A stretch of DNA of 64,000 nt from Methanolobus mangrovi (lineage in GTDB: Archaea > Halobacteriota > Methanosarcinia > Methanosarcinales > Methanosarcinaceae): contig NZ_CP133594.1 in assembly GCF_031312535.1 (NCBI RefSeq), positions 1,116,001-1,180,000 on the forward strand, written 5' to 3'. Shown one piece after another: positions 1 to 64,000 of this stretch. The notes under the pieces are model-generated. The model was given only the letters and a program-made list of their open reading frames with translations, was not told the DNA's origin and did no database searches. A program made the position numbers and the translations under genes. Within the stretch, counting starts at the first letter, position 1. Each line of letters begins with the position of its first letter.

Positions 1-1
1 A

Positions 2-634
2 TACATGGTAGCTCCAAAAAGCCCAGGCCACCTCGTCAGAAGGACCTACAGGGACGGAGCAGGCGTACCCGGACTTATCGCAGTCTATCAGGACGCAACA
101 GGCAACGCAAAGAACCTTGCCCTTGCACACGCAATGGGAGTAGGATGTACACGTGCCGGAGTATATGAGACATCATTCCGTGAGGAAACCGAGACTGATC
201 TTTTCGGAGAACAGGTAGACCTCTGTGGTGGAGTAGCTTCCCTTATTAAGACTTCATTCGAAGTACTTGTTGAAGCTGGTTACCAGCCGGAAATGGCATA
301 CTTTGAGACATGCCACGAACTGAAACTCATCGTTGACCTTATCCACGAGGGCGGCCTTGACAAGATGTGGTACTCAGTATCCAACACTGCAGAATACGGT
401 GGAATGACAGTTGGTCCTAAAGTCATCAACGAGCTTTCCAGAGAAGCCATGTACGAAGCACTTGAGAGAATACAGAACGGAGAGTTCGCTCGCGAGTTCG
501 TACTTGAGGGCAAGGCAAACAGACCAGTCCTTACTGCAATGGAAAGACAGGACAGGGAACACCCTCTCGAAGTCATCGGTAAGCAGATCAGAGCTAAGAT
601 GCCCTGGCTTAACAGTGAATTGAACGAAAAGTAG
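2..634 (+). CDS. ilvC: Ketol-acid reductoisomerase, C-terminal part (cut by window start)
   Basis: Acetohydroxyacid isomeroreductase, which performs the NADPH- and Mg-dependent second step of valine, leucine and isoleucine synthesis in the cytosol. The reading frame is open from the first base, so the N-terminal NADPH-binding Rossmann domain lies outside the window; the ATG at 5 is an internal Met. What remains holds the hallmark segments of the helical catalytic domain: a MVAPKSPGH block at the start, then HQDATG-like YQDATG, the metal/substrate motif [19 protein letters not shown] and [10 protein letters not shown]. The end of the protein is complete. No neighbour of the branched-chain pathway follows; the next gene is convergent. 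Assignment is very secure from motif identity. Confidence 0.96.
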
Positions 635-703
635 ACCATCTGGTCTACACAATCTTTTTTTATTATTTAATGGATTAGAATATTCGCAGTATCCACTTCT
701 TAA

Positions 704-928
704 TTAGAATGAATTGAGCAATCTTTCATTAAGCTTGTATCTTTCATCTTTAATATCCGCTATCTCACACTCAATTCTGCCCTTTTGACGTATCAGTTCC
801 ACTTTTTCGTCTACATTGGTAGTATTTTCTATGCCCTCAATAATAATATCTAATTCATCTTCCAGAGCCATGAGTTCATAACCTAACCTAGTTGCCCTTT
901 TACCGAGTTCATTAATATCTTCGTCCAT
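704..928 (-). CDS. Small coiled-coil protein of unknown function
   Basis: About 74 residues, nearly all predicted helical, acidic and rich in Leu/Ile heptads (for example ALEDELDIIIEGIE and KVELIRQKGRIECEIADI), so probably a short coiled coil. I do not recognise a family. The longest open frame begins with a TTG at 943 that overlaps the stop of the upstream gene (TAATTG), but the ATG at 928 is preceded by a purine-rich GGGACGGG and is preferred. It follows the MCM-like gene by 15 nt on the same strand, so the two are probably co-transcribed and may act together; that is inference from spacing only. Confidence 0.6.
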   Translation of the reverse strand: MDEDINELGKRATRLGYELMALEDELDIIIEGIENTTNVDEKVELIRQKGRIECEIADIKDERYKLNERLLNSF

Positions 929-943
929 CGTAGCCCGTCCCAA

Positions 944-2200
944 TTATATTTTAAATGCCAGTAATTTAATAAAATCAATTCTCGGAGAATATAGTGCACC
1001 TGCACCCCTCAATGCAGCAATAGCATTCGATAACTCGAAAGGAGTAAGCAAAGACATTGTTTCAACATCTTTCATGGAGATTACCACATCAATACCAAAA
1101 TTATCCTCTAGTTGCAGATACAATTGCGCTGCTTCTGCAGGCAAACGGAATATGTCCCTTGGAGATAGATTGGATTTCTGAAACTTAGAAGCATGTGCAA
1201 ACATATCCATCCAGATATCAAAGCCTTCACGTACATTGGCAACGGTAACTTCATTGCTGAAGTTCATTCGGGCAATACTTGACCCTAGTTTAGGAGCAGC
1301 GTCACCAAGATCCTGCTTATAAACAAAATTATGTGAGTTCGTGAATGTCTCAGTCATATCATATATCCGCTCGGTCAAGCATTTTTCTGCTTTTTGAGTA
1401 ATCTCCGGTTGAAACATCAAAGCATCCAGAAGATGAGCCCTTACAAAGGGAATCTCAAAAGATACATCTGCAGAATAAGCGGACTTTGGACGCATTTCAG
1501 CATCAAAAACTATAGGTACATGCACAAATGTCTCTTTGGGCATTAATATTGAAAGATTTACCTCCATGCTGCCTAAGGGGTTTATTTTATTTTCAACCTC
1601 AGAAGAACTATAAAAATAAGGCGACTTTACACTTTTAAATTCCCGGGGAACTAGTTTCTGTAAAGAAAGAAAGGAATCCCATCCACTTTTCTTTGCAATT
1701 ATTCCGGAATCAATACCACCTTTTTCATTGATACCAATTGCATTCGATGAAACGGAACACATTGCAAGACACTGAGAAATATTATCAATGTTTTCGTCTG
1801 CCCTATTAAATGGATGCTTAAAGAAATTAACGTATTCTTCCTGATCCATTACTTTTCTGTGAAGAAGTTTATTTGGATCGATTTTTGTCCATGCTTTAAC
1901 ATACCGGACATCAATATTAACAAGATTATCAAATGTGCCCTTTACAACCCTCTCTATTTCAAATGATGTGACTTTTATCAGATCATTCACGTTTGGTGTC
2001 GGAACAGATTCGTCGGCTATTATGTATACATCTCTTTTTGGCGTAGGGAGAAAAGGAGAAGGATCAAGATAGAAAATCCGCCTGCTTCGACCATCAAATC
2101 GAACAAAACCTGTTTCATCACTATCAAATATGAGTTTATGCTCCACACCAGAAAGCTCATAACCAAACTCACGGTTCTTCAGGGTTTGTTTTTTGACCAT
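944..2200 (-). CDS. MCM-helicase-like protein lacking a recognisable ATPase core
   Basis: A 418-residue cytosolic protein. The C-terminal third resembles the end of archaeal MCM helicases: a segment around residues 300-335 (KLGSSIARMNFSNEVTVANV) matches the helical lid pattern in which a run of Ala/Arg/Met is followed by LSDEVT..DV, and the last 80 residues could be a winged helix. An N-terminal stretch (residues 70-110, VNDLIKVTSFEIERVVKGTF) resembles the MCM OB-fold strand pattern. No Walker A GxxGxGK[ST] or convincing Walker B is visible, so it is unlikely to be an active helicase alone. Start ATG has AAGGT six bases upstream. Other possibility: an unrelated archaeal DNA-binding protein. 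A small coiled-coil gene follows. Confidence 0.5.
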   Translation of the reverse strand: MVKKQTLKNREFGYELSGVEHKLIFDSDETGFVRFDGRSRRIFYLDPSPFLPTPKRDVYIIADESVPTPNVNDLIKVTSFEIERVVKGTFDNLVNIDVRYVKAWTKIDPNKLLHRKVMDQEEYVNFFKHPFNRADENIDNISQCLAMCSVSSNAIGINEKGGIDSGIIAKKSGWDSFLSLQKLVPREFKSVKSPYFYSSSEVENKINPLGSMEVNLSILMPKETFVHVPIVFDAEMRPKSAYSADVSFEIPFVRAHLLDALMFQPEITQKAEKCLTERIYDMTETFTNSHNFVYKQDLGDAAPKLGSSIARMNFSNEVTVANVREGFDIWMDMFAHASKFQKSNLSPRDIFRLPAEAAQLYLQLEDNFGIDVVISMKDVETMSLLTPFELSNAIAALRGAGALYSPRIDFIKLLAFKI

Positions 2201-2364
2201 AGCACGACCTTCTCATTATTGATTGATAAGGGTTATTCAACCTGAACTAAAGAGAACAGTAATTTTAACTATAAACTGTAATCTTATAATTCTTCTTATC
2301 CATAAATGACCGGAAAATATTATTTTATTAGTGGTACAAATTAGGCAACACAGGAAGCTAGAAT

Positions 2365-2886
2365 ATGACAGAAACAATAGATACCATACTATCAAGGCGC
2401 AGTGTTCGGAAATTCACAACAGACGAAGTAACAGATGAAGATATTAGAACCATACTGGAAGCAGGCAGATGGGCACCATCCGGCCTGAACAACCAGCCAT
2501 GGAAATTCATTGTGATTGAAAACAAGGAAAACATGAATGAACTGGCAGAATGCACGCATTATTCACATATAATCCTGAATGCACCTTTGCTTATAGCCGT
2601 TTACCTTGATACCGAAACTATGTACAACAAGACAAAAGATATACAGGCTATTGGTGCATCAATACAGAACATGCTTCTCGCATGCTGTGACCTTGGACTT
2701 GGAGCAGTCTGGCTAGGAGAAATACTCAACCAATCAAATAAAGTTAACTTGATTCTCAATTGTCCTGATACTATGGAACTGATGGCAGTGCTTGCAATAG
2801 GCAAACCTGCAGAAATTGGAAAAAATAGTACCAGAAAAGATCTGAATGAGATTACATACCGTGAAAAGTATGGAGAGATATTTTAA
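2365..2886 (+). CDS. Nitroreductase family FMN oxidoreductase
   Basis: A 173-residue flavoprotein of the nitroreductase superfamily, which uses FMN and NAD(P)H to reduce a range of substrates; the natural substrate cannot be told from sequence. The N-terminal FMN-binding signature is clear: ILSRRSVRKFTTDEV followed by LEAGRWAPSGLNNQPWKF. The C-terminal half keeps the GAxxQNMLLA-like helix (ASIQNMLLACCDLGLGAVWLG) and ends with LAIGKPAE, the usual family close. Length is typical for the short single-domain group. It is divergent from the MCM-like gene with a 164-nt AT-rich spacer that must hold both promoters. Confidence 0.92.
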   Translation: MTETIDTILSRRSVRKFTTDEVTDEDIRTILEAGRWAPSGLNNQPWKFIVIENKENMNELAECTHYSHIILNAPLLIAVYLDTETMYNKTKDIQAIGASIQNMLLACCDLGLGAVWLGEILNQSNKVNLILNCPDTMELMAVLAIGKPAEIGKNSTRKDLNEITYREKYGEIF

Positions 2887-3093
2887 TTAAAAAAAGGAGG
2901 CAGAGACAAATTGAAGATAATCATTGGTTTGTGTAGATTGATTGGAGGTGGTAGATTTGAATGACCCATTTATAGTGGATTATTATCAGGAAATAGGTCT
3001 ACAATTCGTCTCTAAGCCTTAAAATGGATTTTATCCTATATAAACTTATGTCAAATATTTGATTAAATCAAGGAAACATGATTTAACACCAAA
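2887..3093 (+). other. Intergenic stretch with two tiny SD-led reading frames
   Basis: Between convergent nitroreductase and topoisomerase genes. GGAGG (2896-2900) precedes a TTG at 2911 opening a 17-codon frame that ends at 2964. GGAGGTG (2944-2950) is six bases ahead of a TTG at 2957 opening a 21-codon frame (begins with Met/Leu-NDPFIVDYYQ) ending TAA at 3020-3022. The core GGAGGT...AATGACCCA resembles a second site at 11139-11172. They may be leader-like peptides, a shared short repeat, or chance. Confidence 0.25.
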
Positions 3094-5436
3094 TCAATTT
3101 TGATTGATTCTTCCAGATATCCGCTTTTTACCCGGGCATTGGCGATTAGCACAGAACTCTACAGCATCCTTTTCCTTTTCTTTAACACGCAGCATGTGCC
3201 AGCCACAATGCTCACATAGAGTACTGAGGACCGTAAGCCTGCCTCCTTTTGGGACTGACTGTGTATGTCCGCATCTGTTAGTACAACCAAGGAAACGAGA
3301 ATCTTTGACAGATATAAGGAACATCGAACCATCACAAACCGGACAAGGACCAACGACTTCCGGTGGGAAACACTTCTTTTCCAACTCACATGTAAAACAG
3401 GGACCGATTCCAACAGCCCAATTGTATTTGTTGCCGACCTTGAGAACAGCTACTCCACCCTTACTACACTCCTGGGAACGCATGACAGTAAGTGCACCAG
3501 TCTTTGGCAGAGGATATGTCTTTTTGCACCCAGGATAACCGGTACAACCCACAAACCTTCCGTTCTCGGTTTTGATCATATGCAGTATCCTTCCACATTC
3601 AGGACATGTACCCACAAAGTTCTTCTTATCCGTAGTTACCTGCTCATCAGTGATAGTGCCTGCCATTCTTGCAGCAATTGCATCCTTGCTTGAATACAAC
3701 TGGGAATACATTTCCTTGATAAGTCCGGTTCCTTCCGCAAGAGCCCCATCAAGTGTCTTTTTCCCATCCTCAACATCCTGTATCAGAGATTCTATACGGG
3801 CCCTGATCTCTGGTTTTACAAGTATCGACACGGTCGTATCAAGTGTATCCATCAGGGTAAAACCCGTATCAAGAATTAAGATGGTCTTTCCCTTTGTTTC
3901 AAAATAACCTCTTTTCTTATTAGTTTCAATATGGCTTGGAGCCGTTGCCTTAGTACCAATGCCATGCTTGTCCATTAAAGTAAGTAATTCTGCCTCAGTA
4001 AGTCTTTTGGGAGGGGTTGTCTCGGATTTAATGTTCTTTATCTCCTTTACACCAACCTCTTCCTTTTCCTCAATAGCGGGCAATAATTTGTCATTCTTGG
4101 TTTCAAAGGGATAAACTTCAAGCCATCCTGCATCCCTGAGTACAGAACCTGTGACATCGAATATTTCACCACCAACAAGAATCTCAAATCTTGTTTTCTC
4201 AAATACGGCAGGCCCCATGAGATTTGCAAGGAAATGTCTCACAATGAGATCATACACCTTCCACGCATCCGGCATCCTGACACTCTTCTCTACATCATCT
4301 CGTGAAACCGCTTTGATTGGATGGATAGGGGGATGGTCATGTCCATCTTTGGTACCGTTTCTGCATTTTATTTCTCCGGCAGAGATTATTGAAAGTGCAT
4401 ACCTCTGATAAGTGCCTGATGAAAAAGCAACCAGCATTGACCTGAAATCAAAATCCTCGGCATATTTGTTAGTCTCGGTCCTTGGATAACTTGTAAACCC
4501 TGAAAGATAGAGCTGCTCTGCGATCTCAAGGGCATTTTCAGGACTGATACCCAGGAATTTGGAAGCACGTTTCAGGAACTCAGTGGTATTCAACGGATAT
4601 GGAGGACTTGTTAGAGCCTGTTTTACACTTTTTTTATCAACAAGACCTTTTTTGCAATTCTTTATCCTGGCAAATAGCTCATCTGCTTTTGCTTTCTCAG
4701 AAATGTGCCCGCCCCTGTGAGCGCCTGTAAATTCCGTGCCGTTTGCATCGAAAACAGCTTCGATCTTCCAGAAGTCCTTTGACTGGAAGTTCTTTATCAG
4801 TTTCTCCCTCTCATAGACAAAACCACATGTCGGGGTCTGACAGGGACCAATTGAAATAACACCCTTGGTGCGGGCCTTTTCCCTGACTGCAAGGGTCATG
4901 AAACGAGTAAATGCAGCACCCATCTTCAGGTCAAGTATCTGGCGGGCTTCAGCTGACATTGCCATATTATAGTCAGGTTCAACAAGATTTGCAAAAGCAT
5001 TTTTGATCTCACTGGCAGATAGTGAAGAAAAACGGGCCCTTTTAACCGGAAAAGAAGCTACTTTCTCGGCAATTGTCTTCGCCTCGAATCCAATATTCTC
5101 CCCTTCCCTGTCAAAGTCGCAGGCAAGAACAACTTCTTCCGCACCACTTGCAAGAAGTGAGATGGCAGCAGCATATGATTTTTTAGTTACATTTTTAACA
5201 GGGTCAGTATCCAGCAGGATTGCAGGATCGCATTCACGCCAGTTATTGAACTGCTCCGGGAAATCATAACCCATGATATGGCCGGCAAGACCCATTATCC
5301 GCCATTCTTTCCCATTCATTTTAAAGTCGTACACAGGAACACCTTCCACTGAAGCACGATTAAAATGTCCTCCGCTTAAGATCCCTGCTATCTGGGAAGC
5401 TGCCTTGTTCTTTTCCGTGAATACGACAATTGACAT
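3094..5436 (-). CDS. topA: DNA topoisomerase I (type IA) with three C-terminal zinc fingers
   Basis: A 780-residue type IA topoisomerase that relaxes negatively supercoiled DNA through a 5'-phosphotyrosine link. The N-terminal Toprim domain has Glu8 and the acidic CDFDREGEN motif at residues 106-114. The active-site tyrosine is Tyr317 in the block TSYPRTETN. The GIGTKATAPSHIE segment in the second half is also characteristic. After about residue 600 come three Cys4-type zinc-binding modules: CPECG...GCTGYPGC, CPVCD...GCTNRCG and CEHCG...CANRQCPG, as in archaeal topoisomerase I rather than topoisomerase III. Starts with ATG directly before a short divergent promoter region shared with thiC. 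Single-gene unit; length and motif order are typical. Confidence 0.96.
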   Translation of the reverse strand: MSIVVFTEKNKAASQIAGILSGGHFNRASVEGVPVYDFKMNGKEWRIMGLAGHIMGYDFPEQFNNWRECDPAILLDTDPVKNVTKKSYAAAISLLASGAEEVVLACDFDREGENIGFEAKTIAEKVASFPVKRARFSSLSASEIKNAFANLVEPDYNMAMSAEARQILDLKMGAAFTRFMTLAVREKARTKGVISIGPCQTPTCGFVYEREKLIKNFQSKDFWKIEAVFDANGTEFTGAHRGGHISEKAKADELFARIKNCKKGLVDKKSVKQALTSPPYPLNTTEFLKRASKFLGISPENALEIAEQLYLSGFTSYPRTETNKYAEDFDFRSMLVAFSSGTYQRYALSIISAGEIKCRNGTKDGHDHPPIHPIKAVSRDDVEKSVRMPDAWKVYDLIVRHFLANLMGPAVFEKTRFEILVGGEIFDVTGSVLRDAGWLEVYPFETKNDKLLPAIEEKEEVGVKEIKNIKSETTPPKRLTEAELLTLMDKHGIGTKATAPSHIETNKKRGYFETKGKTILILDTGFTLMDTLDTTVSILVKPEIRARIESLIQDVEDGKKTLDGALAEGTGLIKEMYSQLYSSKDAIAARMAGTITDEQVTTDKKNFVGTCPECGRILHMIKTENGRFVGCTGYPGCKKTYPLPKTGALTVMRSQECSKGGVAVLKVGNKYNWAVGIGPCFTCELEKKCFPPEVVGPCPVCDGSMFLISVKDSRFLGCTNRCGHTQSVPKGGRLTVLSTLCEHCGWHMLRVKEKEKDAVEFCANRQCPGKKRISGRINQN

Positions 5437-5538
5437 GCTGCATCCGTATGTCCTGATATTAGATAAGAATTGAGCTTGCGGGGTGAAAGTAATAATAAAG
5501 ATAAAATAATCTCAAATATTCGATAAGTGCTGTGAAAC

Positions 5539-5547
5539 ATATATATG
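5539..5547 (+). promoter_or_regulatory. TATA box of thiC
   Basis: ATATATATG with a purine-rich GTGAAAC just upstream is a good archaeal BRE/TATA pair 48 nt before the thiC ATG at 5595, giving an expected leader of about 20 nt. Because this promoter lies inside the longest open frame (which begins at 5532), it supports the internal start. I saw no THI-box (TPP riboswitch) consensus in the leader. Confidence 0.55.
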
Positions 5548-5594
5548 TGGCAAGAATGTATCTGCACCTAAAGACACTGCATACCGGAGTTACA

Positions 5595-6878
5595 ATGACA
5601 TTAATGGAAGATGCTAAAAAGGGCAAGATTACGCCCCAGATGGAGGCTGTAGCTAGAGATGAAGGCATTGATGCTAAGACCATCTGCTCGTGTGTTGCCA
5701 AGGGACTCATAAGTATTCCCAACAACCCTGTAAGGGACTGCAGGGTCGTAGGTATAGGAAAATATCTCAGTACTAAGATAAATGCCAATATCGGAACCTC
5801 ACGTGACTACATAAATATCGATGAGGAAGTCGAGAAAGCAAAAACAGCAGAAGCTTTTGGTGCTGATGCACTAATGGACCTGTCAACTGGCGGGGACCTT
5901 GACCTCATCAGGAAGAAAATAATGGATGCTGTGAACATCCCAATCGGTTCTGTACCCATATACCAGGCAGCAGCCTCACAGAAAACTGTTGTGGATATGA
6001 CATCCGATGATATGTTCAATGCAGTACGCAAGCATGCAAAAGATGGTATTGATTTTGTCACCATACATGCAGGCGTGAACCAGGATTCCATGAACAGGAT
6101 CAAACAGGGCAGCAGGATAACAGATATTGTCAGTCGTGGCGGATCATTCACCCTTGCATGGATGCTGCATAATGGAGAAGATAACCCGTTCTATTCAGAG
6201 TATGATTACCTGATGGAGATAGCTCACGAATACGACATGGCCATCAGCCTTGGAGATGGCATGAGACCGGGTTGTATCCATGATGCTTCAGATGGTCCTT
6301 CGTTTATGGAATTCATAACTCTTGGTGAACTTGTAAAACGCACCCGTGAAGCAAACATACAATGCTTTGTGGAAGGACCGGGACACGTGCCAATTGACGA
6401 AATCGAACTAAGCGTAAAGGGAATGAAGAGCCTCTGTGACAATGCGCCTCTCTACCTATTGGGTCCGCTGGTAACAGACATAGCCCCCGGATACGACCAC
6501 ATAACCGGAGCCATAGGAGGCACTTTTGCCGGAATGTGTGGAGCTGATTTCCTTTGCATGACCACACCAGCTGAGCATCTGGCACTGCCTACTAACGATG
6601 ATATCCGCGAAGGAACTATTGTCACCAGAATAGCAGCCCACGCAGCAGACCTCGCAAAGGAAGGACAGAAAGAGCGTGCAAGAGCTGTTGATAATAAAAT
6701 GGCATATGCCCGTAAGAACCTCGATTGGGACACACAGTTCGAGCTTGCCATAGACGGAGAGAAGGCAAAGAAAATACGAGACAGCAGAAACACCGGAAGC
6801 GATGCCTGCTCAATGTGTGGCGACCTTTGTGCTATGAAGATAGTCAGCAAGGCATTAGAGGAAGAGAAGAAGAAATGA
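5595..6878 (+). CDS. thiC: Phosphomethylpyrimidine synthase ThiC
   Basis: Radical SAM enzyme that rearranges aminoimidazole ribotide to HMP phosphate, the pyrimidine half of thiamine. The 427-residue protein starts [11 protein letters not shown]; its ATG has CGGAG about seven bases upstream, whereas the longer frame from 5532 would run through the promoter. Conserved ThiC blocks seen include [57 protein letters not shown] and CMTTPAEHL. The cluster-binding cysteines sit at the C-terminus as CSMCGDLC, a CX2CX3C spacing rather than the CX2CX4C of the E. coli enzyme; I believe this shorter form is common in archaeal/clostridial ThiC. Monocistronic, ending in a strong hairpin terminator. Confidence 0.97.
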
Positions 6879-6910
6879 ATATTCCAGTGTTAAACTGAAT
6901 AACATATATG

Positions 6911-6940
6911 AAAGGACCACAGCGGTCCTTTTCTATCATT
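6911..6940 (+). terminator. Hairpin terminator of thiC
   Basis: AAAGGACC (6911-6918), five-base loop, GGTCCTTT (6924-6931), then a T-rich tract. Starts 32 nt after the thiC stop codon. Confidence 0.75.
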
Positions 6941-6958
6941 TCTTATAATTTCCACTTT

Positions 6959-7190
6959 TTATAACTGCTTCCTGATACACATGAACCAGTCAAGGCAGTA
7001 TTTACTTTCCTCTTCTGATTCAACTCTTTACCAGGTAGTTCCGCATGATTCCGGTGGTGGAATCTGGGTTGTGTCCGTCGGACAATGAATGATACAGAAT
7101 AGCCCTTATCCTTGCATTCGAGTCAATTATGAAAACTGCCCTGACAGTTTAGACACCCCAAGCATTTAACCGTAAAATGCCAGACTTCTT
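6959..7190 (-). pseudogene. Decayed peroxiredoxin (archaeal AhpC/Prx6-like) gene remnant
   Basis: Read on the minus strand, two frames together spell the C-terminal part of an archaeal peroxiredoxin. One frame (about 7150 down to 7024) gives TVRAVFIIDSNARIRAILYH, the conserved strand pair after the catalytic region. The next frame gives QIPPPESCGTTW, an in-frame TAA, then RVESEEESKYCLDWFMC, matching the PPP.SCGTAKER and DWF.C end of the family, with a stop at 6959-6961. A frameshift, at least one internal stop and loss of the segment between, plus absence of the N-terminal half with the peroxidatic Cys, make it non-functional. Traces such as YG.MLGVSK suggest decay extends to about 7190. Identification rests on recalled family motifs. 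Confidence 0.7.
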
Positions 7191-7430
7191 TGCTATTTGA
7201 TTTTATGATAACATAATTTTATGGGACTATCAAAACTTAGAGAATATCTACCCACACTTCACTAAATATTAAGGACTTTTAAAACAAGAACCTGATAGAA
7301 GTGGATGTAAATATTAATACTGTCAAGTTCTGAATATTAAATAGTACAAAAAATTATAAATACTGCAGTATACAAAGCATAAATGGGTAATGTATAAAGT
7401 ATACCATCTTTTGAACACACTAACCATAAA

Positions 7431-10400
7431 ATGAAAAAGATGACAGAAAAATATCACAGGTATGTAGATGAAACATCTGTTCTACCTGAAAACGGTGACG
7501 ATGGATTTGAAAACCTCGTTGATGAACTCCCCCTGGGCATACTTTCATGTGACAGGGAAGGCAACATTACAGCAATAAATAACTTTCTTTTGAATATATT
7601 AGGTTCTCCTTCAGCGGAAGATACAAAAAAAATCAATCTATTGACTTTTCCCCCTTTGGTAAAATCAGGCGTTTCTGCAGTTGTTGAAGAAGCTCTTACA
7701 ACTGCAAAGAACTCATCAATAGAAACGTCTTACTTATCTAAATGGAAAAAGGAACTCTTCCTGAGTTTCAAGGTATTTCCCCGAAAGGACGTTAATGGAT
7801 TTGTATATGGATGTCACGCTATTATCGAAGACCTGACAACAAGAAAAAGAGCAAATCGGGAACTTGAAGAAAGTAAGAATAAAGACATTCTGATATCTCG
7901 AATATCAAGCCGTTTCATCAACAGCAATTTCAAGGATATTGAAGGAGACATCAATAAAACACTTGAAGACCTGGCTGATTTCATTGGTGCTGATCGTGTA
8001 TCTCTGTTCAACGTTACTGAAAATACAGATCATATCATTAAAACACATGAATGGCACGTTGAAGGACTAAGCTCCAGAATACCACTCAATGAAAAATGGG
8101 ATACTAAAGAACTCGTATTTGAACAATTGAGTAATTCGCAGATCGTTAATATTTCTGATGTTGATAGACTACCTGAGGAAAAGGAGTGTGTACGAAAGTT
8201 ACTCCATGATCTTGGAATTAAATCCATTGCAATGATTCCTCTTTCACACTATGGTATTTTTAAAGGTTTCATTTGTATCGATTCAAAAAGTGAAAAACAG
8301 AATTGGAATGAAAAACAACTCTATGTCCTGAAGATAGCCGGTGACATGATAACCGGAATCCTCGAACGTAAAGATGCAGAAGTCATGTTACTCCAGAAAG
8401 AAAAGGAATATGAAGATATTATAAATTCCCTGGACGCAGTAATATGGAAAGCTACCTTTGACAAAGATGGAAACGTACTGACATCCTACATTTCTAAACC
8501 CGTAGATAATGTACTGGGACTACACGACGGGACCATCGGTAATGACTGGAATAAGTTTTTTGCGCATATACACCCCGAAGACCTGCCAAATGTGCTGGAT
8601 GCCTTTAAAAAATCCTTTATTGAAATCGACACCCCTATTGACCAGGATTACAGGCTACTGTCAGATGAAGGAAAAAGCGTCTGGATAAGTTCCATAGGGT
8701 CTTCACATCTTCAGAGTGACGGAACCTTCCTTACATACGGAACATCGGTTAATATCACACCCAGAAAACTTGCTGAGGAAGAGGTTGCTCGAAGTGAGGA
8801 ACGGTACAGATCCCTTGTAGAGGAATTAAGTGATGCAGTTATCATAAACACTTTTGAAGGGGAGATACTGGAGGTCAATGATAAGACATGTGAAATGGTT
8901 GGTTATTCCAGAGATGAATTGCAGAATATGACCATTTATGATCTTATGCCTCCTGAAAGAAGGACATCTGCAAAAGAAAATATGAGTAGGTTCATTAAAA
9001 ATGGAAAAATTCTGGCGGAAAGTAGATTCGTCACTGCAGATGGAAACCTGCTAATAGTGGAAGTAAATGCAAAAGCCCTGAAAGGATATAATAACACAGC
9101 CCAGGCCATTGTCAGGGATATCACTGAGCGCAAAGAAGCTGAAATTGCACTCAGGGAAAGCGAGGAGCGGTTCAAAGTACTTCATAATGCGTCTTTCGGC
9201 GGAATTACCATCCACGACAAGGGAATAATCCTTGATTGCAACCGGGGTCTTTCTGAAATAAGCGGTTACTCATATGAAGAACTGATAGGAATGGATGGAT
9301 TGATGCTCATTGCGGAATCATTCCGAAACACTGTAATGAACAATGTCCTCCGAGGTTATGAAGAGCCATATGAAGTAATGGGACTTCGCAAAGATGGTAG
9401 CGTATATCCCCTTCGACTGGAAGCAAAGAATATCCCCTATAAAGGAAAACAGATGAGAGTTGTTGAGTTCAGGAACATTACCGAACAAAAACAAACTGAA
9501 GATAGAATAAAAGAAAGTGAAGAAAAATACAAATCTCTTTTCGAACAATCCAATGATGCCATATTCCTGAATCATGTTGATGGACAGATAGTGGATGTGA
9601 ACGAAAAAGCTTGCAAAATGTTCGGATATACAAGGCAAGAATTCCAGAAAATGAATGTGGTTGATCTTCTGGCCCCATATCATAAAACTGCTGGCGATAT
9701 GGGGATGCAGCAGTTCAGAGAAGATGGAAGCGTTTATATTCACCTATTGTACGCAAAGGCAAACGGCGAAACCTTTGATGCAGAAGTGAACGCTAAGGTC
9801 CTTGAAGGATATAATAATCTCGCTCAGGCTATTGTTAGAGATATCAGTGAGAGTAAAAAAGCAGAAGAAGAAATCATCCGAAGCGAAACTAAATACAGGA
9901 GCCTTTTTGAAAGATCGAATGATGCTATAATGATCCATGATCTTAACGGACTAATACTGGAAGCAAACGACAGAGCTTGCGAAATGTTTGGTTATAGTGA
10001 AACCGAATTAAAACAAATATCTGTTCTGGATCTAACATTGGAAGAAGACAGAATAGAAATGAAATCAAGAATTGGGATAATCAAGACAGAAGGTTACTGC
10101 CGTAAAGAAAACAGGATGGTTCGCTCAGATGGGAGTATTATATATGTAGATGTTAGTGCTTCATTCCTCAAAGCACAACAAAATCTGATTCAGACCGTGA
10201 GTAGAGATATAACAGACAGGGTCCGAACGGAAGCAGCTATGATCTGTGCAAAAATAGAGGCAGAAACAGCCAGCCGCACTAAAAGTGAATTCCTTGCTAA
10301 TATGAGTCATGAACTGCGTACACCATTAAACTCTATCATCGGTTTTTCAGATGTCATGCTTGATGGTCTTACAGGAGAACTTAGTCCTAAGCAGAAAAAC

Positions 10401-10970
10401 TACATGAAACATGTTTCAAATAGTGGACATCATCTGTTAAACCTCATCAATGACATACTTGACATTTCCAAAGTGGAAGCAGGAAAGATGGAGCTACATA
10501 TTGATACGTTGAATATGGAAACAGTAATTGATGATATTGTAGCTATAACACAGACCCTTACATCCAAGAAAAATATAAGCGTTAATGTGGATGTGCAGGA
10601 GAACATGCCAGGGATGAGAGCCGACAGATCAAAGCTCAAGCAGATAATGTATAATCTGATGGGAAATGCAATTAAATTTACAGATGATGGCGGTAAGATA
10701 ACCATACTTGCTAAAGTCAAAGATAAAAAGGTACTTGTTTCTGTCATAGATAACGGAATTGGTATTTCCATTGAAGACCAGAAGAAACTCTTCAAGCCTT
10801 TCAGCCAGATAGATTCGTCCATATCCAGAAGATATGAAGGAACAGGTCTTGGACTTGCCCTTGTAAAGGAACTTGTAGAATTGCACGGAGGAAAGATCTG
10901 GGTTGAAAGTGAAGTTAGAAAAGGAAGTAATTTTACATTTGAATTACCGATTGATGATAATCAGGACTAA
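7431..10970 (+). CDS. Multi-PAS/GAF sensor histidine kinase
   Basis: A 1179-residue soluble sensor kinase with no transmembrane segment. Approximate order: PAS 26-140, GAF 152-310, PAS 326-445, PAS 454-570, PAS 575-690, PAS 695-810, PAS 816-935, HisKA with the phosphorylated His960 in FLANMSHELRTPLN, and HATPase_c from about 1060 with NLMGNAIKF, DNGIGI and GTGLGLAL boxes. Several PAS units end in a similar (A/V)IVRDI(T/S)E(R/S)K linker, pointing to internal duplication; PAS5 and PAS6 are closest to each other (both open Y(K/R)SLFE(Q/R)SNDAI). No receiver domain and no response regulator beside it, so the partner is elsewhere. A TATA-like AATTATAAATA sits near 7353. Ligand unknown; sensing is cytosolic. 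Confidence 0.95.
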   Translation: MKKMTEKYHRYVDETSVLPENGDDGFENLVDELPLGILSCDREGNITAINNFLLNILGSPSAEDTKKINLLTFPPLVKSGVSAVVEEALTTAKNSSIETSYLSKWKKELFLSFKVFPRKDVNGFVYGCHAIIEDLTTRKRANRELEESKNKDILISRISSRFINSNFKDIEGDINKTLEDLADFIGADRVSLFNVTENTDHIIKTHEWHVEGLSSRIPLNEKWDTKELVFEQLSNSQIVNISDVDRLPEEKECVRKLLHDLGIKSIAMIPLSHYGIFKGFICIDSKSEKQNWNEKQLYVLKIAGDMITGILERKDAEVMLLQKEKEYEDIINSLDAVIWKATFDKDGNVLTSYISKPVDNVLGLHDGTIGNDWNKFFAHIHPEDLPNVLDAFKKSFIEIDTPIDQDYRLLSDEGKSVWISSIGSSHLQSDGTFLTYGTSVNITPRKLAEEEVARSEERYRSLVEELSDAVIINTFEGEILEVNDKTCEMVGYSRDELQNMTIYDLMPPERRTSAKENMSRFIKNGKILAESRFVTADGNLLIVEVNAKALKGYNNTAQAIVRDITERKEAEIALRESEERFKVLHNASFGGITIHDKGIILDCNRGLSEISGYSYEELIGMDGLMLIAESFRNTVMNNVLRGYEEPYEVMGLRKDGSVYPLRLEAKNIPYKGKQMRVVEFRNITEQKQTEDRIKESEEKYKSLFEQSNDAIFLNHVDGQIVDVNEKACKMFGYTRQEFQKMNVVDLLAPYHKTAGDMGMQQFREDGSVYIHLLYAKANGETFDAEVNAKVLEGYNNLAQAIVRDISESKKAEEEIIRSETKYRSLFERSNDAIMIHDLNGLILEANDRACEMFGYSETELKQISVLDLTLEEDRIEMKSRIGIIKTEGYCRKENRMVRSDGSIIYVDVSASFLKAQQNLIQTVSRDITDRVRTEAAMICAKIEAETASRTKSEFLANMSHELRTPLNSIIGFSDVMLDGLTGELSPKQKNYMKHVSNSGHHLLNLINDILDISKVEAGKMELHIDTLNMETVIDDIVAITQTLTSKKNISVNVDVQENMPGMRADRSKLKQIMYNLMGNAIKFTDDGGKITILAKVKDKKVLVSVIDNGIGISIEDQKKLFKPFSQIDSSISRRYEGTGLGLALVKELVELHGGKIWVESEVRKGSNFTFELPIDDNQD

Positions 10971-11471
10971 CTATTATTGATCAATTAAAACGTTTTTATT
11001 TTTTATAGACTAACTACTTGTTTTGTAAACCAGCAGCTACTTCTGATTGGATTGTCAATCAAACAATAAAATAAATATTCCAAATATAAGTTACCCTGAC
11101 CTTGCCAGGGCAACTTGGGAAGTGGGATGTGGTGGAGTGGAGGTAGTTTGATGGATATAAATGACCCACATCCTCGTATGCACTAGAGTAATAATCCTCT
11201 AGTAATTTGTCGTTTTATTATTACTGACATATAAAGATATCGTGAAGATATAAATACAGTAGGCATTATTTCTAATTGTGCAACAAAATAGAGCAGTCAA
11301 ATGTAAACCAATATATAAATGACAGTATACGTACTGAATTTTCTGCCAACAATTGTAAACCCTGAATGACTCACGCACATCCTTAAAACTTAATACATGA
11401 GGACAATAACCACAACTCTTATGTATTTATAAAAAAGAGATTAGACAGGTTGAATACGGGGAGGAACAAAG
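10971..11471 (+). other. 500-nt intergenic region with a hairpin-ended 11-codon frame
   Basis: No full gene seen. GGAGGT (11139-11144) lies six bases before an ATG at 11151 that opens an 11-codon frame (MDINDPHPRMH). Its TAG at 11184-11186 falls inside the stem of a hairpin, ACTAGAG (11182-11188) paired with CTCTAGT (11197-11203), followed by a T-rich tract. Upstream is an imperfect hairpin around CCCTG...CAGGG (11090-11114). TATA-like GATATAAATA near 11256 may serve the marC-type gene. Confidence 0.4.
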
Positions 11472-12104
11472 ACGGACAACATTGCATTTTTGATATACTC
11501 GTTCAGCTCCCTTTTTGCCATAGTCAGTCCAGTTGGTGGAGTTATCACATTCGTCTCACTGACAAGTGACATAACACTGGAAGAGAAGAATGTACTTGCC
11601 ACAAAATCCGTAATCCTTGCCTGCATAATTGCCTTATTTTTTGCAATATCAGGAGAAATGATATTAAACTTCTTCGGTGTGAGCATTGATGCTTTAAGAG
11701 TAGCTGGCGGAATACTGCTTTTTACTGTGGCTTTTGATATGATACTGGCAAAGGTTTCCCGTGAAAGTATCACAAAAACAGAAATAACCAAATCACAGGA
11801 CCGTAGCGATATATGGATATTCCCTATTGGCCTTCCACTTTTAACAGGCCCGGGTACAATTACCACCGTTATTGTCCTAATGGGAAGTGCAGTTTCAATA
11901 TTACAAAACATTGCAGTCATGTTTGCGATACTGCTCACCTTTTTAATAACATTGATTTTATTTAGGTTTTCCAGAAGAGTGTATAAATTCCTTGGCCATA
12001 CCGGAATGCTGGTATTTACAAGACTTATGGGATTGTTGCTTGCAGCAATGGCTGTAAATTTCATTGCACTTGGAATATGGAATATTTATACCTCATTCCA
12101 GTGA
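11472..12104 (+). CDS. MarC/NAAT family integral membrane protein with apparent ACG start
   Basis: About 210 residues, six predicted transmembrane helices, matching the MarC (UPF0056) family of inner-membrane proteins of unclear transport role. Family features seen: SLFAIVSPVGGVITF near the N-terminus, FPIGLPLLTGPGTITT in the middle and RLMGLLLAAMAVNFI at the end. A strong GGGGAGG (11458-11464) stands seven bases before codon 11472, but that codon is ACG, not ATG; the residues it would start, (M)DNIAFLIYSF, look like the normal family N-terminus. The alternative is TTG at 11490, which has no ribosome-binding site at a useful distance and would clip the first helix. Non-canonical initiation, a point mutation or a sequence error are all possible. 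Confidence 0.85.
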   Translation, partial: TDNIAFLIYSFSSLFAIVSPVGGVITFVSLTSDITLEEKNVLATKSVILACIIALFFAISGEMILNFFGVSIDALRVAGGILLFTVAFDMILAKVSRESITKTEITKSQDRSDIWIFPIGLPLLTGPGTITTVIVLMGSAVSILQNIAVMFAILLTFLITLILFRFSRRVYKFLGHTGMLVFTRLMGLLLAAMAVNFIALGIWNIYTSFQ

Positions 12105-12177
12105 ACGACAAGTACATTTGATCCAAAGATAACAATCACAATGATTTTATCGGATAATCTCATAAACCTCATAGAGT

Positions 12178-14904
12178 GTGGGTGACAAAGTGCCGGAAGA
12201 AAGGGACTTTCAATGTCGATCCAGAGGGGACGAACATAACATTTCACTGGAGCAGATTCTTGAAAAACTTGCTGCATCAGCTGAAGGCTTGTCTTCTGAA
12301 GAGGCAAGCAGAAGGATTGGTCTTTGTGGAAGGAACGTTTTCGAGGAAACCGGAAAACAAAGTCTTCTTATCAAATACTTAAAACAATACAGGAATTTCT
12401 TCTCACTTTTACTTTTATTTGGTTCCATACTTTCATTCATTGCTGAATGGCTTGACCCCGGACAGGGCAATATTTTCATTGCCATAGCACTACTTGGAGT
12501 GGTTATACTCAACGGCAGTTTTACATTCATTCAGGAATACCAGGCCGAAAGGATAATGGCGAGTTTCAAGAACCTCATTCCTCCAAAAGCCCGGGTACTG
12601 AGGGATGGAGAGATCAAAGAGATACTTGCCACCGAAATAGTGGTGGGTGATGTGGTCTATCTTGAGGAAGGTGACAAGATACCTGCAGATGGCAGGCTCA
12701 TAGAAGAGAACTCACTGAAAGTTGACAACTCACCAATAACCGGAGAAGCTGAACCACAACTACGTTCATTGAACTGTACGCATCCCAATATGCTGGAATG
12801 CAGGAACATGGTATTCTCAGGAACACTTGTCCAGACAGGAAATGGAAAAGCACTCATCTTTGGCACCGGTTCGGATACACAGATAGGAAAGCTTGCAGCC
12901 CTGACAGAACAGACATCTTCCGTGGACACACCCATACGCAAGGAACTCAATGACTTTATAAAGGTCATTTCTGCAATTGCTATATTTCTTGGAGTTTCCT
13001 TCTTCCTTGTAGGATTCCTCATTCAGGATACATTCCTTGCAAATCTCATTTTCGCTATTGGTATCATCGTTGCAAATGTACCTGAAGGACTACTGCCAAC
13101 GGTAACGCTTGCCCTGAGTCTCGCATCGAAAAGAATGGCAAAAAGGAATGCACTGATCAAACAACTGGAATCAGTTGAAACACTTGGTTCCACAACTGTC
13201 ATCTGTACAGATAAAACAGGAACCCTTACACAGAACAAGATGGCTATTCATTCAGTTTACACAGGTTCAGGCCATCTGGATGTAGAGAAAAAGGCCAACC
13301 CATCCGATGTATTTCTGCGTGTGGCTACCATATGTAATAATTCCAGACTTACAGAAGAAAAACCGGGATACAAAGGTGATCCTACTGAAGGCTCTTTGCT
13401 TGTTTATGCCAGTGAATTCACCGACATAAATAAAATGAAGGATGAATTTCCCCGGCTTGCAGAATATCCTTTCGATTCCAAAAAACAGAGGATGCAGGTT
13501 ATCTCCAAAACACCAACCGGAGAGATGGAAGCATACCTGAAAGGAGCACCTGAAGTTATTATCGATATGTGCAGCCACATAATGATTGATGGGATAGAAG
13601 AGATACTTGACGAAGTAGAAAAAAAATCCCTTGACGAACAACACCTTGTAATGGCAAAAAAAGGGGAAAGAGTACTTGCATTTGCTTACAGGAAAGCAGA
13701 TAGCGATAACGAATATGACGATGGTTTTATCTTCATTGCTTTTGCAGGTGCCGTAGACCCTCCACGACCGGAAGCAAAAGAAGCCATCAAAAAATGCCAC
13801 CTTGCAGGTATCAAGGTTGTTATGATAACAGGAGATCATCCGGTAACCGCACGTTCCATCGCTGAAACCGTAGGCCTTACCGACGATCACATTGAACCTG
13901 TCCTGATAACCGGTTCAGAACTTGAAGAGCTTTCGACAGAAGAGCTTGCACAACGACTGAAAGCTCCAAGCATTGTATTTGCACGCACATCCCCTATACA
14001 GAAACTCAAGATAGTACGTGCTTTCCAGGCGGCAGGCGAAATCGTTACAATGACTGGAGACGGTGTGAATGATGCACCTGCCATGAAGAATGCAGATATG
14101 GGGGTTGCCATGGGAAGCGGTACGGACGTTGCAAGGGAAGCAGCGGACATGGTACTGCTCGATGATAATTTTGCTACCATCGTCAATGCAATAGAAGAAG
14201 GCAGAACCGTCTTTGATAACATCAAGAAGTTCATAGCCTACATTCTTACAAGCAATGTCCCTGAAATATTACCATTCATAGCTTTTGTGCTGCTTGCATT
14301 GCCTCTGCCAATGAACGTGCAACTCATCCTTGCCATTGACCTGGGAACTGACATTCTCCCGGCGTTGTCCCTTGCAGTGGAAAAAGGAGAAGGCGATATT
14401 ATGAAACGTCCCCCACGCTCAAGGGAAGAGAAACTGCTTACACCACAGGTACTGCTAACGTCCTACGGAATCAAGGGACCTATAGAAGCTGCTGCCGGAT
14501 TTGCATGCTACTTTGCAGTGCTTTTCGATGGTGGGTGGAAATGGGGACAGCAACTGCCATTCACGGATACTCTTTACATGCAGGCCATAACAGCATTCTT
14601 TGCAGCCGTTATTGTCTGCCAGATAGCAAACGTTTTCACATCAAGGACCAGAAGACAATCCGTATTGACAAAAGGATTTTTCAGCAACCGCATGGTTCTT
14701 CTCGGTATAGCCAGCGAGCTTCTCATACTGGCTTTCATCATCTACAACCCACTGGTGAACCTTGTATTCAATACAGCAGCAATATCCATGAAATATGTAC
14801 TTATTGCAGTGCCATTTGCCCTGCTGCTGCTTGGAGTCGATGAGTTCAGAAAGTATGCAATAAGGAAAGACTCACCCTTTGTCACCCGTTTCTTCAAATG
14901 GTGA
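12178..14904 (+). CDS. P-type cation ATPase, subfamily IIC-like (Na,K-ATPase-related)
   Basis: A 908-residue ATP-driven cation pump. Order: N-terminal cation-ATPase domain, M1-M2, actuator domain with TGEAE (TGES equivalent), M3-M4 with VANVPEGLL, phosphorylation site DKTGTLTQ (Asp345), nucleotide domain with KGAPE, hinge TGDGVNDAPA, and M5-M10. M4 PEGLL, M5 SNVPEILPF and M6 AIDLGTDILPALSLA keep the acidic residues that bind Na+/K+ in animal Na,K-ATPase, and DIMKRPPR follows M6 as in that group; Ca-ATPases would have PEGLP. Such archaeal relatives are known in methanogens. Start is uncertain: GTG at 12178, or GTG at 12190 with GGTGA close before it. No beta subunit gene nearby. Ion specificity is inference. 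Confidence 0.93.
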   Translation: MGDKVPEERDFQCRSRGDEHNISLEQILEKLAASAEGLSSEEASRRIGLCGRNVFEETGKQSLLIKYLKQYRNFFSLLLLFGSILSFIAEWLDPGQGNIFIAIALLGVVILNGSFTFIQEYQAERIMASFKNLIPPKARVLRDGEIKEILATEIVVGDVVYLEEGDKIPADGRLIEENSLKVDNSPITGEAEPQLRSLNCTHPNMLECRNMVFSGTLVQTGNGKALIFGTGSDTQIGKLAALTEQTSSVDTPIRKELNDFIKVISAIAIFLGVSFFLVGFLIQDTFLANLIFAIGIIVANVPEGLLPTVTLALSLASKRMAKRNALIKQLESVETLGSTTVICTDKTGTLTQNKMAIHSVYTGSGHLDVEKKANPSDVFLRVATICNNSRLTEEKPGYKGDPTEGSLLVYASEFTDINKMKDEFPRLAEYPFDSKKQRMQVISKTPTGEMEAYLKGAPEVIIDMCSHIMIDGIEEILDEVEKKSLDEQHLVMAKKGERVLAFAYRKADSDNEYDDGFIFIAFAGAVDPPRPEAKEAIKKCHLAGIKVVMITGDHPVTARSIAETVGLTDDHIEPVLITGSELEELSTEELAQRLKAPSIVFARTSPIQKLKIVRAFQAAGEIVTMTGDGVNDAPAMKNADMGVAMGSGTDVAREAADMVLLDDNFATIVNAIEEGRTVFDNIKKFIAYILTSNVPEILPFIAFVLLALPLPMNVQLILAIDLGTDILPALSLAVEKGEGDIMKRPPRSREEKLLTPQVLLTSYGIKGPIEAAAGFACYFAVLFDGGWKWGQQLPFTDTLYMQAITAFFAAVIVCQIANVFTSRTRRQSVLTKGFFSNRMVLLGIASELLILAFIIYNPLVNLVFNTAAISMKYVLIAVPFALLLLGVDEFRKYAIRKDSPFVTRFFKW

Positions 14905-14930
14905 TTATCGGGTGACCTTTATTCTTTCTT
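14881..14930 (+). terminator. Possible terminator between convergent genes
   Basis: GTCACCCG (14881-14888) pairs with CGGGTGAC (14909-14916) across the end of the ATPase gene, followed by a T-rich tract. The 20-nt loop is long, so this is a moderate candidate. Confidence 0.4.
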
Positions 14931-15812
14931 TTTCCGGAAAACCACTTCAGTATGAGGATATGCGATTTCCACATCATCAGAAACCCTTATACGGTCAAAT
15001 ATCTCTTTTGTGATCTTCGTGGAATACTCGTTTAACTGCCGGGCCGGAGAGAAATACTTTATATGGACATCCACCCCACTTGCCTGGAACTCAAGTCTTA
15101 TACGAGGATTTCCAGGACTAGTACTGATAATGCCTGCAAGATATTTTCGAGCTGCAAGATCAGCTATTTCAATTGCATGATCAAGATTGCTCTCATATGT
15201 CACATTCACTATCACACTGTCAAGAACAAAATCATTGTTTAAAGTGTAATTAATGATATTTTTCTCAAACAGCATCCAGTTGGGAACCATCACCACTCTA
15301 CCAGAGTTTTCCTCATCAATGATAAGACCACCAATCTCCATAACATGCACATGAGTCAGATTGATATCTACAACATCACCTTTCACATCACCTATTGTGA
15401 TCCTATCACCGATGTCAAATGGTCTTTTGGTTACCACCATAATCCAGGCAGCTATACCCGTCATCGGTTTCTGGAGAGCAAAACCGATAGCTGCTGAAAG
15501 CAGACCAAGGAATACACCAAATTCAGACCATGCATTAGAATATGAAAGAGCAGCGAATAGAATAATTATCAGGTAAAGTGAATACCTGAATAGCTGACTC
15601 ATTAATTTGATGTTGGAACTTTGTTTCTTCGTTTTAGCCTTGCGCAGGAGATTATTTTTCAGCACATCAATAACTATACTGATCAAAACAAGGATGATAA
15701 AGACTGCAAGAAGTCTCATCCCAAATGACAGTAATCGATCTACAGTAATAAAGTCCTGCAAATTAAGTAAAGTAATAATTTCCTGCAAATTAAGTCCCAT
15801 GAAATCATCCAT
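14919..15812 (-). CDS. MscS-family mechanosensitive channel
   Basis: About 297 residues. Two or three N-terminal hydrophobic helices (from LLSFGMRLLAVFIILVLISI) precede the MscS pore/beta core: the Gly/Ala-rich pore helix segment LGLLSAAIGFALQKPMTGIA, then RPFDIGDRITIGDVKGDVVDI, which is the family beta-domain signature, and a C-terminal alpha/beta domain. Such channels release solutes on hypo-osmotic shock. The ATG at 15812 is chosen over an upstream TTG at 15818. Neighbours on the same strand are a coiled-coil protein and a CNNM-type protein, possibly one transcription unit with a stress or ion theme. A second, different MscS lies at 23548. Confidence 0.92.
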   Translation of the reverse strand: MDDFMGLNLQEIITLLNLQDFITVDRLLSFGMRLLAVFIILVLISIVIDVLKNNLLRKAKTKKQSSNIKLMSQLFRYSLYLIIILFAALSYSNAWSEFGVFLGLLSAAIGFALQKPMTGIAAWIMVVTKRPFDIGDRITIGDVKGDVVDINLTHVHVMEIGGLIIDEENSGRVVMVPNWMLFEKNIINYTLNNDFVLDSVIVNVTYESNLDHAIEIADLAARKYLAGIISTSPGNPRIRLEFQASGVDVHIKYFSPARQLNEYSTKITKEIFDRIRVSDDVEIAYPHTEVVFRKKKE

Positions 15813-15845
15813 TGACAAATTAAATCAAAAAATGAAAGAGCATTG

Positions 15846-16367
15846 TCACTCTTTCTTCAGTAGTTTCTTAACCATTTGTTTTAAATCAGATGCCAGATCA
15901 TCTGCCTCATTTCCGGTTGCCTGAGCCAGTTCTTTGACTTTATCAGATATCTTGTCTACATCTTTTTTAATGTCTACAGATTTTACCGAAGAGGCTATTT
16001 TCTTAATGACATCCATGATATCTTCGGTGATCTTTGCAGCCTCATCACCTGTTGCATCAATGAGTGAATCTATTCCGGCATTCGCCCTGTCATAGTTCCT
16101 TCCAAGATTGATCTTCTCTGCAAGGATGTCCAGCTGTTCACCAAGCTCAGAAGACAGGCCCTTTGCTCCATCCCCGGTCTTTTTGGCAAGATCATCGATG
16201 CCTTCAAACAATTTATCCATGTCTTCACGAAGGTCTATGCTTTTTATATCATCTACAATGCCTTTTATTGATGATTTTACGCTAACAGCGATATTTTCTG
16301 CCTCATTGCCAGTCTTGTCAACTAGTTCATGTATCTCATTTCTAATTTTACGAATCGTTTCTTTCAC
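15846..16367 (-). CDS. Repetitive coiled-coil protein of unknown function
   Basis: A 173-residue, highly charged helical protein built from four units of about 40 residues, each containing a TGxxA-type signature: VDKTGNEAENIA, AKKTGDGAKGLS, IDATGDEAAKIT and AQATGNEADDLA. Between them are amphipathic helices such as VSVKSSIKGIVDDIKSIDL and ASSVKSVDIKKDVDKI, so the sequence also shows a two-fold pattern. No signal peptide or membrane span. The helical repeat style recalls phasin/apolipoprotein-like or YtxH-like proteins, but I recognise no family. It lies between MscS and DUF21 genes on the same strand; 34 nt separate it from mscS, suggesting co-transcription. Confidence 0.75.
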   Translation of the reverse strand: MKETIRKIRNEIHELVDKTGNEAENIAVSVKSSIKGIVDDIKSIDLREDMDKLFEGIDDLAKKTGDGAKGLSSELGEQLDILAEKINLGRNYDRANAGIDSLIDATGDEAAKITEDIMDVIKKIASSVKSVDIKKDVDKISDKVKELAQATGNEADDLASDLKQMVKKLLKKE

Positions 16368-16453
16368 AATGACCCCTCCCCGAGTCTAAACATATTTGAT
16401 TTTTTTAAGTATTAAACATATCGTAATCAGTAATGATATACAGCAAAAAATCT

Positions 16454-17479
16454 TTATTCAACTCTGACAACTATCCCCCTAAGGAGGCGACCCAGTATAT
16501 CCGAACCTGTTATAATTATCTTTTCGGGATCATCCTTGTTCCAGTAAAGCAGAAGATCATTATCTATAACATCATCCTCAGAATCTACAGGATAAACCTT
16601 CAACTTGTGAAGTACACCACCAATCTTTTCTTCAGGATCCCTTACAATTATAGGATGATGGCAGTACTTATAGGGATTGAATTCTTTTTTTCTGTAGACG
16701 GCATCCCTGAGAAATGACCCGGAATCAATTGCCATCACTGGCTCGTTGGTTTCATCCACCACTATGACCCATTTCTTTGAACTTGAAGCAATATTTTCCA
16801 GCAACGTATCGAACTCAGCATCTTCAGATGATGGAAATATAACAAGGCCATTGAAAGTAGGCAGGGATATTATACTCAATGGGTCAATAACAGACCCTTC
16901 CTGCTTGACATGAAGATCATCTATGGTAAGGAAATTCAAAGCTCCAAGCCCTTCAAGGTGATCGATATCACTACTCTCGGAAATGATATGTTTTCTAAGC
17001 ATTATTCCAAGAGAACGTTCTTTGAAGAACTCCATTTTCTCTTTCCCAAGCCACGTATCCAGAATTATTGCAGACGGTTTTGCCACGGGATACAGCAAGA
17101 ACATGTATAATTTGACAAGAGGGGAAAAAGTAGCTCCAAGTCGTAAGGAATTACGTGTGAAATAAGCCTGCGGAGCAATTTCTCCGAAACTTGTGATAAG
17201 AACTGTGGAAAAAATAAAAGCTGATGCTCCAGACATTATAGAATCAGTCAGCAATGCCAGAAGAACATTTATACCAACATTACCCCATAGTAAAGTAGAG
17301 AGCAGCAGGTGGGAATTACGCCTTATTTCCAGTATTTTCCTTGCATCCTCATTCTTAGCTTCAGCCTCTATTTCAAGACGAAGACGGGTCAGTCCGAACA
17401 TGCCTATGGTCAGTCCGGAAAATATACCGGATTGAAGCAGGCAGAGAGCTATCAAAAACCATGTTATTATGTTATTCAT
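16454..17479 (-). CDS. CNNM/CorC-type protein: DUF21 membrane domain plus CBS-like domain
   Basis: A 341-residue membrane protein. Residues 1-170 match the DUF21 (CNNM transmembrane) domain: the opening FSGLTIGMFGL, the helix LRLEIEAEAKNEDARKI, then HLLLSTLLWGNVGINVLLA and SFGEIAPQAYF. The remaining half has the DPLSIISLPTF and WVIVVDETNEP segments of a CBS-pair region. CNNM/CorC relatives are linked to Mg2+ and other divalent ion transport. The family is usually longer (C-terminal CorC_HlyC domain), which is absent. Start ATG at 17479 is at the edge of a divergent promoter region facing the glycogen cluster. Role as ion exporter is inferred from the family. Confidence 0.88.
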   Translation of the reverse strand: MNNIITWFLIALCLLQSGIFSGLTIGMFGLTRLRLEIEAEAKNEDARKILEIRRNSHLLLSTLLWGNVGINVLLALLTDSIMSGASAFIFSTVLITSFGEIAPQAYFTRNSLRLGATFSPLVKLYMFLLYPVAKPSAIILDTWLGKEKMEFFKERSLGIMLRKHIISESSDIDHLEGLGALNFLTIDDLHVKQEGSVIDPLSIISLPTFNGLVIFPSSEDAEFDTLLENIASSSKKWVIVVDETNEPVMAIDSGSFLRDAVYRKKEFNPYKYCHHPIIVRDPEEKIGGVLHKLKVYPVDSEDDVIDNDLLLYWNKDDPEKIIITGSDILGRLLRGIVVRVE

Positions 17480-17652
17480 GTATTATTCCGTTGAGGCGCG
17501 TTCAAAAACCTCTGGTTTGATATGGGTATAAGAGTAGTAAAACTTTTCTGAGGAATGGACTGCTTCATCTTTAGCTAAAAAAGGGTTGCTAAGATCTATT
17601 TTGGTCATAATTAATTCTGAATAGCAGGTTCAGTAACTCCTGTCAGATATTT

Positions 17653-17664
17653 TCATATATAATC
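17653..17664 (+). promoter_or_regulatory. Likely promoter of the glycogen cluster
   Basis: TTCATATATAAT is a good TATA element 41-52 nt ahead of the glycogen synthase ATG at 17705, which itself has GGGAGAAGGGA immediately upstream. The next eight genes run on with short gaps or overlaps, so this is probably the main promoter of the cluster. Confidence 0.45.
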
Positions 17665-17704
17665 GGACTCTATTTAGAATGGAAGATATTTAAGGGAGAA
17701 GGGA

Positions 17705-19507
17705 ATGATGCTGGAAAGCAAATGTATAATAATAGCAGGTGAGGAAGCCGGTCCAAAGTCTAATAAAATGGGCGGCATCTGGAATGTAATTGATGCCGAA
17801 GCCAGAAATCTTGCCAATCTGATAAGTAAAGGGGTTATCGATGAAAAGACTGCACCCAGTATAATTGTCGCAGGTCCTTACTATGGTCACAGCGGTTCTG
17901 ACTGGAATAAAGGGCTAAATCGTATCACTGATATGAGCGGATTTGAAGAATTTGAATCGGAAGGTGAACTCTTTGAAACCCTCGAGGAATTAAAAATAAA
18001 AGGTATCGAAGTAATTCCGGGAATTGAACATGTGAACGGTGTAAAAATAATATACCTCATGTTCAGAACAAATGATTTTTGCAGGGTCAGCAGAGAGTAT
18101 AAAGGACAGGAAATGTGCCTTGCCAATATGATAAAAACAGAGGCATTCGACCTTATCGGCCTGGACTCCATGGCTTATGAAAATATGGGCAATGGCATGG
18201 AATATACGCATTATCTAAATCTTTCCTATGCAATTTCAGAATTTGTAAAAACGCTTGTAACAGCAAGAGAAAAAAGCTCAGAGGAATATAAGGACAAAGC
18301 AATATCAGAATTTGCAGCTTCGCTAATGCCTGCAATCCACGTTTCACTTCACTGCCACGAATTCGGTGTTTTCTATTCCCTTGCACGCCTTAAAAAACTG
18401 GGGATCAGTGTTAATACAGTGGCAACTTATCATGCAACACTTCCAGGCAGGTCATCAGGACATCATTCCATTCAGAAGATACGGGAGAATGATAGTTCAT
18501 TTGACAGTGGTGTTCCGCTCAATTTCACAAAACTTGAGTCGCTCTCTTCTTATGCAGATGTTGTAACTGCAGTTGGAGATTCAACACGCAAGGAAATCAA
18601 GCTATTCTACGGCATAGATTCGATAATTGTCCGCAATGGCATAGACAACAATGATGATGAGATCGAATGGGGAAAAAAGACAGAATGCCGCAAGAAGATA
18701 CAGGATTTCCTCTCTGAAAAGATATACAACGTTTTTGATAGTAAAGTAATACCAGCAGACAGGATAATACCCATTTTTTCAATTTCGCGTATCGAGATCG
18801 AGAATAAAGGATATCCCGATCTGCTCGATTCCCTTGTTATACTTGACAGGATGGTTAAGGCAGAGATCGATGCCGGCCATCTTGATGAAAATTATCGCGT
18901 TATCTGTTTCATTATTGCTGCACATGGACCAAAGACAAATCTTCCTGATAATTTCCCGATAAACCTTCCTGAAGAAGTACTGGTTGGAGAGGAAATACGC
19001 CTTCAGCAACTGATTAAAGCCAGAGGGCTGGAATGCTCAAGAATACCTGATGGCAGCAGACATGTTGCCGCAGTACTATATCCACAGTGGATATCTGACC
19101 ATGACGGAGGACTTAACCTCAGTCCGGATGAATTCATGTCAGGGTGTATTGCAGGTGTTTTCCCGTCTAAGTATGAGCCTTTCCTGCTTACAGGACTTGA
19201 AGCAGGAAAAGAATCTACCCCCAGCATTGTGAGTAAGATATGTGGTTTCAGTGACGCACTCAAAACCCTGAAACGACTTGTCATGGGAATGGGAGGAGTA
19301 ATAGTCGTTGATAATATCAATCTCTCTTATCTGGAATCTATTTCTGACTACGCTCTTGCTATGGACTATTTCATAGACACATACACGGATGATAAGGTAA
19401 AGTACAATCTCCTTTGCCAGGAAGCAAACCTCCTTGCAAGAGACATGAACTGGGAAGATCCCATTAAAACGTACTATGAACTTCTCACAGGAACGAGGAT
19501 GGAGTAA
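17705..19507 (+). CDS. Glycogen synthase, GT3-like (eukaryotic-type) glycosyltransferase
   Basis: A 600-residue glycosyltransferase with the double-Rossmann GT-B plan. Features of family GT3 (fungal/animal glycogen synthase) rather than bacterial GlgA: MGGIWNVIDAEA near the N-terminus, SLHCHEFGVFYSL, TVATYHATLPGRSSGHH, VVTAVGDSTRKEI with VRNGID after it, and the C-terminal YPQWISDHDGGLNLSPDEF block followed by GCIAGVFPSKYEPFLLTGLE, whose Glu residues form the catalytic E-x7-E motif. It extends alpha-1,4-glucan from a nucleotide glucose donor (UDP- or ADP-glucose, not determinable). Excellent SD before the ATG. First gene of the cluster, abutting the GalT-like gene with no gap. Confidence 0.87.
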   Translation: MMLESKCIIIAGEEAGPKSNKMGGIWNVIDAEARNLANLISKGVIDEKTAPSIIVAGPYYGHSGSDWNKGLNRITDMSGFEEFESEGELFETLEELKIKGIEVIPGIEHVNGVKIIYLMFRTNDFCRVSREYKGQEMCLANMIKTEAFDLIGLDSMAYENMGNGMEYTHYLNLSYAISEFVKTLVTAREKSSEEYKDKAISEFAASLMPAIHVSLHCHEFGVFYSLARLKKLGISVNTVATYHATLPGRSSGHHSIQKIRENDSSFDSGVPLNFTKLESLSSYADVVTAVGDSTRKEIKLFYGIDSIIVRNGIDNNDDEIEWGKKTECRKKIQDFLSEKIYNVFDSKVIPADRIIPIFSISRIEIENKGYPDLLDSLVILDRMVKAEIDAGHLDENYRVICFIIAAHGPKTNLPDNFPINLPEEVLVGEEIRLQQLIKARGLECSRIPDGSRHVAAVLYPQWISDHDGGLNLSPDEFMSGCIAGVFPSKYEPFLLTGLEAGKESTPSIVSKICGFSDALKTLKRLVMGMGGVIVVDNINLSYLESISDYALAMDYFIDTYTDDKVKYNLLCQEANLLARDMNWEDPIKTYYELLTGTRME

Positions 19508-20485
19508 ATGTCTGAAATACGCAAACACTATTTCCTTGATGAGCATTGTATTATAGCAACCGGCAGAGCTAAAAGACCATCTGCTCCAAAAGCCTGCGGA
19601 GAAGAAAGCAGATCTGCAAGTTGCGTCTTTTGCAAAGGTCATGAGGGGGAGACACCACTTGCAAATGCTGTTTACAAAAATGGTGAGATACTAAAAGATA
19701 TTGATGAACAACGTATCACAGACTGGGATGTAAGGTGTATTCCTAACCTTTACCCTGCATTATCCCCTGAAGCCCCTGAAGTTGAACATGCAACATTTGA
19801 AGTTAAAAAGGGCTATGGGTTTCACGAAGTTATCATCGAGAATCCACTTCATGAAAGCAGACTACATCTGTCCTCAGATGAAGAAATTCTTCTTCTGATG
19901 AAAGTATACCGGGACAGGGTAATGCACTATCAGTCGCAGAAAGAGATCAAATATGTTTCACTGTTCAAAAACTGGGGTAAAAAAGCAGGAGCATCACTGG
20001 AACATACTCACACACAACTAATAGCTGTTCCGATCATGCCTTCCTCCATCATAAGAGAAAGAAAGGCAATGGAAGAACTGGAAAGTTGTCCTTACTGTAA
20101 GATAGTTGAAAAGGAAAAAGGAAAAGAAAGACAGATTTACGAGAATGACGATTTCATCCTTATAGCACCATATTTTTCCAAAGTACCTTATGAAACGTGG
20201 ATACTTCCAAAACAGCATGTAAACCATATATCAGCATTCAGTGATGAAATGCTCCTGTCGCTTGGCGACTGTATCAGGACAGCAGTTTCATTCCTGGACC
20301 GGACCATACCTGAACTGGCATACAATTACATGTTCTTCCAGATAGAACATGACCTGGGTTACCATTTCAATATCCGCATATCTCCAGTAACATCAATTGC
20401 AGCTGGTTTTGAAAAGAATACGGATATATATATCAACTCAATGCCACCGGAAATAGCTACTCAACATCTGCTGGAAAAAGTGTAG
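19508..20485 (+). CDS. GalT-like hexose-1-phosphate uridylyltransferase family protein
   Basis: A 325-residue HIT-superfamily nucleotidyltransferase related to galactose-1-phosphate uridylyltransferase. Two zinc-type pairs are visible, CVFCKGHE near residue 40 and CPYC near 196. The active site region GASLEHTHTQLIAVP carries an HxHxQ motif like the HPHxQ of GalT, where the middle His becomes nucleotidylated; a second domain ends with a HIT-like FNIRISP. The ATG directly follows the synthase stop codon, so translation is coupled. Placed between a glycogen synthase and a GT4, it may supply or recycle the nucleotide-sugar donor (it could act as a UDP/ADP-glucose phosphorylase); that role is inference. 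Confidence 0.85.
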   Translation: MSEIRKHYFLDEHCIIATGRAKRPSAPKACGEESRSASCVFCKGHEGETPLANAVYKNGEILKDIDEQRITDWDVRCIPNLYPALSPEAPEVEHATFEVKKGYGFHEVIIENPLHESRLHLSSDEEILLLMKVYRDRVMHYQSQKEIKYVSLFKNWGKKAGASLEHTHTQLIAVPIMPSSIIRERKAMEELESCPYCKIVEKEKGKERQIYENDDFILIAPYFSKVPYETWILPKQHVNHISAFSDEMLLSLGDCIRTAVSFLDRTIPELAYNYMFFQIEHDLGYHFNIRISPVTSIAAGFEKNTDIYINSMPPEIATQHLLEKV

Positions 20486-20510
20486 GAAAGCATGTTTAAG
20501 AAGTGATCCA

Positions 20511-21677
20511 ATGAAAGAACAATTGAGAATAGCCATGTTTTCATGGGAAAGTCTTCATTCTGTTAAAGTCGGCGGACTGGCACCTCATGTGACGGAGTTA
20601 TCAGAAGCTCTGGCATCCATAGGACATGAAGTTCATATATTCACCCGTAACAGGGACATGCTTCCCTATGAGATGGTTAATGGTGTGCATTACCACCGGG
20701 TATATCATGATCTCTACGGAGGCATAGTGCAACAGATGGACAGTATGTGTGATTCTATGCACACTGCCTTTGTTGAAGCCACACGGGATTTTGGAGATTT
20801 TGACATTACACACGTACATGACTGGCATCCTGTAAACCTGGTTTGCAGACTGAAAGATGAATACGGAATTCCTTTTGCCATAACCTATCACAGCACGGAA
20901 TGGGGAAGGAATGGTAACCAGCATGGCAACTGGTGGGAGGCTATGGAGATAAGCCACCGCGAATGGAGAGGCGGATACGAATCTGCATGTGTGATATCCA
21001 CATCCACAATCCTTACAAAGGAAATACAGCACCTTTACCAGATCCCTGATTATAAGATAACTATTGTTCCCAACGGCATACATGAGAACAAGATGGAAAT
21101 GAAAGTGGACCCTGGTAAGGTCAAAGAAGAGTATGGGATTCATCCATACGCACCAGTTATTCTTTTTGTTGGAAGGATGAATTATCAAAAAGGACCTGAT
21201 CTCTTTGTCCGGGCTATCCCTGATGTGCTTGCGAGCAAGTGGGATGCACAATTTGTCATCATAGGCGAAGGAGAGATGCGACCTGAATGTGAACGGATAT
21301 CATATGAACTGAACATTCAGGACAACTGTCATTTCCTGGGTTATGTGGATGAATCAGTAAAAAAGAAATGGATGAATGCCTGCAACCTGATCTGCGTTCC
21401 AAGCCGTAATGAACCATTTGGCATAATACTGCTTGAAGCATGGGATGTTAGTAAGAATATCGTTGCAACGGATGCCATATCACTTATAGATAACTTCAAG
21501 GATGGAGTTATAGTTCACCAGACACCCGATTCAATCGCATGGGGAATTAAATACGTTTTTAACAATTGTGCAGACGATGAGCTTGGAAAAGAAGGCAAGA
21601 AACTGATAGGAACCAGATATAACTGGAACAGTATAGCTGAAATGACCGTGGGTGTCTACGGAAGTATGGTCCCATAA
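20511..21677 (+). CDS. Glycosyltransferase family 4, glycogen-cluster paralog 1
   Basis: A 388-residue GT-B enzyme. N-terminal domain opens RIAMFSWESLHSVKVGGLAP, the glucan-synthase-like loop with KVGGL binding the donor phosphate, then THVHDWHPVN and AITYHSTEWGRNGN. C-terminal domain has VILFVGRMNYQKGPDL and the donor-binding PSRNEPFGIILLEAWD with its E-x7-E pair. Very similar architecture and wording to the gene at 32848, so the two are paralogs. Annotated relatives include glycogen/maltodextrin synthases and trehalose-type transferases; in this context alpha-glucan synthesis is likely. Lies 25 nt after the GalT-like gene. Confidence 0.9.
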   Translation: MKEQLRIAMFSWESLHSVKVGGLAPHVTELSEALASIGHEVHIFTRNRDMLPYEMVNGVHYHRVYHDLYGGIVQQMDSMCDSMHTAFVEATRDFGDFDITHVHDWHPVNLVCRLKDEYGIPFAITYHSTEWGRNGNQHGNWWEAMEISHREWRGGYESACVISTSTILTKEIQHLYQIPDYKITIVPNGIHENKMEMKVDPGKVKEEYGIHPYAPVILFVGRMNYQKGPDLFVRAIPDVLASKWDAQFVIIGEGEMRPECERISYELNIQDNCHFLGYVDESVKKKWMNACNLICVPSRNEPFGIILLEAWDVSKNIVATDAISLIDNFKDGVIVHQTPDSIAWGIKYVFNNCADDELGKEGKKLIGTRYNWNSIAEMTVGVYGSMVP

Positions 21678-21777
21678 GCCTGTATTTGCTTCAGTATATG
21701 CAGTTATTTGAAACAATCAAGGACATAGGGGCGATATTATCAGGAAATTTGTAAATAGGGTTTCAAGAAAAGCAGGA

Positions 21778-22803
21778 ATGGCACCCGGAACTCTGGTGCA
21801 TGTTGGTGAAGAAAGGACTGAGAAACCAAAGATAACCATCATAGATTATGACAAGGACAACTATCAGGAAAGAGTGGTTGAAACTGTAGAGGAATGTTTC
21901 CCTTTCAAGGATTATCCGACAATTTCATGGATAAACATTGACGGCATCCACCAAGTTGACATCATTGAAAAACTTGGTAAACACTTCGGTCTGCATCCGC
22001 TTGTCATGGAAGATATCGTCCACACAAGCCAGAGACCTAAAATGGAAGATTATGATAACTACATTTATGTAGTTCTTAAAATGCTCTGGTTTGCAGATGA
22101 TGATACCGATGTGAAAGCCGAACAGGTCAGTATAATACTTGGACATAACTTTGTCCTGTCTTTCCAGGAACTCGAAGGTGATACTTTTAATTCCGTAAGG
22201 GAACGCCTTAGAAATTCAAAGGGTAGGATACGGACAATGAGGGGTGATTATCTTGCATATGCTCTGCTTGACTCCATAGTTGACAACTATTTTATAATAA
22301 TCGAAAGGTTCGGGGAAATAATTGAGGATCTGGAAAATAAACTGATAGAGAACCCATCCCCTGAAACCCTGCAAAATATCCATGACCTGAAAAAAGAGAT
22401 GATATACCTACGTAAGTCAGTTTGGCCCCTGAGGGAAGTTATCAACGGATTGGAAAGAACCGAATCACCCCTGTTCCAAGATACGACTTTCGTATTCCTT
22501 AAAGATGTCTATGACCATACTATACAGGTGGCAGAAACTGTTGAAACATATAGGGATATACTCTCCGGGATACTGGACGTTTACCTTTCAAGTGTAAGCA
22601 ATAAGATGAACGAAGTAATGAAGATACTCACAATTATAGCAACTATCTTCATACCACTTACTTTCCTTGCCGGAATGTATGGAATGAATTTCTCCTATAT
22701 GCCAGAACTTGGATGGAAATGGGGATATCCTGCCGTATGGACCATCAATATACTGATATTCATATCTATGTACATGTACTTCCGTAAAAAGAACTGGCTT
22801 TAA
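21778..22803 (+). CDS. corA: CorA magnesium/cobalt transport protein
   Basis: A 341-residue (or slightly longer) CorA channel for Mg2+/Co2+. The long cytosolic funnel holds HPLVMEDIVHTSQRPKMEDY and the stalk helix; two C-terminal membrane helices carry the family selectivity motif GMN in AGMYGMNFSYMPELGWKWGYP. The ATG at 21778 has no usable Shine-Dalgarno, and the frame is open upstream: (I)IRKFVNRVSRKAG looks like a normal N-terminal extension and AGGGG at 21727-21731 precedes an ATT codon at 21736, so initiation from ATT is possible. Sits inside the glycogen cluster, just before DUF432 and MscS, suggesting an ion/osmotic submodule. Confidence 0.93.
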   Translation: MAPGTLVHVGEERTEKPKITIIDYDKDNYQERVVETVEECFPFKDYPTISWINIDGIHQVDIIEKLGKHFGLHPLVMEDIVHTSQRPKMEDYDNYIYVVLKMLWFADDDTDVKAEQVSIILGHNFVLSFQELEGDTFNSVRERLRNSKGRIRTMRGDYLAYALLDSIVDNYFIIIERFGEIIEDLENKLIENPSPETLQNIHDLKKEMIYLRKSVWPLREVINGLERTESPLFQDTTFVFLKDVYDHTIQVAETVETYRDILSGILDVYLSSVSNKMNEVMKILTIIATIFIPLTFLAGMYGMNFSYMPELGWKWGYPAVWTINILIFISMYMYFRKKNWL

Positions 22804-22828
22804 CATCGCAGAAGGATACAGATAAAAA

Positions 22829-23551
22829 ATGTATGAAATATATCATCCACCATTCACAACAGAATTAACAGATTTTGAAGATACTGTCATTACAGTTGAA
22901 AAGCAGGGAAGCGACCTTGTGTACAAGCGTACATTCCAGGGAAAAGAGGAAACTGAGCTTGTGCTGTTGAACAATGATGGAAATATCCTCATAAATCCTA
23001 TCGAGCCGGTGAATCTTCCACGTAAACTTACATCATTCCTGTTAGTGGAATTCAAGCGTCCGGCTTTGATACGACCTGGTGACAGGAAGAAGATATACCT
23101 TACATTTCCCGTAGAGATAGGAGTGTTCGTCACTGACAAAGCAGGAAATCATGAAGTAATCGACATCTTCACTTTTTCAAGAGTTAAGTTCACACTTTAC
23201 GGCAGCCATAATCACGGACTTATCTGCAGACACTGGGAAAGTGATGTTTACTCCACGGAGCCACATACTGATCTGTTGCATGAAGGATACATTGAACTTG
23301 AAATCATCAATGATTCAAACCACATGATGGAAGTCACAAAGGCTGTATTCAATGCTTATGGGATGAAAATATACTATGGTGACAAAAGACTTGGTATGAA
23401 AGCATCCATGAGAATCATAAACAAGCTGCTGGCTGAAACCGATTTCAGTACATACCCCACAACTTCTAGATTCAAGAGGTCCATGGAACTCTATACGTCA
23501 CGTAAGCTGATCATAAATGGGACAAAGGGAATAATGGAGTTCGGGCTATGA
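22829..23551 (+). CDS. DUF432 family protein
   Basis: A 240-residue cytosolic, beta-rich protein of the archaeal DUF432 family, function unknown. No signal peptide. Recognisable stretches include YHPPFTTELTDFED at the start, RPALIRPGDRKKIYLTFP, FSRVKFTLYGSHNHGLICRH and the C-terminal LYTSRKLIINGTKGIMEFGL. In archaea this family is typically encoded next to a mechanosensitive channel, and here its last codons overlap the mscS start by four bases (ATGA), so the two proteins are translationally coupled and probably functionally linked. CorA precedes by 25 nt. Confidence 0.8.
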   Translation: MYEIYHPPFTTELTDFEDTVITVEKQGSDLVYKRTFQGKEETELVLLNNDGNILINPIEPVNLPRKLTSFLLVEFKRPALIRPGDRKKIYLTFPVEIGVFVTDKAGNHEVIDIFTFSRVKFTLYGSHNHGLICRHWESDVYSTEPHTDLLHEGYIELEIINDSNHMMEVTKAVFNAYGMKIYYGDKRLGMKASMRIINKLLAETDFSTYPTTSRFKRSMELYTSRKLIINGTKGIMEFGL

Positions 23552-24426
23552 GCAACAGCACCATCATCTCACAATATATCCCTTCGCTCTCTGACCCTTT
23601 CCTGCAGATCATCACAGTCATATTAATACTCTTCTTTACCATTTTGATAGGTAAAGGAATCACAATCTACCTTCAGCGCTCACTTAAGGACAAGATGGAC
23701 AAAGAGCATCTCAACATCCTGCTCAAGACGATCTATTACGGACTGATAGTAGTTGCAATAATCGGGATCATCTTCCCTCTCCTCAACATTGATACATCCG
23801 GTCTGCTTGTGGCCGGTGGTGTTGTGGGTATTGTCCTCGGTTTTGCCAGTCAGAGCATTGTGGGTAACTTCATATCAGGAATATTCCTGATGATCGAACG
23901 TCCTGTTAAAATAGGTGACCAGGTAAATATCGACAACAAGCTCGGATACGTTGAGGACATAAAAATAATTTCAACGATCATCCGTACATATGATGGCCTC
24001 TATATCAGATTGCCAAACGAGACTGTTTTCACCACCAGCATCACAAACTATGTGGCAAATCTTACTAGAAGGTTCGAATATGTGGTCGGAATCCGTTATG
24101 AAGATGATGCAGATAAAGCCATAAAGATTATCAAGGGACTCATTGACGACCAGCCATATGCGCTTGTAAATCCTTCTCCAAGTGTTTTTGTTGACAATCT
24201 TGGAGATAATGCTGTTAATATCATTGTCAGAGTATGGGCTCCTGCTACTGAATGGTATGATATGAAGACAAAACTCCTCTGGATAATCAAAAAGACACTT
24301 GAAAAGAACGGAATTGAGATAGCCTTCCCACAGAGAACTGTCTGGTTTGCCAGCGAACTCAATACTAAGAGAATCGATACTGAGCATGAAAATAACGTAA
24401 GTATTAGGGGAACTGATGAAGTATGA
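23548..24426 (+). CDS. MscS-family mechanosensitive channel (DUF432-linked)
   Basis: A 292-residue channel. Three N-terminal membrane segments; the pore helix reads LLVAGGVVGIVLGFASQSIVGNFISG, followed by the signature MIERPVKIGDQVNIDNKLGYVEDI and the alpha/beta C-terminal domain ending in EIAFPQRTVWF. This is closer to canonical MscS than the protein at 14919. ATGA overlaps both the DUF432 gene before it and the GH57 gene after it show it is read as part of the cluster. It likely relieves turgor; coupling to glycogen genes may link carbon storage with osmotic state, which is inference. Confidence 0.94.
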   Translation: MSNSTIISQYIPSLSDPFLQIITVILILFFTILIGKGITIYLQRSLKDKMDKEHLNILLKTIYYGLIVVAIIGIIFPLLNIDTSGLLVAGGVVGIVLGFASQSIVGNFISGIFLMIERPVKIGDQVNIDNKLGYVEDIKIISTIIRTYDGLYIRLPNETVFTTSITNYVANLTRRFEYVVGIRYEDDADKAIKIIKGLIDDQPYALVNPSPSVFVDNLGDNAVNIIVRVWAPATEWYDMKTKLLWIIKKTLEKNGIEIAFPQRTVWFASELNTKRIDTEHENNVSIRGTDEV

Positions 24427-25553
24427 AAGCTGTATGTATTTGTTTTGAAGTACACCTCCCAGTTCCCTTACGCTGGTACTGGCCCCGGGAAGGGTATGGA
24501 GAGACACATATCGAAAAATACTTTGATATGGAAAAAGCATTCCATAATTTCAAAAAACTGGCAGAGAACCTGGAAACATTGAACGATACATTATCCGAAT
24601 CCATAGATAATGGCGGCAAATACACCCTGGATATCTCCGGGGTGTTCCTTGAACAATGCAAATGGGCACCTGAAGTAATTGATGGTTTCAGGAAGCTTGA
24701 CCCTGAAATGGTATCTTTTGCAGCTTCACCATATTATCATTCAGTATGTTCGCTGTTTCCCGACATGACTGAGTTCAGGGAACAGGTTAAGATGGATATT
24801 GCTACAATAAAGGAACTTTTCGGACAGGAACCAAAGACATTCGTGAATACTGAACTTCTTTTCCAGCAGAAGGCAATTGAGGTCATCAAAGAAATGGGAT
24901 TCAGGTGCTTCATATCTGAAGGATCCCATAACCTCATGAATGGTTATGACCCCACGCACGTTTACAACAGTGGGATTCCCACACTTCTCAGGCACATAAA
25001 CCTGAGTGAGGATCTGGAAATCAAGTTCTCAGATAAAGGATGGGCAGGATATCCACTGATAGCCGATAAGTTCGCATCGTGGATAGCAAGCATGGATGGA
25101 GATGTAATAACACTCTACATTAAGTATGATGCTATGAACACACACCTCCAGAACAATAAGGAGATACTAGAATTCCTGCGGGAAATACCCCTGTGTTTCA
25201 AAAAGCATGGGATAAAGATGCTTTTAGCTGAGGAGGCTGTGGATATGTTTAAAATTAGCAAGTTGTCGTCCCTTGATTCAAAGACAACGGCACGCTATGG
25301 TATGCATAACCTTCTTGGAAACCATGCACAGCACCTGTTCATGCATGAACTGGTGGATATTGGCGAGCAACTTATGAAGGTTAAACAGCCGGAAAGAAGA
25401 ACAGAACTGCAACGATTATTCCGCTATCTGCAACAGAGCGAGATATTCCTGGAGATGAACTCAGGAGGAAGACGACTTGGATATGAGAGAGCAGTGAACG
25501 CCCTCTTGATACTATCAGATATCGAGCGTGCAATACTGGAGGAAGGAGAATGA
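24423..25553 (+). CDS. GH57 family protein, probably catalytically degenerate
   Basis: A 376-residue member of glycoside hydrolase family 57 (amylase/glucanotransferase type). It aligns along its length with the next gene product. However, key motifs are altered: the HQP of motif 1 reads HLPVPLRW here, and where the neighbour has FMDYETFGEH (motif 4, whose first Asp is the acid/base) this protein has YIKYDAMNTH. The putative nucleophile Glu in VNTELLF is retained. It may be a non-catalytic partner of the next GH57 protein or have a shifted specificity. The start overlaps the mscS stop (ATGA), and its own stop overlaps the next start. Confidence 0.82.
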   Translation: MKAVCICFEVHLPVPLRWYWPREGYGETHIEKYFDMEKAFHNFKKLAENLETLNDTLSESIDNGGKYTLDISGVFLEQCKWAPEVIDGFRKLDPEMVSFAASPYYHSVCSLFPDMTEFREQVKMDIATIKELFGQEPKTFVNTELLFQQKAIEVIKEMGFRCFISEGSHNLMNGYDPTHVYNSGIPTLLRHINLSEDLEIKFSDKGWAGYPLIADKFASWIASMDGDVITLYIKYDAMNTHLQNNKEILEFLREIPLCFKKHGIKMLLAEEAVDMFKISKLSSLDSKTTARYGMHNLLGNHAQHLFMHELVDIGEQLMKVKQPERRTELQRLFRYLQQSEIFLEMNSGGRRLGYERAVNALLILSDIERAILEEGE

Positions 25554-26746
25554 ATTCAATCTGTCCTTTCTTTGAAGTTCACCAGCCATACAGACTAAGG
25601 TGGTTCTGGCCTGATCAAAAACAGGGTTTTGACAGGTATTTTGACAAAGCTGTGAACAAAGAGATATTCCATAAGGTTGCAGATAAGTGTTATCTTCCTG
25701 CAAACAGGACCCTTCTTGAACTTACAGACAGTACGGATGGTAATTTTAAGGCAAGTATGTCTGTCACAGGCACCTTGCTTGAGCAGTGTCAGGAATGGGG
25801 CGAGGATGTACTCGATTCCTTCCGTGACCTTGCAAAAACAGGTTGTGTGGAATTTCTGGATGAAACATGCTATCATTCCCTTGCATCACTATTTGAATCA
25901 AAGGAAGAGTTCGTTGATGAAGTGAAAGAACATCGTGAACTCATCTCCGAACTGCTTGGTGTCACCCCACGCGTATTCAGGAACACGGAGATGCTATACA
26001 ACAACAGTATCGCTTATTTTGCAAAGGAAATGGGTTACGATGCAATACTGACAGAGGGCATCGAGCGCATTATGGATGGCAGGTCCCCGGACCACGTGTA
26101 CAAAGCAAAAGGCTCCGACATAGCCATCCTGCTTCGTAATTACAAATTAAGTGATGATATAGGATACCGTTTTTCATCCAGATGGTGGGAAGAGTATCCA
26201 CTAACTGCCAGCAAGTGGGCAGACTGGGCATCCCGGAATATGGGTGAAACCCTGAATATATTCATGGATTACGAGACATTCGGCGAGCACCAGTGGAAAG
26301 ATACAGGCATCTTTGATTTTCTCAGGGCGCTGCCAGGTGAAGTAATGGATAGGGGAATGCGTTTCCTTACACCATCACAGACAATTGAAGCTTACAGACC
26401 AGCCGGTGAGATAGATGTAGGTGATTTCTCCACAATATCATGGGCAGATATAGAAAGAGATACAAGTGCCTGGCTTGGAAATGATATGCAGAGACGCTGC
26501 TTTGAGGAAATGAAAATACTCGAGAAATATGTCAAAAGGACAAAGGATGCAGAGCTGTTGAGAATATGGAAACACCTGCTGACCTCTGACCACTATTATT
26601 ATATGAGCACAAAGTGGCTTGGAGACGGGGATGTGCATTCATATTTCAGCATCCACAGCAGCCCCTATGATGCAGCAGTTAACTTCATGGCAGCAGTGAT
26701 GGATTTCAAGGCACATGTCTTCAGGATTCTGGCAAAAACAGAATAA
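25550..26746 (+). CDS. GH57 alpha-amylase/glucanotransferase family protein
   Basis: A 398-residue family 57 glycoside hydrolase acting on alpha-1,4-glucans, intracellular (no signal peptide). Motif 1 is FEVHQPYRLRWFWPDQ; motif 2 region DETCYHSLASLF; motif 3 RVFRNTEMLYNN with the likely nucleophile Glu; motif 4 FMDYETFGEHQW with the acid/base Asp; and a C-terminal helical domain ending in YDAAVNFMAAVMDFK. All catalytic residues appear present, in contrast to the upstream paralog. The ATG has GGAGGAAGGAG in front and overlaps the previous stop by four bases. Probably trims or rearranges glycogen with the glucoamylase and debranching enzyme downstream. Confidence 0.92.
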   Translation: MNSICPFFEVHQPYRLRWFWPDQKQGFDRYFDKAVNKEIFHKVADKCYLPANRTLLELTDSTDGNFKASMSVTGTLLEQCQEWGEDVLDSFRDLAKTGCVEFLDETCYHSLASLFESKEEFVDEVKEHRELISELLGVTPRVFRNTEMLYNNSIAYFAKEMGYDAILTEGIERIMDGRSPDHVYKAKGSDIAILLRNYKLSDDIGYRFSSRWWEEYPLTASKWADWASRNMGETLNIFMDYETFGEHQWKDTGIFDFLRALPGEVMDRGMRFLTPSQTIEAYRPAGEIDVGDFSTISWADIERDTSAWLGNDMQRRCFEEMKILEKYVKRTKDAELLRIWKHLLTSDHYYYMSTKWLGDGDVHSYFSIHSSPYDAAVNFMAAVMDFKAHVFRILAKTE

Positions 26747-26791
26747 CAATATATCATTTAAAGTCCTATTTATTTATCGGGAGTATTTTGC

Positions 26792-27601
26792 ATGGTAAGA
26801 GACCTTTACATGTTCTCCAAAGTGGATAAAGAAGCAGAAGTTGTCTGGTTCAATATCGCATACGAGAACACAGTGCATTCTGAAGCGGACATAACATCTT
26901 TTTTCGCAGAGAAGGGACTTGACATAAGATTTGCATATCTGGATTGTTCGGATGATCCCTCCAGAGGCAAGTATGTCATGTTCACTGAAGCTAAAAAAGG
27001 CATGGACATCAAAAGTATAGCAGATGAACTTGGAAAAATGGATGTTGTACTTAAGCTGGATTGGGGCTTTTCAAAGAACCGGGTAATTCAATCTGTGGAA
27101 TTCCCTCTTCACCTGCTTGGAGAAAGAGCGGTCATCATCAGGGCAAAGACCTTTGTAAATATCCTCAATATGCTTACCGAGCACGTTCCACAATCAGAAG
27201 GACTGCTAACTATGATAGGACTGAAGAGCGGGGCAGACGTTGTAAACTATCTGAGAGATATGGTTGATGTGAACGACAGCAACTTCCTTGACCTATTAAA
27301 GGAACTCCTTATGGCTGCAGGGTGGGGTATTCTTGAATATGAAATGAGTACTGTGGATCTGAAAGGAACTTTAAGGATCAATGACTCGTTCATTGCTGAT
27401 GAATACGAAGAAAGTGATGTTCCCACATGCCGCTATATAAGCGGTTTTCTTGCCGGATATATCTCCGAATCATTGAATACTACGGTCCATGTCCGCGAAA
27501 CAATATGCAAGAGCATGGGCAATGGTTTCTGTGAACACCTTGTATCACCTGCTCCAAAAGGTGCTAAGATAGAACATTTACTAAGGGGAGAATCTCATTG
27601 A
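26792..27601 (+). CDS. V4R-domain protein in the glycogen cluster
   Basis: A 269-residue soluble protein. The last 140 residues match the V4R (4-vinyl-reductase) small-molecule-binding domain: RAKTFVNILNMLTEHVP, MAAGWGILEYE, and the closing CRYISGFLAGYISESLN with VRETICKSMGNGFCEHLV, which holds the conserved Cys pair. The N-terminal 110 residues are of unknown type and alternate beta and helix like a sensor or ACT-like fold. V4R domains bind hydrocarbons or act as ligand sensors in regulators. No helix-turn-helix is evident here. Being translationally coupled to the glucoamylase (TTGA overlap), it may sense a metabolite for the cluster; this is inference. Confidence 0.78.
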   Translation: MVRDLYMFSKVDKEAEVVWFNIAYENTVHSEADITSFFAEKGLDIRFAYLDCSDDPSRGKYVMFTEAKKGMDIKSIADELGKMDVVLKLDWGFSKNRVIQSVEFPLHLLGERAVIIRAKTFVNILNMLTEHVPQSEGLLTMIGLKSGADVVNYLRDMVDVNDSNFLDLLKELLMAAGWGILEYEMSTVDLKGTLRINDSFIADEYEESDVPTCRYISGFLAGYISESLNTTVHVRETICKSMGNGFCEHLVSPAPKGAKIEHLLRGESH

Positions 27602-29559
27602 TACGACAGCCCAATGCCATTCTCGGCAATGACAGGTTACTTGTGACCGTCGGGAAAAAAGGTGAGATCTTCGGATATTACTATCCCGGGAGGGATTTTG
27701 CACAGCATGTAGAAGAGTCACAGGCTTGCCTGCATGACGGAAAAGGTCTCATATGGTTAAATGCCCGTGAATGGGTGGCAGATCAGAAATACATTGAAAA
27801 TACGAACATCGTAAACACTGAGCTTACCCATCCCTCGGGACTTACAATCAATATAAGGGATTTTGTTCACCCTAACCTGCCTGTTCTTGTACGTAAATAT
27901 AAGATAAGTTCACAGAATAGATTCCAGGGGAAGTTCTTCTATTACTCAAACTTCCAGGTTGGGGAAATGAATAAAAAGAACTCAGCTTTCTGCGACTATG
28001 ATTCCGGCCTGCTGGGACAATACTGGAAGAATTACTATGTGGGAATAACATCAAGTCCCATGTTCGAGGAATGGCAGATTGGCAAAGCCATGGACACTAT
28101 ATGGTGGACAAATGCCAAATACGATATGGAAGACGGTGAACTTCAGAAGAATCATGAAGATATAGGCAACCTTAACTGTTCTATCGGATGGAAACTTGAC
28201 ATCGATATATTAAATCCTGCTGAAATAACGGTATTCATTGGCGCAGCATCAAGAAGACCGGCACTTTACAGACGAATGCGGGATGTACAGAAAGAACCAG
28301 TAGAGAGCATATATAATGAAACACAGGAGAAGTGGATCAAGTGGCTCTCAAGGAAAAAACTTCTGGATTTACCTGAATATCCCGGCTTTGAAACTTACAG
28401 ACAGGAACTTTTGAATGCTTTTAACCGTTCATTGCTTGCCTTAAGTGTACTCAATGACTCAAGCAAAGGCTCATTCGTTGCCGCCCCGGAATTCGATCAT
28501 GAATTTGAGATGAGTGGAGGCTATGGATATTGCTGGAACAGGGATTCTGCTGAAATTGTTACTTCGCTAATGGAAGCAGGATATCCTGAATATTGTGCTC
28601 GTTTTTTCAAGTGGTGTAAAAATACCCAGCTCCAGGACGGCTCATGGTTCCAGCGTTACTGGCTTGACGGGAACACTGCCCCCTCATGGGGAAATTTCAG
28701 CTTCTCAACCCAGATAGATGAGACGGGTTCCACTATTTTTGCAATGGATAACTATTACCGTACACTGGAACAACCTATTAAAACAGAGTTTCTGGATAGT
28801 GTGTGGGCAACAGTGCTGTCCGCTGCAGAATATCTGATGAGAAGAACTTCCGAAGGCCTGCATGAACCATGTATCTGCCTATGGGAAACCTATGCCGGAG
28901 TTTTCACTTATACTAATGCCGCCATATATGCCGGATTGATGGGGGCGGCAAACATGGCGATGGATTATAATGAAAAAGGACTTGCAGACAGGTGGATAGA
29001 GAGAGCTGAGTTCGTCAAGAGTACAACCATCAAAAAACTATGGCTTGATGAAGGCTATTTTGCCAGGGGAATAATCCACGACAAAATTGACACTGCTATT
29101 GATGCAAGTATAATTGGCACCTTTGTTCCTTTCAATATGCTTTCAGCCGAGGATGAAAAAGAAAGAGAGATGATTAAATCCATAATCAAGAATATTGAGA
29201 AACAGCTCAGGATTCCTGTAAATGACCATTTTGGAATTAAGAGATATGTGGATGATAAGTATATTGACGGCAACCCCTGGATAGTTACAACCCTGTGGCT
29301 GTCAAAGGCATTGCTCGAGATGGCAATTACCACCAATTCCACAGAAAAAGAAAAAGATGAAGTTCAGACTTTGACCAATGATGGCTTAAAATATATCAAA
29401 TGGTCACTGAAAGGTACCACTGGTGCGGGAATGTTACCGGAACAGGTCAACAAATATACAGGCAGGCCTGCATGGGCCATACCCCTTTGCTGGAGTTGTG
29501 CATTGATGCTTGACAACATTCTCCTTCTGGACAAACTACAGAAGAAACTGTCAGAGTAA
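27598..29559 (+). CDS. GH15 glucoamylase-type glycoside hydrolase
   Basis: A 653-residue family 15 enzyme that releases glucose from the non-reducing ends of alpha-glucans. It has the archaeal/bacterial layout: an N-terminal beta-sandwich (opening AILGNDRLLVTVGKKGEIFGYYYPG) and a C-terminal (alpha/alpha)6 barrel with GYGYCWNRDSAEIV, DGSWFQRYWLDG, the acid-region LHEPCICLWETYAG and HFGIKRYVDD. No signal peptide, so intracellular glycogen is the likely substrate. Starts at TTG 27598, overlapping the V4R stop, with AGGGGAGA seven bases upstream. The debranching enzyme follows after 32 nt. Confidence 0.93.
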   Translation: MIRQPNAILGNDRLLVTVGKKGEIFGYYYPGRDFAQHVEESQACLHDGKGLIWLNAREWVADQKYIENTNIVNTELTHPSGLTINIRDFVHPNLPVLVRKYKISSQNRFQGKFFYYSNFQVGEMNKKNSAFCDYDSGLLGQYWKNYYVGITSSPMFEEWQIGKAMDTIWWTNAKYDMEDGELQKNHEDIGNLNCSIGWKLDIDILNPAEITVFIGAASRRPALYRRMRDVQKEPVESIYNETQEKWIKWLSRKKLLDLPEYPGFETYRQELLNAFNRSLLALSVLNDSSKGSFVAAPEFDHEFEMSGGYGYCWNRDSAEIVTSLMEAGYPEYCARFFKWCKNTQLQDGSWFQRYWLDGNTAPSWGNFSFSTQIDETGSTIFAMDNYYRTLEQPIKTEFLDSVWATVLSAAEYLMRRTSEGLHEPCICLWETYAGVFTYTNAAIYAGLMGAANMAMDYNEKGLADRWIERAEFVKSTTIKKLWLDEGYFARGIIHDKIDTAIDASIIGTFVPFNMLSAEDEKEREMIKSIIKNIEKQLRIPVNDHFGIKRYVDDKYIDGNPWIVTTLWLSKALLEMAITTNSTEKEKDEVQTLTNDGLKYIKWSLKGTTGAGMLPEQVNKYTGRPAWAIPLCWSCALMLDNILLLDKLQKKLSE

Positions 29560-29591
29560 CCTATCTGAACTCGCTTAATGAACTTGTAATT

Positions 29592-31541
29592 ATGAACTAC
29601 ACTGACTACATAGCAGGAACAGGCAAGGAATGGATAATTACCAATGGTCTTGGAGGGTATGCATCCTCTACGGTCATAGGAGCTAATACACGCAAATACC
29701 ATGGCCTGTTGATAGCTTCAGTAAACCCTCCTGTTGAGAGAAAAGTCCTGCTTTCGTCCCTTGATGAAGAACTGATCATTGGGGAGAATATTCTCAAACT
29801 AGCTGTTCACAGATATCCGGATACCATTTATCCCCACGGTAACGAGTATCTTGAAGACTTCAGTGTGGAACCTTTTCCGACTTTCCTGTACAAAGCAGGC
29901 GGATTGACTATCAAAAAGCAAATTATCATGGTTCATGGTGAAAACACCAGTATAGTAAGATATGAGATTAACAATCCTTCAGGAAAACATGGAACTTTCA
30001 GGATACTACCACTTATAAATAACAGGTCAATTCATCAGATGACCAGCTCAAAAGGACTTTCCTTCATGCAGGAAACATTTTCCAGAGAAACTATACTGAA
30101 TTGTGGAAACTCTTCTTTCAAAATATCCTCTGACCTGCCCTACAAAGATGATGAGCACTGGTACTACAATTTCGAATATGAAGTGGAACTCTCAAGAGGG
30201 TATACGCATATCGAAGACAACTTCAATCCCGGATATTTCGATCTGGAAATAAATGGGACAGATACTTCCTGTTTCATCGTAGCTTCCACAGAAATTGACC
30301 AAAATTGGGATATACGGAAAATTCAGGACCTGTTTAGAAACGAAGAAAAGCTTCAGGAAGAACTTGTTCAGAAATTCATAAATGAGGATATATTCTTACA
30401 AAAACTCACTATTGCGGGCGATTCCTTCATAGTCGATAGAAGGTCAACAGGCTCAAGATCGATAATTGCGGGCTATCACTGGTTTGGAGACTGGGGAAGG
30501 GATACTATGATATCATTGCCAGGCCTGACACTTGCAACCGGAAGGTTCAATGATGCAAGGTCCATACTTTCCACCTTTGCAGCTCACTGTAAAGATGGGC
30601 TTATACCCAACCTTTTTCCTGAGAATTCATCAGATTCACCTGTTTATAACACGGCGGATGCATCCCTTTGGTTTGTTCATGCAATTGGAAGATATCTGGA
30701 TTATACAGGTGACATTGAATTTATTGAAAGTATGTGGCCAACCATTGAAAGCATACTGAACCATTATCGTAACGGAACTGCCTATGACATCAAAATGGCT
30801 GATGATGGCCTTATAGAACATGCAGGGCAGCTTACCTGGATGGATGCAAAGATTGGGGACTGGGAAGTAACACCCAGACGGGGAAAAGTCTGCGAGATCA
30901 ATGCTCTCTGGTATAATGCACTGATATATGCAACAAAAATAGGAAAGCAGCTTGGAAAAGATGTTTACGGTTTTCAGGAGATTGCCGGATTAACAAAAAG
31001 CAGTTTCAATGAGAAATTCTGGAATGATGAAAAGAACTGTCTTTATGACTGTATTTCCGTTTTTGGGGAAAGAAGCGAAAAAGATGCTTCTATCAGGCCA
31101 AACCAGATATTAGCAGTTTCTCTTCCCCACACAATGCTTTCACATGAAATGGAAAAAGCTATTGTTGATAAGGTTACTGAAGATTTGCTGACCCCTTACG
31201 GCCTCAGGACACTCTCACCATATGATAGCAGGTATGCAGGCCAATACAAGGGGAATCCTGAAACAAGGGATGCTGTTTATCATAATGGTACTGTCTGGCC
31301 ATGGTTACTTGGTCCTTATATAACGGCTTATGCAAAAGTATACAGGAACATGCCGGATCTGAAAGACAAGCTCAGGGCGTTCCTGTATATGATAGAAAAG
31401 CACATGGATGAAGCATGTATTGGTACGATCTCAGAAGTATTTGATGGAGATATGCCTCACAGTCCCGGTGGATGTGTATCACAGGCATGGAGTGTGGCTG
31501 AGATAATGCGCTGCTATGTTGAAGATATTCTACCGGAATAA
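29592..31541 (+). CDS. Glycogen debranching enzyme (amylo-alpha-1,6-glucosidase, archaeal type)
   Basis: A 649-residue debranching enzyme with the two-domain GDE_N/GDE_C plan. The N-terminal domain opens EWIITNGLGGYASSTVIGANTRKYHGLL, the near-invariant archaeal signature. The C-terminal (alpha/alpha)6 domain carries IAGYHWFGDWGRDTMISLPGL with the catalytic Asp region, NTADASLWFVHAIGRY, LTWMDAKIGDWEVTPRRGK and YHNGTVWPWLLGPY, then ends in GGCVSQAWSVAEIMRC. It hydrolyses alpha-1,6 branch points. Last gene before the TnpB element; its stop lies about 30 nt before the element's left-end hairpin, so the coding sequence was not damaged by the insertion. Confidence 0.95.
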   Translation: MNYTDYIAGTGKEWIITNGLGGYASSTVIGANTRKYHGLLIASVNPPVERKVLLSSLDEELIIGENILKLAVHRYPDTIYPHGNEYLEDFSVEPFPTFLYKAGGLTIKKQIIMVHGENTSIVRYEINNPSGKHGTFRILPLINNRSIHQMTSSKGLSFMQETFSRETILNCGNSSFKISSDLPYKDDEHWYYNFEYEVELSRGYTHIEDNFNPGYFDLEINGTDTSCFIVASTEIDQNWDIRKIQDLFRNEEKLQEELVQKFINEDIFLQKLTIAGDSFIVDRRSTGSRSIIAGYHWFGDWGRDTMISLPGLTLATGRFNDARSILSTFAAHCKDGLIPNLFPENSSDSPVYNTADASLWFVHAIGRYLDYTGDIEFIESMWPTIESILNHYRNGTAYDIKMADDGLIEHAGQLTWMDAKIGDWEVTPRRGKVCEINALWYNALIYATKIGKQLGKDVYGFQEIAGLTKSSFNEKFWNDEKNCLYDCISVFGERSEKDASIRPNQILAVSLPHTMLSHEMEKAIVDKVTEDLLTPYGLRTLSPYDSRYAGQYKGNPETRDAVYHNGTVWPWLLGPYITAYAKVYRNMPDLKDKLRAFLYMIEKHMDEACIGTISEVFDGDMPHSPGGCVSQAWSVAEIMRCYVEDILPE

Positions 31542-31548
31542 TCGGATA

Positions 31549-32772
31549 TTCATCAGGACTAGAGCAGGAGACCACCGTATTAATGCGGTGGAGGAATGTG
31601 TCAAATACCAACGAAAATGCCATATAATCATGAATTATATGTTCAATATATGCTTCTGACTATCAAGGTAAAATTATATCCTAATAATCAACAACATAAG
31701 GCATTATTAGAGACCATGGAACGTTTCAACGAAGCATGCGATTATATTTCAAAAATAGTATTTAGCAATCGTGTATTCGGTAAAATCGCCATCCATAGAA
31801 TTGCTTATTATGATGTTAGGGAAAAATTTGACCTTTCTTCTCAAATGGTAGTTAGAGCAATAGGCAAAGTAGCGGAATCTTACAAAGTTGACAAATCATG
31901 TTGTCACGAATTCAAAAAACATGGTGCTATCGTCTACGACCAGAGGATTCTTACATTCAAAACATCGGATGAGATCTCTATCCTAACACTTGAAGGTAGA
32001 GAACGCATTACCATAAAATACGGAGAATATCGCCCTCTTGATACGGATAGAGTAAGAGGACAGGCAGACCTCATCTACCATAACAATACCTTCTATCTTA
32101 TGGTAGTTGTAGACGTTCCTGATGCAGACCCTATAGACCCCAACGGAGTCATAGGCATAGACATGGGAATAGTTAATATAGCTACAACCTCTGACGGTGA
32201 GATATTCTCTGGAAAAAAGTGTACGGAAGTACGTCAACGTTATTCAAATCTTAAAGCAAAACTCCAAAGCGTAGGAACTCACTCAGCCAAAAAACATCTC
32301 AAGAAAATAAGTGGAAAGGAAAGACGATTTAAAAAAGATACTAATCACTGTATAGCTAAAGCGATCGTTCAAATTGCAAAAGACACAAACAGGGCTATTG
32401 CCATTGAAAAACTCAAGGGTATTAGAACTAACAGCACGGTTAACAAAGCAGTAAGAACAGCTATCGGTAAATGGGCTTTCGATGAATTGGGTAACTTTCT
32501 CAAATACAAAGCCGCTCTCGCAGGTATTCCAGTATTTGAAATAGACCCTAAAAACACATCGCGAGAATGTTCAGTATGTGGCCACATTGACAAGGGCAAT
32601 AGAAAAAATCAAGCAGAATTCCATTGTCAAAAATGTGGACATAATGAAAACGCCGATATAAACGCTTCCAAGAACATATCATCCAGGGGCATCTGTCAAC
32701 TGTCCCATAGTCTTCTGTCCTGTTAAGGAACCTAGAAAGACAAGCCGCCCCATTTATATGGTGGTAGTTGAC
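31549..32772 (+). mobile_element. Solo TnpB (IS1341-type, IS200/IS605 superfamily) element; ends approximate
   Basis: One tnpB gene flanked by subterminal hairpins and no tnpA (Y1 transposase), so non-autonomous. Left hairpin: CCACCG (31572-31577), loop, CGGTGG (31586-31591). Right hairpin: CCGCC with GGTGG across AT-rich loop (about 32744-32764), followed by TAGTTGAC, which resembles the usual right terminus of such elements. Exact cleavage points and the target-adjacent motif are not fixed. It sits between the debranching gene and the second GT4 without breaking either. Confidence 0.7.
31650..32726 (+). CDS. tnpB: TnpB RNA-guided endonuclease family protein
   Basis: A 358-residue TnpB (IS605 OrfB) protein, ancestor group of Cas12. 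The RuvC-type triad seems intact: Asp in GVIGIDMGIVNIA, Glu in IAIEKLKGIR and Asp in NADINASKN. The zinc finger has two Cys pairs, CSVCGH and CQKCGH, spaced in the normal way. The N-terminus MLLTIKVKLYPNNQQHKALL is the typical family opening, so the ATG at 31650 is preferred over the longer frame starting at 31596. TnpB proteins cut DNA guided by RNA from the element's right end and help retain the element. No tnpA alongside. Activity is inferred from motif conservation only. Confidence 0.92.
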   Translation: MLLTIKVKLYPNNQQHKALLETMERFNEACDYISKIVFSNRVFGKIAIHRIAYYDVREKFDLSSQMVVRAIGKVAESYKVDKSCCHEFKKHGAIVYDQRILTFKTSDEISILTLEGRERITIKYGEYRPLDTDRVRGQADLIYHNNTFYLMVVVDVPDADPIDPNGVIGIDMGIVNIATTSDGEIFSGKKCTEVRQRYSNLKAKLQSVGTHSAKKHLKKISGKERRFKKDTNHCIAKAIVQIAKDTNRAIAIEKLKGIRTNSTVNKAVRTAIGKWAFDELGNFLKYKAALAGIPVFEIDPKNTSRECSVCGHIDKGNRKNQAEFHCQKCGHNENADINASKNISSRGICQLSHSLLSC

Positions 32773-32792
32773 TCGCAATCTTTATGATAGGT
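32640..32792 (+). ncRNA. Putative omega RNA (right-end guide RNA) of the TnpB element
   Basis: By analogy with characterised TnpB elements, a guide RNA scaffold should overlap the 3' end of tnpB and run to the right end, with the guide taken from flanking DNA. The right-end hairpin and TAGTTGAC at about 32765-32772 would place the guide at about 32773-32792. No transcript evidence; boundaries are estimates. Confidence 0.3.
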
Positions 32793-32847
32793 TAAATTCC
32801 TTTTTATTACAAGGTTTTTGGGTTTTATTGTATAAGTGAGTGGAAGT

Positions 32848-34014
32848 ATGGAATCATTGAGAATTGCAATGTTCTCATGGGAGAGTCTTCATTCTGCGAA
32901 AGTCGGAGGACTGGCTCCTCATGTGACCGAGTTATCAGAACAACTGGTAAAGTTAGGCCATGAAGTACACATATTCACCCGAAGTGGGTGGTACAGGGAC
33001 TACGATGAAATAAACGGTGTACATTACCAGAGGTGCAGCTTTGACGAATCCGGGGATATAATCGCCCAGATGAACAAAATGTGCGATGCAATGTACTCCA
33101 GATTTATCCAGGTCTCAAAAGACTATGGAAATTTTGATATTATACATGGACATGACTGGCACCCCGTAAATGTACTTAACAGGATCAAGTACGAACATGG
33201 GAAAAACTATGTAATGACATATCACAGTACAGAATGGGGACGAAACGGAAATGTCAACCTGAATTCTCCGACATCCAATGAAGTATCCCATCGGGAATGG
33301 CTTGCCGGATATGAGAGTTCTGAAGTGATAATCACCTCAGAAAATTTCAAAAGAGAAGTACAGAATATTTACAGCATTCCGGATTATAAGATATCAGTGG
33401 TACCTAACGGGATATCACCCGGCAAAATGGAGAAAGATGTTGATTCCGGATCTATCAAAAAGGATTATGGCATCCATCCGTACGCACCTGTAGTGTTGTT
33501 TACCGGCAGGATGAATTACCAGAAGGGACCAGACCTGCTGGTGAGAGCGATTCCCAGAGTACTTGACGGAAACTGGGGTGCACACTTTGTATTCATAGGT
33601 GAAGGTGAGATGAGGCATCATTGCCAGAATCTTGCCAATGAATTGGATATAGGTCAATCATGTCATTTTCTGGGTTATTCACCTGACGAAGTACTCAAAG
33701 ACTGGACTAATGCATGTGACATGACATGTGTTCCAAGCAGGAACGAGCCTTTTGGGATCGTTGTACTTGAATCATGGGATGCTAACAAGGCAGTGGTAGC
33801 AACAGATGCAGTTAATATAGTTGACAATTACCAGAATGGCCTTATAAGTAACAGGACACCCGAATCTATAGCATGGGGCATCAATTATGCCCTGGATGGT
33901 TTAGATTCAACAACACCTATTATGGGAAACAATGGTAAACAGCTGGTTAAAACAAAGTTCAGCTGGGATAATATTGCCAGAAACACGGTTCATGTTTATA
34001 ATAGAATTACATGA
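32848..34014 (+). CDS. Glycosyltransferase family 4, glycogen-cluster paralog 2
   Basis: A 388-residue GT-B enzyme, paralogous to the gene at 20511: both open RIAMFSWESLHS(V/A)KVGG, share HDWHPVN, TYHSTEWGRNGN, GRMNYQKGPDL and the catalytic PSRNEPFGI block. The ATG at 32848 matches the paralog's N-terminus and has a GTGAGTGG-like site upstream; the GTG at 32836 is an alternative. It now stands after the TnpB element and has an AT-rich leader of its own (TTTTATTGTATAAG), so it might be transcribed separately. Likely alpha-glucan synthesis. A winged-helix gene follows within 10 nt. Confidence 0.9.
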   Translation: MESLRIAMFSWESLHSAKVGGLAPHVTELSEQLVKLGHEVHIFTRSGWYRDYDEINGVHYQRCSFDESGDIIAQMNKMCDAMYSRFIQVSKDYGNFDIIHGHDWHPVNVLNRIKYEHGKNYVMTYHSTEWGRNGNVNLNSPTSNEVSHREWLAGYESSEVIITSENFKREVQNIYSIPDYKISVVPNGISPGKMEKDVDSGSIKKDYGIHPYAPVVLFTGRMNYQKGPDLLVRAIPRVLDGNWGAHFVFIGEGEMRHHCQNLANELDIGQSCHFLGYSPDEVLKDWTNACDMTCVPSRNEPFGIVVLESWDANKAVVATDAVNIVDNYQNGLISNRTPESIAWGINYALDGLDSTTPIMGNNGKQLVKTKFSWDNIARNTVHVYNRIT

Positions 34015-34024
34015 AGTGATACAA

Positions 34025-34240
34025 ATGGATGAAATGTGTTTGAACATTGGTGAAGCAGCAGGTTATGTGTACAGGCTGCTTGAAAACGGAGAATCGAATT
34101 TGGCAAACCTGAAAAACCATCTTAAGGAAAATGGTTTTGATTCGCAGCCAGTGGTATTTATGGCAATTGGATGGCTTGCAAGGGAGGAAAAGATATGCAT
34201 GGCCAAGAATGGGAATTCCTGGTCACTGAAATTAAAGTGA
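34025..34240 (+). CDS. Small winged-helix protein (DUF2582-like)
   Basis: A 71-residue protein opening MDEMCLNIGEAAGYVYRLL, with NLANLKNHLKENGF and VVFMAIGWLAREEKI, the pattern of the DUF2582 winged helix-turn-helix family. It starts ten bases after the GT4 stop with GTGAT before the ATG; the longer frame from 33932 would lie within the GT4 gene. Possibly a DNA-binding regulator for the glycogen cluster, but the family has no settled function. Confidence 0.7.
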   Translation: MDEMCLNIGEAAGYVYRLLENGESNLANLKNHLKENGFDSQPVVFMAIGWLAREEKICMAKNGNSWSLKLK

Positions 34241-34451
34241 AGCAGGAATTATCCAGTAGCTCCTCATCATCCGTAATAATTGAATTATTACCTTCGGGTA
34301 AACTTATTATTTCTTTTTTATCAATAAAAAATCCAGATACATGTGTGTATATGGATAGCAATTATATCAGGCAGGAGTTTTTGGTATTGCAAAGGATATC
34401 CAATTAGCAGATATACCTATATTATTGTTTAAAAGTGCAATCTAAAGAGAT
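34241..34451. other. Intergenic, no gene recognised
   Basis: AT-rich stretch between the winged-helix gene and the S-layer promoter module. An open frame covers part of it but has a serine run and no ribosome-binding site or family resemblance, so I do not call it. Confidence 0.3.
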
Positions 34452-34545
34452 ATAAAGTATTATCAAGCAAAATAAGCTATTTTGAGGCTTTTTTTATAGA
34501 GAATCACGCTTGAAGTTTTCATGAAGTAAAGTATGTTTATATCCG
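34452..34545 (+). promoter_or_regulatory. Envelope-gene promoter module, copy 1 (S-layer gene)
   Basis: Upstream box ATAAAGTATTATCAAGCAA at 34452-34470, then 69 nt start-to-start to the identical 15-mer ATGAAGTAAAGTATG at 34521-34535, which runs into TATA-like TTTATATCCGG. Between them is an AAGC...GGCTT inverted repeat (about 34474-34490). Copies 2 and 3 lie at 57751 and 59998. Transcription probably starts near 34563-34570, giving a leader of about 270 nt. Confidence 0.75.
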
Positions 34546-34567
34546 GTTCTGCAAATCCGGGACTGTA

Positions 34568-34711
34568 GGTTGAAACATGACGCAATGTTAGTTTCAAACC
34601 TATACTTTGAACTCAACTAGGAGGGATTACGAAAACGTAAGCAATTTTGTAGACTTTTATGACCCTTATACCGGTTAGTTTAGTACTGAGCCAAACGGAA
34701 GGCTAAACCGG
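34568..34711 (+). promoter_or_regulatory. Structured 5' leader of the S-layer mRNA
   Basis: Two hairpins are evident: GGTTGAAAC (34568-34576) with GTTTCAAACC (34591-34600), and CCGGTT (34671-34676) with AACCGG (34706-34711), the latter enclosing TTTAG/CTAAA. Long structured leaders on S-layer mRNAs are often stabilising; that function is inferred here. Confidence 0.5.
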
Positions 34712-34841
34712 AAAATAGTAACAAGGGACATGAAAAAGATATTAATATTTAATTTATAAGATAGATGTGCATTTATATACTATAACTTTGATAAACCTTT
34801 ATGCATAATACAAAAGAAACAGAATTTGGAGGGGAAAGAAT

Positions 34842-37460
34842 ATGAAAAATCAAACAAAATTATACGTATCTGTAGTAGCAATATTAATATTGCTAATATG
34901 TTCAGGCGTTGCTACTGCTGCAAGTAACACTACAGATAACAGTACTGGTAATCGTATATGGGATGCAGATGAAAATCTCTCTCTTGAATACACATGGACA
35001 GCTTTGAGCTATTCAGGATTCTATTATGACCTCGATTCAGGTGAAGGGTCAGAAACACTCACTATAAAGCTGGACAGTAATAGTGACAGAAATATAGGAG
35101 ACGGTGATCTCGAATACGTAACAACTCCCATTGACACTGATTTTGAGCAGGGAGATTGGGGATCCTATCAGGTAATCGGATTCATGGCAGAGAGATATTT
35201 TGCCGGTTACACTGATGACACCGAATTCGCAAAAGATAGTGTAAGCCTTATTTCCGATGGTATACTTGCAAAGGTCCTTATGGATGATGATGAAGAGATA
35301 TCATTCTATTCCGGCTCTTCCCTTGTACTTGAAGAAGGATACGAGCTTAATCTGGAAGAAGTAGACGTAAACGGTAACAGTGTACTTGTCACTCTTGAGA
35401 AGGATGGAAAGAAACTGGATACTGATATTGTGTCTTCAGATGACGATTATGTATACGAGGCTGATCTTGGAACCGATGATGACGTTCCTATAATAGCAGT
35501 CCATTTCACTAACATCTTCCAGGGAACTGAAACAAATGCAGTATTCGTTGAAGGTATCTTCCAGATATCAGAAGATTATGTGAGTGTGGAATCTGGAGAT
35601 ACTTTTGGAAAGATGGAGATACAAGCCCTGAGCTCAGATGAGATCACAATGGAAAATTCAGATTCCATCAGTCTGGGAAGAGGCGATACCATCAGCATTA
35701 TGGGTAAACTGAAATTCCTGGTTGCAGATGCCAGCACCCTTAGATTCGGACCTATGGTCGATATGTCAGAACCAGGCACCTATGAGCTTAGAGGTACAGT
35801 TGCAGAAAACGAAGAACTTAAATGGACACCGCTGAACTTTGAAGGATTCTATTACAACATCGATGAAGGCGTGGGAACCGAATCTCTTGAGATAAAGGAC
35901 CTTGGTGGCAGAACTATCGATGACGGAGACCTGGTTTACAGAAGCATACCTCTTGATGTCAGTTTTGAACATGATGACTGGGGAGATTTCCAGGTAATTG
36001 GTTTCCTTGCAGAGAAATACTTTGCCGGATATCCTGACAACGAATTCACAGATGATGTCAGCCTGCTTTCTGACGGTCAGCTCTCAAAAGTACTTATTGA
36101 CGATGATAGTAAGACATCACTTTACTCAGGTTCTTCTTTGATACTTGAAGATGGGTATGAACTCTACATTGTTGAAGTCGATCTTGACGGAAGCAGTGTA
36201 ATGGTAAACCTTGTACAGGATGGCGATGATGTTGATACGGGAATTGTTTCCTCCGATGACGACTATGTTTACGAGAAAGACATTGGTTCAACAGATGACG
36301 TACCAATCATAGTTGTGCACTTTGATGAGATATTCAGAGGAACTGAAACAAATGCAGTATTCATAGAAGGTATTTTCCAGATATCAGAAGATGTAGTTGA
36401 AATTGCTGCAGATGAAAAGTTCGGAGAGATGGAAGTTACAACTTTCTCATCAGATGAGATAGTCCTTGAGAACGAAGACTCTATTTCACTTACAAGAGGA
36501 AATGTTGTCGAGATCATGGGCGATATTGCATTTAACGTTGCAGATGATGGTGATGTACGTTACTATCCATTTGTGGAAGTATCCACACTGCCCTCCGAAT
36601 CACTTTCCATAGACATGCCTTCTGTTGTTAAGCAGGATACAGAAATGGAAATTGAAGTAACATCAAGAGGTGCAGCTGTTAACAATGCTGTTGTAATGTT
36701 CGGTGGTGAGGAAATCGGACAGACATCAACTGATGGTACAATATCATACACTCCGGAAACTGCAGGTACTTTCACCGTCACTGCTGAAAAAGAAGGTTTT
36801 GTTTCAGCAAGCGAAAAAGTGGAAGTCATCTCACCTGAGGATGCAAGCAGGAAACTCGTCATAGAAGTATCCCCGGAAACGGTTGTTGAAGAAGACACAA
36901 TAACCATCTCTGTAATCACAGCTATTGGAGGAGATTCCGTTGAAGATGTACAGCTTTACTATGATAACAAGCTCATAGGAAGTACAGATTCCAATGGTAT
37001 GATCACATACACTGTGAAAGAACCAGGAATGCATAAGCTGACATCTTCATCAGATGAATATCTTGAGGCCGAGCTCAACCTTGAGGTTCTTGAGTTGACT
37101 GCAAAGTTCTCATACTCCAATTTGCAGGTGACACCTATCCTGGTGAAGACCGGAGAAGAGGTCACTGTTACAGTTGATGTAATGAACACAGGCACCGCAG
37201 CAGGTGAAACAGATGTGGATCTGCTCATTAACGGAACCGTTGCAGACTCTAAGAGTGTATCATTGGATAAAGGAGAAGAAACAACTCTTACTTTCACAGT
37301 CTCACAAGAAGAGGCTGGTACCTATGAAGCACAGGTTGGAGATTCCACTGCAATCTTCGAAGTCGAAAAAAGCTTACTCCCTGCACCAGGTATCGTTGCT
37401 TCAATTATGGTGGTACTTGCAGTTGCATTGCTTGTACGCAGGAATGAAAGAAAGGGCTGA
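34842..37460 (+). CDS. Major S-layer protein with duplicated S-layer domain
   Basis: An 872-residue secreted, membrane-anchored surface protein. Signal peptide at 1-29 (VVAILILLICSGVATAAS). Two homologous S-layer domains of the Methanosarcina type (DUF1608/PF07752) at about 45-305 and 324-575; matching landmarks are SGFYYDLDSGEG and EGFYYNIDEGVG, AERYFAGY and AEKYFAGY, and GTETNAVF(V/I)EGIFQISED in both. Then two Ig-like/PEGA-type domains (about 585-745), a CARDB-like domain (about 750-840) and a C-terminal anchor LPAPGIVASIMVVLAVALLVRR. Many Asn-X-Ser/Thr sites. GGAGGGG stands seven bases before ATG. Own promoter, long leader and terminator show a dedicated, highly expressed unit. Confidence 0.94.
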   Translation: MKNQTKLYVSVVAILILLICSGVATAASNTTDNSTGNRIWDADENLSLEYTWTALSYSGFYYDLDSGEGSETLTIKLDSNSDRNIGDGDLEYVTTPIDTDFEQGDWGSYQVIGFMAERYFAGYTDDTEFAKDSVSLISDGILAKVLMDDDEEISFYSGSSLVLEEGYELNLEEVDVNGNSVLVTLEKDGKKLDTDIVSSDDDYVYEADLGTDDDVPIIAVHFTNIFQGTETNAVFVEGIFQISEDYVSVESGDTFGKMEIQALSSDEITMENSDSISLGRGDTISIMGKLKFLVADASTLRFGPMVDMSEPGTYELRGTVAENEELKWTPLNFEGFYYNIDEGVGTESLEIKDLGGRTIDDGDLVYRSIPLDVSFEHDDWGDFQVIGFLAEKYFAGYPDNEFTDDVSLLSDGQLSKVLIDDDSKTSLYSGSSLILEDGYELYIVEVDLDGSSVMVNLVQDGDDVDTGIVSSDDDYVYEKDIGSTDDVPIIVVHFDEIFRGTETNAVFIEGIFQISEDVVEIAADEKFGEMEVTTFSSDEIVLENEDSISLTRGNVVEIMGDIAFNVADDGDVRYYPFVEVSTLPSESLSIDMPSVVKQDTEMEIEVTSRGAAVNNAVVMFGGEEIGQTSTDGTISYTPETAGTFTVTAEKEGFVSASEKVEVISPEDASRKLVIEVSPETVVEEDTITISVITAIGGDSVEDVQLYYDNKLIGSTDSNGMITYTVKEPGMHKLTSSSDEYLEAELNLEVLELTAKFSYSNLQVTPILVKTGEEVTVTVDVMNTGTAAGETDVDLLINGTVADSKSVSLDKGEETTLTFTVSQEEAGTYEAQVGDSTAIFEVEKSLLPAPGIVASIMVVLAVALLVRRNERKG

Positions 37461-37484
37461 ATAATAAACAATTGAACTAAATCA

Positions 37485-37520
37485 GTACCTGCGTTTCCGC
37501 AGGTACACATACTTTTTTTG
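37485..37520 (+). terminator. Strong hairpin terminator of the S-layer gene
   Basis: Perfect 9-bp stem GTACCTGCG (37485-37493) with CGCAGGTAC (37498-37506), loop TTTC, then CTTTTTTT at 37511-37518. It starts 25 nt after the stop codon. Confidence 0.85.
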
Positions 37521-37565
37521 AGTTATATTATACTTATTTATTCAGTTATTATTGCCATACTTGAT

Positions 37566-38195
37566 TTATTTACGGGGAGAATTGCCACCACCTTTTTTAG
37601 AAGCTGCTGTGACTGTAACTGCACCGCTTCCCTGATACACAATGACTTTTTTGCCATCCAATCTTGTTTTTTCAGCAACAAGGAACAAACGTTCAACATT
37701 TGAGTCAATATCCGGCAAATCCTTTACATAGAAAACAAACTGATACTTGTAGTCACTTTCTGTGTGAACATTAGAGAATACAGCCCCTGTATCCCCAGGT
37801 TTGCTAGGATTGTTTGCATCCGGAAGTCTCAATGTTAATGTGAACCTTTCTTTATCCTCATTCATATAGTTAGCAAGCTCACTGAGACTGAAATCCTCGG
37901 CATCCTCATCATAGACCTTCACAATTGATGCCGTACCATCACTGTTGATCGTGGAATAATAGTATGGATTACTGTACACTGCCACACGAATAGGATAATC
38001 TTGTATTAAGGGGATTATTGCTGTTGGTCTATCAATGTAAAGAGGGTGAGTCTCGATAGGAGATATGGCTATCCAGATGTTGTCGTCTTGAAATAATTCA
38101 TTGACTTCCGTTGGTTCTTCATCTTCTTCATGTGCCATTGCAGGTACTGCGCTGATACATAAAATTAAGAACAATACTACTATTTTGTTTATCAT
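37566..38195 (-). CDS. Secreted protein of unknown function beside the S-layer gene
   Basis: About 209 residues. N-terminal signal peptide INKIVVLFLILCISAVPAMAHEED, then an acidic, beta-rich mature region with no motif I recognise (landmarks: DNIWIAISPIETHPLYIDRP, IRVAVYSNPYYYS, FVFYVKDLPDIDSNVERLFLVAEK). It ends in a basic GGGNSPRK tail without a membrane anchor. The ATG at 38195 begins a conventional signal peptide and has GTGGGAAA upstream; the ATG at 38210 adds five residues. Convergent with the S-layer gene. It could be an envelope component, on position only. Confidence 0.7.
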   Translation of the reverse strand: MINKIVVLFLILCISAVPAMAHEEDEEPTEVNELFQDDNIWIAISPIETHPLYIDRPTAIIPLIQDYPIRVAVYSNPYYYSTINSDGTASIVKVYDEDAEDFSLSELANYMNEDKERFTLTLRLPDANNPSKPGDTGAVFSNVHTESDYKYQFVFYVKDLPDIDSNVERLFLVAEKTRLDGKKVIVYQGSGAVTVTAASKKGGGNSPRK

Positions 38196-38382
38196 AGATT
38201 TCCCACACATTATGATTTAAATGACTTAATAGAGAAAGTCATTAATAGAAAGTTATAACATTAGACATATACATAAGAGTAAGAATAAATAATTCTAATT
38301 AATTATACATATTATAGGAAATAAGGTATAATATTTTATGATGTAGTAACATGGAAATTAACTTCTGTAGAAGCTTTGTTTT

Positions 38383-38613
38383 TCATAGTGCTGCAAATAA
38401 GCACGAAATCCTCTTTGATATTGCAAGAAAAACACTGCAAAAAACCATACCCCAATGTGTCTGACACCTAATAAACTCTAAATCGGTTATTAAAGGTCTT
38501 ATATCAGTCCCATTAAGATCTTCCATATATTTTACATGACAGCGATATGGCTTTGTGTCATCATATATCTTCATAGGAGAATAGCAGACTATCCAGTATC
38601 CGGTATATTGCAT
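38383..38613 (-). CDS. Small protein of unknown function
   Basis: A 76-residue frame starting MQYTGYWIVCYSPMKIYDD. Support for it being real is a strong GGAGG(TT) eleven bases before the ATG, which random frames rarely have. The middle is polar and the C-terminal part (THWGMVFCSVFLAISKR) is hydrophobic and could touch a membrane. No family recognised; it lies 40 nt after the DUF2892-like gene on the same strand and may share its transcript. Confidence 0.4.
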   Translation of the reverse strand: MQYTGYWIVCYSPMKIYDDTKPYRCHVKYMEDLNGTDIRPLITDLEFIRCQTHWGMVFCSVFLAISKRISCLFAAL

Positions 38614-38654
38614 ATTACCAGAACCTCCAAATCTACAAAATAAAAGACATCAAT

Positions 38655-38879
38655 TCATTTCTTTGCGGTACTGAAGCTTATAAGATTATATAGTGTACAG
38701 TGACGCATAATTGAGGTATATAGTCCTGCAAAAGCAATCAGTGCAAGAACCCATCGCCAGATGCCAGAGCCTACAAGATCCAATGCCAGCACGGTTATTG
38801 CTATTGATCCGAAAAGTGCTCTTAGAAGAAGATCCAATCCACCCACGTTCTCCTGAAGGAATAACTCTTTCATATCCAT
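38655..38879 (-). CDS. DUF2892-like small membrane protein
   Basis: A 74-residue protein with two predicted membrane helices: LLLRALFGSIAITVLALDLV and WRWVLALIAFAGLYTSI, ending in a RHCTLYNLI segment. The pattern (polar N-terminus, NVGGLDLLLRAL entry into helix 1, and CxLY after helix 2) fits the YgaP-type DUF2892 family, function unknown. AAGGAGTG before the ATG supports the start. A small unknown frame follows downstream. Confidence 0.75.
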   Translation of the reverse strand: MDMKELFLQENVGGLDLLLRALFGSIAITVLALDLVGSGIWRWVLALIAFAGLYTSIMRHCTLYNLISFSTAKK

Positions 38880-39067
38880 ATTTTCACTCCTTTTTAATCA
38901 CAGAAACAATTGTAATTGTTGTTTCATGAATACTAAAAATATGAAGGAATTAACAGATAAAGTAATCTGTTGGGTCTGGGAATTTTTAAACAAAATTAAG
39001 AAATAGAATAGAGAGTCTGAAATCAAAAATTACAGATTTGCATCCAAAGTCTCATCCTCTTTCAGCT
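38880..39067. other. Intergenic, promoter region only
   Basis: AT-rich spacer between the MATE gene end and the DUF2892-like start on the same strand. It must hold the leftward promoter for the small genes; no coding frame or strong hairpin seen. Confidence 0.3.
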
Positions 39068-40432
39068 TCAGCCCTGAGGTATTAATGCTCCAAGTTTGTT
39101 AACTTCCCTTTTCATAAAGATCACGGCTACAACGAACCCAAGGAAATCCGATATTGGGAATGATAGCCATATACCTGTCAGGTCCATGAACAATGGAAGT
39201 ATGAATACAAGGGGTGGCAGGAAGAACACCTGTCTTGAAAGTGTGATCATCAGTGATTGTTTTGATCGTCCCAGAGATTGGAGCAGGGCCATGGCAACTA
39301 TCTGACTTCCTATGAATGGCATCATAAGAAAACTTATTTTAATGGCTGGCACCCCCATTTCTATCAGCTCAGCATCACTGCTAAAAACACGGAATATCTG
39401 CTCAGGAATCAGGAAAACCACAATGACGCTCAATATGCACATACCAAATACGATATAATTTGAAAGAGAAACGGTTTCCCTGACCCTCTCGAAATTGCTG
39501 GCACCGTAATTGAAACCAAAAATAGGCTGTATTCCGTGTTTGATCCCTATTATGGGCATCAGGGTAAGCATGAACACTTTTATAATAATGCCGAATACAG
39601 CGATTGCCATATCCCCTCCGTATATCAGGAGACTCTGGTTCAGGAGAATAAAGACCAGACTTTCAACCGAATTGAAAATGAATTCGGACATCCCTATGCT
39701 TAGAGTTTCCCATGAAAGAGCAAGGTCAGGCATCATATATCCAGGCTTGAATGAGACAAGGCTGATATTACTCTTATAGTAGTGAACTGTCATCAAACAG
39801 CCGACGATCTGGGATATAACAGTTGCAACAGCGGCCCCCATAATGCCCATGTTGAACTTGAAGATGAAGAGCGGATCGAGTATAATATTCACAATACTTG
39901 AAAGTAACATGATAGACATTGCAAACTTCGCATGCCCTTCTGCCCTTATGGCATTGCTCATTGCCGCAGAGAATGCAAAGAATACGGTTCCAATAAGAAT
40001 ATATTTCGTATATTCCCTTGCAAAAGGAAGTACATCCTCCGAGGCCCCGAATATCTTCAGTAGTGGGTCAATAAATATCAACCCGAGAATTGTAAAGATC
40101 ACACTCGCTATGACAACCAGTGTGACCATATTGGCCAGGGTTCTCTCGGCCTTGTCGGAATCACCCATTCCGAGGGTCCTCGAGATAATAGATGCCCCAC
40201 CTATACCTATTCCCATGGCTATTCCCATCATGAGCATCTGTATAGGAAATGCAACCGATATTCCAGCAATCCCAAGAGCACTATCTGCTCCCAATCCTCT
40301 TCCCACAAAAATGGTGTCCACAAGATTGTAGAATGCCTGCACAAGCAACCCTACTATCGCAGGGGTTGACATCTTGAAGATGAGATTCTTTATGTTCTCG
40401 TTCGCAAGCATATCATATCTATCGTGTTTCAT
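39068..40432 (-). CDS. MATE family multidrug/metabolite exporter
   Basis: A 454-residue, twelve-helix antiporter of the MATE (NorM/DinF-like) family that expels cationic compounds using Na+ or H+. Visible family features: MSTPAIVGLLVQAFYNLVDT in helix 1, the GIAGISVAFPIQML entry to helix 2, GIGIGGASIISRTLG, and in the second half IKVFMLTLMPIIGIKHGIQP with FGFNYGA, repeating the first-half pattern as expected from internal duplication. Start ATG at 40432 (KHDRYDMLANENIK) is typical of archaeal/clostridial members. Stand-alone gene; substrate unknown. Confidence 0.94.
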   Translation of the reverse strand: MKHDRYDMLANENIKNLIFKMSTPAIVGLLVQAFYNLVDTIFVGRGLGADSALGIAGISVAFPIQMLMMGIAMGIGIGGASIISRTLGMGDSDKAERTLANMVTLVVIASVIFTILGLIFIDPLLKIFGASEDVLPFAREYTKYILIGTVFFAFSAAMSNAIRAEGHAKFAMSIMLLSSIVNIILDPLFIFKFNMGIMGAAVATVISQIVGCLMTVHYYKSNISLVSFKPGYMMPDLALSWETLSIGMSEFIFNSVESLVFILLNQSLLIYGGDMAIAVFGIIIKVFMLTLMPIIGIKHGIQPIFGFNYGASNFERVRETVSLSNYIVFGMCILSVIVVFLIPEQIFRVFSSDAELIEMGVPAIKISFLMMPFIGSQIVAMALLQSLGRSKQSLMITLSRQVFFLPPLVFILPLFMDLTGIWLSFPISDFLGFVVAVIFMKREVNKLGALIPQG

Positions 40433-40610
40433 ACAATGGACCCCTGATCACTGTAGATTGGTGAGACTTGCAATGTGAGTATTTTCTATTTAATTTTGTA
40501 ATTTAAAGCCTGAAAAACCGGGCCGGATTAAACTGCATTGGTCAAGCCTTAGATCATCTGGTGATTGCAAAAAATCAGCAAAATTAAACCAAACGGAGAA
40601 GGAATGGAGA

Positions 40611-40730
40611 TCATTGAACAAAATACATGATCAGGCCAAGCAAAACTCCCATAAGGATCCATATTTTAAACATACCAGAACCACCACAGCAGCATGAATT
40701 GCATTGTGCATTATTTTTTTCGTTTGACAT
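40611..40730 (-). CDS. Putative 39-residue Cys-rich small membrane protein
   Basis: Reading on the minus strand gives a 39-residue frame, MSNEKNNAQCNSCCCGGSG followed by a single hydrophobic helix MFKIWILMGVLLGLIMYFVQ. The layout (polar head with a CNSCCCGG cluster, then one membrane span) is non-random, and a GGATGTGAT purine-rich stretch lies just before the ATG. It stands alone between the MATE gene and the tRNA cluster. The Cys cluster could bind metal. Function unknown. Confidence 0.5.
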   Translation of the reverse strand: MSNEKNNAQCNSCCCGGSGMFKIWILMGVLLGLIMYFVQ

Positions 40731-40874
40731 TGGAATATCACATCCTTAGTATTATTGAATGACTGTTTGGCCTATGTTGAGAACTACTTTTGACAAAATC
40801 AAAAGGAAATAACTATTGATGATTTAATTATTACATTTGAGTAGTAAAAAATGAATAAAAAATAAAAAAATGAG

Positions 40875-40946
40875 TACACCAGCCGGGATTCGAACCCGGG
40901 TTCGAGCGTTGGCAACGCCCGGTGATAACCGCTACACTACTAGTGT
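40875..40946 (-). tRNA. tRNA-Gly (GCC)
   Basis: 72-nt cloverleaf on the minus strand. Acceptor stem ACACTAG/CTGGTGT, anticodon loop TTGCCAA (GCC) closed by GGGCG/CGCTC, T-arm CCGGGTTCGAATCCCGG. Discriminator A; CCA not encoded. Last of three tRNAs read leftward. Confidence 0.93.
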
Positions 40947-40958
40947 GATTTGCTTAGG

Positions 40959-41031
40959 TGCCCAGACCCGGACTTGAACCGGGGACAACTGCCTCTTCAG
41001 GGCAGCGCTCTCCCAACTGAGCTACCTGGGC
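40959..41031 (-). tRNA. tRNA-Phe (GAA)
   Basis: 73-nt cloverleaf on the minus strand. Acceptor GCCCAGG/TCTGGGC, D-arm with AGCTCAGTTGGGAGAGC, anticodon loop CTGAAGA (GAA) in stem CTGCC/GGCAG, T-arm CCCGGTTCAAGTCCGGG. Discriminator A. Twelve nt before tRNA-Gly. Confidence 0.95.
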
Positions 41032-41086
41032 ATGATGACCCGAAGCACCTAATTGCTGTTTTAGTATTTAACCTTAACTGTTGTGG

Positions 41087-41160
<74 letters not shown>

Positions 41161-41507
41161 ATTAACAGTTAGCAAATATCTGTAAACACCTTACTGCTTA
41201 ACAACACTTCAGTGTTATTACCGCAAGCCTTGGCGCTTATCAGCACCCCTCATAATGCATAATGGTTGATAAACCTTTTGGGTCAAAGGGTACAACACCA
41301 TAACAGGACATATAAAGAACAGCCACCATGATAGTTATCATACAGCATTTACTTCATCAATGACCCTTCAACACAAGCAGAACAATACACAATAATCCAG
41401 CAATACACCTATAACTCCTTCCCTGCGGCATGCCCTGACGGAAGGATTGGAAAGATCATTCAATATACTACACTCCCCATTAATCCAAAATTAATGTTCA
41501 GAGTGAT
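41161..41507. other. Intergenic region upstream of the tRNA cluster
   Basis: No gene seen. Contains the palindrome AACACTTCAGTGTT (41200-41213), near where the leftward tRNA promoter should be, and a hairpin TCCTTCC (41416-41422) with GGAAGGA (41440-41446) about 60 nt past the stop of the next leftward gene. Confidence 0.35.
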
Positions 41508-41954
41508 TCACTCATCATAGAAAGTATCCGGTGTAGCAGTTACATATGATACGGTTCTTGTGGAACCATCCGGGTATATCATTGTTAAAAGCTTTACAGT
41601 GCCACCCATTTCATGAGAATCATGAAGATAGTATTCATCATTCCTACGGGATACATCCTTTACAAAAATCACCGCATTATCCCTTCCAATCTCAAGTACC
41701 TCCACATCCCCAAAATCATAGAAAAAGTCATTGATAGCAGGTTCAAGGTTGTAAGTTCCCATCAAAAATACATATATACTTGAGAACATATCAAGACTGT
41801 AGGACATTGAAATAACTGCATCGGTACCCTGGAATTTCATAGTGACCTGATTAAAATGAACGTATTCCTCACCATTTGAAATTATGTTATTACTGGCTGA
41901 GAACGAGAAAAGAGAAACTATCAATGCAAAAACCAGAAAGGCACTTAGCTTCAT
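41508..41954 (-). CDS. Secreted protein of unknown function
   Basis: A 148-residue protein with an N-terminal signal peptide (MKLSAFLVFALIVSLFSFSA) and a beta-rich mature part with no motif I know (landmarks FQGTDAVISMSYSLDMFSS, VEVLEIGRDNAVIFVKDVSR, LTMIYPDGSTRTVSYVTATP). No membrane anchor at the C-terminus. Monocistronic, divergent from lonB. Probably exported and facing the pseudoperiplasm or S-layer; function unknown. Confidence 0.72.
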   Translation of the reverse strand: MKLSAFLVFALIVSLFSFSASNNIISNGEEYVHFNQVTMKFQGTDAVISMSYSLDMFSSIYVFLMGTYNLEPAINDFFYDFGDVEVLEIGRDNAVIFVKDVSRRNDEYYLHDSHEMGGTVKLLTMIYPDGSTRTVSYVTATPDTFYDE

Positions 41955-42080
41955 TTTAGACCATGTCCAGGATTATTAAATGCATAGTTTCTTATATTCA
42001 GATGTCACTTTATTCATATTAACTTTACTCACAAGTTAAAGATCATAAATTTGAGTTACCTAATTGTAAAAACCGTCAAG

Positions 42081-42098
42081 TATATATTTTGTACGTAC
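42081..42098 (+). promoter_or_regulatory. lonB promoter with GTACGTAC palindrome
   Basis: TATATATTTT (42081-42090) is a good TATA box, 44-53 nt ahead of the lonB ATG. Immediately downstream, between TATA and the expected start site, is the perfect palindrome GTACGTAC (42091-42098), a possible operator for a heat- or stress-response repressor. Confidence 0.5.
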
Positions 42099-42133
42099 AA
42101 CTGTGAACAAACCACAAACCTTGTGAGAAGACT

Positions 42134-44038
42134 ATGGAAAAAGAAATTACTACTTCTAGCGAAGAGATTGAATTATACGAGGATAATTTCGAAACCACAG
42201 ACTCCATAGATGTTCCCGAGCTTTTGATAGATCAGATTATCGGACAGGAACATGCAGTGGAGGTGGTGAAAAAAGCAGCAAGCCAGAGACGCCATGTTAT
42301 GATGATTGGCAGTCCGGGCACTGGAAAATCCTTACTTGCAAAGGCAATGGCTGAACTTCTTCCAAAGGAAGAATTACAGGACATAATGGCGTATCCTAAC
42401 CCTGAAGACAGTAACAACCCTAAGATACGTTCAGTGCCTGCCGGCAAGGGCAGAGAAATTGTCATGGCCCACAAGCTGGAAGCCCAGAAAAAGGTCCAAT
42501 CACGCAATATGCTGATGATGATACTGGTCTTTGGTATTATTATATACTCATTCTATGTAGGCCAGCTCTTATGGGGCATCATAGCTGCAATTATGATATT
42601 GCTACTGACACGTCAGTTTCTGCCAAAAGAAGAAATGATGATACCTAAACTGATAGTTTCAAACTACCAGAAGGAGCACGCACCTTTCCTTGATGCAACA
42701 GGCACCCACGCAGGTGCACTTCTTGGTGATGTCAGGCACGACCCTTTCCAGTCAGGCGGACTTGAGACACCGGCACATGACAGGGTAGAGAGCGGTGATA
42801 TTCACAAGTCGCACAAAGGTGTGCTCTTCTTAGATGAGATCAACACCTTGAGCCTTGAATCTCAGCAGAGTATGCTGACAGCACTTCAGGAAAAAGAATA
42901 CCCCATCACCGGCCAGTCAGAAAGAAGTTCCGGTGCACTGGTAAAAACAGAGCCGGTCCCTTGTGACTTCATAATGGTAGCTGCAGGTAACCTTGATGCA
43001 GTGGAAAAGATGCACCCTGCACTCAGATCCCGTATAAAGGGTTATGGATACGAGCTATTCATGAGAGATTCCATGGAAGATACTCCTGAAAATCGTAAGA
43101 GCCTAGTCAGGTTCGTAGCACAGGAAGTCCTGAGAGATGGCCACCTTCCACCATTTGATAAGGAAGCAGTGGACGAAGTTATACGTGAAGCCCAGAGAAG
43201 AGCAGGGCGAAAAGGTCACCTCACGCTGAAACTTCGTGACCTTGGAGGTCTGGTAAGAGTTGCAGGAGATATTGCGCATTCTGAAGATGCAGCAGTCACC
43301 ACTGCAAAGCACGTGCTTGCAGCAAAGAAGATGGCAAGATCTATAGAACAGCAACTTGCTGACAGTTACCTTGAACGCAAGAACGATTATCAGCTGTTCA
43401 AGAAAACAGGTAGTGCTGTTGGTAGAGTTAATGGTCTTGCGGTAATGGGAGGAGATTCAGGCATCGTTCTGCCTATAATGGCAGGAGTGACACCATCACT
43501 TTCTAACTCAGAAGGGAGAGTGATCGCCACAGGTATGCTTAAGGACATAGCTAAGGAAGCTGTTCAGAATGTATCTGCTGTTATCAAGAACGTCACAGGT
43601 AAGAGCATACCCAACCATGACATCCACATACAGTTCATCGGAACGTATGAAGGTGTAGAAGGAGACAGTGCATCCATATCTATAGCCACTGCAGTTATAT
43701 CTGCTCTTGAAAATATCCCTATCGACCAATCTGTAGCAATGACAGGTTCATTGTCTGTAAGAGGGGATGTACTTCCAATAGGAGGAGCAACCTATAAGAT
43801 AGAAGCTGCAGCCAGAGCAGGAATAAAGAAAGTAATCATTCCTAAATCCAATGAGGCTGATGTGCTGATAGAAGAAGCATATAAAGATAAGATAGAGATA
43901 GTTCCAGTAACTAATATTATAGAAGTTATTGAACACAGTCTTGTTGACGGGCCTGATAAGGACAGGATAGTTGAGAAGTTAAAGAGCCTTACAAGTCTCA
44001 AAACCAGTGCAGAAATGCCAGAAATTGTCCCTGTGTGA
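42134..44038 (+). CDS. lonB: Membrane-anchored ATP-dependent protease LonB
   Basis: A 634-residue archaeal Lon protease. Order: AAA+ domain with Walker A GSPGTGKS (59-66); two membrane helices inserted within it (about 127-165, MILVFGIIIYSFYVG and LLWGIIAAIMILLLT), which tie the hexamer to the cytoplasmic face of the membrane; Walker B GVLFLDEINTL (about 229-239); and a C-terminal Lon protease domain with catalytic Ser512 in GDSASIS and Lys555 in TYKIEAAARAG, the expected 43 residues apart. It degrades misfolded and regulatory proteins. ATG preceded by GTGAGAAG. tldD and tldE follow in the same direction, after a 57-nt gap that has its own strong SD. Confidence 0.97.
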   Translation: MEKEITTSSEEIELYEDNFETTDSIDVPELLIDQIIGQEHAVEVVKKAASQRRHVMMIGSPGTGKSLLAKAMAELLPKEELQDIMAYPNPEDSNNPKIRSVPAGKGREIVMAHKLEAQKKVQSRNMLMMILVFGIIIYSFYVGQLLWGIIAAIMILLLTRQFLPKEEMMIPKLIVSNYQKEHAPFLDATGTHAGALLGDVRHDPFQSGGLETPAHDRVESGDIHKSHKGVLFLDEINTLSLESQQSMLTALQEKEYPITGQSERSSGALVKTEPVPCDFIMVAAGNLDAVEKMHPALRSRIKGYGYELFMRDSMEDTPENRKSLVRFVAQEVLRDGHLPPFDKEAVDEVIREAQRRAGRKGHLTLKLRDLGGLVRVAGDIAHSEDAAVTTAKHVLAAKKMARSIEQQLADSYLERKNDYQLFKKTGSAVGRVNGLAVMGGDSGIVLPIMAGVTPSLSNSEGRVIATGMLKDIAKEAVQNVSAVIKNVTGKSIPNHDIHIQFIGTYEGVEGDSASISIATAVISALENIPIDQSVAMTGSLSVRGDVLPIGGATYKIEAAARAGIKKVIIPKSNEADVLIEEAYKDKIEIVPVTNIIEVIEHSLVDGPDKDRIVEKLKSLTSLKTSAEMPEIVPV

Positions 44039-44095
44039 ACAGGGAACTTTTATTTATTTAAACTTGTATTTAATTATACAGGGAGGAGTAAAATT

Positions 44096-45427
44096 ATGCA
44101 TAGTGTAGACTTTTTTGATACAAGGATCATAGAGGGGACAACCACCTCCATTGTGCTTGATAATGATAAGATCGAGCAGATATCTGTCAATTTTACAAAA
44201 GGTGCGGCGGTACGTGCTTTAAAAGGAGGTTCATGGGGATTTACATCCGCTGACGGGGACTTCGATATTGAGAAAGCAATACGTGCAGCCACAGAGCTTG
44301 CTATTAGCATGAATGAGAAATCACCTAAAGAAAAGGTGCAGATGAAGGAAATAGCAAACCCGATTGTTTCAAACCTCCCTAAAGTAAAAAAGAACCCCCT
44401 GGACATATCTCTCGAAGAGAAGGTTCAAAACCTGAAAGAATTTGGTAAGCATGCCAAAATGGATGGTATCAGCAGTACCAGTGCAGTGTACAGCGAATCC
44501 TCCTACAAGATAATGTACAGCGATTCCACAGGCATCGAAGGAGAATATGATGTTGTACGAACCGGTTTTGCCATTAGTGCTGTAGCATCACGGGACGGGA
44601 TATACCAAGCTGGAAGAGAGAGCCGTTTTGGCGTTACAGGATACGAGATATTCGATAAGTATAATGCAGCAGAGCTTGCAGAAGAAGCAGCAAAAAGTGC
44701 ATTGCAATTGCTCGATGCAAAGCCGGCAAAAGGCGGGAACATGCCAGTCATCCTTGATCCGGAACTTGCAGGTGTTTTTGCTCATGAAGCAGTCGGACAT
44801 GCATCAGAAGCGGACCTTGTACTTGAAGGAAGTTCAGTCCTTGAAAATCGTATCAATGAGAATATTGCATCCCCCCTCGTTACAATTATTGATGATCCCA
44901 CATTGCATGAATACGGTTATTTCCCCTTTGACGACGAAGGTTCACAGTCAGAGAAAACAACCCTTATAGAAAATGGCATACTGAAGTCATACCTGCATTC
45001 AAGGGAAACCGCTGCTAAACTCGGAGGAACGCCAGGACATTGTCGTGCACAGGGGCATTCCAGACCCATTATCCGTATGAGTAACACGTACATTGATAAT
45101 GGAAATTCCAAATTTGAGGAAATGCTTGAGGAAATAGGCAACGGAATTTACCTTATAGGCTCCAGAGGCGGCCAGGTCAACACCGGTGAAGGTGTTTTCC
45201 AGTTCAATGCTGAGAAAGGATACCTAATAGAAGATGGAAAACTCACAACACTCATCAGGGATGTTTCACTTTCCGGAAAGATACTTGAGATACTGAACAA
45301 TGTGAAAATGGTTGGTGACGACCTGAAGATGAATTCGGGAAGATGTGGAAAAGGTGGGCAGCTTGTACCTGTCACTGACGGTTCCCCGCATCTGATGATA
45401 TCCAAAGCCATGGTTGGAGGTGCATGA
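44096..45427 (+). CDS. tldD: TldD metalloprotease subunit
   Basis: A 443-residue TldD family protein, the zinc-bearing subunit of the TldD/TldE heterodimer that trims peptides. The metal site HEAVGH (His230 to His235) is present in VFAHEAVGHASEAD, followed by the usual LYLKEG-type region and, near the C-terminus, GRCGKGGQLVPVTDGSPH. GGGAGGAG lies seven bases before the ATG. The paired tldE gene starts two bases after its stop, so the two subunits are translationally coupled. Substrate in methanogens is not known. Confidence 0.96.
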   Translation: MHSVDFFDTRIIEGTTTSIVLDNDKIEQISVNFTKGAAVRALKGGSWGFTSADGDFDIEKAIRAATELAISMNEKSPKEKVQMKEIANPIVSNLPKVKKNPLDISLEEKVQNLKEFGKHAKMDGISSTSAVYSESSYKIMYSDSTGIEGEYDVVRTGFAISAVASRDGIYQAGRESRFGVTGYEIFDKYNAAELAEEAAKSALQLLDAKPAKGGNMPVILDPELAGVFAHEAVGHASEADLVLEGSSVLENRINENIASPLVTIIDDPTLHEYGYFPFDDEGSQSEKTTLIENGILKSYLHSRETAAKLGGTPGHCRAQGHSRPIIRMSNTYIDNGNSKFEEMLEEIGNGIYLIGSRGGQVNTGEGVFQFNAEKGYLIEDGKLTTLIRDVSLSGKILEILNNVKMVGDDLKMNSGRCGKGGQLVPVTDGSPHLMISKAMVGGA

Positions 45428-45428
45428 T

Positions 45429-46739
45429 ATGTACGACCTTGCTGAAAAAGCCTTAAAAGCAGCGACAAAATATGGTGCTAAAGAGGCTGAAGTATACATC
45501 ATTGAAAGCCAGAAAACTTCTGTAAACATACAGAAGGATCAAATCGAGGGTGCAAAAGAAAGCATCACAACAGGTATCGGCATACGTGCTATCATAAACG
45601 GTGCCATAGGATTTGCAAGCACCAACAAAATGAGTCTTATTGATGAGGCTGCAAAAAATGCAGTCAGTTCTGCAAATATACAGGACGGCGACCCGGACTG
45701 GAAATCATTGCCATCGAACCAGAAATATCCAACAGTCTCCGGAATAATGGATGAGCATATCAAGAATATGGAACTGGATGACTGTATTAGTCACACCATG
45801 GAAATGATAGAAAGTGCAAAGAACACACCCGGAATCATAGTTACTTCTGGTAGTTTTGGACGCAGCCATGGAAAAAGACTGATACTGAACACCAACGGAG
45901 TTGAAGTTTCAGAGGAAGGAACCGGAGTATCCGGGTTTGTTGATGTTATCACAAGTTCAGGAGAAACATCCACTGCCTATGATTTTGCAATATCCCGAAA
46001 AAATGATATTGATTTTACATCCATCGGGAAAAATGCCGCTGAACTTGCAAAGAGGTCACAGAACACAATATCTGTTGAGCCCCATAAGACTGAGGTAATA
46101 ATCCATCCTTTTGCATTCTCAGACCTGATAGAAAATGCATTCATGCCATCAATTGATGCCGACAATGTCCAGAAAGGACGTTCTAACCTTATCGGAAAGA
46201 AGGGTGAAATGATAGCAAATGAAAAACTGTCAATATACGATGACGGTTTACTTGCAGGTGGCATAGAGACAGGGATTGCAGATGATGAGGGAGTTGCATC
46301 ACAGAGGACCACTGTGATCGAGAACGGAACATTCATGTCATACTTATATGACACATATACAGCAGGAAAGGATGACGTGGAAAGTACTGGGAATGCATCC
46401 AGAAATTCATATCTTTCAACACCTTCTGTAGGACCAAGGAATTTCATAATCGATTTCCCAAAATGCGATGTGATAGCTGACACGGACTCTGGTGTTTACG
46501 TGAACACAGTAATTGGTGCCCATACAGCAAATGGTATCTCAGGAGATTTCTCTGTGGAAGCAAGGAATGCTTTCACTATAAAAGATGGAAAACTGGATAA
46601 ACCCATCAAGTCACTCATGATATCAGGCAACATATTCGATATGCTTAAGAATATCAATGGAGCAGGCACCGATGTAAGAAAAGTCGGCGGTACCATCACT
46701 CCGTCAATAAGAGTTTCGGATATGAGCGTAATAGGCTGA
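45429..46739 (+). CDS. pmbA: TldE/PmbA metalloprotease partner subunit
   Basis: A 436-residue TldE (PmbA) family protein. It aligns with TldD in fold but lacks the HExxxH metal site, as is normal for TldE. Landmarks: EAEVYIIESQKTSVNIQ near the start, GRSHGKRLILNTNGVEV, VEPHKTEVIIHPFAFSDLI and GVYVNTVIGAHTANGISGDF near the end. The ATG at 45429 has GGAGGTG (45417-45423) at ideal distance and begins one base after the tldD stop; the in-frame ATG at 45414 lies within tldD and is less likely. The pair forms one operon, closed by a hairpin terminator. Confidence 0.95.
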   Translation: MYDLAEKALKAATKYGAKEAEVYIIESQKTSVNIQKDQIEGAKESITTGIGIRAIINGAIGFASTNKMSLIDEAAKNAVSSANIQDGDPDWKSLPSNQKYPTVSGIMDEHIKNMELDDCISHTMEMIESAKNTPGIIVTSGSFGRSHGKRLILNTNGVEVSEEGTGVSGFVDVITSSGETSTAYDFAISRKNDIDFTSIGKNAAELAKRSQNTISVEPHKTEVIIHPFAFSDLIENAFMPSIDADNVQKGRSNLIGKKGEMIANEKLSIYDDGLLAGGIETGIADDEGVASQRTTVIENGTFMSYLYDTYTAGKDDVESTGNASRNSYLSTPSVGPRNFIIDFPKCDVIADTDSGVYVNTVIGAHTANGISGDFSVEARNAFTIKDGKLDKPIKSLMISGNIFDMLKNINGAGTDVRKVGGTITPSIRVSDMSVIG

Positions 46740-46753
46740 TCATAGAATGGTTA

Positions 46754-46800
46754 CATGAGAACGATACGGTTCTCATGAATAATTTATTTCTTTTTTATTT
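46754..46800 (+). terminator. Terminator of tldD-tldE
   Basis: CATGAGAAC (46754-46762) pairs with GTTCTCATG (46769-46777), six-base loop, followed by AATAATTTATTTCTTTTTT. It begins 15 nt after the tldE stop. Confidence 0.75.
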
Positions 46801-47021
46801 TTTCGGATACATATTGTTTTCTAAACTATCTTTTATGAAAGTGTGCAGTAATCGGAGAATGGTGATTGTTTTAGACGATCTGCATTCATTAGCTGATTAT
46901 TTACTTCTCAAATGTGCATGTAACATAGACATAATTATATATGCATATAAATTATAAGGGAGTTATATACCATTAAAAACAATGACAATTGTATTACTTA
47001 TATTTGTTTTAAGGCGAATAA

Positions 47022-49064
47022 ATGGCAACATTACTCAGGAAGACATTGGGCATCATTGGTGCAACCCTTATAGGAATGATCTTTATCTTATACCTGAGTT
47101 CACATTTTATAATAATAGACAGCTTTGACAAACTGGAAGATCAGGATGCCAGGAAAAATGCCATTTCCCTGAAAAATACATTATTATTCGAAACCCAGGA
47201 CCTTGAAAACAAAGCTGCTGACTGGTCTGTGTGGGATGAAACTTACCAGTTCATTCAGAATAACAGAAGCGAGTATATTAAAAATTACCTGATGGATGAG
47301 ACTTTTTTAAACCAGAGACTGGATTTCATGTTCTTTTATAATGAGAGCGGAACTCTGGTGTACAAAAAAGCATTATCTTCAATAGAAAATAACAATCAGA
47401 CCATCCTGGAACTGGAAGAACACCTTGAACAGGTAAATTATCTTCTGGAACATGAGAACGAAACCACAAGGAAAACAGGATATTTGGTTTTTGCAGGCAA
47501 AGCGATAATGATAACTTCCCAGCCAATCATTAAAAGCGATAAAAGCGGTCCTATTATGGGATCGGTTCTTATGGGAAGGGTTCTTGATCATGATGAGATT
47601 GTAAGATTAAATGAAATAACTAACCTGAAGATAGATATTGGACATATCAGGAACTTCACTGAGAACGTTAATGATATGAACACACCGAAAAGCCTAAATT
47701 ATGAAAACATAAACATAAACATTCTCACAGACGATACTAATATTTATTCATATACAAATTTCAACGACATCTACGGAAACAATGCTTTTTCCCTGGAAAT
47801 TAGTATGCCCCGTGAAATACATACACAGGGGATCAACACTATCAACTATTCCCTTATGGTTTTAATCATTACAGGCATCGTTTTCGGTATTTCCGTAACG
47901 ACTCTGCTGGAAAGATCACATATATCACGCCTTAAGAAGCTGCAGAATGAAGTTAGAGAGATCGGCCACCATGGAGATTTTACCAAGAGAGTGTTCCATG
48001 AAGGTGACGATGAAGTAGCTGATCTGGGACAATCCATTAACAGAATGCTTGAATCGCTTGAAAGGACACAGGACCTTATTATCAAAAGAGATACAACCAT
48101 AAACGCTATTTTGCGGGCAATGCCTGATATGATGTTCCAGATCAAAAAGGATGGAACTATCTGCAACTATAAGCTCTCTACGGACAAGTGCATCTACGAA
48201 TCTCCTGAGACTGAGCTAAATATCAAAATTGATGATGTTTTTCCAGGGCATATTGTAGAAATGCAACGCAAAGTGATAGAACAGGCCCTTCTCACAAAAA
48301 AAATCCAGACCATGCAATATGCAATGCCAGTTAAGGGAGAAATGAGAGATTTTGAAGTAAGGGTGGTGGTTAGCGGTGATGATGAAGTCATGGCTATTGT
48401 TAAAGACATAACTGAGATAAAGCAGGCAGAAGAGATGCGTAAAAAAGACCTGCTATTAAAAGAGATACATCACCGCGTAAAAAACAACCTCCAGATCATA
48501 TCAAGTCTGCTACGACTCCAGTCAAGGAAATTTACTGATAAAAAAACCATAGAAGCTTTCAGGAAGAGTCAGATTCGTGCTAAATCAATGGCTATTGCAC
48601 ATGAAAAATTGTATCAGTCACGCGATATCGAGAACATAGAACTTGAGACATATATAGATACCCTCACCAAGTACTTACTTAATTCCTATGGCTGTAACCC
48701 GGACGATATCAAAATAGATATAAAGATTAGAAACATAACACAGGGCATTGATACAGCCATCCCGCTTGGACTTATCATTAATGAGATCGTTTCAAATGCC
48801 CTGAAACACGCATTTGAGGACCACAAGGGGGAGATCCAGATAGAGATTTTCCCGATGAACGATGATCTTTACATGCTTATTATCAGGGATAACGGAATCG
48901 GATTCCCGGAAGAGATCGATTTCATGAAAACAGATTCATTGGGCATGCAACTCGTTGTTTCATTGGTTGAACAAATAGAGGGAAACATAGAACTCATAAG
49001 AAACAACGGTACGGAATTCAGAATCGCATTCAAAGAACTATCCTATAAAAGAAGGGACTACTGA
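47022..49064 (+). CDS. CHASE4 membrane sensor histidine kinase (HisKA_2 type)
   Basis: A 680-residue membrane sensor. TM1 at about 9-31, an extracytoplasmic CHASE4 domain to about 270 (with DWSVWDETYQFI), TM2 at about 275-297 (SLMVLIITGIVFGISV), HAMP to about 350, a PAS domain to about 460, then a HisKA_2/HWE-like dimerisation box LLKEIHHRVKNNLQIISSLL and a HATPase_c domain with NEIVSNALKHAF and DNGIGFPEE. This kinase class is common in Methanosarcina. The stop overlaps the start of a response regulator gene, its obvious partner. Signal unknown. Confidence 0.95.
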   Translation: MATLLRKTLGIIGATLIGMIFILYLSSHFIIIDSFDKLEDQDARKNAISLKNTLLFETQDLENKAADWSVWDETYQFIQNNRSEYIKNYLMDETFLNQRLDFMFFYNESGTLVYKKALSSIENNNQTILELEEHLEQVNYLLEHENETTRKTGYLVFAGKAIMITSQPIIKSDKSGPIMGSVLMGRVLDHDEIVRLNEITNLKIDIGHIRNFTENVNDMNTPKSLNYENININILTDDTNIYSYTNFNDIYGNNAFSLEISMPREIHTQGINTINYSLMVLIITGIVFGISVTTLLERSHISRLKKLQNEVREIGHHGDFTKRVFHEGDDEVADLGQSINRMLESLERTQDLIIKRDTTINAILRAMPDMMFQIKKDGTICNYKLSTDKCIYESPETELNIKIDDVFPGHIVEMQRKVIEQALLTKKIQTMQYAMPVKGEMRDFEVRVVVSGDDEVMAIVKDITEIKQAEEMRKKDLLLKEIHHRVKNNLQIISSLLRLQSRKFTDKKTIEAFRKSQIRAKSMAIAHEKLYQSRDIENIELETYIDTLTKYLLNSYGCNPDDIKIDIKIRNITQGIDTAIPLGLIINEIVSNALKHAFEDHKGEIQIEIFPMNDDLYMLIIRDNGIGFPEEIDFMKTDSLGMQLVVSLVEQIEGNIELIRNNGTEFRIAFKELSYKRRDY

Positions 49065-49873
49065 TGACTAATGAAAGGATAATGATAGTCGAAGATGAGA
49101 AAATAGTAGCTCTGGATATTAAGGATAGTCTGGAACATTTTGGATACTCTGTACCATGTATGGCTGCCAGCGGAGAGGATGCAATCAAATTCGTTGAAGA
49201 ATGCCATCCAGACCTGATACTCATGGATATAGTCCTTAAAGGAAAGATAGATGGCATAGACGCTGCAAATGCAATACATCAGAATTATGACATACCTGTT
49301 ATTTACCTCACCGCCTATTCGGATGAGAGAACATTGCAAAGGGCAAAACTCACCGAACCCTTCGGACACATCCTGAAACCTTTTGACGAAAGGGAACTTC
49401 GAACGAATATCGAAATTGCCCTGTATAAAAGAGAAAAGGAGAAGGAAAAACTTTTCGATCATGAAAAGTGGATTACTTCATTACTTAACAATTTTGGTGA
49501 TGCAATTATATCCACCGATAACAGTGGCACAATAAAATACATGAATCCTCTTGCACAGGCACTTACAGGATATACACAGGAAGATGCACTGGGCCAGAAG
49601 ATCGGCAAAGTTTTCAAAGTCGTTTGCGAAGATAGTGGAAAGTGTGCACAGGACCCTACTGCAAAGGTTCTCCGGGAAGGTGCTTTTTTCGGACTTGACG
49701 AAAACACCATGCTGATATCAAAAGACAGCACACGCATACCACTCGACATAATCGGTTCACCCATAACCAATAAGAAAGCCGAGGTAATCGGTACTGTAAT
49801 AATCTTCTATGATATTACCGAAAGGAAGAATATAGAGAAGTCATTCAGATGCTTTGAAGTAGCTTACAGCTGA
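49064..49873 (+). CDS. Response regulator with receiver and PAS domains
   Basis: A 269-residue protein. Receiver domain at 1-120 with acidic pocket EDEK (10-13), phosphoacceptor Asp55 in DLILMDIVLKG and the Lys in GHILKPFDE; then a PAS domain at about 135-260 (ISTDNSGTIKYMNPLAQALTGY). There is no DNA-binding or enzymatic output domain, and the frame stops ten residues after the PAS end (RCFEVAYS), so it may be a truncated kinase or an output-less relay protein of the kind common in methanogens. TGATG overlap with the kinase gene. Co-expressed partner of that kinase. Confidence 0.92.
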   Translation: MTNERIMIVEDEKIVALDIKDSLEHFGYSVPCMAASGEDAIKFVEECHPDLILMDIVLKGKIDGIDAANAIHQNYDIPVIYLTAYSDERTLQRAKLTEPFGHILKPFDERELRTNIEIALYKREKEKEKLFDHEKWITSLLNNFGDAIISTDNSGTIKYMNPLAQALTGYTQEDALGQKIGKVFKVVCEDSGKCAQDPTAKVLREGAFFGLDENTMLISKDSTRIPLDIIGSPITNKKAEVIGTVIIFYDITERKNIEKSFRCFEVAYS

Positions 49874-49880
49874 TCAAATT

Positions 49881-51095
49881 TTATTCTTTTTTAAGATTTA
49901 GGGGTTCTTTAATACCCACAAGTACAAGCATCAATGATAACAGTAACATAACTGCACAGAGATAGAAGGGCATTTCAAAGGATATATAACCTGCAAGAAG
50001 TCCTCCCATAATAGGACCAAGAGCCATTCCTGCTGCCTGTGATGCTGTAATGGAACTCACTTTTGAACTCACTGATATACCTGCAAGATCAACAGCCAGG
50101 GCCATGACTGGAGTTTCTACCGCAGCCATGGATATACCCTGAATTGCACGTAGTATTATGAGCTGTATGACGTTGTCAACATGACCAAGACCGATTACGA
50201 TTGGAATGTTCAGGAGAAGACCCATTGCAATTACTCTTTTTCTCCCAATATGGTCGGATATAAGACCCATGGGAGTCTGGAACAGCACTCTTACGATCAC
50301 ATAGGCAGAAACTGCAATACTTAGAGATATCTGTCCGGTATTGAGTCTTGTTTCATATTCGGGCAGGAACGCAAATATGATCATTATCCCTGCCATCATC
50401 ATGAACATGGCTATCGAAAGAATAGCAAACTGGAATCCCTGTGCAGAATCGGATGTGCTTTTCTTAGACTGTATGCCGTCATGCGTCTCAGATACAAAGA
50501 ACGAGATCAATATAAGACTTGCAAGACCCAATAAAGCGCATATGTAGAATGCCGTTACAAAGCCATAATAACTGGCAACGATACCGCCGATAATGGAGCC
50601 GATACCAAAGCCAAATCCCCGCACAGTAGAATAGATGCCAATGGCAACACCTCTTGTACTGCTTGTTGACATATGGGTTACCATTGCAACAATTGCAGGT
50701 ACAGTTGCACCTACTGTAAGTCCCTGTAGCAAGCGTAGCAGTACCAGTTGATCGAAATTATGAGTATTGGCATAGATGAAAGATATCAGAGTAAATCCGG
50801 CCATGCCTATAACAACAAAAGATTTTCTTCGGTTAAGAGAATCTGATAAACGGCCGAGAAATGGCTGGGATATAGCATTCGAAAGTCCAAAAACAGTAGC
50901 AATAATGCCTGCCCTGACAACTATAGGAGTTTCAGAGAAAATATTACTATCCATACCGACTATATACAGAGGAAGCAGGAATGCAAGCATCCCGGTACCA
51001 AGATCCTTGAATAACTTGGAAAGAGAGAGTACATAAAGTGCAGGATCCAGTTTCTGTTTATCTTTTTGAATTAGCCGTGTATCTGGTGTCATCAT
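49881..51095 (-). CDS. MFS transporter (drug/metabolite exporter type)
   Basis: A 404-residue, twelve-helix Major Facilitator Superfamily protein. The loop 2-3 signature is PFLGRLSDSLNRRKSFVVIG, repeated as MGLISDHIGRKRVIAMG in the second half; helix 5 carries the antiporter-type GFGIGSIIGGI. This suggests a drug:H+ or similar antiporter; substrate unknown. Convergent with the response regulator, only 7 nt apart. The PAP2 gene is upstream on the same strand with an 80-nt gap. Confidence 0.92.
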   Translation of the reverse strand: MMTPDTRLIQKDKQKLDPALYVLSLSKLFKDLGTGMLAFLLPLYIVGMDSNIFSETPIVVRAGIIATVFGLSNAISQPFLGRLSDSLNRRKSFVVIGMAGFTLISFIYANTHNFDQLVLLRLLQGLTVGATVPAIVAMVTHMSTSSTRGVAIGIYSTVRGFGFGIGSIIGGIVASYYGFVTAFYICALLGLASLILISFFVSETHDGIQSKKSTSDSAQGFQFAILSIAMFMMMAGIMIIFAFLPEYETRLNTGQISLSIAVSAYVIVRVLFQTPMGLISDHIGRKRVIAMGLLLNIPIVIGLGHVDNVIQLIILRAIQGISMAAVETPVMALAVDLAGISVSSKVSSITASQAAGMALGPIMGGLLAGYISFEMPFYLCAVMLLLSLMLVLVGIKEPLNLKKE

Positions 51096-51175
51096 GGGAC
51101 CTTTGTATTCGAATTATTTCAAAGTATAAATTGACAGGATCATTGAGCATATATCAGAATATCTGCCTGCGATCA

Positions 51176-52018
51176 TCAATGATTCCTGTTGAATGTAATA
51201 TCAAACTTACTCACTATTCTGTCATGGTATCTTGTAGCAACATAATAACTGAGGACAGCAAGTATGATACCACCAATGAAATCTGAGATCCAGTGTATAC
51301 CCAGATAGAATATAGTGAATTGAATAGCCAGGGTTACAATAACCGCAACTACTTTTACTCTCTTAAGATCTGTTCTGAAAACTATAAAGAGCATTGCCAG
51401 GAAAGAGAGTGCTGCGTGAAGACTCGGAAAGCAATTATCAAAGAAAGGATCTACAGACCTCAAACCATCATATATTATGGGACTCAGGTTGTAAAGCAGT
51501 GGTACTACATTGGGTAAAGTGTAGCATGTAACCTTTACAGGAGTGAAAAGATAAAACGGGAAGGCCACTATGTAGATAATTGTAACTCCAATGGCAAATT
51601 CCTGTAATGCCCTGATCTGCCGGGTCAATATGAATATAACAAATGTGAATATAAGAAGGAAAGAAAATCCGAAGAGATAGACAAATGAACTTATATATGT
51701 AAGTAAAGGATTGGTAAAAGCCTGGAACATACTGACCCTGTTACCCTCTATAAGAAAGATATATTTTGCAAGATCATAGTCCGGAGAAATATCTAACAAA
51801 GTTATGATAGCATCCTGGGATTTCACTAAAATATAGATTACAGAAACCAGTATCAAATATGGGAATATTTCAAATAGGAATAAATATGTACCTCCACTAT
51901 CTTTTAGTGACTTCTTGATTTTCATTCTGTAACTTTGTGGTATGAACATGTAATAGGCAACAATGTTCATTAGTAAAACCACAGGCACAAAAATCATCAA
52001 TAAGTACATATCTTCCAT
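51176..52018 (-). CDS. PAP2 superfamily membrane phosphatase/phosphotransferase
   Basis: A 280-residue protein with about six membrane helices. The PAP2 active-site motifs 2 and 3 are visible as NCFPSLHAA and YLGIHWISDFIGG, which provide the catalytic histidines; the arrangement resembles the inositol phosphorylceramide synthase-like branch. It probably acts on a lipid phosphate at the membrane, perhaps in archaeal lipid head-group metabolism. The ATG at 52018 is preferred to a TTG at 52045; neither has a clear SD. Divergent from the radical SAM gene. Confidence 0.85.
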   Translation of the reverse strand: MEDMYLLMIFVPVVLLMNIVAYYMFIPQSYRMKIKKSLKDSGGTYLFLFEIFPYLILVSVIYILVKSQDAIITLLDISPDYDLAKYIFLIEGNRVSMFQAFTNPLLTYISSFVYLFGFSFLLIFTFVIFILTRQIRALQEFAIGVTIIYIVAFPFYLFTPVKVTCYTLPNVVPLLYNLSPIIYDGLRSVDPFFDNCFPSLHAALSFLAMLFIVFRTDLKRVKVVAVIVTLAIQFTIFYLGIHWISDFIGGIILAVLSYYVATRYHDRIVSKFDITFNRNH

Positions 52019-52076
52019 AGTATCATTTTGATTGGTTTTTTCCAACTAGAGATATAATTAAATAAATTTACTTTCT

Positions 52077-53120
52077 ATGATAAAGATTATGCTTGAGCCT
52101 TTATTTATTGAATGCTACCAGAAGATAGCAAACAATGAATTGTATTCAAGGTCAGAACTGATAAAAAACATACCTGCAGTTTTCGATGAAAAGTGTAGCG
52201 AAAAAGAGCTTTGGAAGCTACATGAATATTACATGGAAGTTTACAGGGAATATAAGCAAAAAATCTATCTGAATGGTAATAAAGCAGAGAGGAAAACTGA
52301 AAAGAGTCTTCTTGACCTGAAGATATTAATTGCCGAAAGAATAATTGAAAACTGTCACCTTTGCCATCACAGATGCGGAGTGAACAGAAAACTGGGTGAG
52401 AAGGGTTTTTGCAAACTAACCGATACTTCCAGATATGCTGCTGAATTCCTGCACATGGGAGAAGAACCGGAACTTGTGCCATCACACACAGTATTCTTCA
52501 CAGGGTGTGTGCTTTCCTGCATATATTGCCAGAACTGGGACATATCCATGCACCCTGAAACCGGCAAGCAGATCGATGCCATCGATATGGCACGGATAAT
52601 CGATAAAAGGCGAAAGGAAGGAGCAAAGAACCTCAACCTTGTGACACCCACGCCACACCTGCACAACATATTGAAGATCGTGAAGGAAATTTCCATTAAC
52701 ACACCTGTTATCTGGAATTCAAATATGTACCACTCACAAGAGGCTACAAAGTTGCTTGAAGGTGTTGTGGATCTGTTTCTTGCAGACTTCAAGTACGGAA
52801 ACAATGATTGTGCCGTCAAGTACTCTAAAATAAAAGAGTACATTGAAACTGTCACATCAAATCTGGAATATGCAAAAAGGGATGCTGAGATATTAATGCG
52901 GCATCTTGTACTTCCCAGACACCTTGAATGCTGTACCCGAAATGTAATTGACTGGACCGCTAAGAATACGCCCGATGTTCGTTTTAACCTGATGTTCCAG
53001 TACAGGCCAGAGTATCTTGCTTACAGATATCCGGAGATAGACAGAACACTGGAACTTCAGGAAAAAGAAAAGGCTATAAAAATGGTAAAGGATGTAGGGC
53101 TTAAGGATGTCCTGCTTTAA
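52077..53120 (+). CDS. Radical SAM protein, PflA-like (COG1313 type)
   Basis: A 347-residue radical SAM protein. The AdoMet-cluster motif CX3CX2C is seen in FTGCVLSCIYCQNW (near residue 145). Ahead of it is a second Cys set, CHLCHHRCG...GFC, typical of the pyruvate-formate-lyase-activase-like COG1313 group. Further blocks NLVTPTPHLHNI, WNSNMYHS and VVDLFLADFKYGN also match that group. It should generate a 5'-deoxyadenosyl radical; the target protein or substrate is unknown and there is no obvious glycyl-radical enzyme nearby. Stop is 5 nt from the convergent cupredoxin gene. Confidence 0.9.
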   Translation: MIKIMLEPLFIECYQKIANNELYSRSELIKNIPAVFDEKCSEKELWKLHEYYMEVYREYKQKIYLNGNKAERKTEKSLLDLKILIAERIIENCHLCHHRCGVNRKLGEKGFCKLTDTSRYAAEFLHMGEEPELVPSHTVFFTGCVLSCIYCQNWDISMHPETGKQIDAIDMARIIDKRRKEGAKNLNLVTPTPHLHNILKIVKEISINTPVIWNSNMYHSQEATKLLEGVVDLFLADFKYGNNDCAVKYSKIKEYIETVTSNLEYAKRDAEILMRHLVLPRHLECCTRNVIDWTAKNTPDVRFNLMFQYRPEYLAYRYPEIDRTLELQEKEKAIKMVKDVGLKDVLL

Positions 53121-53125
53121 CAGAC

Positions 53126-53518
53126 CTACTCAACAACAATGAGCCCGCCATTTGTCCATGGGTGAGTCACAAGTTCATAGTTGTAAGTGCCCACATCTTC
53201 AAATGTGTAGGTGAATGTATCATTTTTCCTGAGTGTAGGTGACTGGAAACTGTTGCCTCCCACAAGATTACCTTTTATAATGAAGGCTACAGAATCATTA
53301 TTTATCCATCTGACAGTATCGCCGGATGATATAGTTGTTGAATATGGATGGAACTCATACTTATCAATATAGACAATTGCATCAGCTTTGATAGCTTGTG
53401 ATTCTGAAGTGTCCTCATTGGACGGTATATCAGAAGACTGCTCTTCAACACAACCTGAAAAGAACAATGTCAGTACCGATACCAGCACGATAAGGAATAG
53501 AAGACTTCTTGCTCTCAT
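53126..53518 (-). CDS. Lipoprotein with a degenerate cupredoxin domain
   Basis: A 130-residue exported lipoprotein: signal sequence LLFLIVLVSVLTLFFSGC with a lipobox Cys at about residue 22, an acidic Ser/Glu linker, then a cupredoxin-like beta sandwich (DKYEFHPYSTTISSGDTVRW). The usual type-1 copper ligands look lost: the first His position reads SVAFII, and the C-terminal loop NYELVTHPWTNGG keeps one His but has no Cys or Met in the expected places. So it may not bind copper in the classical way. Same strand as and downstream of the DNA ligase gene, 45 nt away. Confidence 0.85.
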   Translation of the reverse strand: MRARSLLFLIVLVSVLTLFFSGCVEEQSSDIPSNEDTSESQAIKADAIVYIDKYEFHPYSTTISSGDTVRWINNDSVAFIIKGNLVGGNSFQSPTLRKNDTFTYTFEDVGTYNYELVTHPWTNGGLIVVE

Positions 53519-53563
53519 ATTCTTAGAAGAATTGCTATTCCTAATAACACTTTTGATGGCAGC

Positions 53564-55255
53564 TCAGTTCCTTTCACGCTGCATCAGGTACATTTCTTCA
53601 AGGCGTCCGATGGTCTCAACATCCTCAACGGACTTATCAGACCTCACATTTACCAGACGAGGGAACCGAAGCGCATAACCTGACTCGTAGTTAACGCTTT
53701 TCTGGATCTCTTCAAAGGCAACCTCAAAGATGACCTCAGGTTTAATTTCGACCTCTGTCCCCGATTCTACTATAATGAGTTCAGAGAACAATTCTGTGAG
53801 CTCTACAAGCTGCTCGTCGGAAAAACCAGTTGCAACACGTCCAACTGGCAAGAAACGCCCTGTATCAGGGTCGTGACAGGCAAGCGCATAGGAACCGAGG
53901 ACACTAGTACGTCGGCCGTAGCCCCATTCAGCCCCGATAACAACCAGATCCAGAGTTTCCATGACCGGTTTCTTCTTGAGCCAGTTCTTACCTCGTTTTC
54001 CAGGAGAATAAGGAGAATCCGGGTTCTTTATCATCACACCTTCATGTCCGGCCTTAAGAGCATCATTGTATATCTCCAGTATTTTTTCAGGATTATCCGT
54101 CAGATACTGTGCGTCAACTCGGATCTCATTTCCATTTTTAACGCATGCTGCAAGTTTCGCCCTCCTCTGGGTGAGTGGAAGGTCAAGCAGTTCCTCGCCA
54201 TTTAGATACATAATATCAAAAAGGTTGAGTATAAGAGGAATCTCACGTGCTGTTGACTGGACATCGTATTTTCTTCTAAACCGTTTCAATATATCCTGGA
54301 ATGCACGGGGCCTGCCATTCTCATCAATGGCCACCGCTTCACCATCAAGTATTGCGGATTCAGCACTTACGTTTTCCCTTACTGCTTCCACGATATCCGG
54401 AAGGGAGTCTGTGATATTCTCAAGCCTGCGGGTGAAAAGCGTAACATTGTCGCCTTCCTTGTGTATCTGAACCCTTGCTCCGTCAAATTTCCATTCTACA
54501 GCCGCAATGCCTATGTCTGAAAGAGCTGCATCAAGACTTGGAGTTATCTGGGCCAGCATCATACGTATGGGTCGGTTGAGTTCAAGGCCAAGTGATAATA
54601 CTGCATCCCTACCACCATTTCTTGCGGTGGTTGCAACAAGTCCGAGGTCATTGGTAAGCATGAAAGCCCTTTCAACCTCATCGGAAGGAACATCAAACGC
54701 TTTGGAAATAGCATCCCTGACAATTCCCTCGCCAACGCCAATTCTCAGTTCTTCAACTGCAAGGCGGGCAATGTAACCAACCTCTTCAGGAGAGGATGAA
54801 TTGAAAAGATATTGAAGGTTCTTTATTTTAGCTGTCTGGGAACCTTTTCCCGATGATCTTGAAATATCTTTGAATCTATCAAAGACCTCAAGGATAGAAA
54901 GATCATTGGATTCTTCAAGGAAAGAAGAGAACGTTGCCTGACCACCTGCAACTTTTTTTAGTGCCCTGAAAGCAGTCTCACCGATATCGCCAGTTTCCCT
55001 TACAAGTCCCTTGATATCAGAAACTGCAAGCCCTGCTGATTTTGCAAGGGCATTATAGAGGATACCGGCACCAACACCTATCTCTTCACTGCTCCATGCA
55101 GGGAAAATCTCACCCATCACAAAATGGGTTACAATTGGAAGTTCCTCTGGAGTGACCTTTTCAAGTAATTCAGCAACCAGAGAAACCATATCAAGGGAGC
55201 CGGAAGTACTCTCGATAACCTTACAGGTCTGAGAGAATTCTCTGAAACTTGTCAT
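53564..55255 (-). CDS. lig: ATP-dependent DNA ligase
   Basis: A 563-residue archaeal replicative DNA ligase. N-terminal DNA-binding domain (to about residue 220), adenylation domain with the nucleotidylated Lys256 in [13 protein letters not shown], and motifs [35 protein letters not shown] and NWLKKKP; then an OB domain with [10 protein letters not shown]. It seals nicks using ATP. Length and motif spacing are standard. It lies 33 nt after homoserine dehydrogenase on the same strand, so these unrelated genes may share a transcript. Confidence 0.97.
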
Positions 55256-55288
55256 AATCTATCTATTTCCTGGAAAGATTGGAACATT

Positions 55289-56284
55289 TCATTCCCTGTA
55301 AATGGATATCATATCACTGAGAATAGCACTGGCGGTTTCAATAGAACCTGCTCCACGTCCGGTTACAGTGATAGGACCGGAAAGATCGGTCTGCACGGAT
55401 GCAACATTGAGAGAACCGCCAACTGCCAGTGGATGATCTATTGGCACAAGCTTGGGAGCCACATTTATCCTGCTGTCGTTGACCTCTCCTATCAGTTTAA
55501 TGACATAACCATCATTCTGCGCCAGAAGCAGTGCCTCAGGAGTTATCTTTGTTATACCTGTGATAGTGACATCCTCATGAGTCGCATTCATCCCGAATAC
55601 GCAGTTTGCCAGTATGACCAGTTTGCAGGCAGTATCAATACCCTCTACATCGTATGTGGGGTCAGTTTCCGCATATCCAAGCTCCTGCGCTTCTGCGAGC
55701 ATCTGTCCATAGGGAGCATGTTCTTCCATCATACGGGTGAGAATATAATTACATGTACCATTGAATATACCTTCAACATTGGTAATTTTGTTACCTGCCA
55801 GAACATCCCTTGCCAGATTAAGTACAGGCATTGCACCACCTACGGTCGCTTCGAACCTGAATACAGAACCACTTGCATTGGAAGTTTCCATAAGTTCACC
55901 ATATTTCATTGCAAGGGGACCTTTGTTGGATGTAACGACATCCCTGCCATGTTTAAAGGCCATGAGCATGTTATGAAGACCGGCTCCACCCGTAACTATG
56001 TTAGTAGGGGTAGTCTCAACTACCAATTCATGATCAATGGTTTCTATGATCTCAAGTCCCGTGGTTTTTTCAGATCCAACAGTTCCTTCTGCGCTCTTTC
56101 TGGAAATTGCCGCAGTAAGGTCAACACCATTAAGATCCACGACCGCCGTCCTTGAGTCTGCTATTGCAACAACTTTAAAGTCAAGTCCGATACTTTCAAG
56201 ATAATCTTTCTTGTCGATAAGAACCTTTGCAACACCCTGACCCACTGCACCGAAGCCTATGATGGACATTCGTATTGTTTTCAT
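55289..56284 (-). CDS. hom: Homoserine dehydrogenase
   Basis: A 331-residue NAD(P)-dependent homoserine dehydrogenase of threonine/methionine synthesis. The Rossmann dinucleotide motif is IGFGAVGQGVAKVL (8-21); the family block VVTSNKGPLAMKY, VEGIFNGTCNYILTRM and AETDPTYDVEGIDTA follow, with the catalytic Lys region. No C-terminal ACT domain: instead the preceding gene encodes a separate ACT-type protein, and its stop overlaps this start (TAATG), so feedback control may be supplied in trans. Confidence 0.96.
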   Translation of the reverse strand: MKTIRMSIIGFGAVGQGVAKVLIDKKDYLESIGLDFKVVAIADSRTAVVDLNGVDLTAAISRKSAEGTVGSEKTTGLEIIETIDHELVVETTPTNIVTGGAGLHNMLMAFKHGRDVVTSNKGPLAMKYGELMETSNASGSVFRFEATVGGAMPVLNLARDVLAGNKITNVEGIFNGTCNYILTRMMEEHAPYGQMLAEAQELGYAETDPTYDVEGIDTACKLVILANCVFGMNATHEDVTITGITKITPEALLLAQNDGYVIKLIGEVNDSRINVAPKLVPIDHPLAVGGSLNVASVQTDLSGPITVTGRGAGSIETASAILSDMISIYRE

Positions 56285-56796
56285 TAAACTGCCCCCAATT
56301 CACTTTTTATAGGCTCAATGACCAGAAGGTCTTTCTTTTTAGCAATGTCCTTCAGAAGTTCGATAGCTGATGCCAGATGTTCCTTGCTTACTGCATCTAT
56401 CTTTAAGGATGCTGATGATGGCATTTTGATCTTCGGCATAGAAAGGTTAAGATCCACAACTTCTGCATAACCTGTATTATCGATCGTATCGATAGTATCC
56501 TGAATATCTGTGTGGACAATATGTCCGATAAGAATTACTGCACCGTGCTCAAAATATCTCTTTTCATCAATACGTGCAATACCGATATCACTCTCTTCAA
56601 GGCTGGAGATAATATTATTAAGATTGTCCGGTTTTGTCTCAAAAACAATCTGAACCGGTATAGTTCCGCGGGGAGTCCTTTTTTCATGATGGTGGACCAC
56701 CGATATCAAATTACCTTTGAATTCGGATACCGGTCTTAAAGCAAGAAGTAACTGCCCGGGGATATCTTTTAACTCAATGTCCATGGAAACTCGCAT
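56284..56796 (-). CDS. ACT-domain amino-acid-binding protein paired with homoserine dehydrogenase
   Basis: A 170-residue protein. The first 80 residues match an ACT domain (VSMDIELKDIPGQLLLALRPVSEFKGNLISV style opening with KDxPGxL), the rest is an alpha/beta extension. Orthologs in methanogens are encoded directly ahead of hom and are thought to be its regulatory subunit, sensing threonine or a related amino acid. Translational coupling through the TAATG overlap supports this. ATG at 56796; a second ATG at 56784 is possible. Confidence 0.85.
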   Translation of the reverse strand: MRVSMDIELKDIPGQLLLALRPVSEFKGNLISVVHHHEKRTPRGTIPVQIVFETKPDNLNNIISSLEESDIGIARIDEKRYFEHGAVILIGHIVHTDIQDTIDTIDNTGYAEVVDLNLSMPKIKMPSSASLKIDAVSKEHLASAIELLKDIAKKKDLLVIEPIKSELGAV

Positions 56797-56873
56797 GTAT
56801 ACCCTCGTAAATATGTAAATATATGTAAATAGAACTATTTCTCAATTCTTAACTCCATACACATTAAATGCAG

Positions 56874-57713
56874 TTATACATTTTGGTTTGAATCTTCTTC
56901 AGCCTTGCTTTCCTCAAGAATTATCACATTACCACGACCTTTCTTGAATTTCCGTACGATTCCCCGGCTCTCAAGATCGGACACCATAAGGCTGACCTTG
57001 GCTTCTGAATGGCGGACCCTTGTACGGAGTTCCTTCTGGGTAATTCGCCCATCGTTCTTTGAAATGATACCTATTACTTCCCGGAGATCATCAGGTAATC
57101 CCTGCCATATATCTGCCGGAAGTATTGAACCAAGATCGTCGTTAGAAATATGACTGTCTTCATAATCCGAAGTCGATTTACCACTGCGTTGTTTTACAAT
57201 ATAATAGGCTCCTGCAGATAGTATCACAAGAATGAACAGAATAGCTATCATTGCCAAAGAAAACGGACTTGAATCCTGTTCATCGTCAGCATCTGAAAAG
57301 CTTGCAATCTCATCAAGTTCCGCAAACTCATTCTCACCCAGAGAATCATAGTATACCGGCAGCAAAATCAGGTCCAGTACATAGTCACCATCACCAGTGA
57401 CAGTAATTTCCTCTTCTGTGTATGCAACCAGATTGTTAGAACTGTAAAAACTGGCAGATATAAGATAATCCCCGGGCTCCAGATTAAAAGAATATATTCC
57501 ATATTTTGCAAGCATGGACTGAGGAGGCGTGGAATTCACCTCAACAATAACATCCTCAAGAGGATCAAATGAATCCCACTCATACACCGCACCATGGATA
57601 GTTGCTACTTCTACCGCAGTTGAAAACTGCACACCTGCAAGTAATATGATGCAGATTATACCAAGCAGGGTCATTTTTTTGATTAACACAGGATGTATAT
57701 TTACTAAGTACAC
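56874..57713 (-). CDS. Membrane-anchored winged-helix regulator with extracytoplasmic beta domain
   Basis: About 279 residues. N-terminal signal/membrane helix (MTLLGIICIILLAGVQFSTA), an extracytoplasmic carboxypeptidase-regulatory-like beta domain (HGAVYEWDSFDPLEDVIVEV, NLEPGDYLISASFY), a second membrane helix (SLAMIAILFILVILSAGAYY, about 160-180), then a cytoplasmic MarR-like winged helix at about 210-268 (ITQKELRTRVRHSEAKVSLM, ESRGIVRKFKKGRGNVIIL). This outside-in layout is a known archaeal one-component sensor type. Start is GTG at 57713 (keeps the KK before the helix) or ATG at 57674. It is divergent from the surface-protein cassette, whose promoter module lies in the shared spacer. Confidence 0.82.
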   Translation of the reverse strand: MYLVNIHPVLIKKMTLLGIICIILLAGVQFSTAVEVATIHGAVYEWDSFDPLEDVIVEVNSTPPQSMLAKYGIYSFNLEPGDYLISASFYSSNNLVAYTEEEITVTGDGDYVLDLILLPVYYDSLGENEFAELDEIASFSDADDEQDSSPFSLAMIAILFILVILSAGAYYIVKQRSGKSTSDYEDSHISNDDLGSILPADIWQGLPDDLREVIGIISKNDGRITQKELRTRVRHSEAKVSLMVSDLESRGIVRKFKKGRGNVIILEESKAEEDSNQNV

Positions 57714-57750
57714 CCATATAATAGTTACTTCAAAATCAGTCTGAAGTTAA

Positions 57751-57845
57751 ATAAAGTATAATCAAGCAATTAAAGCCCCTATAAGGCTTAAAATTTGAAT
57801 ATGGGCCATTAAAGAATGAATGAAGTAAAGTATGCATATATACTC
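57751..57845 (+). promoter_or_regulatory. Envelope-gene promoter module, copy 2
   Basis: Upstream box ATAAAGTATAATCAAGCAA (57751-57769), one mismatch to copy 1, then 69 nt start-to-start to the same 15-mer ATGAAGTAAAGTATG (57820-57834) and TATA-like CATATATACT. AAGCCCCTATAAGGCTT forms an inverted repeat between them. GATTGCAGGC (57861-57870) in the presumed leader matches copy 3. Drives the first secreted-protein/lipoprotein cassette. Confidence 0.75.
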
Positions 57846-58024
57846 ATCTGAGAATCATAAGATTGCAGGCACAATATCCAGGATCCGAGAGTACTTGCCG
57901 GAATAAGGAGAATGTGACACGCTGGCAGACAAATAACCATCTGTGGTTAAAATAACTGACCTGCCTGCAATATTAATATCAAGAACTGATTCATTTATAT
58001 TAAAAGATAAAGCGAGGAATGAAA

Positions 58025-59251
58025 ATGAAAAACATAGGAGTTAAGATATTTGCATACATTGCTGTTGTACTTATGCTGGCTAGTATAGCCCCGGCAATGG
58101 CAGTTGCTGATACGGACAACCTGCAGGACAGAATACAGGAAAGAGATAGAGTCAATCTAACAATGGACGCATCAAATGATGGGGTGCAAAACCAGATCAG
58201 ACAGGTTATGAACACACAGGAAAGATATGGCGAAGCAACTGAGAACTTCCTGCGTATAAAAGCCAACAACTCTGCGCTCAATACGGAAGAAGCCATAGAA
58301 GCCACCAAAGAGTACCTGAACAGTACCATTGATGTGATGATAGAGTCTCTTGAAAATGAAGAATATATAGAAAAACTGAATGAAGAAAAGGAAGATATCG
58401 CTGCAGCCACCACCAGAGCGGAACTGGCCGAATGTGCCCAGGATATAAGAGAAATCTGGAGAGAAGCTCGTGATGAAAGAACTAGCTCTACAACTACTTC
58501 CATCAATAACAAGCTCACAGCAGTCATGAGAATATCCGAAACCATGACACTTCGCCTTGAAAATGAGATTGCACGCATTGAAAAGAATGGTGAAGATGTG
58601 ACCGGGCTTCAAGAGATGCTTGTAGAATATAAAGCACATATCGCTGAAGCAAGAGAATACCAGGAACAGGCAATGATTGCCAACACCAACAGGGAAAGGC
58701 AGTCTCAGGGCTTCCAGAACATGAAGCAAGCAGGTCTTAGTATCAAAGAAGCAAATGCCGTACTCGGAGACATGCTTACAGAACTCAAACAATACCGCGA
58801 GGGTCTTGTAACTCTTAGCGCAGATGAAACACTTACTGCCGAAGGGGATGGAACTGCAGTTCTTTCCGGTGACTTCGTCCTTAGTTTTAATGCAGACGAT
58901 GCCATACTTGTTGTCAAGGACATGGACGGAGATGCAAAGGTAGACACCGAAGGTGCAAGCTATGGATATTCAAACGTAGATGCAGGTAACAGCGACATTA
59001 ACAACCGGGCATTTGTCTATCACAACCTTACAGGTGATGTTACAATTGAAGGCACCCGTCTTACAATCACACTAAGAGGAACAGATATATCTCTTGATGT
59101 TGCTGGAAATGGCAGTGTAATGTTTACCGGAAATGGAACCTACGAATTGAACGGTGAAGAAAGTAAATGGACAGCATCTTATGTTGAGGAGGAGAAAGAA
59201 GCTGAATCCGAAGATGAAACACCAGAGCCTGAGGAACAGAACGATATTTAA
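58025..59251 (+). CDS. Secreted acidic coiled-coil/beta surface protein, cassette 1
   Basis: About 408 residues. Signal peptide at the start (IFAYIAVVLMLASIAPAMAVA), a long charged helical region (about 30-255) with a motif shared with its paralog, EEAIEATKEYLNSTID, then a Gly/Asn/Asp-rich beta region (about 260-380; GDGTAVLSGDFVLSF, NVDAGNSDINNRAF, GNGSVMFTGNGTY) suggestive of a beta-helix or sandwich, and a Glu-rich tail. No C-terminal membrane anchor, several Asn-glycosylation sites. I do not know the family. GAGGA sits six bases before the ATG at 58025; the ATG at 58019 is too close to it. Paralog at 60657; a lipoprotein gene follows in both copies. Confidence 0.78.
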   Translation: MKNIGVKIFAYIAVVLMLASIAPAMAVADTDNLQDRIQERDRVNLTMDASNDGVQNQIRQVMNTQERYGEATENFLRIKANNSALNTEEAIEATKEYLNSTIDVMIESLENEEYIEKLNEEKEDIAAATTRAELAECAQDIREIWREARDERTSSTTTSINNKLTAVMRISETMTLRLENEIARIEKNGEDVTGLQEMLVEYKAHIAEAREYQEQAMIANTNRERQSQGFQNMKQAGLSIKEANAVLGDMLTELKQYREGLVTLSADETLTAEGDGTAVLSGDFVLSFNADDAILVVKDMDGDAKVDTEGASYGYSNVDAGNSDINNRAFVYHNLTGDVTIEGTRLTITLRGTDISLDVAGNGSVMFTGNGTYELNGEESKWTASYVEEEKEAESEDETPEPEEQNDI

Positions 59252-59303
59252 GTATAAGATTGACAGGATTAAAAATGTTTAAATTTTACTATGAAGGAGA
59301 TGA

Positions 59304-59597
59304 ATGTACATGTTAAAACGAAAATACATTGTAATACTGGCAATTCTGGTCCTTGGACTTGTAGTATCAGGTTGCACGGACAATGCACCCCAGGAAGATA
59401 AAACATTATCTGAGAACACTGCAGCAGAAGAATTAGATGACAATAACAATGCATCCGTTGCTGATGTGACACTTGGCGAGGAAATGGTTGGAATTACGGA
59501 CCCTGAGATCCAGGACATTGAAGAAGAACTTCAAGAACTGCAAGTACTCATCAATGAAACAGATGTTGAAGAAGACATTGTTGTCGAAGAAATATGA
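59304..59597 (+). CDS. Small acidic lipoprotein, cassette 1
   Basis: A 97-residue exported lipoprotein: basic n-region MLKRKY, hydrophobic IVILAILVLGLVV, lipobox VSGC, then a strongly acidic mature part of about 70 residues. The C-terminal half, EEMVGITDPEIQDIEEEL onward to EEDIVVEEI, is probably an amphipathic helix and is closely matched by the lipoprotein at 62281. AAGGAG precedes the ATG (59304; 59310 is also possible). It follows the coiled-coil gene by 52 nt, so is probably co-transcribed. No known family; it may tether the partner protein to the membrane, which is inference. Confidence 0.75.
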   Translation: MYMLKRKYIVILAILVLGLVVSGCTDNAPQEDKTLSENTAAEELDDNNNASVADVTLGEEMVGITDPEIQDIEEELQELQVLINETDVEEDIVVEEI

Positions 59598-59633
59598 ATG
59601 AGCTTCATTCATATTTTTTATTTCTTTTTTTAA
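59592..59633 (+). terminator. Terminator overlapping the lipoprotein stop codon, cassette 1
   Basis: ATATGAATG (59592-59600) pairs with CATTCATAT (59606-59614); the TGA stop is inside the left arm. Followed by TTTTTTATTTCTTTTTTT. The same stem occurs after the second lipoprotein gene with a different loop. Confidence 0.75.
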
Positions 59634-59997
59634 TATTGCCAATCTTTGTGTAAACCTGACAGAGATTGCATTGTCATTGTTCTTTTTTAGAAGCTCTTTG
59701 TACCTGCTTAGAACTAGCGTTAGAACAAGCAGGACAAATATTCTAATTATTGTAACTTATGAAAAACAATTTTCTTCTGAATATTTGGTCAGGTTATTAC
59801 CATCATACTGGCTGATATTGTGTAATTATCAGACATCTGGCTACTTGTATAGATACTATATTTCAAGAGTATTAATCAGGAAGTATTGAATTTACCTCAA
59901 CACCGCCATAACTGCATAATTTTTGGTGAATGTATAATGCGCATTTGCCAATCATATCCAATAACAAAGGTTATCCTACAATTCAATCTAAAGCCTG
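59634..59997. other. Intergenic, one sizeable hairpin, no gene recognised
   Basis: Contains the inverted repeat CCTGCTT (59703-59709) and AAGCAGG (59727-59733) around a smaller CTA...TAG stem; a possible small RNA or decayed terminator. Open frames here lack ribosome-binding sites and family resemblance. Confidence 0.35.
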
Positions 59998-60092
59998 ATA
60001 AAGCTTTATCAAGTTAAATAACTCATTCAAAGACTCCTTCATACAACAAAGCATGCTTAAAGTTTCCATGAAGTAAAGTATGCTTATATCCG
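59998..60092 (+). promoter_or_regulatory. Envelope-gene promoter module, copy 3
   Basis: Upstream box ATAAAGCTTTATCAAGTTA (59998-60016), weaker match, then 70 nt to the identical 15-mer ATGAAGTAAAGTATG (60068-60082) followed by CTTATATCCGG, almost the same as copy 1, and AATTGCAGGTG in the presumed leader. Serves the Asp/Cys-rich secreted protein gene. Confidence 0.72.
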
Positions 60093-60191
60093 GCTTTGCC
60101 AATCAGAGAATTGCAGGTGTAAGCTAAGCACACCACCAAGTATTGCATGGCTTACACCTACAACATATAAGATGAAATGGGAGAAGATAGT

Positions 60192-60506
60192 TTGAAAATA
60201 AGAACATTGACATTAATTGCGGTAGCCATTATGCTGGTCAGTTTATTTACTGTGACTGCAATGGCAGCGTCTGAACAAAAACAGAAAGGGGATAGATCAC
60301 AAGATGGCACATGCCTCCTGACCACTTTTGTAGACGAAAACGGTGATGGTGTTTGTGACAATTTTGTAGATGAAGACGGTGACGGTATCTGTGACAACTG
60401 CCAAGGTGATGGTGTCTGTGACGGAGACGGACCATACGGAAATGCTAGAGGTTATGGCAATGGTGATGGAGACGGAGTGTGCGATGGACCGTGCGCAACG
60501 GATTAA
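60192..60506 (+). CDS. Small secreted Asp/Cys-rich, probably calcium-binding protein
   Basis: About 104 residues: signal peptide KIRTLTLIAVAIMLVSLFTV ending AMAAS, then tandem short repeats of the form DENGDGVCDNF, DEDGDGICDNC, GDGVCDGDG and NGDGDGVCDGPC. The D-x-(N/D)-x-D-G spacing is that of EF-hand/thrombospondin-3/dockerin calcium loops, with paired Cys that could form disulfides. A TTG start at 60192 is favoured: GGGAG lies eight bases upstream and it gives a basic signal-peptide n-region; the ATG at 60177 has no SD and adds acidic residues. Promoter module copy 3 upstream, terminator downstream: a single-gene unit within the surface locus. Confidence 0.72.
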   Translation: MKIRTLTLIAVAIMLVSLFTVTAMAASEQKQKGDRSQDGTCLLTTFVDENGDGVCDNFVDEDGDGICDNCQGDGVCDGDGPYGNARGYGNGDGDGVCDGPCATD

Positions 60507-60524
60507 ATCACAATAAAAAAGGCT

Positions 60525-60552
60525 ATCCGGCTAATTTAGCCGGATCTTTTTA
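60525..60552 (+). terminator. Hairpin terminator after the Asp/Cys-rich gene
   Basis: ATCCGGCTA (60525-60533) and TAGCCGGAT (60537-60545) form a perfect 9-bp stem with a 3-base loop, followed by CTTTTTATTTAT. Confidence 0.85.
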
Positions 60553-60656
60553 TTTATAGCACATCATAATCTTTATCACTTTCATTTATTATACCAATAT
60601 ACCAACAAAATAAATTAATAGACAAAAAAATTAAAAGAGAATTGGAGGGTAATCTT

Positions 60657-62252
60657 ATGGAAAAACAAGGATTGAGAATATTTGCATACTTTGCTGCAGT
60701 ATTAATGCTGGTCAGTATTCTTCCAGCAGGAGCACTTGCTGCATCCGATAATGCGAAAAACTTTGATGATAAGGCAATATCAGGAAACAATGGGAATGGG
60801 AATGGAAACGTAGCTGATGATAACAGTGCTGATGAAGATGATTCTGATGATGACACGACACCTTCCTATGACAGGGATCGTGACAGAATAATGGATAACG
60901 CATCGGAAGATGTGACAAGGAAAAGAACTGAAAACATGAATGCTGAATCTGATTATAAAGATGCAAAGATCAAGTATTCCAATATAAAGTCCAAAAATCC
61001 AAATCTGAACTCTGAAGAAGCTATTAACACTACCAAAGAATACCTCAATAGTTCAATCGATTATATGATATCACTCCTTGATGCGGAAGATGATGCAGAT
61101 TACATAGAGGTTCTGGAAGAGGAAAGAGACAATGTAGAAGCTGCCGAAACGAGGAAGGAACTTGCAGATGCTGCAAAGAACATCAGAAGTATATGGAATG
61201 ATGCACGTAAGGACCGCGTTGTCACTGCAGGAAAAGCCATCGACAACAAGATCAATGCGGTTCTTAAGACATCAGAATCACTCATAGTACGTCTTCAGAA
61301 TGAGATCGATGCCATGGAAGAAAATGGGGAAGATGTAGAAGATCTTACGGCAATGCTTGACGAATACAAGGAACTCATAGATGATGCCAGGGAGAAACAG
61401 GAGCAAGCAAGATCTGCATACATGTATGGAAATGTCGGTAACGGTGAGAATATCCAGGAAGCAAACAGGTATCTTGCAGAAGCTGGAGAGGACATCAGAG
61501 ATGCAAATGCAATTCTGAAGAACATGCTCAAGGAACTCAAGAAGCAGAGAGAAGGAGTAGTTGTACTTACAGGAAATGAGACACTGGAAGCTTCAGGTAA
61601 TGGCACAGCTGTTATCTCAGGAGATGTTGAAATAAATATCACAGCTAACGAGTACGCTAAGCTTGTCATTAAAGACCTTGCAGGTAATGCAAAGATAATA
61701 CTAGGTGATGAGACAACGTATGAAACCTCTAACATTGATGCAGGTAACAGTACAGACAATAACCGCGCATTTGTCTTCATAAACCTCACAGGTGACGTAT
61801 ACATTAACGGAAGCCGTCTTACGGTCATGCTCCAGGGATCAGATGTAGAACTTACTGTTAAGGGAACAGGTACTGCAGTACTTTCAGGTGATGGTATCTA
61901 TTATATCGGTGACGAAGGTGGAGAATGGGCGAACCGTTATATCGACGACGATGAAGACTCAGAGGATGAAGAACCAGCAGAAGAAGAACCTGAGGAGGAA
62001 GATGATAGTGTAACAGTCGTTGCAAACTTCACTTACACTGTTGATGGTCTTAATGTGACTTTTAATGATACATCTATGAATGCTTCTTCATGGAACTGGG
62101 ATTTTGATGATGGTAATAATTCAATTGAACAAAATCCAACACATGAATATGCTCTTTCTAAGGAATATAACGTCACTCTGACCTCATATGAATCTGATAA
62201 TGATAAATTGAACAATGATTCAATAACACAGACCATTAACTTGACTGTATGA
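60657..62252 (+). CDS. Secreted acidic coiled-coil/beta surface protein with PKD domain, cassette 2
   Basis: A 531-residue paralog of the 58025 protein. Signal peptide (IFAYFAAVLMLVSILPAGALA), a hyperacidic Asn/Asp segment, the long helical region with EEAINTTKEYLNSSID, and the beta region with GNGTAVISGDVEI, NIDAGNSTDNNRAF and GTGTAVLSGDGIY, each aligned with its counterpart. It differs by a C-terminal PKD domain (about 450-531: VANFTYTVDGLNVTF, SSWNWDFDDGNNSIEQNPTH), common on archaeal surface proteins. GGAGGG (60644-60649) is seven bases before the ATG at 60657. No membrane anchor. The lipoprotein gene follows 28 nt later. No promoter module copy directly upstream. Confidence 0.8.
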   Translation: MEKQGLRIFAYFAAVLMLVSILPAGALAASDNAKNFDDKAISGNNGNGNGNVADDNSADEDDSDDDTTPSYDRDRDRIMDNASEDVTRKRTENMNAESDYKDAKIKYSNIKSKNPNLNSEEAINTTKEYLNSSIDYMISLLDAEDDADYIEVLEEERDNVEAAETRKELADAAKNIRSIWNDARKDRVVTAGKAIDNKINAVLKTSESLIVRLQNEIDAMEENGEDVEDLTAMLDEYKELIDDAREKQEQARSAYMYGNVGNGENIQEANRYLAEAGEDIRDANAILKNMLKELKKQREGVVVLTGNETLEASGNGTAVISGDVEINITANEYAKLVIKDLAGNAKIILGDETTYETSNIDAGNSTDNNRAFVFINLTGDVYINGSRLTVMLQGSDVELTVKGTGTAVLSGDGIYYIGDEGGEWANRYIDDDEDSEDEEPAEEEPEEEDDSVTVVANFTYTVDGLNVTFNDTSMNASSWNWDFDDGNNSIEQNPTHEYALSKEYNVTLTSYESDNDKLNNDSITQTINLTV

Positions 62253-62280
62253 TGGTGAATGATATAGGAGTTGATGTGAA

Positions 62281-62547
62281 ATGACCAAATTAAGAAATAT
62301 CGTCATCATCGCTGTCCTGCTCTTCGGTGTTGTGGTTTCCGGATGTGCTGATAAAGGTACAACTGAAGAGGAAGCAGTGACAAACGATACCATGCAGGAA
62401 GTAAGTCTTGCAGATGAAGCACTTAGCCAGGAAATGGTAGGTATTACAGACACTGAGATCGAGGATCTGGAAACTGAGCTTGCAGAACTTGAAGCACTTA
62501 TTGATGAAATGAGCCTCGAAGAGGACATTGTAATCGAAGAAATATGA
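62281..62547 (+). CDS. Small acidic lipoprotein, cassette 2
   Basis: An 88-residue lipoprotein: KLRNIVIIAVLLFGVVVSGC lipobox, then an acidic mature part whose C-terminal half (QEMVGITDTEIEDLETEL to EEDIVIEEI) closely matches the lipoprotein at 59304, while the region just after the Cys differs. AGGAG precedes the ATG. Co-transcribed with the PKD-bearing surface protein. The conserved acidic helix at the C-terminus is the likely interaction part. Confidence 0.77.
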   Translation: MTKLRNIVIIAVLLFGVVVSGCADKGTTEEEAVTNDTMQEVSLADEALSQEMVGITDTEIEDLETELAELEALIDEMSLEEDIVIEEI

Positions 62548-62577
62548 ATGGATGACATTCATATTCTTTTATTTTTT
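62542..62577 (+). terminator. Terminator overlapping the lipoprotein stop codon, cassette 2
   Basis: Same 9-bp stem as in cassette 1: ATATGAATG (62542-62550) and CATTCATAT (62556-62564), loop GATGA, followed by TCTTTTATTTTTTT. Confidence 0.75.
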
Positions 62578-62739
62578 TGATTTTTACCTCAGGCCTTTGC
62601 ATGGCTTCGCATGCATGCTTTTTTAATATCAAGATTTAATCATTTCTGTAGATTAACAAATAACGTACAGATGCATTTTTATAGATGAACAAACAACATA
62701 ATTGCACTTAGAAATGATACCATATCTAAGAGGAAAATC

Positions 62740-63597
62740 ATGGGAAATATGACAAAAACTACATTATTACTGGCATCCCTTACCGGTTTACTGGTCATCG
62801 TCGGCCAGATGATAGGCGGGACGTCAGGAATGATAATTGCATTTATATTTGCAATTGTTATGAACTTCGGAAGTTACTGGTACAGTGACAAAATTGTCCT
62901 GAAAATGTACCATGCTCAGGAAGTTACTTCAGCTGAAGCTCCCCAACTTTATGGCATAGTCCAGAAACTGGCAATGCGTGCAAACCTCCCAATGCCAAAG
63001 GTATACATTGTGAATACATCTATGCCAAATGCATTTGCAACAGGAAGAGATCCACAGCACGCAGCAGTTGCTGCAACCTCTGGAATACTGGAACTTCTGA
63101 CAGCTGAAGAACTTGAAGGTGTGCTGGCACATGAAATGGCACACGTGAAGAACCGTGACACACTGATAAGTGCAGTCGCTGCAACCATTGCCGGTGTTAT
63201 CACCATGGTAGCTACATGGGTCAAATGGGCAGCCATATTCGGAGGAATTGGCGGAAGAGATGACAACGGTGCAAATAACATAATCGGTTTCCTGGCACTT
63301 GCAATCGTTGCTCCGCTGGCAGCAACAATTATACAGCTTGCTATTTCAAGGTCAAGGGAATTTGCAGCTGATGAAGAAGGGGCACGTATCTCACAGAAGC
63401 CATGGGCACTTGCAAGCGCATTGGAGAAACTTGAATACGGAAGCACACATTACCGCCAGAGAAGAGGTGATGTACAGCCATCCCAGACCACTGCACATAT
63501 GTTCATAGTGAACCCATTGAAGGGAAGTTCTCTTATGAACCTGTTCAGGACACACCCTGTAACAGAAGAGCGCATAAGGCGTCTTCGCGCAATGTAA
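62740..63597 (+). CDS. htpX: HtpX-type M48 membrane metalloprotease
   Basis: A 285-residue zinc metalloprotease for membrane-protein quality control. Two N-terminal membrane helices, then the zinc motif HEMAH (131-135) in [17 protein letters not shown], two further helices, and the third ligand Glu in [11 protein letters not shown]. The C-terminal [14 protein letters not shown] is the usual family ending. AGAGGAAAA before the ATG. Single gene, convergent with the DUF488 gene 9 nt away. Confidence 0.95.
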
Positions 63598-63606
63598 TTA
63601 CAAAAA

Positions 63607-64000
63607 TCAGAAATTAAAGAGGCTCGTCTGTCCATGTTCTACAAGGTGGATGACCTCTATACCATTTTCTTCCAGTTTTACAGAAAGATACTGCCTGTGA
63701 CAACTTTTTGGACTTTTTTCCGCACACATCAGTACTAATCTGCCACCTTTTTCATTTACTTCCCTGATAAGGTCCATAAGTTTAGAAAAGCTACTCCTGA
63801 AAGAATCGGTTTGCATATATTCGACATATGTGGAATCACGCATTCCACCAACGCCTTCCGAATGAGAGTAGATAATCCCGTTCTTTGGGAGAATCAACTC
63901 AAGTGATTCCTTATCGTAATCCTTGAATGTGGACTGTGGATACCTCCGTATATCCACAAGATGAGTTACTTTATTCTCAATGAGCATGCCAATAAAATCA
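63607..64000 (-). CDS. DUF488 family protein (N-terminus cut by window end)
   Basis: C-terminal 130 or so residues of a DUF488 protein. Landmarks: THLVDIRRYPQSTF, YSHSEGVGGMRDSTY, and RLVLMCAEKSPKSCHRQYLS, the family motif with CAE...CHR. The frame is open to the last base and reads FIGMLIENKV there, which matches the normal interior of the family, so the start lies beyond the window; the ATG at 63987 is internal. Function of the family is not established. Confidence 0.88.
   Translation of the reverse strand, partial: DFIGMLIENKVTHLVDIRRYPQSTFKDYDKESLELILPKNGIIYSHSEGVGGMRDSTYVEYMQTDSFRSSFSKLMDLIREVNEKGGRLVLMCAEKSPKSCHRQYLSVKLEENGIEVIHLVEHGQTSLFNF

Follow-up and report, generated by a model that had tools for sequence, protein, structure and literature searches.

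A tandemly duplicated surface-protein and lipoprotein gene pair of Methanolobus mangrovi is the exported half of an archaeal module with a membrane-tethered regulator

What kind of surface system do two neighbouring and similarly built gene pairs of Methanolobus mangrovi encode, and what controls it? We approached this question in a window of 64,000 nucleotides of the complete 2.62 Mb genome (G000:C1:1116001-1180000); positions are numbered within the window throughout. Unit 1 (58019-59597, plus strand) comprises big1 (58019..59251), encoding an exported protein of 410 aa, and lip1 (59304..59597), encoding a small acidic lipoprotein of 97 aa with the lipobox VSGC and a conserved acidic helix at its end. 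Unit 2 (60657-62547, plus strand) comprises big2 (60657..62252), encoding a paralog of Big1 extended by a C-terminal PKD domain (531 aa counted from the ATG; the mechanical open reading frame begins at a TTG at 60642), and lip2 (62281..62547), encoding an 88-aa paralog of Lip1. The large proteins are 43% identical over 432 columns (E 1e-103) and the lipoproteins 49% identical (E 1e-27), with gaps of 52 bp between big1 and lip1 and of 28 bp between big2 and lip2. Each unit ends in a terminator-like hairpin followed by a T run (59592..59620 and 62542..62578, plus strand), whose 9-10 bp stem ATATGAATG...CATTCATAT spans the lipoprotein stop codon in both copies and folds at -8.2 and -8.5 kcal/mol. 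The first-pass annotation had described two tandem units in the same order, with paralogs at both positions, short internal gaps and a common terminator stem over the lipoprotein stops, and these values bear out that description. A small exported protein with DGDGVCDN-type repeats, encoded at 60177..60506 (plus strand), had been left out of its gene count; this gene opens the second transcript, and its counterparts precede the large gene in many Methanolobus genomes.

Most Methanolobus genomes carry one surface pair. A tandem second copy was found in five of the 27 genomes of the genus, namely that studied here (G000), G016, G022, G024 and, in decayed form, G014; because it is present in so few genomes while most have one pair, the tandem duplication is a local event. 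The genome studied here has another paralogous locus at 1.74 Mb, encoding two short forms of about 300 aa in which, besides the beta domain, just the last part of the helical region is retained.

Big1 is composed of a signal peptide, a helical/coiled-coil region (residues 53-257), a beta domain (263-383) and an acidic tail. When Big1, Big2, Lip1 and Lip2 were compared with Pfam and NCBIfam, only chance-level matches were obtained apart from the PKD domain of Big2 (PF18911, E 6.7e-9, above the cut-off), in keeping with the earlier impression that neither protein belongs to a known family. The PKD domain, previously regarded as a gain of copy 2, is indeed present in Big2; that it was gained by Big2 alone did not stand, since Pfam finds it in two of 35 members of the surface-protein family and the other one is the second copy in another genome, and PKD is therefore a lineage feature. 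Methanosarcinales S-layer proteins (PF07752) are exported as well, and one S-layer gene has the same promoter box (see below), but the large protein and the lipoprotein are without PF07752, with neither Big1 nor Big2 matching at E 10 and none of the 35 large-protein family members at E 0.01. Relatives of the surface proteins were not found in phage records, and a fold search with Big1 returned nothing with E < 0.001. The G/V-rich beta domain displays weak profile similarity to the C-terminal triple beta-helix of T4 gp5 (best E 0.0016, a marginal and composition-prone value), and a gp5-like fold for this domain would be a lead only.

The lipoproteins fit the archaeal lipoprotein pattern of a Sec signal with a lipobox cysteine. 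Every one of the 37 aligned homologs has the GC of the lipobox, and the acidic C-terminal helix is likewise conserved, as the first-pass annotation had proposed from the two copies. Of 84 distinct long-form genes, 80 are immediately followed by a match to the lipoprotein profile. The test is not independent, since neighbours of this kind went into the profile, but such matches are not generic: they follow only 19 of 666 other genes of at least 250 aa at the same loci (2.9%). One of the four misses (L033) has its lipoprotein within an overlapping longer open reading frame, and the real misses are one Alkanophagales locus and two Altiarchaeota loci. Frequent occurrence of the large gene without the lipoprotein, which would have spoken against the pair, was thus not seen for the long form, and the expected co-occurrence of the two proteins is well borne out.

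Which part of the large protein does the lipoprotein accompany? The lipoprotein gene is kept beside genes that lack the beta domain (L048, L049 and L053 of the Methanosarcina type, L064, L235 from Methanoperedens, and L227), and so it tracks the helical part; in L227 and L238 the helical and beta parts are separate adjacent genes. The short paralog has no separate lipoprotein, and in Methanococcoides- and Methanosarcina-type genomes it possesses a lipobox of its own. The short paralog was also considered as a lipoprotein fusion that would prove binding, and this was rejected: the best lipoprotein-profile matches of the short forms cover only the signal peptide and lipobox (residues 1-34), and the few that extend further score close to chance. 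Limited in this way, the matches indicate an anchor carried by the short form itself and not the fusion of a binding helix. The simplest reading is that the long form would be anchored in trans, through a lipoprotein that may bind its helical part, and the short form in cis; we slightly favour the lipoprotein as the anchor of the large protein.

The gene that diverges from big1 supplies a probable answer to the second half of our question. It lies at 56874..57713 on the minus strand and encodes a protein with an N-terminal signal/anchor helix (residues 8-30 in the model), a transthyretin-like ectodomain (~37-119), a transmembrane helix (150-177) and a cytoplasmic winged helix of the DUF7343 family (208-266; DUF7343 E 8e-17, HTH_24 E 1.3e-5). 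The AlphaFold2 model has a pLDDT of 81 overall and of ~96 in the ectodomain and displays a winged-helix layout; Foldseek matched the ectodomain to the transthyretin-like domains of carboxypeptidase D/N. In the predicted topology the hydrophobic helix 150-177 separates the outer from the inner part, in sequence and model alike. The protein is 89% identical to its Methanolobus psychrotolerans counterpart. Its gene, which in most genomes lies divergent to that of the surface protein, had been missed in the first-pass annotation.

Transmembrane transcription regulators are one-component proteins that act at promoters from the membrane and are common in archaea (Demey et al. 2023, PMC10269533). The protein described here likewise combines, in one chain, a DNA-binding domain, a predicted transmembrane segment and an outer domain, and by its sequence and model it can be placed in this general class, although its partner genes are unrelated to the partners of the described systems. 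We found no description of the DUF7343/transthyretin-like family or of its exported partners in the literature searched.

To what extent do the regulator and the surface proteins belong together? Across 60 relatives, 67 of 81 full-length regulators have a surface-protein gene, long or short, no more than 2.5 kb away, so that, as in co-component regulators, an extracytoplasmic partner is encoded beside the regulator, in distant phyla too; among the linked ones, 38 are divergent to a long form and 28 immediately follow a short form. Of the 60 genomes, 53 have a regulator as well as a surface protein and three have neither, two of these three being small. The 14 unlinked regulators are mostly from ANME-2-type families, where both genes are usually present but apart, and a common locus is therefore not obligatory; 12 of the 14 fall outside the family. 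The regulator adjoins the helical gene in Methanococcoides, Methanohalophilus, Methanomethylovorans, Methanohalobium, Methanoperedens and Argoarchaeum, and also in Hadesarchaea (L213), Altiarchaeota (L218, L236), Archaeoglobi (L233, with the order large gene, lipoprotein, regulator on one strand) and Alkanophagales (L238). The linkage label is strongly clustered on a tree of 83 regulators (12 changes against a shuffled mean of 27.7, with 0 of 500 shuffles as low), and the regulators linked to the short form constitute one group.

Could the genes be neighbours merely by chance, or by vertical synteny where rearrangement is slow? Inside the genus, adjacent genes with no relation to the module (homoserine dehydrogenase, DNA ligase, HtpX) keep their places as well, and the linkage at that level is partly general synteny. 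Beyond the genus, such an origin is already disfavoured and very improbable: the association recurs in Hadesarchaea, Altiarchaeota, Archaeoglobi and Methanoperedens amid unrelated genes and in three gene orders, the flanking genes differ among the distant phyla with a linked regulator, and the association occurs at two unlinked loci in the Methanolobus mangrovi genome itself. The regulator and the surface pair are thus very probably linked as a functional module. The earlier proposal of a two-component surface assembly stood in that the pair stays together, but the conserved unit comprises more than two genes, since the regulator is its third constant member. The duplicated pair forms the exported half of a more extensive archaeal module, not recognised before, to which a membrane-tethered regulator belongs.

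The surroundings of the short form raise another possibility. In several genera the short paralog and its regulator adjoin an ABC ATPase and a CARDB-like exported protein; where the flank is long enough, a MacB/FtsX-type permease lies beside the locus as well. The large protein, with its helical hairpin and its beta domain, might then act for a MacB-like ABC system as a membrane fusion protein of MacA/AcrA type, a class whose adaptor fold comprises alpha-hairpin, lipoyl and barrel domains, with the regulator as the drug or peptide sensor of that system, and AcrA, MexA and MacA are indeed among the fold matches of Big1. These matches, however, are weak and non-significant (E 0.1 or worse), a second look at the fold matches of Big1 revealed generic helical bundles only, and helical alignments at the observed Z are unspecific. 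Moreover, no Pfam adaptor family of the membrane fusion protein type matched the large proteins, and ABC genes were not found beside the long-form loci, either in the window or in other phyla. We consider an adaptor function improbable; the position of the short-form loci beside a MacB-type ABC system also fits an envelope-stress role.

A rare promoter box precedes unit 1 and the second transcript. Exact TAAAGTATGNNTATAT sites number four in the 2.62 Mb genome, against none for the reversed control (10 against 3 when one mismatch is allowed), and they precede big1, the transcript from 60177 to big2, the short-form operon and an S-layer gene. In the window, the box of unit 1 (GTAAAGTATGCATATAT) is at 57825..57841, that of the second transcript (GTAAAGTATGCTTATAT) at 60073..60089 and the fourth at 34526..34542, all on the plus strand; the last is upstream of the S-layer gene 34842-37460 (PF07752, E 2e-200), a possible regulon member. 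In the 27 Methanolobus genomes, TAAAGYATGNTTATAT occurs at 34 sites and its reversed controls at none, and according to the gene maps 28 of the sites lie before members of the surface-protein family and two before S-layer genes, while four do not fit. A general S-layer regulon was considered and rejected: among 17 S-layer orthologs with a recognised start, the box was found within 500 bp upstream of only two, and the link to the S-layer is for that reason lineage-specific. The common promoter box and the gene order make it likely that the regulator, which may bind the box, controls the divergent promoter. The box abuts the TATA element, GTAAAGTATG being the part outside it, and it could be a strong core promoter only.

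The box before an S-layer gene also suits a purely structural assembly, in which the large protein would be a stalk or spacer held by the lipoprotein and reaching from the membrane to the S-layer, while the regulator would set its amount and receive no signal. The strong pairing of large protein and lipoprotein, the long helical region with its beta domain, the acidic, sequon-rich chains and the box common to the S-layer gene in Methanolobus mangrovi all agree with such an assembly. What it leaves unexplained is why a regulator with a conserved outer domain lies beside the pair in distant phyla, and why the short paralog is immediately followed by a regulator copy of its own; we regard it as possible but rather unlikely.

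Both transcripts of the duplicated region have a structured 5' leader. That of unit 1 (57861..57971, plus strand) is closed by the stem ATTGCAGGCA/TGCCTGCAAT, which starts ~20 nt past the TATA box, and the stem AGGTGTAAGC/GCTTACACCT of the second transcript is at 60114..60158 (plus strand). A conserved TTGCA box begins ~20 nt after the TATA element, and in a published start-site map of Methanolobus TATA boxes lie 19-22 nt before the start (PMC5378194); at this distance the transcripts probably begin with the TTGCA box, and hence with a covarying stem. The TTGCA box pairs with a downstream arm in stems of 6-16 bp (shuffled means 4-7). In an alignment of the 9-bp arms, joined by an artificial loop, six of nine pairs changed on both sides and 0 of 500 shuffles reached the covariation score; 90% of the cells pair, a percentage inflated by the choice of the 3' arms for complementarity, against at most 53% in slid controls. 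Comparison of the region with Rfam gave no match above family cut-offs.

How might these parts work together? We propose an envelope-sensing transmembrane regulator that has the exported complex of coil protein and lipoprotein for its target and probably also for its partner, a reading of the gene and domain arrangement to which we give an even chance. The regulator would sit in the cytoplasmic membrane with the transthyretin-like domain outside and the DUF7343 winged helix inside, and would control the divergent promoter of the helical/beta protein and the lipoprotein. The lipoprotein would tie the large protein to the membrane by its helical part, the short paralog being anchored within its own chain, and the anchored complex would be both target and probable partner of the regulator. 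The ectodomain might read the state of this complex in the space under the S-layer, and the signal might pass across the membrane and be fed back to the promoter box beside the TATA element. The feedback step, in which the regulator senses the exported complex, is tentative and we lean somewhat against it; gene linkage alone fits plain regulation without feedback.

By analogy, the proposed module would work most like ToxR/ToxS or TcpP/TcpH of Vibrio, in which a membrane-bound winged-helix regulator is accompanied by an extracytoplasmic partner encoded next to it (PMC7496328, PMC11323476). The working logic would be the same, with no sequence relation seen between the two systems; the module differs in that the archaeal partner is a secreted helical/beta protein with a lipoprotein, of no known family, divergently encoded and probably itself a regulated target. 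A bolder and rather doubtful extension is that the module may be an ancient equivalent of ToxR/ToxS in archaea, made of unrelated proteins, whose regulator senses the state of the tether formed by coil protein and lipoprotein beneath the S-layer and adjusts envelope genes (its own, those of the tether and, in some species, that of the S-layer protein) through a dedicated promoter box and the structured mRNA leader.

In the literature searched, no exported partner of a membrane-bound regulator has been described in methanogens, ANME archaea or their relatives, and no named signal reports the state of the archaeal S-layer. The module described here is widespread, as its presence in 53 of 60 relatives indicates; its genes are a defined set, its promoter box is rare and its RNA leader can be tested. 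The regulator and a surface protein that lacks the beta domain but has the lipoprotein appear to be present in genetically tractable Methanosarcina (L048, L072). Because the module includes a membrane-tethered regulator, it probably lets methanogens and their relatives adjust the cell surface to events beyond the membrane.

The second transcript of the cassette, which continues into the second large gene and its lipoprotein gene, opens with a gene for a small exported Cys-rich protein (60177-60506, + strand). This protein carries calcium-site-like DENGDGVCDN/DGDG repeats, and in many Methanolobus genomes counterparts with a signal peptide of like type lie upstream of the large gene.

The rare promoter box found in the cassette also precedes the S-layer gene, together with a leader hairpin, AGGTTGAAAC/GTTTCAAACCT, as in the cassette (34526-34842). 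Besides the window genome, only G024 has the box upstream of the S-layer gene. Two more exact boxes occur in relatives, at loci L136 (G019:C1:2701542) and L132 (G010:C105:1116); one lies upstream of an unrelated lipoprotein gene, and the other has the leader TTGCAGGCG stem, with no family gene found. Both boxes are possible extra targets.

The family of the membrane-tethered regulator occurs in other gene settings. Within an ANME-2-type clade, its gene lies directly 3′ of an S-adenosylmethionine synthetase-like gene, which replaces the surface gene as neighbor (loci L189, L204, L206-L208, L211, L214, L220 and L225). In several genera, genes for an ABC ATPase, a CARDB-like exported protein and a MacB/FtsX-type permease flank the operon that combines the short paralog with the regulator (L008 1-5000; L065-L073, L215, L222, L226 and L230), as do those for divergent helical exported proteins weakly similar to the helical region of the long form.

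Elsewhere in the window, a lone TnpB/OrfB-type transposon protein (31596-32726, + strand) is encoded with a glycogen-debranching-type gene on one side and a glycosyltransferase gene on the other.

The large gene itself exists in decayed and split versions. In the decayed first unit of G014 (L061 2229-3944), a large-gene fragment has a lipoprotein gene on either side, and one of these two genes is both extended and divergent. At L227 (1128-2425) and L238 (4322-5795), separate adjoining genes encode the beta and helical parts: here the large protein is naturally split in two.
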